Origin: a virus
Reading direction: 5' to 3' (one strand)
Length of the DNA: 28,749 nucleotides
Virus record (IMG/VR): IMGVR_UViG_3300025695_000074
Location: 1-28,749 of that record
Part shown: positions 1-28,749 of the stretch, one piece after another
How positions within the stretch are numbered: position 1 is the first letter of the stretch
How the letters are laid out: the number at the start of each line of letters is the position of its first letter
Position numbers and translations under genes: made by a program
Notes under the pieces: generated by a model
Databases searched by the model: none
Told to the model about the DNA's origin: nothing
Seen by the model: the letters and a program-made list of their open reading frames with translations, nothing else

Positions 1-1274
1 AAGCGGGTGAAGATTTTTGGGCTGCATCTATGGCATCCCTATCAACGGGGGGTAAGATTATCCTAATCTCCACACCTAATGGGTACGACCCTATATACTA
101 TGGTGTATATGACCAAGCAATAAGAGGTATGAATGATTTTCATATAACCGATTTAAGATGGTTTAAAGACCCTCGTTACGCTTCGGACCTAAAATGGTTA
201 AAGGTAGACGATATAATCCATTATATGTTAAATAGGGATCTCTACAATGACGATGAAGTAGTTTTAGAAGCTGGTTGGGAGAATTATACACAATTACTTG
301 AAGATGGATATAAACCATATTCACATTGGTTTGAGAATATGGCCAAGAAGTTCAAGTACGATAAAAGAAAGATCGCACAGGAATTAGAATGTGACTTCCT
401 TGGGTCTGGTGACGGTGTTATCCCTAACGACATACAAGAACGTATACGAAAAAATGAAATAAAGGAACCTATTGAGAAATATATGCAAGGTACTTTTTGG
501 TTATGGAAAGAACCTGTAAAAGACCATAGATATATTATGGGGGTAGACGTGTCTCGAGGAGATAGTGCGGATGCGTCCTCAATATCAGTAATCGATTTCG
601 ATGAACGTGAACAAGTTGCAGAGTATATTGGTAAAATACCTCCCGACGATTTAGCAAGTATCGCATATAAATGGGCCACATTATACAAGGCATTTGTTGT
701 AATTGATATTACCGGTGGTATGGGTATTGCCACATCCAGAAAATTACAGGAGATGAATTATAAAGACCTTTACATTGAGGGAGTTAATTCAATGAACAAA
801 TGGGATTATAATAGGAAAGCACAAGAAAAAATACCCGGACTTAGTTTCAATAATAAGAGGACTCAGATTGTGGCGTCATTTGAAGAACATTTAAGACATG
901 GGTTTGGTGTAAGATCGAGTAGGTTATTAAATGAACTTAATACCTTTGTTTATGTTAACGGTAGACCTGACCACATGAAGGGTGCTCACGATGACGCAAT
1001 TATGGGGTTAGCAATGGCACTATATGTTGGTGACATTTGTTTTAGTCAACTAAATAGAAATGATAGTTCGAACAAGGCAATGTTGGATTCTTGGGTTTTA
1101 TCAGAAAGGACCTATGAGACGAGTAAGTCTTTTTATTCCCACGGAACCGCATTCGACGCAATAGGGTCCATGACAACGGACGGACAACCTTACAATCCAA
1201 GTAGGAATAACCCGACTTTAGAACAATACCAAGAACATTCATGGTTATTCGGTAAAAAAATAAAGGGGTTTTAA
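1..1274 (+). CDS. 17: Terminase large subunit (T4 gp17-like), 5' truncated by window edge
   Basis: This is the motor and nuclease that packages DNA into the prohead. The reading frame is open from base 3, before the first ATG at base 30, and encodes AGEDFWAASMASLSTGGK, so the gene starts upstream of the window and base 30 is not its start. About 423 residues are visible; T4 gp17 has about 610, so the Walker A part is missing. Visible landmarks, numbered from the Met at base 30, are the ATPase coupling motif STPNG (14-18) and an RNase H-like nuclease domain with acidic residues at D173 (GVDVSRGDSAD), D226 (VVIDITGGMG) and D321/D322 (HDDAIMGLA), matching the catalytic triad arrangement of the gp17 family. 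It is followed after 45 nt by the portal gene. In T4 the tail sheath and tube genes lie between these two; here they do not. Confidence 0.93.
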   Translation, partial: AGEDFWAASMASLSTGGKIILISTPNGYDPIYYGVYDQAIRGMNDFHITDLRWFKDPRYASDLKWLKVDDIIHYMLNRDLYNDDEVVLEAGWENYTQLLEDGYKPYSHWFENMAKKFKYDKRKIAQELECDFLGSGDGVIPNDIQERIRKNEIKEPIEKYMQGTFWLWKEPVKDHRYIMGVDVSRGDSADASSISVIDFDEREQVAEYIGKIPPDDLASIAYKWATLYKAFVVIDITGGMGIATSRKLQEMNYKDLYIEGVNSMNKWDYNRKAQEKIPGLSFNNKRTQIVASFEEHLRHGFGVRSSRLLNELNTFVYVNGRPDHMKGAHDDAIMGLAMALYVGDICFSQLNRNDSSNKAMLDSWVLSERTYETSKSFYSHGTAFDAIGSMTTDGQPYNPSRNNPTLEQYQEHSWLFGKKIKGF

Positions 1275-1308
1275 TTGTAAAAAAAATTATGTATATTGTA
1301 ATGATTAA

Positions 1309-1316
1309 TATTTATT
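1309..1316 (+). promoter_or_regulatory. Candidate late promoter motif TATTTATT before portal gene
   Basis: TATTTATT ends 3 nt before the portal ATG. It matches the motif seen before nine other gene starts. If it acts as a -10 element the transcript would be almost leaderless. Evidence is motif recurrence and position only. Confidence 0.45.
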
Positions 1317-1319
1317 AAT

Positions 1320-3167
1320 ATGGCTAAAAAAGAATTAACAGTTTATCAGCAACTGACTAAGGTATTCGGATTTCAATCTGAAAAACCAACACCCCCAAAA
1401 CAATATCGATTTGATAAGGATCAACTATTGAAGACCGATAGTAAGGAGGAGTATGAAAAACAACTATTACAACAACAACAATCTCAATATATTGCAGATA
1501 AGTGGACTAAGTTAGATCAATCACTTTATAATCAATCAGTTTATTATGAACCTAATAGATTGGCTGCTTATTATGATTATGAGTCTATGGAGTTCACACC
1601 TGAAATATCGGCAGCGTTAGACATTTATTCCGAGGAATCAACTACTTTATCTGAGAAAGGACAAATATTAACCATTTATTCAGAATCTAAAAGAGTTAAA
1701 AACATATTAGAGGATTTATTCTATAATGTTTTAGATATAAACACTAACTTACAAATGTGGTGTAGAGGATTGTCAAAATACGGAGATAATTTCGTTTATT
1801 TAAAGATAGATCCAGATAGAGGAGTAATAGGATGTCAACAACTACCTAATATTGAAATAGAGAGACATGAAGGTGCCGCATCTAACGTACACAAGGCAGA
1901 ACCAACAACCAAAGTACCAAGTAGAGAATTGAGGTTCGCTTGGAAAAATAAGGACATGGAGTTCCAAGCATGGGAAGTAGCCCACTTTAGACTTTTAGGT
2001 GACGATAGAAAATTACCATATGGTACTTCTATGTTAGATAAGGTTAGACGTATATGGAAACAACTACTTTTGGCTGAAGACGCAATGTTAATTTATAGAA
2101 CATCTAGAGCACCTGAAAGAAGGGTGTTTAAAGTATTCGTTGGGAATATGGATGATAAAGACATTGAGGCCTATGTACAAAGAGTTGCCAATAAGTTTAA
2201 AAGAGATCAAATAGTTGATCAAAAGAACGGACAGGTTGATATGAGATATAACCAGATGGCTGTTGATCAGGATTACTTTATACCCGTAAGAGACCCTTCA
2301 CAAACAAATCCAATTGAAACATTACCCGGAGCACAGAATTTAGGGGAAATTGCAGATATAGAATACATTCAGAAAAAGATGTTAGCCGCACTTAGAATAC
2401 CTAAAGCTTTCTTAGGGTTTGAGGAAATTGTTGGTGACGGTAAAACATTGGCATTAATGGATATTCGTTTTGCGAGGACTGTTAATAGAATACAGAAATC
2501 ACTTATACAGGAATTAAATAAAATTGCGTTAGTACACCTGTATCTTCTTGGTTTAGAAGATGAGTTAGATAATTTCACAATGACATTAACTAATCCATCG
2601 GCACAATCTGATCTACTTAAGATAGAACAGTGGAAAGAGAAGATAACATTATATAAAGACGCAACTGCAGATCAATCACAAGTAGGTATACAACCCGTAT
2701 CACATACTTGGGCTAAGAAAAATATTCTTGGTATGAGTGATAATGATGTTATACTTGATTTACAACAACAAAGACTCGAAAGAGCTCTTGGTGCTGAGTT
2801 AGGTATTACACAAAACATTATTAAAAGGACCGGAGTATTTGATGAGGTTGATAAAAAATATGGAATCTCTGAAAAAGAAAGACAATCTATGGAGTCCCCA
2901 CCAGCATCGGGGGGTGACGATATGGGTGGTGGAGACTTCGGAGGTGGAGACCTTGGAGGTGGAGACATGGGGTCGGCACCTGAACCACCAATTGGTGGTG
3001 ACGTAGGTGGTGACGAACCATTAAGTGAGAACTCAAAAAAATCTAAAATATTAAGTATGTTAGGTGACGAAAAAGAAGATTTTGATAATCTTTTTGATGT
3101 CGATAAGGCACAACGTAATATTTATGAAATAGAGAATAAAATTAAAGATATTATAAAAGACGAATAA
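1320..3167 (+). CDS. 20: Portal protein (T4 gp20-like)
   Basis: The portal forms the ring at the capsid vertex through which terminase threads DNA and to which the tail later joins. The call rests on position directly after terminase and before the prohead protease, and on sequence blocks typical of T4-type portals: YYDYESMEFTPEISAALDIY near residue 80-100, the clip and stem region, and FIPVRDPSQTNPIETLPGAQ near residue 320-340. At 615 residues it is longer than T4 gp20 (about 524). The extra length is mostly a C-terminal tail with a Gly/Asp-rich tract (roughly residues 526-565, repeats of GGGD) followed by a charged helical end. Its stop TAA shares one base with the next start (TAATG), so translation of the next gene is probably coupled. 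The leader has no Shine-Dalgarno sequence. Confidence 0.92.
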   Translation: MAKKELTVYQQLTKVFGFQSEKPTPPKQYRFDKDQLLKTDSKEEYEKQLLQQQQSQYIADKWTKLDQSLYNQSVYYEPNRLAAYYDYESMEFTPEISAALDIYSEESTTLSEKGQILTIYSESKRVKNILEDLFYNVLDINTNLQMWCRGLSKYGDNFVYLKIDPDRGVIGCQQLPNIEIERHEGAASNVHKAEPTTKVPSRELRFAWKNKDMEFQAWEVAHFRLLGDDRKLPYGTSMLDKVRRIWKQLLLAEDAMLIYRTSRAPERRVFKVFVGNMDDKDIEAYVQRVANKFKRDQIVDQKNGQVDMRYNQMAVDQDYFIPVRDPSQTNPIETLPGAQNLGEIADIEYIQKKMLAALRIPKAFLGFEEIVGDGKTLALMDIRFARTVNRIQKSLIQELNKIALVHLYLLGLEDELDNFTMTLTNPSAQSDLLKIEQWKEKITLYKDATADQSQVGIQPVSHTWAKKNILGMSDNDVILDLQQQRLERALGAELGITQNIIKRTGVFDEVDKKYGISEKERQSMESPPASGGDDMGGGDFGGGDLGGGDMGSAPEPPIGGDVGGDEPLSENSKKSKILSMLGDEKEDFDNLFDVDKAQRNIYEIENKIKDIIKDE

Positions 3168-3898
3168 TGATGACATTTGGACACATTAAAAACAAGGTTT
3201 TAGTTAAATTAACAGAATCTTACGGAACAAAAGAGTTTAAAGGAAATATAAACAAGTATTTTAAGCCAATAATGAATAGTAGTGTTTTGAAGGAAATGTA
3301 TTCATTATATGAAGAAATAGAAAGTAAAACTTTTGACGATAAAGAAACCGCACAGATTTACGTCGAGGAATTGTCCAGAGTTTTAAAGGAAAAACATCAC
3401 GATATTAGTAAGTCGTTATTTGATTTAAACGAATCACTTAAAGATGTTGATAAGACAACTAATCATTTGTATGAGTGGTTAGACCATTTATCAACACCGG
3501 ATAAGTTAGGTAATATATCAAGTAAGGTTGTTGCTAAGAAAAAATTGGTGGAACATTTAGTAACCGATAAAACTCAAGACGAATTAAAAGTGGATAAATC
3601 AGTTAATGAAAATCTTTTAAACACAGTTTTAGTGAATAACTTTAATTCTGATTATGGTAAAGACTTAACAGAAAGTGAAAAGGAGAAATTACATAGTATT
3701 TTATCGTTAGATATTGAAGAACTTAACATTAAGTTTTCAGATTTACAGGAAAGTATTAATAGTACGTTAGATTTACTAACAGAAGAAGACTCTTCATTTA
3801 AATCTAAGGCCGATGAGGTAAGAAATGAGGTAATTAAAATGGATGTAAGTAAATATAACCTATATCGATTAGAAGACCTCTTAGAGGGATTATCGTAA
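3167..3898 (+). CDS. Hypothetical helical protein in the prohead gene cluster
   Basis: This 243-residue protein is not recognised by sequence. It is rich in Lys, Glu, Asp, Leu and Ser with long predicted helical stretches (for example residues 40-110 and 165-243) and has no Cys and no signal peptide. It starts one base inside the portal stop codon and is followed by a hairpin terminator, so it is co-expressed with the portal. In T4 the small prohead core proteins gp67 and gp68 lie between gp20 and gp21, so a core or scaffold-associated role is a reasonable guess from position, but no similarity to them can be shown here. Two adjacent ATG codons (3167 and 3170) could both serve as start. Confidence 0.8.
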   Translation: MMTFGHIKNKVLVKLTESYGTKEFKGNINKYFKPIMNSSVLKEMYSLYEEIESKTFDDKETAQIYVEELSRVLKEKHHDISKSLFDLNESLKDVDKTTNHLYEWLDHLSTPDKLGNISSKVVAKKKLVEHLVTDKTQDELKVDKSVNENLLNTVLVNNFNSDYGKDLTESEKEKLHSILSLDIEELNIKFSDLQESINSTLDLLTEEDSSFKSKADEVRNEVIKMDVSKYNLYRLEDLLEGLS

Positions 3899-3905
3899 AT
3901 TATTT

Positions 3906-3930
3906 AAAGGTGTCTTAGGACACCTTTTTT
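3906..3930 (+). terminator. Rho-independent terminator after portal operon
   Basis: A 9-bp perfect stem, AAAGGTGTC and GACACCTTT with loop TTAG, is followed by a T run. It lies 8 nt after the stop at 3898 and touches the stop codon of the convergent rpsU gene, so it separates the + strand unit from rpsU. On the - strand the stem is followed by TTTAAATAATT, a much poorer T tract. Confidence 0.8.
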
Positions 3931-4120
3931 ATTTGTCTTCATTATCCTTTAACATCTGTATATAGACTGCCTTTTGATGTTGTTTTCTTTTTTTAACAGA
4001 CGACTTTAAAAAAGTTTTATTTTCCTTAAGGTGTTGTAACTGTTTTACATTTCTAACCTTTTTTTTATATTTTTTAAGTGCCTGCTCTATATTACCCTTT
4101 TTAACCTCTATTATTAACAT
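3929..4120 (-). CDS. rpsU: Ribosomal protein bS21, Bacteroidota type, phage-encoded
   Basis: The 63-residue product has the full bS21 pattern: MLII start, basic helix with ALKKYKKK (residues 14-21), then the TFLKSSVKKRKQHQKAVYIQ segment (36-55). Length and N-terminus match Bacteroidota bS21 rather than the longer proteobacterial form. bS21 binds the 30S platform next to the 3' end of 16S rRNA. In Bacteroidota, bS21 with bS18 and bS6 is known to sequester the anti-Shine-Dalgarno tail, with a C-terminal Tyr contacting it; Y53 here sits at the matching place. The gene lies antisense inside the capsid cluster, between the portal operon and the protease gene, and a late-type TATTTATA motif ends 14 nt before its ATG. 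The leader (AAAAATCAGTAAT) has no Shine-Dalgarno sequence. It could replace host bS21 late in infection. Confidence 0.93.
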   Translation of the reverse strand: MLIIEVKKGNIEQALKKYKKKVRNVKQLQHLKENKTFLKSSVKKRKQHQKAVYIQMLKDNEDK

Positions 4121-4134
4121 ATTACTGATTTTTA

Positions 4135-4142
4135 TATAAATA
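4135..4142 (-). promoter_or_regulatory. Candidate late promoter motif TATTTATA before rpsU
   Basis: Read on the - strand the site is TATTTATA, 14 nt before the rpsU ATG, within the 14-20 nt spacing seen at most other sites. On the + strand the same bases read TATAAATA, which is exactly the T4 late promoter consensus and points toward the gene at 4221. Which direction is used cannot be decided from sequence. Confidence 0.5.
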
Positions 4143-4150
4143 CAAACAAT

Positions 4151-4158
4151 TAAATTTG
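4151..4158 (+). promoter_or_regulatory. Possible host-type -7 box TAAATTTG
   Basis: TAAATTTG fits the Bacteroidota -7 consensus TAnnTTTG and lies 62 nt before the ATG at 4221. No TTG is found at the expected -33 position, so support is weak. Confidence 0.25.
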
Positions 4159-4220
4159 TTTTTCAAGATAATTTTGTCTATATTTTAGATAACACCATAA
4201 AATACGATATAATATGAAAA

Positions 4221-4646
4221 ATGAAATTAGGACGTTACATTCCATTAGGAGATTACAAAAACGTTAAAGTAGGTTACGGTACAATTAACCATAAAGAATT
4301 AAAAACAATTTATGTAAATTTTAACTCATGGTTAGAACCCGACCCATACTGCGAAGATTACGACGTAATAGTGAAATCTTCAAGAAATAAAATAAAAAAA
4401 TTAATCTATAATTTAGGTATAGGTCTTTTTAGGAAAGAGTCAATTGTGGATTTAGATGTTAGAACTAAAGGAATAAAAAAAGAGAAAAGATCTTTTATGA
4501 ATTTAGAAATAACATTATATACCGAAAAACACTTCAACATTAAAGATAAATCATTAAAAGATGACATGTATAATTTAGTTACCGAGGTAATTGATACGTG
4601 TTTAAATGACGATTTATTATACAATTTCAACAAAAAGAAAAAATAA
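4221..4646 (+). CDS. Hypothetical protein between rpsU and prohead protease
   Basis: This 141-residue basic protein is not recognised. It begins MKLGRYIPLGDYKNVKVGYG, has a mixed alpha/beta composition with alternating hydrophobic strands (for example residues 92-103, SFMNLEITLYTE), and ends in a Lys-rich tail (FNKKKK). No Cys pairs, signal peptide or membrane segment are seen apart from one Cys near residue 44 and one near 127. The ATG at 4214 is out of frame, so 4221 is the start. It stands alone: divergent from rpsU and separated by a late-type motif from the protease gene. It may be an assembly or regulatory protein, but nothing in the sequence decides that. Confidence 0.75.
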   Translation: MKLGRYIPLGDYKNVKVGYGTINHKELKTIYVNFNSWLEPDPYCEDYDVIVKSSRNKIKKLIYNLGIGLFRKESIVDLDVRTKGIKKEKRSFMNLEITLYTEKHFNIKDKSLKDDMYNLVTEVIDTCLNDDLLYNFNKKKK

Positions 4647-4660
4647 CTTAGTTTTTCATG

Positions 4661-4668
4661 TATTTATA
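4661..4668 (+). promoter_or_regulatory. Candidate late promoter motif TATTTATA before protease gene
   Basis: TATTTATA is followed by GAGATAAAAC and ends 19 nt before the protease ATG, in a 41-nt gap between genes. The same motif and spacing recur before other virion genes. Confidence 0.5.
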
Positions 4669-4687
4669 GAGATAAAACTATAGATAC

Positions 4688-5371
4688 ATGAAAGTATTAG
4701 GTCCAAAAGATACGGGGAAAGGAATTCTTATAGAATATGATGCAGGATTTGTATCACCCGAAGAAAATAAAAAAATTATTTCAGAAATGAAGGGTATCGA
4801 CTTCTCAGAAGATATCGTTCTATATGCTGTGCTTCAAAAATTTGATACACCAAATAAAAATGGTAGAGTATATCCTGAAAAACTTTTAAAGAGAGAAAAC
4901 GATAAATACCAAGACATAATTGGTAAGGGTTCAGCACTTAATGAACTTAACCACCCATCATCATCACTTATTGATTTAGATAGAGTTTCTCATGTCATTA
5001 CCGAAACGTGGTGGGATGGTAAGACACTTATGGGTAAAATTAAACTACTTACTTCTCCAGGTTGGAAAAAAATGGGGATTGTGAGTACTAAAGGAGATCA
5101 AGCCGCAATGTTAATAATGAACGGGGTAACTTTAGGTATATCATCTAGAGGTGTTGGTTCACTTAAATCTGAAAAGGGTCAAAACATTGTACAGGAAGAC
5201 TTCGAGTTAGTGTGTTTCGATTTGGTATCGTCACCATCTACACCCGGAGCATATGTTTTCCATGACCCGTCCGATAGAGAAAAATACGAAGAATCAATTG
5301 AAGAACAACCTGTGGTGGACGAGAGAATGTCAAAATTAATGGGTAAAATGAATAGTTTTTTACATAAATAA
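4688..5371 (+). CDS. 21: Prohead maturation protease (T4 gp21-like)
   Basis: This serine protease acts inside the assembled prohead, where it digests the core and trims the capsid protein before DNA packaging. It has 227 residues against about 212 for T4 gp21. The herpes-protease-like fold is suggested by NKNGRVYP (57-63), the catalytic His block ELNHPSSSLIDLDRVSHV (86-103, His89), and the Ser block GVTLGISSRGVGS (146-158, nucleophile Ser152 or Ser153). Its position between the portal region and the core and capsid genes is the T4 order. A late-type motif precedes it, and an A/T-rich 80-nt gap with a second motif separates it from the core gene. The leader has no Shine-Dalgarno sequence. Confidence 0.9.
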   Translation: MKVLGPKDTGKGILIEYDAGFVSPEENKKIISEMKGIDFSEDIVLYAVLQKFDTPNKNGRVYPEKLLKRENDKYQDIIGKGSALNELNHPSSSLIDLDRVSHVITETWWDGKTLMGKIKLLTSPGWKKMGIVSTKGDQAAMLIMNGVTLGISSRGVGSLKSEKGQNIVQEDFELVCFDLVSSPSTPGAYVFHDPSDREKYEESIEEQPVVDERMSKLMGKMNSFLHK

Positions 5372-5426
5372 AAAATTTTTCTTTGATTATAATACCATAA
5401 AAGTTAGTTTTTTAAAAAAAACAGAT

Positions 5427-5434
5427 ATTTATAA
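5427..5434 (+). promoter_or_regulatory. Candidate late promoter motif TATTTATA before core/capsid genes
   Basis: The context is GATATTTATAATAAAAC, the best example of the extended motif; it ends 17 nt before the core gene ATG. The capsid gene has no motif of its own, so this site probably drives both genes. Confidence 0.55.
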
Positions 5435-5451
5435 TAAAACCAAATAAAAAA

Positions 5452-6663
5452 ATGAGTAAAAAATCCATTTTAGAACAAGCATTGCTTCAAGTACAAAACC
5501 TTGAGGAGGCAGTAAAGGCAAACGCAAAAGGTATACTTGCTTCAACCATGAAGGAAGAACTAAACGAAGTCCTTAAAGAATCAATGGAAGAAGAGGAAGT
5601 TGAGGTTAACGAAACTCCTAACACAGAAGAAGAAAACGATATGCCGGTCTCGGAACAATTTGACGACGAGGAAGGAAATGATGATGAAACTTCGATAAAC
5701 GACGAGCCAACGGACGAGGAAGATCCTGATTTAGAAGACGAGGTTGAGGACGAAGAATCTGACGAACTATCATTAGATAGTGATGAAGATGATTTGGAAT
5801 TACCTTTTAATGATGAAGAAGGGGAAGACGAGGACGAAGTTCTTGATATGACCGACGCATCTGACGAAGAAGTATTAAAGGTATTCAAATCTATGAAACC
5901 TGAAGACGGAATTGTTGTTAAGAAAGACGGTGATAACGTTGAGCTTGAGGACGGAGACGACCAATACATAATCAAGTTAGATAGTGATTCTGAAGAATCA
6001 GGTCTTGAGGATGAATTTTCTGAAGAAGAGGAATGTCACGAATGTGGTGAAACCTCAGAAGAAGAAGAAATGTCTGAAGGAGATGACGAAACAGTTTACG
6101 AAATCGAAATTGAAGATGTTAATGAGGAAGAATCCGATGAAGAAGTTTCCGATGAAGAATATTCTGAAGAGGAAGTTGACGAAGCTGCTAGAACAAAATC
6201 TAATGTACATGGTAACAAAGGTGGTTCAGATAGAGCAGGTATTGATAGTAAGAAAAAGTACGCCGCTGGTGCAATTAACGAAGAAGTTGAAAACTTAAAA
6301 AAACAAAATGGTGAATATAAGAAAGCCTTAGTTTTATTTAAAGATAAACTTAATGAAGTTGCTGTATTCAACGCAAACTTAGCTTACGCAACCAGATTGT
6401 TCACAGAACATTCTACAACTCGTAATGAGAAATTAAACATTTTGAAAAGATTTGACTCTGTCACTTCTTTAACTGAAGCCAAATCTACCTATAAATCAAT
6501 TGCAGGTGAATTGGGGAATAAACAAAATGTAACTGAGTCAGTTGCTAGTAAACTTGTCTCAACACCGACAACATCTTCTTCTCAAGAAGTACTTTCAGAA
6601 TCTAAAGCATATGAAAGTCCACAATTCAAGAGAATGAAAGATTTAATGTCAAAATTAAAATAA
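5452..6663 (+). CDS. Prohead core/scaffold protein (gp22-like by position)
   Basis: The 403-residue product is probably the internal scaffold on which the capsid shell assembles and which the protease later degrades. Support comes from its place between protease and major capsid genes, a short N-terminal helix (MSKKSILEQALLQVQNLEEA), a very acidic low-complexity middle (about residues 40-245, long Asp/Glu runs), and a helical C-terminal third containing NLAYATRLFTEHSTTRNEKL and ending in FKRMKDLMSKLK, a layout typical of phage core proteins. It is longer than T4 gp22 (269), mostly because of the acidic tract. A CHEC pair sits near residue 194. Several L/I-x-E sequences (for example SLTEAKS near residue 340) could be protease sites. 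The 32-nt gap to the capsid gene indicates co-transcription. Confidence 0.82.
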   Translation: MSKKSILEQALLQVQNLEEAVKANAKGILASTMKEELNEVLKESMEEEEVEVNETPNTEEENDMPVSEQFDDEEGNDDETSINDEPTDEEDPDLEDEVEDEESDELSLDSDEDDLELPFNDEEGEDEDEVLDMTDASDEEVLKVFKSMKPEDGIVVKKDGDNVELEDGDDQYIIKLDSDSEESGLEDEFSEEEECHECGETSEEEEMSEGDDETVYEIEIEDVNEEESDEEVSDEEYSEEEVDEAARTKSNVHGNKGGSDRAGIDSKKKYAAGAINEEVENLKKQNGEYKKALVLFKDKLNEVAVFNANLAYATRLFTEHSTTRNEKLNILKRFDSVTSLTEAKSTYKSIAGELGNKQNVTESVASKLVSTPTTSSSQEVLSESKAYESPQFKRMKDLMSKLK

Positions 6664-6695
6664 ATAAATAAATTAAACCAAAACAATATTTTAAA

Positions 6696-8408
6696 ATGGG
6701 AGCATTATTAGAATCAGGTATGGTTGGTAACATCGGGTTAAAACACCTTAGAGTTATCAAAGAAGATACCATCAAAAAATGGGATGACTTAGGATTCCTA
6801 GAAGGTCTTAACGGACATCAAAAAGATAACATCGCTCAGTTATATGAAAACCAAGCGTCTTATTTAATAAACGAAGCAGCTGTTTCAGATGCATCAGGTT
6901 CTTTCGAAACTGTTGTTTTCCCAATCATTAGAAGAGTATTCTCTAAATTATTGGCAAACGATATCGTTTCTGTACAAGCTATGAACTTACCAATTGGTAA
7001 ATTATTCTACTTTGTACCTAAGATCCAAGATAGAAATAGTAATGATAATTCACATAACACACCTTACGGAATGCCAGGTAACACTGATGCATCTGACAAA
7101 GGATATGGTGGAAGAAATCTTTATGACCGTTTCTACGAAGGTGGAGATGAGGCAAACGAAGGTTTATTCGACTATTCAAAAGGTGAGTATGACGTTATCA
7201 CATTAGCTGATGTTAGTGGAGTAACTTTCGCAAACGGTACAGCTACAACAAGTGGTACTGTAGTAGCTTCAGGTGATACTGTAAGTTCAGTATTATTAGT
7301 AGCTAAAGGTTTCTCTAAAGCAGGACAAGGTAAAATTGTTGGACCTGTAGGTAACGAAATGGATACTGAAGAATTTTTAGCTTCTTTAGAAGTTAAAAGA
7401 GGTGGAGCATCATTACCATTTAACATTGTAACTCAGAAATACGGTAAAGGTATTGTTGAGTACGGATCTAAAGCAACAGGTATTACAGGAAAATTCCAAG
7501 ATATTTGTGACGAAGACGGATCAATTTACTTAAACATAGACATGCAAACTTACGGTTCTGCAGGTTTTGTTGATTTTGAAGCAAGTGCAGATGTAGAATC
7601 TAGTGATTTCACATTAACTTACAGACAATATGCATCTTTAGAATTTGAAGATTCTATCGGTGAGGTTTCTTTCGATTTAGATTCAGTTACTGTTTCTGTT
7701 ACAGAAAGAAAATTAAGAGCATCTTGGTCTCCTGAATTGGCTCAAGACGTTTCTGCTTTCCATAACATCGACGCTGAAGCTGAGTTAACTGCATTGTTAT
7801 CTGAGCAAATTGCTGCTGAGGTTGATAGAGAGATCTTAAGAGACTTAAGAAAAGGAGCAGCTTGGAACATCAAGTGGGACTATAATGAGTGGAAGTACGG
7901 TGGAACTAACGGTGACACTTTACAAGGGTACACTCAAAAGGATTGGAACCAAACGTTAATTACTAAAATTAACCAATTATCGGCTCAAATCCATAAAACT
8001 ACTTTAAGAGGTGGTGCTAACTGGATCGTTGTTTCTTCTGAAGTTTCAGCTGTATTCGATGACTTAGAGTACTTCCACGTATCTAACGCAGGTGCTGAAC
8101 AAGACCAATACAACATGGGTATTGAGAAAGTTGGTACATTAGCTGGTAGATATCAAGTATTTAGAGACCCTTACTTCCCTGCAGGTAAGATCTTAGTAGG
8201 ACATAAAGGAAAATCGTTATTAGATGCTGGTTATATCTACGCACCTTACGTACCTTTACAACTTACACCTACAATGTATAACCCATTCAATTTTACCCCA
8301 ATAAAGGGTATTATGACGAGATACGCTAAGAAAATGGTTAATAACCGTTACTTCGGTGTTATCAACGTAAGTGGATTACAAACATTCAGTTTAGACACTT
8401 TAAGATAA
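6696..8408 (+). CDS. 23: Major capsid protein (T4 gp23-like)
   Basis: This is the HK97-fold shell protein, 570 residues against 521 in T4. The N-terminal 60 residues form a helical delta-like region ending YENQASYLINEAAVSD. I58-N59-E60 followed by A61 fits the gp21 cleavage rule (L/I-x-E) and lies where T4 gp23 is cut after residue 65. The conserved block VVFPIIRRVFSKLLANDIVS with VQAMNLPIGKLFYF (about 73-107) aligns with the T4 sequence MVRRAIPNLIAFDICGVQPM and neighbours. The C-terminal part includes PYVPLQLTPTMYNPFNF with the following RYAKKMVNNRYFGVI, typical of gp23. Residues about 165-260 are Ala/Gly/Ser/Thr/Val-rich and may be a surface insertion. The leader (AACAATATTTTAAA) lacks a Shine-Dalgarno sequence although this should be the most highly expressed gene. 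A strong terminator follows. Confidence 0.95.
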   Translation: MGALLESGMVGNIGLKHLRVIKEDTIKKWDDLGFLEGLNGHQKDNIAQLYENQASYLINEAAVSDASGSFETVVFPIIRRVFSKLLANDIVSVQAMNLPIGKLFYFVPKIQDRNSNDNSHNTPYGMPGNTDASDKGYGGRNLYDRFYEGGDEANEGLFDYSKGEYDVITLADVSGVTFANGTATTSGTVVASGDTVSSVLLVAKGFSKAGQGKIVGPVGNEMDTEEFLASLEVKRGGASLPFNIVTQKYGKGIVEYGSKATGITGKFQDICDEDGSIYLNIDMQTYGSAGFVDFEASADVESSDFTLTYRQYASLEFEDSIGEVSFDLDSVTVSVTERKLRASWSPELAQDVSAFHNIDAEAELTALLSEQIAAEVDREILRDLRKGAAWNIKWDYNEWKYGGTNGDTLQGYTQKDWNQTLITKINQLSAQIHKTTLRGGANWIVVSSEVSAVFDDLEYFHVSNAGAEQDQYNMGIEKVGTLAGRYQVFRDPYFPAGKILVGHKGKSLLDAGYIYAPYVPLQLTPTMYNPFNFTPIKGIMTRYAKKMVNNRYFGVINVSGLQTFSLDTLR

Positions 8409-8433
8409 TAATCTTAAACCTTATAAACAAAAG

Positions 8434-8463
8434 AAACCCTCACTTTATTAGTGGGGGTTTTTT
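8434..8463 (+). terminator. Rho-independent terminator after the capsid gene
   Basis: An 11-bp stem (AAACCCTCACT with AGTGGGGGTTT, one G-T wobble), loop TTATT and a TTTTTT tract start 26 nt after the capsid stop. It ends the capsid operon. Confidence 0.88.
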
Positions 8464-8505
8464 AATGGAAAAAATTTAACAAAAAAATCATCTATAGTGG
8501 AAAAT

Positions 8506-8521
8506 ATTTGTTTATATTTGT
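8506..8521 (+). promoter_or_regulatory. Host-type promoter element with TATATTTG
   Basis: ATTTGTTTATATTTGT contains the Bacteroidota -7 type box TATATTTG (8513-8520). The identical 16-mer occurs on the - strand at 24196-24211, before the metabolic operon. No clear -33 TTG is seen here. It lies 26 nt before the 57-residue gene at 8547. Confidence 0.5.
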
Positions 8522-8546
8522 AATTATGAAATTATAATGGAAAAAA

Positions 8547-8720
8547 ATGTCAAAAACAATAACTAAAGAGGGGTCATTGTTCCTTGTTGGGGTGTCTTTA
8601 GACGAAAAAGAATTATTACATGAAATTGGTAGGATGGTATTAAATGGTGACGCCACAAACCTTAATCGTTTTTCAGATGATAAAGTTTGGTATCAGTGTA
8701 AAAGAAAACCATTAGTATAG
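8547..8720 (+). CDS. Small hypothetical protein, 57 residues
   Basis: A short reading frame encodes MSKTITKEGSLFLVGVSLDE at the N-terminus and ends CKRKPLV. The ATG at 8537 is out of frame and stops after nine codons, so 8547 is the likely start. It lies behind a host-type promoter and its stop TAG is one base from the deaminase ATG, which argues for a real, translationally coupled gene. Composition is normal for a small soluble alpha/beta protein, with a helix likely around DEKELLHEIGRMVLNG. No family is recognised. A link with the deaminase is suggested only by the spacing. Confidence 0.65.
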   Translation: MSKTITKEGSLFLVGVSLDEKELLHEIGRMVLNGDATNLNRFSDDKVWYQCKRKPLV

Positions 8721-8721
8721 T

Positions 8722-9162
8722 ATGGATTGGAAAGAATATTTTATAAACATTGCCGAACAAGTAAAGGAAAAATCAAAAGATAAAAGTACTAAGATCGGTA
8801 CCGTAATTGTTGGTAAAGATAAGGAGATACTTACTACTGGTTATAATTCTTTCCCTAGAGGTTTAGACGATAACAATAGTGGTAGACAAGAAAGACCTGA
8901 AAAGTATTTTTGGTTTGAACATTCTGAAAGGAATGCAATTTATAACGCGGCACGTATTGGTGTGTCTTTAAAAGGATCTACGGCTTATCTTACATCCGGA
9001 TTACCTTGTACGGATTGTGCAAGGGGTTTAATACAATCCGGTGTGGTTAAAGTTGTCTGTAAAGAGATTTGTACAACAAAGAATCACGATAAGTGGGTTG
9101 TACAACAAGAAAAATCTTTTTTAATGCTTACTGAGTGCGGGGTAACAGTAGAGTTTTATTAA
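8722..9162 (+). CDS. dCMP deaminase-like zinc cytidine deaminase family protein
   Basis: The 146-residue product has the zinc deaminase signature: H67-S68-E69 (HSERNAIYNAA, with the usual A replaced by S) as first ligand and proton-shuttling Glu, and P95-C96-T97-D98-C99 as the second ligand pair. The sequence IGTVIVGKDKEILTTGYNSF (25-44) with PRG after it is typical of the dCMP deaminase branch, which converts dCMP to dUMP, the substrate for thymidylate synthesis. With the dUTPase at 21527 it would feed dUMP for A+T-rich phage DNA. An extra segment GRQERPEKYFWFEHS before the active site is also common in phage members. Substrate (dCMP or another cytidine compound) is not certain. Its last 35 nt overlap the convergent gene at 9128. 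Confidence 0.87.
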   Translation: MDWKEYFINIAEQVKEKSKDKSTKIGTVIVGKDKEILTTGYNSFPRGLDDNNSGRQERPEKYFWFEHSERNAIYNAARIGVSLKGSTAYLTSGLPCTDCARGLIQSGVVKVVCKEICTTKNHDKWVVQQEKSFLMLTECGVTVEFY

Positions 9163-9430
9163 GTTTCTTAACTCTTACCTTTAAATCCCCACTACCTTTT
9201 ATTATTCTATGATATTCTCCTTCGGGTATTGTTAGAATTAATCCCTCATATATATTGATGGGTAATTTATCATCCATCTGAAATTTCCAATCACTATTAT
9301 GTAAGAAGGTAATTTCCCTATCCTCATTGTCGAAATGCCACTTTAATTCATTCTCTTCGGTATTCGATGGAAAAATCCTAATACTGTCTGTCTGTCTTAG
9401 TATTTCTCTAAAGGGTAGTTGTTTACTCAT
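9128..9430 (-). CDS. Small hypothetical protein, possibly cupin-like
   Basis: The 100-residue product is unrecognised by strong similarity. Alternating hydrophobic strands and the stretch YEGLILTIPEGEYHRIIKGS (about 61-80) followed by GDLKVRVKKL resemble the end of a small cupin or jelly-roll barrel, where IPxGxxH is a common turn. Only one His is present there, and no full metal site is seen. It is the last gene of the leftward series, begins 8 nt inside the preceding gene, and its end overlaps the deaminase gene on the opposite strand by 35 nt. Function is unknown; the cupin idea is an inference. Confidence 0.68.
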   Translation of the reverse strand: MSKQLPFREILRQTDSIRIFPSNTEENELKWHFDNEDREITFLHNSDWKFQMDDKLPINIYEGLILTIPEGEYHRIIKGSGDLKVRVKKLNKTLLLPRTQ

Positions 9431-9929
9431 TCTGTTTCAATTTTTGTGTTTCGTAATTTCTTATTATGTTTATAATATCCTTATAAAGGGACTTATCATT
9501 TATATAACTTTCTTTAAGTATTATATTGGTAACCTCAATTAATGCAACCCCACTTTCCCACTGATCAAAGTCGATACCTCTATCGTCTTCTTCGTATGAG
9601 ATAGTAGCGAACATCGTCAGACTTTCTTCTGTCATTTCAGCATTATCCATATCTAACTCACGATAACTATAAGACCCATCTTCATCTCTATCAGTTTGAC
9701 TATAACTATCCGCCTGAAAGTACTCTTTTTCAACCATGTCGGTGTGAGATATATATTTTTTACCCGACTCAAGATGGTACACGACAAATAGACCACTCAT
9801 AGTATTGTGACCAATTAAACCAAATAAGTCTTCGACGTCGTTTAATTCATCATCAACGAAGGATAAACCTTCAGACTCAGGATAGTCAGGTTCATCTGAC
9901 CAATATTCAAAAAGATTATATTTTTTCAT
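9423..9929 (-). CDS. Hypothetical acidic protein, 168 residues
   Basis: The product is very acidic, with many Asp, Glu, Tyr and Ser residues, beginning MKKYNLFEYWSDEPDYPESE. The middle (YSQTDRDEDGSYSYRELDMD, about 96-117 region) is Tyr/Asp-rich and the C-terminal part (VALIEVTNIILKESY onward) looks helical. No Cys, signal peptide or membrane segment is seen. It starts 1 nt after the stop of the 332-residue gene upstream and overlaps the 100-residue gene by 8 nt, so it belongs to the same leftward operon. No family is recognised. Confidence 0.72.
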   Translation of the reverse strand: MKKYNLFEYWSDEPDYPESEGLSFVDDELNDVEDLFGLIGHNTMSGLFVVYHLESGKKYISHTDMVEKEYFQADSYSQTDRDEDGSYSYRELDMDNAEMTEESLTMFATISYEEDDRGIDFDQWESGVALIEVTNIILKESYINDKSLYKDIINIIRNYETQKLKQNE

Positions 9930-9930
9930 A

Positions 9931-10929
9931 TTACCAAGGGTTTGATGATTTTAAACCTAATGCCTTTCTATAACGACTGATGTTACAACTCCAATATCCG
10001 GCTTTGGTTCTATCCTTTTTATCTTTACAGTTATGTCTTGCTCGGAAAGATTTTGCTGCAGATTTATTGTTATTCCTAACTTTTAAATTAGGGTCACCAA
10101 AACTAACCTTTATTACATTACCTTTTTTGTTCTTTACATAAACACTAAATTTCTTAGGTCCACCAGACGTTCTAAAAGGTTTATTTAATTTAACATTTCG
10201 TCCACGGTATTTTGCCTCAACTAAATACTCTTCACTATCCTCAATAAATGGTATATCTAAATACACTTCCGTATTTTCATACATACCCGTTTTACCGATG
10301 TCTGTTTTAATTAAGTCAAAATCAACTCCGGTGACATCTAAGACATTATTCTCATTTAAATGACGTACTTCATTGTAAATATCAAAAAACTCTTTAGAAT
10401 AAACCCTATATATGTTCTCAACGATAGGGATCCTATTTTCTAAATGATATTTTAGACCCTCACTTAAGTTTGTTAAATTTTCGTTTATGTTTTTTAATGT
10501 TGGGTGGGTAATTACTAATGATTTTTGTTGTAAGTCATTAATCACCATAGAGACAATAGTACCTTCGTCGTATTTTGCGTAATTAGGTTTTCTACCTTTA
10601 CCACTTGACTTATCTTTATTTTCTTTACGTCTTTTCTGTTGTGTCATAGATTTCTTTTCTTTCTTACTATATGAACCAGCAGTCTTAGGTGTCTCTTTAG
10701 ACACTTTATTGGCCGGCCTACACTTAGGGTAACCTTTCCTGTCTTTATCCCCGTCAGCGTCTTTACGACCACAAGGGGGGTGTTTACCGTCAATCTTACG
10801 AGACACATCCACCCACTTCTCTTTAAACCATCGTGAGAGATCTTCTTTAATAATTTCACCACTCTCTAAAGACTCATTAACGTAGTCCATATCCTCTTTA
10901 GAAATGATAATTTTAGTTTTATTTACCAT
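9931..10929 (-). CDS. Multi-module phage protein with Cys-rich head-type motifs
   Basis: This 332-residue protein combines two small modules that recur in phage structural proteins. The N-terminal one has WVDVSRKIDGKHPPCGRKDA followed by KGYPKCRPA (about 39-76), then a strongly basic tract (SKKEKKSMTQQKRRKENKDK, about 88-107). The C-terminal one has VSFGDPNLKVRNNNKSAAKS followed by FRARHNCKDKKDRTKAGYWS and Cys (about 275-315), a block that I recognise from many phage head-associated proteins but whose role is unknown to me. Cys and His in both modules could bind zinc. The middle (about 125-265) is ordinary alpha/beta. A late-type motif lies 17 nt before the ATG. It is probably an internal or assembly protein; the basic tract would suit DNA contact. 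Confidence 0.78.
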   Translation of the reverse strand: MVNKTKIIISKEDMDYVNESLESGEIIKEDLSRWFKEKWVDVSRKIDGKHPPCGRKDADGDKDRKGYPKCRPANKVSKETPKTAGSYSKKEKKSMTQQKRRKENKDKSSGKGRKPNYAKYDEGTIVSMVINDLQQKSLVITHPTLKNINENLTNLSEGLKYHLENRIPIVENIYRVYSKEFFDIYNEVRHLNENNVLDVTGVDFDLIKTDIGKTGMYENTEVYLDIPFIEDSEEYLVEAKYRGRNVKLNKPFRTSGGPKKFSVYVKNKKGNVIKVSFGDPNLKVRNNNKSAAKSFRARHNCKDKKDRTKAGYWSCNISRYRKALGLKSSNPW

Positions 10930-10944
10930 TATTTAAATTTATTA

Positions 10945-11430
10945 TTAATAAATATTTGGGTTTATAAGTTTTATAAAGTTTTTCCATGTATCGTAATCAT
11001 TCTCGTTTCTCCCGATATTAGCACTATAAGAACTTAAAACAATATTTCCTTTTATATATCCAAGTTTGTTATTAATCCTATCTAACGAAGGTTGTTGAGG
11101 GTGTTTTTTTTCTGTGGATGGAATTAGGTCAACACCGAACCAATAACATTTACCACCCTGTTTATCAAAAAGATAATCAATATATTCACAATCAATGTCA
11201 ATTTCACCTTTTCTATGTTTACAATCATTTATTAAGGTGTTTTGCCATAATCTAACTCTACGTTCTTTTTGTTTTTTAGATTCTAATTCCCTATATTTAA
11301 GGTCTTTTCTTTTTTTACGTTTATATTCTCTTGTAATCTCTAAATGACACATTTTACATGTGGCTGATCTATTAGGTCTGTAAAAATCCGAATTATTTTT
11401 TGTGTCACCACATTTATTACATTTTTTCAT
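10945..11430 (-). CDS. HNH endonuclease (free-standing)
   Basis: The 161-residue product has an N-terminal zinc-ribbon-like part with C4-x2-C7 and C25-x2-C28 (KCNKCGDTKNNSDFYRP, TCKMCH), a basic linker, and a C-terminal HNH nuclease with GGKCYWFGVDLI, HPQQPSLDRINNKLGYIKGN and IVLSSYSANIGRNEN. This is the common phage type that acts as a homing endonuclease, cutting a related genome and spreading by repair. It sits alone between two probable virion genes with 57 nt before it and its stop overlapping the promoter motif of the next gene, as expected for an insertion between cassettes. It has its own upstream late-type motif. Catalysis is not certain from sequence alone, but all signature blocks are present. 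Confidence 0.88.
   Translation of the reverse strand: MKKCNKCGDTKNNSDFYRPNRSATCKMCHLEITREYKRKKRKDLKYRELESKKQKERRVRLWQNTLINDCKHRKGEIDIDCEYIDYLFDKQGGKCYWFGVDLIPSTEKKHPQQPSLDRINNKLGYIKGNIVLSSYSANIGRNENDYDTWKNFIKLINPNIY
10947..10954 (-). promoter_or_regulatory. Candidate late promoter motif TATTTATT
   Basis: On the - strand the context is AAATATTTATTAATAATAAA; it ends 17 nt before the ATG at 10929 and touches the stop codon of the HNH gene. Confidence 0.45.
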
Positions 11431-11450
11431 ATTTGTTATGTTTAACCATT

Positions 11451-11458
11451 TATAAATA
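11451..11458 (-). promoter_or_regulatory. Candidate late promoter motif TATTTATA before HNH gene
   Basis: The - strand reads TATTATTTATAAATGG, ending 20 nt before the HNH ATG in the 57-nt gap between genes. Confidence 0.45.
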
Positions 11459-11487
11459 ATAGGATAAACATAAATACATAAAAATCC

Positions 11488-11919
11488 CTATTTATTTTTT
11501 TTCCATTTACCCCCTTTAGATTTATATCGTTTTGCCGCCGCACCATTACAATATGCACTAGGACAGACATCATACCTCGATTTAGCCCAAGCCAAAGACG
11601 AAGCCCACAATTTAGGGTTAGTCGGTTTATTTTTAGTTTCGTCTATGTGGGTTTCTTCTGATAAGTTACCGATTTCTTCGGTTTTATTCATAAAGAAATC
11701 CATAACCTGATCAACATTTTCCTTTGCAACTGTAATATGATCATCTGCCCAATCATGACCATTTTGTAGAATATCTTCAATTACCATGGGATCTAACTCT
11801 AAAAGGATTTCACATTGTCTTTGTATCTGTTTTAGATTACTAAAAAACATGTAATTTTCGGTTCTCTTACCGGATTTAAGGGTGTCTAATTCCCTTTTAA
11901 TAATTTCATTTAAGTCCAT
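11488..11919 (-). CDS. Small head-type protein with C-terminal KRYKSKGGKWKK module
   Basis: The 143-residue protein has a helical N-terminal part (about 1-90; LKQIQRQCEILLELDPMVIE) and a C-terminal module NPKLWASSLAWAKSRYDVCP followed by SAYCNGAAAKRYKSKGGKWK (about 101-140). The latter is a recurrent phage module, often written P-x-LW...AK...F/Y-DV-PSAYANG-AAK-YK-GG-WK, found alone or fused to capsid-associated proteins; its exact job is unknown to me. It lies 17 nt after the stop of the upstream 457-residue virion-type gene and before the HNH insertion. I infer a minor head or DNA-binding role from the basic end, with low certainty. Confidence 0.75.
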   Translation of the reverse strand: MDLNEIIKRELDTLKSGKRTENYMFFSNLKQIQRQCEILLELDPMVIEDILQNGHDWADDHITVAKENVDQVMDFFMNKTEEIGNLSEETHIDETKNKPTNPKLWASSLAWAKSRYDVCPSAYCNGAAAKRYKSKGGKWKKNK

Positions 11920-11936
11920 ATTAATATATATATATT

Positions 11937-13310
11937 TTATTTTTCTGAAATAATTTCAAATTTTATCTCATTAGGATAAGTTATTTCTTCATTATGTTTG
12001 GTACCCTTTATTTCCATGAAATATTCCCTAGGAATTAAATTATTTGTATCTAACATAAAACTATTCTCGTTTGTAACATCTAAGTGAGTCCAATCAAAAA
12101 CATTAACGTTCGTGTTACCCTCTTTTATATACATTCTGTAATATACTTCATCAAATAACTCTACGGTTGATTTTGAGATAGTTTTAAACATAACAGTAAC
12201 TTTTTTAATGTCACCCGTCTTTATTTTCTCGTTTTGTTTTATACCACTGTATTGTACAACGTATTTATTTACTTCCTTTTTGTTCTCACCTATTGAAAAT
12301 TTAGACGAATATGGTTTAGGTACAAATTTTTGTGTAATGTCGGGAAATGAGTTATTTTCTACAGAAATTCCCTTCCACACATCATAAAAGAAACGTTTTC
12401 CGTCACATAGTAATCCGTCAATACCAAAACTAACTTTGTAAACACCCTTTCTAACCTTATTAACATTTAATCCTGTTAATCCGTCAATTGGTGACTTTGT
12501 GGGGTCTAATATGTCTACTGTGGGTAGATTATCTAAGTCAAAGAAGTTTGTATCTTTATTAACGTATAAATATAGATTCTGAGTTGTCTTCTCAATAAAG
12601 TTATCTCGATCATCTACAATCCTATCTTCAAAAACGGTCTCAATAAATGGTTCAAAGAATGTTTGGGTATATTTTGTAAAGAATGCAACCGATTGGTCAA
12701 CCTCCGCATTAATATCTTCGTATAGTGGTTCAAATGCGACACCTAAACCATGGTTAACGGTATCACCATTTAAAACAGAATTTACGTAAGTGGTAATGTC
12801 AACACTTAAGTTCTCATTCCCATTATCGAATCTTTGTTGACCAACAATTGTTGGGTTGTTAGAATACACACCGTCAGAGTCCCAAGAATCTAAGGTTGTT
12901 CTCATAAACCAATTAGATGGTCTAACATCAAACGTGTTGTTACCTGTAGAGTAGTCGTACCCTGAATCTTCATAGTCGAAACCAATACCTTCGTCCCAAT
13001 ACTGTGGTACCTCAAAAATAATTAAATTAAATGATGTTGTTCTCTCTCTTCCAGAACCCTTTTTGGCTCCCAAAAACGACTCACTACCGAAAACGGTATT
13101 TGTCATATTAAGAGTGTGTGTTGTGTTCCCATCTAACACATATTCCCCATTATCAATTTTTTCCTTTAATGGATCTAAATCGACTTTAAATATAAATTTT
13201 GAGAAACCTGAACCATAGAAGATTTCGGTCGTGGGATTTTTAGAGGTATTAACCTTCTTACCCTTTAATAGGGTATTGTTCTTTTCGAAATAAGTACGAT
13301 AGTATGACAT
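11937..13310 (-). CDS. Probable beta-rich virion protein (DNRLRE-like N-terminal region)
   Basis: The 457-residue product is dominated by Thr, Asn, Asp, Phe and Tyr with many short strand-like segments. The first half (about 35-240) resembles a jelly-roll domain of the DNRLRE type: an early KFIFKVDLDPLKEKI strand, LNMTNTVFGSESF, then SVDITTYVNSVLNGDTVNHG and VAFFTKYTQTFFEPFIETVF. The second half has repeated beta-sandwich-like parts (KVRKGVYKVSFGIDG, KKVTVMFKTISKSTVELFDE). It follows the baseplate-type OB-fold gene behind its own late-type motif, so a baseplate, tail or fibre attachment role is likely. I do not recognise a named orthologue. No signal peptide is present. Confidence 0.75.
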   Translation of the reverse strand: MSYYRTYFEKNNTLLKGKKVNTSKNPTTEIFYGSGFSKFIFKVDLDPLKEKIDNGEYVLDGNTTHTLNMTNTVFGSESFLGAKKGSGRERTTSFNLIIFEVPQYWDEGIGFDYEDSGYDYSTGNNTFDVRPSNWFMRTTLDSWDSDGVYSNNPTIVGQQRFDNGNENLSVDITTYVNSVLNGDTVNHGLGVAFEPLYEDINAEVDQSVAFFTKYTQTFFEPFIETVFEDRIVDDRDNFIEKTTQNLYLYVNKDTNFFDLDNLPTVDILDPTKSPIDGLTGLNVNKVRKGVYKVSFGIDGLLCDGKRFFYDVWKGISVENNSFPDITQKFVPKPYSSKFSIGENKKEVNKYVVQYSGIKQNEKIKTGDIKKVTVMFKTISKSTVELFDEVYYRMYIKEGNTNVNVFDWTHLDVTNENSFMLDTNNLIPREYFMEIKGTKHNEEITYPNEIKFEIISEK

Positions 13311-13329
13311 TATAAGTTTAGTTTATTCT

Positions 13330-13337
13330 TATAAATA
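13330..13337 (-). promoter_or_regulatory. Candidate late promoter motif TATTTATA
   Basis: On the - strand the context is TGATATTTATAAGAATAAAC, ending 19 nt before the ATG at 13310 and lying in the 31-nt gap between two virion-type genes. Confidence 0.52.
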
Positions 13338-13341
13338 TCAC

Positions 13342-14844
13342 TTAGTTTATTCTTATCGACTTATTTAGTATGTCATTTTCTAATGTTTTTCTAAGTTCCA
13401 TTAGTTTATCCCAATCGGGGTACCCATTTTTAACCATGGGTTTTGTGGGATTGTGTGCATGACCGGCGATAACTCTTGTTAATATATCCAAATATTCTAA
13501 AAGTGTTTCACCCCTTACAGTCGCGTATGTATTTGGTTCTATCCTCGTAAGTAGATCTTCTTGTGTGTATTCGTATTTATCTAACTTATCAAATGGCACT
13601 TTTTTAGTGCCCGAAGTATTAGTGTCGGGAGATATGAAATAAATCTTATCTGAAGAAATCGTCCCAAAAGACTGTTCGACGTTAGAAGAAACGGTTCTTA
13701 ATACCTTTGTTTTTTTCTCAACTTCTTTTGGTTTGGGGGTTGGCTCATTAATGTTATAAATTAAACCCGACCCTAAGTTGACGTGTTTAACACATCCGGG
13801 GGTTATTCTTGATAAAAACTCTTTATCGGTTATTGTATATATTGGTCTAAAATAGAATGGGTGTAAGTTTATTTTTGGTAGTCTACCGTCAAACTTTTTA
13901 ATACCCTCAGAATTCATTTCACAAATAGTGTTACGTATAGTTGAAAACGCTAGTTCATAACTACTAACCGTTTGTGTAAAAGTGGGTGTTGTGGATGTAC
14001 CATCCGTATTAACCAACTTTACTTTGTCTGAATACCCAATAGATAAGTTTTGTGCTGTTGAATTATTAAAAACCCTTGTATTGAATGTGTCCCCATAAAT
14101 ATTCTTTACTTCATACACGTACCAACTAATTGTGTAGGATGGTTGATTAGTCTGTGTGGTGTTTAGTGAATACTCCACCACATAATTTAATTTCTTACTA
14201 GGTATTGTTATCTCTTTAGAGATAACGTCTTTATATTCTTGAGTTGTACCGAATTTTTTTAATGAGATTACCGATTTTTTCTCAGAAGAGATTGGGTAAC
14301 TAACTATTTCGGCCCTTTCTTTATCACTAGCACCCTCTTTAGTTTTTAATTTACCTCCTCTTAATGTGACACCGTTCTCACTAAAAATAATATCAGAACC
14401 ATATGGTCCATATATTACATAATCACTTAATTTACCTATAGACCCCTCAGATTTATTTTTCTTTAAGTAGTTACCGTTATTATCAAAAATGTTATTCATT
14501 TTTTTAACGTTACCTCCGTACGTGGTATCCTCTATCTGTCTAACGTTAACCTGACTTTGATAGTCATGAACCGTTGTGAAAGGACCGGCAATATACTCCT
14601 TATTAATTAATTTATTTTCTGGGTCGTACGTAATTAATTTTACTGTTTGACCAACATTAGGTATATAATTTATGTTTGTTGGTAGAAATGGTAATGTTAC
14701 AAAGGGGTCATTCTCGTCCCATGGTTCATAGTCTATTGATCTTTCTATTGCACTCGAAGGTGACGACCTCTTAACTCGTACTCTACCTATACCCTTTGGG
14801 TCTAAGTTATCATCAACAATTGCTAACTCAATAATACTACTCAT
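13342..14844 (-). CDS. Baseplate hub/spike protein with gp5-type OB-fold N-terminus
   Basis: The first ~110 residues carry the OB-fold pattern of T4 gp5 and gpV-like spike proteins: IIELAIVDDNLDPKGIGRVR (4-23), DPFVTLPFLPTNINYIPNVG (46-65) and TVKLITYDPENK. This domain normally joins the central spike to the hub that closes the tail tube. The rest (about 130-470) is beta-rich and Thr/Ser/Asn-rich with no visible lysozyme block, so unlike T4 gp5 it seems to lack the cell wall hydrolase. A C-terminal GHAHNPTKPMVKNGYPDWDK segment (about 466-485) is a turn commonly seen near the end of such baseplate proteins. Its ATG overlaps the stop of the 66-residue gene by one base. Confidence 0.78.
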   Translation of the reverse strand: MSSIIELAIVDDNLDPKGIGRVRVKRSSPSSAIERSIDYEPWDENDPFVTLPFLPTNINYIPNVGQTVKLITYDPENKLINKEYIAGPFTTVHDYQSQVNVRQIEDTTYGGNVKKMNNIFDNNGNYLKKNKSEGSIGKLSDYVIYGPYGSDIIFSENGVTLRGGKLKTKEGASDKERAEIVSYPISSEKKSVISLKKFGTTQEYKDVISKEITIPSKKLNYVVEYSLNTTQTNQPSYTISWYVYEVKNIYGDTFNTRVFNNSTAQNLSIGYSDKVKLVNTDGTSTTPTFTQTVSSYELAFSTIRNTICEMNSEGIKKFDGRLPKINLHPFYFRPIYTITDKEFLSRITPGCVKHVNLGSGLIYNINEPTPKPKEVEKKTKVLRTVSSNVEQSFGTISSDKIYFISPDTNTSGTKKVPFDKLDKYEYTQEDLLTRIEPNTYATVRGETLLEYLDILTRVIAGHAHNPTKPMVKNGYPDWDKLMELRKTLENDILNKSIRIN

Positions 14845-15044
14845 TACTTAACTATCCTATTATTAATCTCCTCATTTATTTTATTGTATGAATTTTCTAA
14901 GACATCCATATGTCTAGTTAACGAAAGGACCGACTCTTTTGTCTTTTCAAATTCGTCACTTAGAACTTGTAAACACTCTGATAAATCTTTATTAGATTTT
15001 ACAGACGGATCTTTAATAACTTCTATTATTTTACCTTTATCCAT
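14844..15044 (-). CDS. Small coiled-coil protein
   Basis: The 66-residue product is almost wholly helical with a heptad-like pattern from about residue 20 to 62 (LSECLQVLSDEFEKTKESVL, then LTRHMDVLENSYNKINEEIN). It starts 1 nt after the stop of the 630-residue gene and its stop overlaps the next ATG, so it is tightly coupled with two virion-type genes. A small tail or baseplate adaptor or chaperone is plausible from context. No family is recognised. Confidence 0.72.
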   Translation of the reverse strand: MDKGKIIEVIKDPSVKSNKDLSECLQVLSDEFEKTKESVLSLTRHMDVLENSYNKINEEINNRIVK

Positions 15045-15045
15045 A

Positions 15046-16938
15046 TTATTTCTTTTTTCCTGAGAACGATATTAATCCAGGTGGTATTGGTATTGGCCCC
15101 AATGGGGACGCCAATACTGCTAATTTATTACCTCCGATTATTGCGGAATTATTATCTTCTTCTTCATTGTGACCATCTATAACACTTTTTACTAATGTTA
15201 ACATTTCATTCGCATCCCCATAAACAGGGCCGGTATTCATACCTGCAGCTGCCATTCTTTCAGCAATATTCATAAATGCTCTATCAGAACTATATCCGGG
15301 AAGTAAATCCGCAAAAGACAATAAAAACCCCGGTATATTCAGTGTTGGTCCCCGAGCATTTAATGCTCCGTTAACCACATCAATTATTGTTTGGAATAAC
15401 GCAAAACAATTGTCTATTTCGCGAGAAAGTATTTTTCTTATAATTGATATTAGGGATAATAAAATCCTTTTATATTTCTTAAATTTATTTAGAGTAATTT
15501 TTGCTGCAATTTCTTTGACAAACGATAATAAATCTCTTTTAATAAAATTCCAAAATCCTTTGATAAATTTCCAAAAAACCTCTTTTATAATTCTAAAAAA
15601 TAACTTACTTAATTTTTTAAGAATTTCTTTTACGTCACCTACAACACCTTTAAGTTGTTTCCATGCCACCACGACAGGAAAAATAAATTTAGGACTAATA
15701 ATTGAACTAACTAACGCCTTAGGTACGTTTAATACAAAGAGATTAATTAACTCTAACTGTATATTATCTATCGGTGTAAAGTCTTCTGTTTCAAGTGATG
15801 CACTTCTAGCTGTCTTTTCTAAAGTGGAATCAATTAACTTACTTAGATCTTGGTTACCTGATAGGTATACAAAGTCTTCGAAATTAGACGATGATGATGG
15901 TACCTCAAAATTACCACAATCGACAAATTTTAATACTTTCCTAAATCTAGCGTCCTCTGCATCTATATCTATCCCCTCCACATCGTTAAAGTCAAAATAT
16001 GACTCTATGTCTTGATCATTTTCATTAAATTGTTGACTAGTGGTTTGTATTAACCCACTATCTTCTAATGGTGAACCACATATTTTAAAAAGTTTTTCAC
16101 ATAATCTATTTAGGAAATTCAGACCTTGATCAACGACCTGTGGGTTATCCCCATCCCCTTGCAGGGTCATCAACATTGCAGTCTTAGTAATATATTCTAA
16201 TTTAGGGGTTTCGATTGAGTCGTAATAGTCTCCGATAAATTTAGAAAATTTTACATTACTACCTTGTTTTAACCCACTAACCACATATTCTTGTGGTGAC
16301 GAGTCCCAAGTTAAATCAAATAAAGTTTCACCTTTTTTACTACTAAATGTATATGGGTTTGAGAATCCCCCATAAAACTCCCTATTCATTTTAATGTCAC
16401 CATAGGTAGGTGATTGTTCCTCATACATTATTAACCCTAACTTAGAGTCCGGTTCTGTCTGTAACGTATTTAAGAAATCAAATTCCTTAGGTGAAATTCT
16501 CATCTCATCATCGGGTATTTCAGTATCTACCCCACATATACTACTTTCAGAATTAACAAAAAGTACTTCTTTTACACTTTTCATTACAATATTCTTAGAG
16601 TCCTCTAAAGTTAATTTAGCCGACTCTAATGCATACTTTTTAATCTTATTCTTTGAGATTAATTTATCGTTAACTTGAATTGAATTTGAATTTGAGGATA
16701 GGAAGGTCGAAGCCACGTCGATAATAGATCCGAAGATATTCTCATTATTATCTTTTTTTCTCTTTAGTTTAGAGGTTAACCCACCGATCTTACTTTGTAA
16801 TAGTTTATCGGTATTGGTTATTCCATCACCATATAAATCATATAAATCGTCGGCAACTAATTTTGGATTATCATTAATCTTCTTTATTACCTCAATCTTA
16901 GATTTAATTTCATTTCTAATTTTACTGACTTTACTCAT
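15046..16938 (-). CDS. Large virion-type protein, probably tail/baseplate
   Basis: The 630-residue product is not recognised by name. It has a basic helical N-terminus (about 1-130), an acidic mixed middle (130-395), and a striking segment about 395-530 rich in Ile, Leu, Phe, Trp and Lys (for example SKLFFRIIKEVFWKFIKGFW) that looks like several amphipathic or membrane-active helices, followed by a Gly/Pro-rich C-terminus (PGFLLSFADLLPGYSSDRAF; LGPIPIPPGLISFSGKKK). It lies in a run of overlapping genes ahead of the OB-fold baseplate protein, which suggests a baseplate or injected protein. Its start overlaps the stop of the preceding gene by one base. No signal peptide. Confidence 0.75.
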   Translation of the reverse strand: MSKVSKIRNEIKSKIEVIKKINDNPKLVADDLYDLYGDGITNTDKLLQSKIGGLTSKLKRKKDNNENIFGSIIDVASTFLSSNSNSIQVNDKLISKNKIKKYALESAKLTLEDSKNIVMKSVKEVLFVNSESSICGVDTEIPDDEMRISPKEFDFLNTLQTEPDSKLGLIMYEEQSPTYGDIKMNREFYGGFSNPYTFSSKKGETLFDLTWDSSPQEYVVSGLKQGSNVKFSKFIGDYYDSIETPKLEYITKTAMLMTLQGDGDNPQVVDQGLNFLNRLCEKLFKICGSPLEDSGLIQTTSQQFNENDQDIESYFDFNDVEGIDIDAEDARFRKVLKFVDCGNFEVPSSSSNFEDFVYLSGNQDLSKLIDSTLEKTARSASLETEDFTPIDNIQLELINLFVLNVPKALVSSIISPKFIFPVVVAWKQLKGVVGDVKEILKKLSKLFFRIIKEVFWKFIKGFWNFIKRDLLSFVKEIAAKITLNKFKKYKRILLSLISIIRKILSREIDNCFALFQTIIDVVNGALNARGPTLNIPGFLLSFADLLPGYSSDRAFMNIAERMAAAGMNTGPVYGDANEMLTLVKSVIDGHNEEEDNNSAIIGGNKLAVLASPLGPIPIPPGLISFSGKKK

Positions 16939-17321
16939 TACATTTTATAGTTTTGTGAGTCACCACCTGAAGGTTCGTCATCCTCTTTCATAAGTTTTTC
17001 AAGTAATAATCTATCATCTTCAGTTAAGTCTAATTTACCACCTGGCATGTTTGAATCACCTCCACCTGTTTGTTTAAGTAGTGTACTTTGTAATTTAACT
17101 AAAGATATTTTTTTTTCGGTACAGTCGTTTAATATCTTTTGTTGTTCCTTAATTACCGGCCCAATAACACTCATGTCTTCAGCTTCCTTCATGAAACTTA
17201 ACATTTTTTTTGCTATAAGATTGGCAATTTGTTTTTGTTCTACAATATCGTTGTATATTTCTTGCATAAGTGCGAGAGCAGAATCTGTATCAATTGCTAA
17301 AATGTTTTTTTTCTTTCTCAT
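16938..17321 (-). CDS. Small helical protein at head of late operon
   Basis: The 127-residue product starts MRKKKNILAIDTDSALALMQ and is mostly helical to about residue 87, then has a short Gly-rich linker (TGGGDSNMPGGKLD) and a charged C-terminal helix (DRLLLEKLMKEDDEP). It is the first gene after the gp55-like sigma gene and is immediately preceded by a late-type motif (3 nt before the ATG). It is coupled by a one-base overlap to the 630-residue protein, so a tail or baseplate assembly role is likely. A transcription co-activator such as T4 gp33 was considered because of size and location, but no sequence support is visible. Confidence 0.72.
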   Translation of the reverse strand: MRKKKNILAIDTDSALALMQEIYNDIVEQKQIANLIAKKMLSFMKEAEDMSVIGPVIKEQQKILNDCTEKKISLVKLQSTLLKQTGGGDSNMPGGKLDLTEDDRLLLEKLMKEDDEPSGGDSQNYKM

Positions 17322-17324
17322 ACC

Positions 17325-17332
17325 TATAAATA
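17325..17332 (-). promoter_or_regulatory. Candidate late promoter motif TATTTATA at operon boundary
   Basis: The - strand reads CAATCTATTTATAGGTATG, the ATG being that of the gene at 17321. It fills the 19-nt gap between the sigma gene and the virion-type genes, 3 nt from the start codon, similar in spacing to the portal site. Confidence 0.5.
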
Positions 17333-17340
17333 GATTGTTT

Positions 17341-18042
17341 CTAATAATTTATAAAATCCATTTTAAGGATCTCATATAATTTTTTATACTTTTTCATAGA
17401 CACTCTTATCTCTTTAGTTGTAAGAGACGTCATTTCTCTTAATGATAGTAAAATAAGGTTTTTATTAAATTTATTACCATCACCTTCTTGAAAAATCTTA
17501 TCAAAATTACTAAATATTTCAATTAAGGCATACCCCAATTTTAATTCATTATCGTTAAGGTCTTCTTCATCTACAAATTTCTCTAATTCGGTTATTAATT
17601 TCGTAATAACATCAGTGTAATCTACAGTATCCTCATCGATAATATAAGTAAGATCCGCCCTATCTTCAATCCTTGACGAAATATCTTCATAGGAAACGGA
17701 TCTATTATTTTCTTTTGCATCTTTTTGTATAGTACCCATTAGGTAGTTTTTACAAATAGTTCCAAAATAAGAATATGCCTTATAATTTTTAGTGGTGTCG
17801 AACTTATTTATTTTTGTCATTAAGAAGGACATTGTGTCCGTATGAATTTCTTCAAACTCATAATCTTTCCTGTAAAGTTTATAACGGCGAATTATACTTT
17901 CTACCATTATAATGAGAGGTTCTCTTAAATATTCATTGAATATCTTGTTCTTTTCGTCTTCGTTTTCTGATTCTAAGTATCGTACTACCGCTTGTTCTTG
18001 ATCCTCCCCAAAGTATATTTTTTGGGTACGTTTTCTTGGCAT
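17341..18042 (-). CDS. 55: RNA polymerase sigma factor, T4 gp55-like late sigma
   Basis: The 233-residue product has a sigma region 2-like core: EYLREPLIIMVESIIRRYKL (37-56), then HTDTMSFLMTKINKFDTTKN and YKAYSYFGTICKNYLMGTIQ (67-106), followed by KKDAKENNR-type basic residues. The FDxTK...AYxYF...C.N...G.IQK layout parallels T4 gp55 ([20 protein letters not shown], then CFNAFVQRIKKERKE). It should guide host RNA polymerase to late promoters. The C-terminal part (LSLREMTSLTTKEIRVSMKK, about 192-211) may be a short helix-turn-helix, and the extreme end MDFINY resembles the LDFLY-type clamp-binding tail of gp55. It is the last gene of the metabolic operon, overlapping the preceding glycosyltransferase stop by one base, and is directly followed by a late-type motif. 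Confidence 0.82.
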   Translation of the reverse strand: MPRKRTQKIYFGEDQEQAVVRYLESENEDEKNKIFNEYLREPLIIMVESIIRRYKLYRKDYEFEEIHTDTMSFLMTKINKFDTTKNYKAYSYFGTICKNYLMGTIQKDAKENNRSVSYEDISSRIEDRADLTYIIDEDTVDYTDVITKLITELEKFVDEEDLNDNELKLGYALIEIFSNFDKIFQEGDGNKFNKNLILLSLREMTSLTTKEIRVSMKKYKKLYEILKMDFINY

Positions 18043-18827
18043 TACTTTACATCATACTCAACATCACGTTTATTTTTAAAAAAGAATTCTTTTTTTGCTG
18101 TTTCTAACCAAAACTTAGCCTCATCATTAGCAAGTTTAGTGTTTTCATTATTTTTGTAAGACCAAAATAATGAGTCTTCCCTGAAGTTCACATGTCTATA
18201 CCCTATTTGAGGTATTGTGGCAATTTTAACCCCATTATGGGTCATTCTTAGTAAGAATTCATAACTGAAAGTTAGTTTTATGTTTTCTTTAAAAGATCCA
18301 TTTTCTTTAATAACGTCAGTCTTATAAATACCACCACTTGTTTGGTAGTTTTGATACTCTAATAATACCTCATTATCTAATATACCCTGTGTTTCTGTAA
18401 ACCCGTACGCCCAAACAGACTCATTAGTAAAATTCATTACTTTACCTTCAGTGTTAACATCTTTAACAATTGGTAAGTATATGTCGACATCACTAAAAAG
18501 TTCTTTATAATTTTCAAAAGAACTTAACCAATTTTTGGTATATTCGTCATCTACTTCAAGTATTGAGAACCATTCTGTAGTACAATTCTCTATACCTATG
18601 TTGATTTGTGAACAAAATCCCGTATCTCCATCATTTATATGGATTTTAACGTCTAATTTATCTGAGATACCTCCTTTTTGTAAATCACCGACCGCGTTTT
18701 TAGGTCCCACAATTAATAGGGATACGTTGTCGTGGAATTCTTCAACCGATTCTACGGCCTTAGAAAACATTTTTTTATAATCACCCTCTAAGGTGTGTAT
18801 TGGTAGAATTACTGTTATATTTTTCAT
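18042..18827 (-). CDS. Glycosyltransferase, GT2 (GT-A fold) type
   Basis: The 261-residue product begins with the GT-A nucleotide-binding strand ITVILPIHTLEGDYKKMFSK, has a donor-binding region GDTGFCSQINIGIENCTTEW (67-86) and the metal-binding acidic motif FSILEVDDEY with D93-D94, corresponding to the DxD of family 2 enzymes. A later GGIYKTDVIKENGSFKENIK with SYEFLLRMTHNG is the usual acceptor-side block. It would transfer a sugar from a nucleotide donor to an unknown acceptor, perhaps a virion protein, phage DNA or host surface glycan. It overlaps its GT-B neighbour by 4 nt (ATGA) and the sigma gene by 1 nt. Confidence 0.85.
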   Translation of the reverse strand: MKNITVILPIHTLEGDYKKMFSKAVESVEEFHDNVSLLIVGPKNAVGDLQKGGISDKLDVKIHINDGDTGFCSQINIGIENCTTEWFSILEVDDEYTKNWLSSFENYKELFSDVDIYLPIVKDVNTEGKVMNFTNESVWAYGFTETQGILDNEVLLEYQNYQTSGGIYKTDVIKENGSFKENIKLTFSYEFLLRMTHNGVKIATIPQIGYRHVNFREDSLFWSYKNNENTKLANDEAKFWLETAKKEFFFKNKRDVEYDVK

Positions 18828-19888
18828 ACTGTTTCTTTTAATTTTTCTAAAGCCGTTTCAATGGTTTTTATTCTTGAATTTTTAAGTGAGTTAAAAATTG
18901 AAATTACATTACTATCAATAATGTCATCAGTGTAAGGTAATAAGGTCTCTCTCATTTTCTCTTTTACTTCGTCCTTTATTGTTATACCTTCTAACCACGC
19001 TAAAACATATGTCCCTAACATTTCAACAATCTTATTTAAATCGTAGGTCCACATTCCATTCTCACCTAACCACTCTGGTTCGGTTGTCGGTATCTTACCA
19101 ATTACCGGTACCTCACATTTCATTGATTCTAAAGGGAAAGTCCCGAAAGTAGAATCGTCATCTAACCACACTGAACAAACACATTCCTGTAATTGTTCTG
19201 AGAAGTCTTCGTATGTCATTTGTACCATATCCTTAAATGTCATCCATCTAAGTTGTGGGTATTTTAAGTAGAACTCAGAAATTATTTTTCTGTGTTGTCC
19301 TCTATCTCTTGCGCTAATTGCAATAAATGGTTTTGATGGTTTTTCTGAGGGTTTAAATATCTCACCTATTTTAGGTGGATTAATAAACACTAATGATTCA
19401 GGGAATACCGACTGAATATATTTTTTAGATGTATCTGTCGTTGTAATTACTTTATCAAACCCATAATCACTCCATCTACTACCAACAGGTAATGTTTCAA
19501 AAATATACTCGGTTTGTTGTACTAACATAACCTTTGTACATTTTACATTTGACAATTGCTCTAAGACGTTAGAGTAATATTCAGGAACGACAATAATATC
19601 ATCAATACCCATTTGTATTTGATCCTCTTTTATTGTTACCACAGGTATATCTTTATACCTTTCACCTAACCACGAGGAAATCCCCACATAGTTTTTATCC
19701 TCAACTAATATTTTAGCATCTAACCCCTCAGACCTTAAAGTCTCTACGGTATCATAAATGTATTTAATTGCGGCTCTAGCGTTAGTTTTAGTATCGTAAG
19801 TTAGAAAATAAATTTTATGTGTGTTATTTTCTAATCTACCAAACGCATTTTCTAAGTTTTCAATGTTTTGTTTTGTTTGATCATTCAT
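18824..19888 (-). CDS. Glycosyltransferase, GT-B fold (GT4-like)
   Basis: The 354-residue product has an N-terminal Rossmann-like half starting at HKIYFLTYDTKTNARAAIKY (24-43) and a C-terminal half with the donor-binding pattern of GT4-type enzymes: CSVWLDDDSTFGTFPLESMK, where F248-G-T-F-P-L-E254 corresponds to the FG.xPLE motif, then CEVPVIGKIP. It lacks a signal peptide or membrane helix, so it is a soluble cytoplasmic enzyme. It is sandwiched between the 98-residue gene (8-nt overlap) and the GT2 gene (4-nt overlap), so these three are co-translated. Donor and acceptor cannot be told. Confidence 0.82.
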   Translation of the reverse strand: MNDQTKQNIENLENAFGRLENNTHKIYFLTYDTKTNARAAIKYIYDTVETLRSEGLDAKILVEDKNYVGISSWLGERYKDIPVVTIKEDQIQMGIDDIIVVPEYYSNVLEQLSNVKCTKVMLVQQTEYIFETLPVGSRWSDYGFDKVITTTDTSKKYIQSVFPESLVFINPPKIGEIFKPSEKPSKPFIAISARDRGQHRKIISEFYLKYPQLRWMTFKDMVQMTYEDFSEQLQECVCSVWLDDDSTFGTFPLESMKCEVPVIGKIPTTEPEWLGENGMWTYDLNKIVEMLGTYVLAWLEGITIKDEVKEKMRETLLPYTDDIIDSNVISIFNSLKNSRIKTIETALEKLKETV

Positions 19889-20177
19889 ATTCTGTATCCT
19901 TAACTAATATTCCGTATTTTATTAATGTATTAAATGCGACCTTAAATGGTATTGATAGTTCTGTGTTTAGTAAACCCATTCCACTATCATCAGCCGAAGC
20001 CTCAGTTAAGACCGTGTCAATACATATCTTTACTGTGTCGTATTTAAACACATTTATTGTTTGTTCAATCTGTAATGGTTTACCTTCATCATTTTCTGTT
20101 GGGGTTAACGCGATTTCACAGACTGTATTAATCTTTTCAATGTCGATGTAATAATATTCTCCGAGTATTTCAACCAT
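19881..20177 (-). CDS. Hypothetical protein overlapping the HAD gene
   Basis: The 98-residue protein begins MVEILGEYYYIDIEKINTVC and appears to be a small alpha/beta protein (strands at 6-12, 40-54; helix near 75-88 FKVAFNTLIKYG). It is unusual in that its first 73 nt lie inside the end of the HAD gene in another frame. No later Met is available except near residue 67, so the long overlap appears real unless the HAD gene has a frame error near its end. It overlaps the downstream glycosyltransferase by 8 nt. No family is recognised. Confidence 0.68.
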   Translation of the reverse strand: MVEILGEYYYIDIEKINTVCEIALTPTENDEGKPLQIEQTINVFKYDTVKICIDTVLTEASADDSGMGLLNTELSIPFKVAFNTLIKYGILVKDTEYE

Positions 20178-20761
20178 GATTTATCTATTTCTTTTAAGTT
20201 ACTTATTTCTAATGGATTTGTAAAGTATTGATTATATTCAGTATTAAACTTAATGACTTTTTTACCCTTAGGGCAAGAATCTATCACGCTTTTATTATCT
20301 GTAATCCATAAATCACATTCCTCCCAAAGTTTATCAATTTCCGATGACATAGTAAACCTAATATTATTACCCATAAATCCATTCTTTGAGAGGAAGAATA
20401 ATGACGAGGGTTTTGACTTACCTAATTCATCTAAACCCACTAAAGTAAATTGGTGGTCTTTATTTTCATAAATTAAGTTATTTAAATCAAAGAATGCTTT
20501 AGAGTAACTTTGGTTAGAGTGACCAAAAATCTCCACCGCATAGTCAATAAATAAGAAGTTTTCAAACTCTTCTTTTGATTGGAACCTATAACTGTCCATC
20601 AGGAAGTTATTTTTAACCGGTTCCGTTACCTCATATTTAAAGTTATTTTCTTCTTCCGTCTTTTCTTCAGGTTCGGAATCTAAGTAATAACTCTTATAGT
20701 GGTAATCAAACTTAGATATGGTGTCTCTAAGGACACCGTCAATATTAATAAAAATTTTCAT
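20105..20761 (-). CDS. HAD-like protein with Asn in place of the nucleophilic Asp
   Basis: The 218-residue product opens MKIFINIDGVLRDTISKFDY, the start of a HAD phosphatase of the phage nucleotidase type, whose normal motif I is D-x-D-G-V-L. Here the first Asp, the nucleophile, is Asn (N6, codon AAT), while D8 is kept. A second conserved-looking stretch LWEECDLWITDNKSVIDSCP with KGKKVIKFNTEYN (about 143-175) matches the motif III/IV region where HAD enzymes have Lys and acidic residues. The family removes phosphate from nucleotides or sugars. With N6 the protein is probably inactive as a phosphatase, or binds ligand only. It lies between PhoH and the glycosyltransferases in the metabolic operon. 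Confidence 0.75.
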   Translation of the reverse strand: MKIFINIDGVLRDTISKFDYHYKSYYLDSEPEEKTEEENNFKYEVTEPVKNNFLMDSYRFQSKEEFENFLFIDYAVEIFGHSNQSYSKAFFDLNNLIYENKDHQFTLVGLDELGKSKPSSLFFLSKNGFMGNNIRFTMSSEIDKLWEECDLWITDNKSVIDSCPKGKKVIKFNTEYNQYFTNPLEISNLKEIDKSWLKYSENIITSTLKRLIQSVKSR

Positions 20762-20797
20762 ATATGTAATATAATATATTTTTTGTTATAAGTAAAG

Positions 20798-21508
20798 TTA
20801 ATCGTACCTCTTTAGTATCTCTCCAATAATTGGGTTCCTAACAATATCTTCACTACCGAACTCAAATACACCTACTTTATTAACCCCCTCTAATCGTTTT
20901 TTTGCGTCGTACAAACCACTCTTAGTTTTATCTTTAAATTTATCTGATTGTTCTAAATCACCAGATAAGAAAAATTTAGAGTTATACCCAATACGAGTTA
21001 AAAGTAATTTGATTTGTGCGGGTGTCGCATTTTGTGCTTCCTCAAAAACTAATATTGTGTTATCAACATTCCAACCTCTCATGTATGCTAATGCGGCAAC
21101 TTCTATATATCCTTGATCTTTTAGTTTTTCTCTACACTCCTTACCAATAATTTTGTTTAAAAGGTAATAAGATGGGTATATGTAAGGGTCTAACTTTTCT
21201 TCTAACCCCCCAGGTAGTGATCCTAACTTTTCTTCGGCCTCAACCGCCGGACGTACAATAATAATTTTTTCGTATTTATTATTTTCATCCCAAAGTAGGT
21301 CGACTGCCTTCTTCATGGCAATATATGATTTACCAACACCTGCAGGTCCAAAACACAGAGTTATTTCGTTTTTATCAAGTGTGTCCCAATATTGTTCTTG
21401 AGATTTCGTAAGAAACTTCTCTCTCGGTTTTTTAAATATCCCTCTTATCCTTTCTTTATGTGTTTGTCTCTTATCGGGAACTAATTCTGTTTTTTTACTT
21501 CTTGCCAT
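20798..21508 (-). CDS. phoH: PhoH-like ATPase
   Basis: The 236-residue product has Walker A GPAGVGKS (54-61) after a Q-motif-like KSQEQYWDTLDKNEITLCFG, the PhoH-typical IIIVRPAVEAEEKLGSLPGG with LEEKLDPYIYP (82-112), Walker B ILVFEEAQNATPAQIK (152-167) and the sensor-like LLTRIGYNSKFFLSGDLEQSD. It is a soluble P-loop ATPase related to the helicase domain of RNA helicases and is among the commonest auxiliary genes of aquatic phages. Its function in phages is not settled; RNA processing and phosphate stress have both been suggested. It is the sixth gene of the metabolic operon, 18 nt after dUTPase and 36 nt before the HAD gene. Confidence 0.95.
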   Translation of the reverse strand: MARSKKTELVPDKRQTHKERIRGIFKKPREKFLTKSQEQYWDTLDKNEITLCFGPAGVGKSYIAMKKAVDLLWDENNKYEKIIIVRPAVEAEEKLGSLPGGLEEKLDPYIYPSYYLLNKIIGKECREKLKDQGYIEVAALAYMRGWNVDNTILVFEEAQNATPAQIKLLLTRIGYNSKFFLSGDLEQSDKFKDKTKSGLYDAKKRLEGVNKVGVFEFGSEDIVRNPIIGEILKRYD

Positions 21509-21526
21509 TAATTAAAATTTTATATT

Positions 21527-22141
21527 TTATTTACCTGTTGAACCAAAACCACCTTCACCTCTGTCGGTTGTGGTTAGGTCCTCCACTTCTTCAAACCTAA
21601 TTTTAGGGTAAGGAAGTATAATTATTTGTGCCGCTCTTTCACCAACCTTATATCTATGACTATCAAGTCCGTTGTGTTTTTTAAATGTTGATTGTATTTC
21701 ACCTCTATATCCACTATCAATAACCCCAACCGAGTTTGATAGGGTTAGGTCGGTATTTCTTACTGACGATCTAGGGAATACAAGACCAACAAATCCTTTA
21801 GGTATTTCCATCGCAACACCAAACCCGTACGTTACATCACTCGACGTATTAGAAATCATAGTGGTAACCGTTAAATCCATCCCCGCATCACCCGATTTAG
21901 AGTAAGACGGTATAACCGCATCTTTATGTAGTTTTTTTATCTTAACGGGTGTTGACATTTCGAGACTACTATCACTATACATCCCATTCACATGAAGGTT
22001 TGCTGTATCTGATAACGACTTTAAAGTTAATTCTACCTCATTTAAAAAATTATCACTAACGTTTTCTTCATTGTCGTCCGATAGTACCCTCTCAAACTCC
22101 TCTAGTTTGTCGAGGTATTCTTTTAAATTTTTTTTATCCAT
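21527..22141 (-). CDS. dut: dUTPase with N-terminal coiled-coil extension
   Basis: Trimeric dUTP pyrophosphatase converts dUTP to dUMP, keeping uracil out of DNA and supplying dTMP synthesis. All five motifs are present: I AGMDL, II PRSSVRN, III GVIDSGYRGEIQ with the uracil-binding Asp/Tyr, IV GERAAQIIILP, and V RGEGGFGSTG. The core is preceded by about 60-65 residues with a helical, acidic character (KKNLKEYLDKLEEFERVLSD), which normal dUTPases of ~150 residues lack. The start at 22141 is chosen because it gives the 8-nt ATGGATAA overlap with the upstream gene; an ATG at 22168 would add nine residues with a 35-nt overlap. With the dCMP deaminase-like gene it suggests active dUMP supply. Confidence 0.94.
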   Translation of the reverse strand: MDKKNLKEYLDKLEEFERVLSDDNEENVSDNFLNEVELTLKSLSDTANLHVNGMYSDSSLEMSTPVKIKKLHKDAVIPSYSKSGDAGMDLTVTTMISNTSSDVTYGFGVAMEIPKGFVGLVFPRSSVRNTDLTLSNSVGVIDSGYRGEIQSTFKKHNGLDSHRYKVGERAAQIIILPYPKIRFEEVEDLTTTDRGEGGFGSTGK

Positions 22142-22694
22142 GTTTCTGTTTAAAAATTTCCATTTCAAATCCCATCTTTACGACTTGGCCTAATGGTGTT
22201 GTATGGTATTTAGATTGTAGATCGTCATCACCTTTATCGGAATTCATTATTGTTTGAAATTCCTCTTCATTTAATTCAATTCCATGTGTGGAACAATAAA
22301 ACGCGGATCTTTCTCCAACCCTCATAGAAATTAACTCATCATTAAATTCATACATTTTACCTAAATTAGTTTTATGCCATTCACTTTGATTAGGTTTAAA
22401 TAAAAATACTTTACCTAACTGTGATAAAATTGTGCACTTCAGTATACTTGAGGTCTCCTGTCTTAGGTTTTCGGGGAATAAGTCATTTATTTTTACTGAG
22501 TATTTTGAAGCATTTAAAATATGTTCAACCAACCCACCTGGATATGCTCCGTACATATTTAACGATGTAGACGCCGGAGCGGTAAATAAATCTTCACCCA
22601 AAAAATTGAACAAAGACTCGTTCAAAACCCCGTACTTGTCGGAAGTCTCAATAAGTCTTTGTTTATTCTTTAATATGGTTTCTTTATTTAACAT
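22134..22694 (-). CDS. HD-domain-like protein with degraded metal site
   Basis: The 186-residue product resembles phage HD phosphohydrolases: the entry FTAPASTSLNMYGAYPGGLV with H58 in VEHIL, then CTILSQLGKVFLF where the HD pair is normally found (LLHDLGK), and GERSAFYCSTHGIELNEEEF before the final metal block. Here His-Asp is replaced by Ser91-Gln92 (TCA CAG), and the later N-H-D/W-H-M block reads NSDKGDDD, lacking His. So at least two or three metal ligands are gone and catalysis is unlikely. The fold may have kept a binding or regulatory role. It starts 3 nt after the DUF4494-like gene and overlaps dut by 8 nt. Confidence 0.72.
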   Translation of the reverse strand: MLNKETILKNKQRLIETSDKYGVLNESLFNFLGEDLFTAPASTSLNMYGAYPGGLVEHILNASKYSVKINDLFPENLRQETSSILKCTILSQLGKVFLFKPNQSEWHKTNLGKMYEFNDELISMRVGERSAFYCSTHGIELNEEEFQTIMNSDKGDDDLQSKYHTTPLGQVVKMGFEMEIFKQKHG

Positions 22695-22697
22695 ATA

Positions 22698-22931
22698 TTA
22701 TCCTTTATAGTATTGGGGTGTAATATTAGAGTCGATAATACATTCTATTGCCATTTTAGAAATTGCAATACTCTGACTAGACCTACTATCTTCTGATCTA
22801 TATTTTGTTAATACAATTGACGCTTCTTCAACCGATTCCGCCTCAACCACATACTTTACTTTTTGAATTCTTGGATTTCCTTCTCTATCCAATTGTTCCA
22901 TTTCATAACCTACTGTTGCTAAATAATACAT
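22698..22931 (-). CDS. DUF4494-like small protein
   Basis: The 77-residue product reads MYYLATVGYEMEQLDREGNP, then VKYVVEAESVEEASIVLTKY (25-44), and continues to IAISKMAIECIIDSN. The pattern of an N-terminal strand, a D-x-x-G turn, a second strand ending in A-x-S-x-E-E-A and a following helix matches DUF4494 proteins, which are nearly restricted to Bacteroidota and their phages and have no known function. It supports the host assignment. It lies 14 nt after the first glycosyltransferase of the operon and 3 nt before the HD-like gene. The family call is from pattern memory and should be tested by profile search. Confidence 0.62.
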   Translation of the reverse strand: MYYLATVGYEMEQLDREGNPRIQKVKYVVEAESVEEASIVLTKYRSEDSRSSQSIAISKMAIECIIDSNITPQYYKG

Positions 22932-22945
22932 AATTTTTGTTTTTT

Positions 22946-24178
22946 TTAATTAATAATTGTTTTTAAGAATTCCACTCTATTTTTGGAAACAGTAGAGAGG
23001 GAATACGTATCCTTTACTGTTTCGTATAATCTATTACCTAAATCCTCAATCATATTTGGATTTTCGATTAATTTTTTCATGTGTTGTCCCCATTGTTTAT
23101 GGTTTTTAGACGACTGTACTAATAGACAATTACCCTTTGGATTAGTACTACCCCCACGGTCGAATAATGAAATTAAGTCGATTAAATATGGGTCCTCAGC
23201 GGTTGCAATTAACGCCTTTTTATGAAATCCCGATTCAATGACCTTTAATTGTGATTTATTTCTATTAAAGTCTGAGGCCACTAACGGTGCTAAAGATACA
23301 TCAAAATAATTGTAATTAAATGCGTATTTGTTAATATCCTTAGTCCATTTTCTAACATACGGTTTAGTACTTTCCTGTGGGTGTGGAGTTTTACTATACG
23401 TTTTTAGATATTGAGTATATTCATCATCCAAAGATTCGTAATTTTTTGTAAATATATCTTCGTATTTCTTCCAAACGGTTTCCTCAGGTCTAATATCTCT
23501 TTGTGTCATCTCCCCCGTTGATCGATTAATCATATTCATTTTACCTCGAGTATCAAACCCACATAAAACAAATTGTACCTTACCTTTATAAGATGTGTGT
23601 ATGGTAGAAATTCCACTTTTAAGTAATTCTATATCGTGTAAATGTGATGACCCACCTAACCAACCAAATCTCGTTAATTCGGATTCAATAGGTTTTTGTT
23701 TAAATTGTTCTTCATTCTCATCCACGGCATTAGGGAAAACGTGTACATTTTTTATACCTAAAAGTGATTTAATTGTTGAGGCATAGACCTCGGTAGTTGT
23801 TGTTACGTGGTCGACCAATTTTAATAATTCTGCAGTTTTTAAAGGTCTTTTGGTTTTCTTAAAATTTTCATATGAGGGGTGTCTATGATCCACCTTCCAA
23901 AAATCGTCAGTGTCCATTACTACTTTAATACCTTTTGATTTTAACCATTTTATTCGTTCTACATTGGTTTCATGAGACGTTCCTTTATGTATAAAGGAAT
24001 GGAAAACAACAACGTCATAATTTAAAAATTCAGAATCGTTATTTGGCACGTTAAAAACGATATCAACATGAATATCGTCTGAGAAGTTATCACCAATATA
24101 TGAAAATGGGTCTAATATTCTAAATTTACCTACTCCATGTGAGTCAGAAGGTATTGTTAAAACTCTAATTTTTGACAT
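22946..24178 (-). CDS. Glycosyltransferase, GT-B fold (first gene of metabolic operon)
   Basis: The 410-residue product has the layout of GT-B glycosyltransferases: an N-terminal half beginning SKIRVLTIPSDSHGVGKFRI, with YDVVVFHSF and KGIKVVMDTDDFW (84-94), the linker NVHVFPNAVD (144-153), and a C-terminal half with RFGWLGGSSHLHDI (170-182) and NYFDVSLAPLVASDFNRNKS followed by QLKVIESG, the donor-binding helix with the conserved Glu. No membrane segment or signal peptide is seen. It follows directly behind a host-type promoter and is followed by a small DUF4494-like gene. It is one of three glycosyltransferases in the unit, which suggests modification of a single target by several sugars, but the target is unknown. 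Confidence 0.86.
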   Translation of the reverse strand: MSKIRVLTIPSDSHGVGKFRILDPFSYIGDNFSDDIHVDIVFNVPNNDSEFLNYDVVVFHSFIHKGTSHETNVERIKWLKSKGIKVVMDTDDFWKVDHRHPSYENFKKTKRPLKTAELLKLVDHVTTTTEVYASTIKSLLGIKNVHVFPNAVDENEEQFKQKPIESELTRFGWLGGSSHLHDIELLKSGISTIHTSYKGKVQFVLCGFDTRGKMNMINRSTGEMTQRDIRPEETVWKKYEDIFTKNYESLDDEYTQYLKTYSKTPHPQESTKPYVRKWTKDINKYAFNYNYFDVSLAPLVASDFNRNKSQLKVIESGFHKKALIATAEDPYLIDLISLFDRGGSTNPKGNCLLVQSSKNHKQWGQHMKKLIENPNMIEDLGNRLYETVKDTYSLSTVSKNRVEFLKTIIN

Positions 24179-24195
24179 AAGTTTTGTTTATATAA

Positions 24196-24211
24196 ACAAA
24201 TATAAACAAAT
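24196..24211 (-). promoter_or_regulatory. Host-type promoter of the metabolic operon
   Basis: On the - strand, ATTTGTTTATATTTGT includes the Bacteroidota -7 box TATATTTG (24204 to 24197); a TTG at 24227 to 24225 lies 20 nt upstream, at the expected -33 position. Transcription would start about 10 nt before the glycosyltransferase ATG at 24178. The identical 16-mer is at 8506-8521. Confidence 0.62.
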
Positions 24212-24229
24212 TATGGGACTAAATCAACC

Positions 24230-24817
24230 TTACTTAGATTTATTTACCCCAGTTACTTTACCTTTAAAAATAGAATCCCCAACCTTTAATACTAAGTTTT
24301 CGTTAATTGACATTGTTTGTTGAGCGGTAAGTAGTAAGTTCAACTTTCTCTCAACAATTTCCTCTAAAGTATCTTTAATTGTTTCTCTAATAATCGACTT
24401 AATGTCGTCACCGGCAAAGTTTGTGTTTTGTGGTGTTGGTTTTGTTGATTGGGTGGTCTTTTTAGATAATCCCTCCTGTTCCATTAATTTTTTTGCACCG
24501 TCTAAAAAAGACATGTCTAAATTATCTGATAATGATATTTGATCCACGGTAGGTATTGGGTTTTTAATCATTGCATTTTTTATTGAGTCGGGTAATTTGG
24601 AGTTTCTAATCTTTTCTTCGTTAACCGTATTTGTTGCCACGTTTCTTTTTGAAACATTACTTTGAGGTTGTGATACCACATTGTCAGTAGATTGGGTTAA
24701 CATCGACTCATCAATATTCCCTGTTTTATATTCTCCACCGTCTACGGCGTTCATTACTTTTTTTGCATTCACTAATTTTCTCATTAGATCGTCACTTGAT
24801 ATTTTTGCTGATTCCAT
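24230..24817 (-). CDS. Hypothetical probable virion or assembly protein
   Basis: The 195-residue product has a helical N-terminus (MESAKISSDDLMRKLVNAKK), a long low-complexity middle rich in Ser, Thr, Asn, Gln and Lys (about 33-135), and an ordered C-terminus with an amphipathic helix IKSIIRETIKDTLEEIVERK (about 142-161) followed by a short beta unit ENLVLKVGDSIFKGKVTGVN. This resembles proteins with a flexible linker and an oligomerising end. It is the last gene of the upper late operon, 36 nt after the WYL-like gene. No family is recognised. Confidence 0.68.
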   Translation of the reverse strand: MESAKISSDDLMRKLVNAKKVMNAVDGGEYKTGNIDESMLTQSTDNVVSQPQSNVSKRNVATNTVNEEKIRNSKLPDSIKNAMIKNPIPTVDQISLSDNLDMSFLDGAKKLMEQEGLSKKTTQSTKPTPQNTNFAGDDIKSIIRETIKDTLEEIVERKLNLLLTAQQTMSINENLVLKVGDSIFKGKVTGVNKSK

Positions 24818-24853
24818 TGTCCTCTATTTTATACGAATATAAAAAATTATTTT

Positions 24854-25564
24854 TTAATAATAAAGTAGTTCCTTTATTCTCTTTATATTTTCATTAAGAT
24901 TATCGTAGTTATCATCTTTGTTTTCTTCCTCACCGTCTTCATTTTCATCATCGTCCTCACCTTCTATATCTTGGTTATCTACTTTGGGTGGGTCAATACT
25001 TGGTTTATTAATAGGATTAGGTTCTGGTAAATTTTCAATATCTCCGTCAACATCATCGGTGTCGGGAATATTATCAGGTGTATTATCAATAGGTGGTGTA
25101 TCGTCTACAGGTGGTGTTTCAGGCTCGGGTACTTCCACGTCTCTCTCAGTACTCCCAACATCTGACCAATCAGAGGTAACGTATGTTGTTAAAAAAGAAC
25201 TATCATCGCCTTCTTTATAACCTGGTCTTTTTTGGTCAAAGGTTTCATCTTGAAATATGTTTAATTGATTCATTCTGTTTAATAAGAAAGTTCTCCAATT
25301 ACCCTTTTCAAACCCCGTCTTAGTTCTTGATGGTGGTTCTACCCATGCCCTTACTGCCATGTTACCCTTTTTTGTAACACCCATGGCTACCATTTCTGCT
25401 TTAACTCGTTGTCCCGCCTGTACACTATCAATAGGTCCATTATAAAAGAATGTTACAGGTTTTCTTTTTTTAATTGCATCTGCAACAACTTTAGGTGGGT
25501 TTTGTATTCTCGGTTCAGCTTGTTCACCAATTAAAAAACGATATATGTGTTTAAATAATTTCAT
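24854..25564 (-). CDS. WYL-like domain protein with acidic Pro-rich tail
   Basis: Of 236 residues, about 27-112 look like a WYL-type SH3-like barrel: ADAIKKRKPVTFFYNGPIDS, then GQRVKAEMVAMGVTKKGNMA and VRAWVEPPSRTKTGFEKGNW with RTFLLNRMNQLNIF, i.e. A-I-x-x-(K/R)-x-x-x-x-F-x-Y, a basic/Glu strand, L/V-R-A-W, and W-x-x-F-x-L-x-R-I/M. WYL domains of bacterial regulators bind nucleic acids or nucleotides. There is no N-terminal HTH, so a DNA-binding regulator of the usual kind is unlikely. Residues about 140-215 are Pro/Asp/Glu-rich (PEPETPPVDDTPPIDNTPDN), an unstructured tail, then a short C-terminal helix (ENIKRIKELLYY). Its ATG overlaps the repeat-protein stop by one base. Confidence 0.68.
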   Translation of the reverse strand: MKLFKHIYRFLIGEQAEPRIQNPPKVVADAIKKRKPVTFFYNGPIDSVQAGQRVKAEMVAMGVTKKGNMAVRAWVEPPSRTKTGFEKGNWRTFLLNRMNQLNIFQDETFDQKRPGYKEGDDSSFLTTYVTSDWSDVGSTERDVEVPEPETPPVDDTPPIDNTPDNIPDTDDVDGDIENLPEPNPINKPSIDPPKVDNQDIEGEDDDENEDGEEENKDDNYDNLNENIKRIKELLYY

Positions 25565-26505
25565 TAAAAATCCGGATATTGTTGGTTTTCACCATAAAAA
25601 TTTCTATTAACACTATCTACTCTAGTGTTTATGTCTGTTAACGACCCAACAGAGTTATTATTCTGTCCTTTACCTAACTCATCTCCATCGGAAATTGCAT
25701 TAGGGTGGTTTGAGTTGTACCCATTTGATTCATTATAGGTGTTTCTGTTAACGTTATCGACTCTATTTTGTATATCTACTGAAGATCCGATATTACCATC
25801 GTTCTCTCCTTTACCGTATATGTCACCATCGGACAGGGCATTTTCGTGAGTAACACCATATTCGTTTGACTCGTTGTATTTATTACTTGCAAGGACTGAT
25901 ATTCTCGTATTTATATCTGTTAAAGAACCGATATTACCGTCGTTCTCACCCTTACCCTTTTCATCTCCGTCGGATAACGAATTTGGGTGGGTTAATCCAT
26001 ACCCATTAGAGGTATTATAGGTATTCCTACCTGTATTATCAATTCTCGTAATGTTATCCGTTAAACCACCGATTTTACCGTTGTTTTCTCCTTTACCTAA
26101 CTCATCTCCATCGGAAATTGCATTAGGGTGGTTAGAACCATATTCTTTTGATTCGTTGTATGAATTTCTTTTAAGGTGTTCTTGTCTTTGATTTATATCA
26201 GTAGACGTCCCTATTTTACCATTATTTTCCCCACGACCATAATCATCACCATCAGATATGGCGTTAGGATTCTCAATACCGTAACCATTAGTTGGTCCAT
26301 ATTTATTTTTACCAATAGATTCAGTTCTAACGTTAATGTCTGTTAACGACCCAATCTTACCATCGTTCTCTCCTTTACCCTTTTCATCACCACTAGAGAT
26401 TGCATTAAGGTGGTTAGAATCATACGACTTATCGGTTTGGTAATTATTTCTACTTAATGATTCTGTTCTATATTTTTCTGATATTGTTTCAATTCTTGTT
26501 GCCAT
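25564..26505 (-). CDS. Repeat protein with six 47-residue tandem units
   Basis: The 313-residue product consists almost wholly of six 47-residue repeats (Tyr at 22, 69, 116, 163, 210, 257 and 304 marks each boundary), plus a half unit at the N-terminus. The consensus is roughly N-x-Y-N-E-S-N-G-Y-G then HPNAISDGDELGKGENDG and IGSLTDINTRVDSVNR. Gly, Asn, Asp and Ser dominate and Cys is absent. The conserved DGDELGKGEND loop could bind calcium, but no EF-hand is complete. Regular repeats of this kind suit an extended or solenoid virion part such as a fibre or head decoration. It lies between a 162-residue protein and the WYL-like protein, overlapping both by one base. No family is recognised. 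Confidence 0.82.
   Translation of the reverse strand: MATRIETISEKYRTESLSRNNYQTDKSYDSNHLNAISSGDEKGKGENDGKIGSLTDINVRTESIGKNKYGPTNGYGIENPNAISDGDDYGRGENNGKIGTSTDINQRQEHLKRNSYNESKEYGSNHPNAISDGDELGKGENNGKIGGLTDNITRIDNTGRNTYNTSNGYGLTHPNSLSDGDEKGKGENDGNIGSLTDINTRISVLASNKYNESNEYGVTHENALSDGDIYGKGENDGNIGSSVDIQNRVDNVNRNTYNESNGYNSNHPNAISDGDELGKGQNNNSVGSLTDINTRVDSVNRNFYGENQQYPDF
25597..26442 (-). repeat. Six tandem 141-bp coding repeats
   Basis: The 141-bp period is exact (no indels) over six units, encoding the 47-residue repeats. Units three apart share a stretch of about 45 identical bases ending at 25710 and at 26133 (distance 423 = 3 x 141), which suggests recent exchange between units. Confidence 0.9.
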
Positions 26506-26993
26506 TATATCAAATCTTTAAATCTTTTTACTTCTTCAAAAATACCTAACGATGATATTGGTGAAACTGAAGTTTTATCTGAGTTAGATTTTAACATGTT
26601 TGTAGGTACCGTATAATCTTTACTCTTTTTAGTGTGTTTTGACAGGTATGGGTTTTTTCTAATGTCATTTATTTGACCTATATTATCGGCCCTTTTTCTC
26701 GATTTTTTATTATTTTTAATCGTTTGTCTCTCACCATTTAAATAATTTTTACCCCAATCCAACATAACATCACCACCGGCTAAATTATATTGTAAAGACG
26801 TATTATCCATATTTTCTAAATCGTGTATTATCCTCTTTATTTGTGGATATGATACTTTTTTTGTTCTTAATAGATTTTTGGCTCTTTGTGTCCCATCAAT
26901 AGATTTGTCTTCTAACCCCATAAAAACTTTATTTATGTAATTAAAAACATTATCTGGAATGGTAAAGACCCTATCTTTTAATTGGTTATTCAT
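26505..26993 (-). CDS. Hypothetical basic protein in the upper late operon
   Basis: The 162-residue product has an alpha-helical N-terminal half (FTIPDNVFNYINKVFMGLED, then YPQIKRIIHDLENMD, about 10-63), a conserved-looking middle LAGGDVMLDWGKNYLNGERQ (71-90), and a very basic tract TIKNNKKSRKRADNIGQIND (91-110) that could contact DNA or RNA, followed by a Ser/Lys-rich tail. It overlaps the repeat-protein start by one base and begins 4 nt after the stop of the 243-residue gene. The middle block recalls proteins I have seen in phage structural clusters, but I cannot name a family. A minor head protein is possible. Confidence 0.72.
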   Translation of the reverse strand: MNNQLKDRVFTIPDNVFNYINKVFMGLEDKSIDGTQRAKNLLRTKKVSYPQIKRIIHDLENMDNTSLQYNLAGGDVMLDWGKNYLNGERQTIKNNKKSRKRADNIGQINDIRKNPYLSKHTKKSKDYTVPTNMLKSNSDKTSVSPISSLGIFEEVKRFKDLI

Positions 26994-26997
26994 TTTT

Positions 26998-27729
26998 TTA
27001 ATTTAAAAAATCTTTAATGTCTGACAATGTTAAATTATGACTCTTCAATGTGTTTTTTAATGACGTCAACTGTCTTTTAACTATTGGGTTTATGTCTTTT
27101 TCCGAATTATTAACAATATCGTTACCATCATCTCTTTTAGATAAAACTGTTTCTACGTAGTCTTTCATAAACTTTTTTGGGTTTTCAACTAACCTAACTT
27201 TGTCTTCAGGTAATTTTTCATCATAACCCATAGATGTTAGTCTACTCATTGCATCATCGTGTGATAACCCCAATTCCTTCGTAAAATGTTTATAAGCCGT
27301 TTTAAAATTTTCGTCGTCACCTAATGTATCGTCATAACCTAACGACTTACTCATGTCTGTTTCAGCCCAATACCTTAAAGAGGTATGTGTACCGTGTACC
27401 CCATGTGTTCCCATGGACCCACCAATTGCCTTAACGGTCTTATCTGTCGTTTTTTTAGATCCAACCCCTTTAGGAAATAAATTCGTATCTTTAGAACCTC
27501 TTTGTATATTACCTTTACTGTCAACGATTTCGTCAACATCTTTCTCGTTTGAGACTTTTTCGGGTATTTTTTTAAAGTCCGTATCTTTAGACATTTCGTC
27601 CGCATATTTAGACCATTTCTTCTTTTCTTTCTTACTTTTTCCCTTTTCGTTGGCCTTTGCATAGAAAAATTTTTGTTGTGCTTTCGATGCAAATTTCTCT
27701 TCAATTACCTGTTTTAAAAAACTATTCAT
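26998..27729 (-). CDS. Phage protein with N-terminal SKAQQKFF module
   Basis: The product of 243 residues begins MNSFLKQVIEEKFASKAQQK, then FFYAKANEKGKSKKEKKKWS and KYADEMSKDTDFKKIPEKV. This is the common phage SKAQQ(R/K)FFxAKA...TDFKxLPEKV module, seen at the ends of many small virion or head-associated proteins and of unknown role. Residues about 100-130 (GGSMGTHGVHGTHTSLRYWA) are Gly/His-rich and the remainder is helical and charged. The ATG at 27729 is chosen: an upstream TTG at 27756 overlaps the promoter motif. A GGAA sequence is 7 nt before the ATG (AAAGGAAATTTTT), one of the few Shine-Dalgarno-like leaders here. Confidence 0.78.
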   Translation of the reverse strand: MNSFLKQVIEEKFASKAQQKFFYAKANEKGKSKKEKKKWSKYADEMSKDTDFKKIPEKVSNEKDVDEIVDSKGNIQRGSKDTNLFPKGVGSKKTTDKTVKAIGGSMGTHGVHGTHTSLRYWAETDMSKSLGYDDTLGDDENFKTAYKHFTKELGLSHDDAMSRLTSMGYDEKLPEDKVRLVENPKKFMKDYVETVLSKRDDGNDIVNNSEKDINPIVKRQLTSLKNTLKSHNLTLSDIKDFLN

Positions 27730-27744
27730 AAAAATTTCCTTTAT

Positions 27745-27752
27745 TATAAATA
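27745..27752 (-). promoter_or_regulatory. Candidate late promoter motif TATTTATA (leftward)
   Basis: On the - strand the context is TTGATATTTATAATAAAGG, ending 15 nt before the ATG at 27729. It faces away from the + strand motif at 27770-27777. Confidence 0.55.
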
Positions 27753-27769
27753 TCAAATGTTATGAAAGA

Positions 27770-27777
27770 TATTTATT
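27770..27777 (+). promoter_or_regulatory. Candidate late promoter motif TATTTATT (rightward)
   Basis: The context is GAAAGATATTTATTAAGAT, ending 5 nt before the ATG at 27783. Confidence 0.45.
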
Positions 27778-27782
27778 AAGAT

Positions 27783-28340
27783 ATGAATAGTCAAGATATT
27801 TTAAGAAATTTAGGGATTGGTTTGGACATTGTATTGGATAATTCAGAGACGTACGACTACGAAATATCCACTCATGATAACGATTATGACGGTTCTTTAA
27901 TTATTTTTGGTCAAACTCACAGTAGTTATGAAAACCCGAAAATAGTAAAAGATTTAACCGATGATGTACCAATAATAAATAGTATTACGTTAACTGAGGT
28001 TGATAACACCGTTAACGACCCTAATTATATTTACTCAGGAATAACCCAAACATTCCAATGGTCGGACTTCTGTGATGTTTTTAATATAACAGATGAAAAC
28101 GGTTTTATATTTAACCATTATGAAAATTTTCAACTTAATAACGATGTATTTATATATGATGGTTATCCGAATGAAATTCATTATTTTAAAATTTTTAGAT
28201 TTAATGTACAACCAGCACCGGATAATGATCTAACTTATACATTTATACCAAATAATGATATTACATATGTGTTTATACCAAATAATGATATTACATATGT
28301 GTTTATACCAAATAATGATATAACTTATACGTTTATATAA
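27783..28340 (+). CDS. Hypothetical virion-type protein with C-terminal 10-residue repeats
   Basis: The 185-residue product starts MNSQDILRNLGIGLDIVLDN and is rich in Asn, Asp, Ile, Phe and Tyr, with a beta-rich body (about 22-145). It ends in four 10-residue units of the form N/D-N-D-I/L-T-Y-x-F-I-P (about 147-185), encoded by 30-bp tandem repeats. Low Lys and high aromatic content with strand-like repeats suit a tail fibre or surface protein. It is divergent from the upper late operon and 12 nt upstream of the Pro/Thr-rich gene, with which it probably forms a fibre module. No family is recognised. Confidence 0.75.
   Translation: MNSQDILRNLGIGLDIVLDNSETYDYEISTHDNDYDGSLIIFGQTHSSYENPKIVKDLTDDVPIINSITLTEVDNTVNDPNYIYSGITQTFQWSDFCDVFNITDENGFIFNHYENFQLNNDVFIYDGYPNEIHYFKIFRFNVQPAPDNDLTYTFIPNNDITYVFIPNNDITYVFIPNNDITYTFI
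28221..28340 (+). repeat. Four 30-bp tandem repeats at gene end
   Basis: Units begin at 28221, 28251, 28281 and 28311. The second and third are identical over all 30 bases; the first and last differ at a few positions. Each encodes ten residues, and the last carries the stop codon. Confidence 0.9.
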
Positions 28341-28352
28341 AAAATAATAATT

Positions 28353-28749
28353 ATGGCAATAGGAATTAAGATTGAGAGTGTAAATTTGGATGGGGAAACC
28401 GTTATTGTAACACTAAATAAAGTTAATGGGGAAACCGTAGATATCGGAGAAAAAGTAATACCTTTTAGTTATTCACCAATAGATGGGGAATTTTATGGTA
28501 CATATAAGTTATATTCTGATAAATATCTACATGAATATGAGTTGGTAGTTATTGAACCTACCCCAACACCTACACAAACGGTGACCGTTACTCCGACTAA
28601 CACCCCCACAAATACACCGACAGGTACTCCTAGTGTAACGCCAACTAACACGGTTACACCTACAATTACAGTATCTGTAACACCGACAGGTACACCTAGT
28701 GTAACTACTAGTGTTACTCCCACACAAACAGTATCAGTAACACCTACAA
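28353..28749 (+). CDS. Pro/Thr-rich fibre-like protein, 3' truncated by window edge
   Basis: An open frame from ATG 28353 runs to the window end without a stop (132 codons). It starts MAIGIKIESVNLDGETVIVT, with a small beta domain (1-65), then changes at 28557 to a low-complexity Pro/Thr/Val region of PTxT and VTPT units (PTPTPTQTVTVTPTNTPTNT). Such linkers are common in large tail fibre or adhesin-like proteins of aquatic phages, where they form extended, possibly glycosylated spacers to a distal receptor-binding part outside the window. It follows the 185-residue gene by 12 nt. The function beyond the linker cannot be seen. Confidence 0.78.
   Translation, partial: MAIGIKIESVNLDGETVIVTLNKVNGETVDIGEKVIPFSYSPIDGEFYGTYKLYSDKYLHEYELVVIEPTPTPTQTVTVTPTNTPTNTPTGTPSVTPTNTVTPTITVSVTPTGTPSVTTSVTPTQTVSVTPT
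28557..28749 (+). repeat. Degenerate Pro/Thr-coding repeat tract
   Basis: Short, imperfect units such as ACACCGACAGGTACACCTAG (one copy near 28680) and similar ACxCCxACx triplet runs encode PTxT and VTPT motifs; the tract continues beyond the window. Confidence 0.8.

Follow-up and report, generated by a model that had tools for sequence, protein, structure and literature searches.

Among ribosomal proteins, bS21 is by far the commonest in phages. The locus described here raises the question of why a virus with T4-like head genes keeps a bS21 gene reversed among them, and how expression of that gene relates to that of the host copy, rpsU. The window, by which we mean the whole stretch of DNA analyzed (28,749 nucleotides, IMG/VR record IMGVR_UViG_3300025695_000074), is a fragment. 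This virus contig of 28.7 kb encodes a T4-like portal, a prohead protease, a Gp23 capsid protein and a terminase, as well as PhoH, dUTPase and dCMP deaminase. The genes of interest follow the order terL, portal, g243, reverse bS21, CN, protease, MCP, and the features used below are these:

30..1274, plus strand: terminase large subunit, C-terminal part (PHROG 2, E 2.3e-19)
1320..3167, plus strand: T4-like portal protein (PF07230, E 7e-77); TATTTATT ends 3 nt before the ATG
3167..3898, plus strand: g243, a conserved head-region protein convergent with bS21 (context in related loci)
3906..3927, plus strand: intrinsic terminator after g243, just past the bS21 3' end (9-bp stem, U tail; fold -12.9 kcal/mol, z -4.1)
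3929..4120, minus strand: bS21 gene, ATG start, 63 aa (PF01165 match and 7jil_z relative)
4121..4134, minus strand: stretch between the element and the ATG, without Shine-Dalgarno sequence (duplex with ACCUCCUUUCU +0.9 kcal/mol)
4135..4142, minus strand (read 4142-4135): TATTTATA, candidate phage late-promoter element, ending 14 nt before the bS21 ATG
4221..4646, plus strand: divergent neighbor, the bS21_CN of Chen et al. (their fam498) by position and orientation (locus comparison)
4688..5371, plus strand: prohead protease (PF03420, E 3.2e-24); TATTTATA 19 nt before the ATG
6696..8408, plus strand: major capsid protein Gp23 (PF07068, E 1.1e-74); leader A-rich, without TATTTATA and without Shine-Dalgarno sequence
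17341..18042, minus strand: gp55-like candidate for a late sigma factor (weak match, E 2.7e-4, to PHROG 234, late sigma transcription factor)

The 63-residue product is a full-length bS21, as the initial annotation of this DNA had proposed: the profile search against PF01165 (Ribosomal_S21) gives 38-39 bits with a cut-off of 27, and the best solved relative is 7jil_z, the bS21 of F. johnsoniae (E 1.6e-11, 47 bits). Its predicted structure consists of two helices (pLDDT 86), and every Foldseek match of the model is ribosomal, several of them bacterial, none being significant. Alignment with the bS21 of 7JIL also confirms that Tyr53 corresponds to the residue occluding the 16S rRNA tail there. 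It aligns with Tyr54 of F. johnsoniae bS21, the offset being a one-residue gap near the N-terminus; Tyr54 stacks on A1534 of the 16S tail (PMC9976891; structure 7JIL). The equivalent position holds Tyr in 80/80 Flavobacteriaceae-like host copies compared, and is aromatic in 91 of the 92 distinct phage proteins (89 Y, 1 F, 1 H), the remaining one having K. The N-terminal half of the phage proteins differs from the host copies: F23 is replaced by V in 85/92, G27 by K in 88/92 and T28 by Q in 70/92, while host R30 is mostly Q, N or S. Pairwise dN/dS between related phage bS21 genes has a median of 0.13 and exceeds 1 in 0/291 pairs, and the phage protein is therefore maintained, with purifying selection in the relatives.

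Viral contigs were scanned three times, using bS21, the divergent gene and the portal, and more than 170 related loci were obtained, with some contigs recurring. Locus counts refer to related sequences with duplicates and similar leaders removed, and are not weighted by tree. Where both g243 and CN are present, bS21 lies reversed between them in 136/138 loci. Two relatives (L160, 4915-5001, and L224, 3354-3451) have CN and a gap without bS21, so the link between CN and bS21 is not strict. Upstream of CN in the window (4147-4220) there is a separate conserved block, TATATTTTAG..AACACCATAA, which differs from the motif before bS21 and may represent another promoter class. Five relatives (L002, L003, L004, L006, L028) carry a second phage bS21 group, 55-60% identical, located directly after another reading frame, without CN context and without a Shine-Dalgarno sequence. 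Elsewhere in the window, TATA(A/G)TGGAAAA-ATTT repeats at 8460-8558 precede a small ORF. They are similar to a stretch that lies before a Fic-like gene in one Flavobacteriaceae genome (L348; 80% over 99 nt), and weaker matches occur in other genomes. Positions 25564-26505 encode a protein with about six repeats of roughly 45-50 residues each (NAISDGDE.GKGENDGKIGSLTDI), and 10945-11430 a protein that has paired cysteines close to its N-terminus and, in its C-terminal part, a likeness by eye to HNH endonucleases.

The octamer before bS21, TATTTATA, reads TATAAATA on the plus strand, which is the T4 late box. Since the two are reverse complements, the orientation of the element was tested. The window contains 11 copies of TATTTATA, six of them in sense no more than 40 nt upstream of a gene and five elsewhere; such upstream stretches account for 2.5% of the positions on the strands (binomial p 1e-7). 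When the upstream windows are shuffled with dinucleotides preserved, the mean is 0.7 and the maximum 4 copies, compared with the six observed, and TATAAATA occupies such a position in sense only once, so the sense reading is the correct one. A matrix trained on the protease, portal and terL upstream regions of relatives, with bS21 left out, gives the window bS21 site 11.2 bits when read in sense but 0.3 bits in antisense, which bears out the earlier description of a sense-oriented promoter-like motif. Over 32 bS21 groups, the 5% shuffle level is exceeded by 12 in sense and 2 in antisense. TATTTAT lies in sense upstream of the protease in 20/20 groups and also upstream of portal and terL in relatives; TATTTAT[AT] is present in 82 of 159 bS21 leaders of relatives, and about half have only a degenerate form or none. 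In the matrix search of relatives, the motif was found in sense at 0/36 CN leaders and 0/14 MCP leaders. The bS21 gene thus shares sense TATTTATA with structural genes, as a member of a putative late-promoter regulon. It is improbable that this AT-rich octamer arose by chance, or that as TATAAATA it belongs to the divergent gene: the region is indeed very AT-rich, the plus-strand reading coincides with the T4 late box, and the overall octamer count is not significantly high (11 versus 7.1 expected), but against these readings stand the sense excess at bS21, the clustering of window copies upstream of genes in sense and the lack of sense enrichment at CN. A T4 late box for the gene at 4221-4646 was rejected on the last of these grounds.

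The distance from motif to ATG is fixed. In relatives it is 3-6 nt for terL (66 loci) and 3-4 nt for portal (116/137), at most proteases 13-20 nt, and at the window bS21 14 nt. In the window (1306-1319) and in relatives such as L142, L165 and L204, TATTTATA/T ends 3-6 nt before the terL or portal ATG, as it does in most relatives; at terL of relatives the motif often directly follows a terminator hairpin. Such close spacing suggests leaderless or nearly leaderless late mRNAs for terL and portal. If transcription starts are placed as for the Bacteroidota -7 element, the mRNAs of portal and terL would begin at the AUG or right next to it, and the bS21 leader would be about 11 nt long; T4 geometry would make it still shorter.

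The bS21 leader was described in the initial annotation as lacking a Shine-Dalgarno sequence, and the duplex energies agree. For each start, 22 upstream bases, with the last three left out, were paired with the 16S tail ACCUCCUUUCU. The window leader gives +0.9 kcal/mol, and 71/71 distinct phage bS21 leaders are at -3.7 kcal/mol or weaker (0/71 below -4), whereas 66/66 distinct Flavobacteriaceae-like rpsU leaders lie between -16.0 and -17.7 kcal/mol. This Flavobacterium-like host set was selected by similarity to F. johnsoniae, and therefore a second, class-wide sample of Bacteroidia rpsU was taken: 13/90 leaders are stronger than -13 kcal/mol and 60/90 weaker than -4. These counts agree with McNutt et al., who report a Shine-Dalgarno sequence in ~80% of Flavobacteriales and none of Bacteroidales (PMC9976891). 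An extended Shine-Dalgarno sequence, defined as stronger than -13 kcal/mol, is absent from the window bS21 and from all 71 phage leaders. An alternative, Chryseobacterium-like anti-Shine-Dalgarno sequence was rejected for the phage leaders, as its best pairing over all of them is no stronger than -4.9. Other phage genes, essentially all, likewise lack a Shine-Dalgarno sequence; the few with an apparently strong one (below -8) were on reading mostly terminator stems ahead of mis-called starts, and one L202 start remained. The state without Shine-Dalgarno sequences is the default for nearly all genes, phage and host, and the phage leader is an exception to the host rule only in hosts to which that rule applies.

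In hosts that follow it, rpsU is autoregulated by bS21-less ribosomes through its extended Shine-Dalgarno sequence, as the initial annotation had stated (McNutt et al. 2023, PMC9976891). Nearly all Flavobacteriales mRNAs except rpsU lack Shine-Dalgarno sequences, and ribosomes without bS21 or its C-terminus initiate poorly on such mRNAs (PMC9976891). The further claim that the phage copy escapes this feedback holds relative to Flavobacteriaceae-like rpsU, but not for the class as a whole, in which only the minority of sampled leaders noted above are strong and Bacteroidales have none; escape applies only if the host order has a strong rpsU Shine-Dalgarno sequence. The closest copies to the window bS21 come from Flavobacteriaceae, but the identity is low (about 55%), and for many other phage bS21 proteins the most similar copy has no Shine-Dalgarno sequence. 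A search of 397 Flavobacteriaceae genomes for CRISPR spacers and shared DNA turned up no spacer that convinced; what matched was rpsU itself, a repeat region and short stretches rich in A and T. The portal search of the same genomes returned a single distant match (29% identity). Among cultured phages there was no match, and only four uncultured records were found, at 43-52%.

As to timing, bS21 is highly transcribed along with MCP in active sister phages, a late co-expression seen by metatranscriptomics, and the transcript level of CN is similar to that of bS21 (Chen et al. 2022, PMC9723584). The candidate sigma factor of the window has no match in Pfam; its weak similarity to PHROG 234 agrees with a late sigma factor in this phage.

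Starting from what is observed, namely the gene, the residue, the leader, the motif, the context and the purifying selection in relatives, we propose a mechanism that we hold to be about evenly balanced between true and false: that a late-promoted phage bS21 without a Shine-Dalgarno sequence, made with the head and packaging proteins, enters the 30S subunit and progressively replaces host bS21. A T4-like myovirus of Bacteroidota would make its own bS21 in this way, its late sigma factor (the candidate at 17341-18042) presumably directing RNA polymerase to TATTTATA. The resulting mRNA would have a short leader, probably of about ten bases, without a Shine-Dalgarno sequence, and ordinary bS21-replete ribosomes would translate it without the brake of Flavobacteriales rpsU. 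With the tail-occluding aromatic of Bacteroidota retained, the protein would enter 30S subunits that lack bS21 or are exchanging it, and the 16S tail would stay hidden. Where the host belongs to Flavobacteriales, the ribosomes without bS21, which stimulate synthesis of the host's own bS21, would thereby disappear, and phage bS21 would progressively take the place of the host protein. If phage mRNAs are preferred at all, the cause would have to lie in the altered N-terminal half (F23, G27, T28 and R30 mostly to V, K, Q and Q/N/S) and cannot be occlusion. As far as can be judged from sequence, the parts fit a late-expressed bS21 that is free of the host brake. Against the mechanism count the weak sigma match, the degenerate or missing motif at about half of the bS21 genes of relatives, the lack of the motif at CN with its transcript level close to that of bS21, the many Bacteroidia rpsU leaders that have no Shine-Dalgarno sequence, and the fact that lacking one is the default state.

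This mechanism differs from the one in the initial annotation, where the phage protein was thought to keep ribosomes in a state favoring leaders without Shine-Dalgarno sequences, that of the capsid gene included. That idea is not supported in this form, as replete ribosomes are the default in Flavobacteriales, and occlusion alone cannot favor phage over host mRNAs because Shine-Dalgarno sequences are missing from almost all host mRNAs as well. The capsid leader does lack one, as stated, but it is also without the late motif itself. The sole host mRNA that would be specifically repressed by occlusion is that of rpsU, which suggests replacement of host bS21 rather than a general preference among mRNAs.

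Other roles for the protein compete with this mechanism. Phage bS21 may be a stand-in that only keeps ribosomes replete after host shut-off, without selective replacement or mRNA preference. This is unlikely but well within reason: the occluding residue is conserved under purifying selection, and essentially all phage mRNAs belong to the class without Shine-Dalgarno sequences, which is poorly initiated without bS21 or its C-terminus (PMC9976891). Simple supply would not need an N-terminal half that consistently departs from all host copies compared, as in F23V and G27K. The same divergence, concentrated in that half in the window and related proteins, together with the co-expression with head genes in sister phages, is what speaks for selective translation, the hypothesis of Chen et al. 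that the altered N-terminal helix shifts mRNA choice to phage leaders (PMC9723584). We find this doubtful, given that the only features found to set phage leaders apart from host ones are that they are short and AT-rich and that terL and portal mRNAs are apparently leaderless. Very improbable, in our estimate, is a role outside ongoing translation, in which bS21 is packaged in the virion or acts elsewhere and owes its head-region position to that. The tight linkage to head genes would suit such a role, and virion packaging is named as possible by Chen et al. (PMC9723584), but the residue that occludes the tail, and the conservation of positions facing the ribosome, argue for the ribosome as the site of action.

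Replacement of host bS21 may extend, in Flavobacteriales, to a one-way takeover switch, which we put forward tentatively and hold to be unlikely. Phage bS21 would fill the ribosomes and close the bS21-less pool, so that the host would make less bS21 but production of the phage protein would go on; combined with terL and portal mRNAs that have no leader or almost none, this would amount to a specialized late translation state. With an autoregulatory signal in the host copy and none in the phage copy, the general idea becomes testable in the form of whether phage bS21 silences host rpsU. The motif provides a first promoter hypothesis for a common, largely uncultured group of phages.

The closest known systems are the bS21-encoding Bacteroidetes myoviruses of Chen et al. 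2022, clades a-e (PMC9723584), a family of phages from lakes and the sea, which have the same gene order, with reversed bS21 among head genes and an opposite-strand bS21_CN. The window likewise has reverse bS21 among terL, portal, protease and MCP, with CN on the opposite strand. Those phages also share the aromatic residue at position 54, the N-terminal divergence and the predicted hosts, and the window bS21 is a further case of a known kind, because its locus, CN, aromatic 54, N-terminal divergence and late co-expression have all been described there. A word search of the main text finds no mention of promoters, leaders or a missing Shine-Dalgarno sequence in the phage gene (PMC9723584). The rpsU of Flavobacteriales encodes the same Tyr54-type bS21 (PMC9976891, 7JIL), but differs in the N-terminal half and in its leader, the extended Shine-Dalgarno sequence being present in 66/66 host and 0/71 phage leaders. 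As far as found in the open-access literature, what is added here is this contrast with Flavobacteriaceae rpsU and the TATTTATA common to bS21 and the packaging and head genes. The T4 late promoter, TATAAATA used with gp55, is likewise an AT-only octamer before head genes, and the window phage is T4-like with a weak gp55-like sigma factor; here, however, the sense sequence is TATTTATA and not TATAAATA, and the spacing to the terL and portal start codons is very short. Bacteria of the phylum to which Pelagibacter belongs have a free 16S tail and make use of Shine-Dalgarno sequences. The Pelagibacter phage HTVC008M likewise encodes a bS21, but for a host of that other phylum, and its protein has been shown to join the 70S ribosomes of E. 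coli (Mizuno et al. 2019, PMC6375957).
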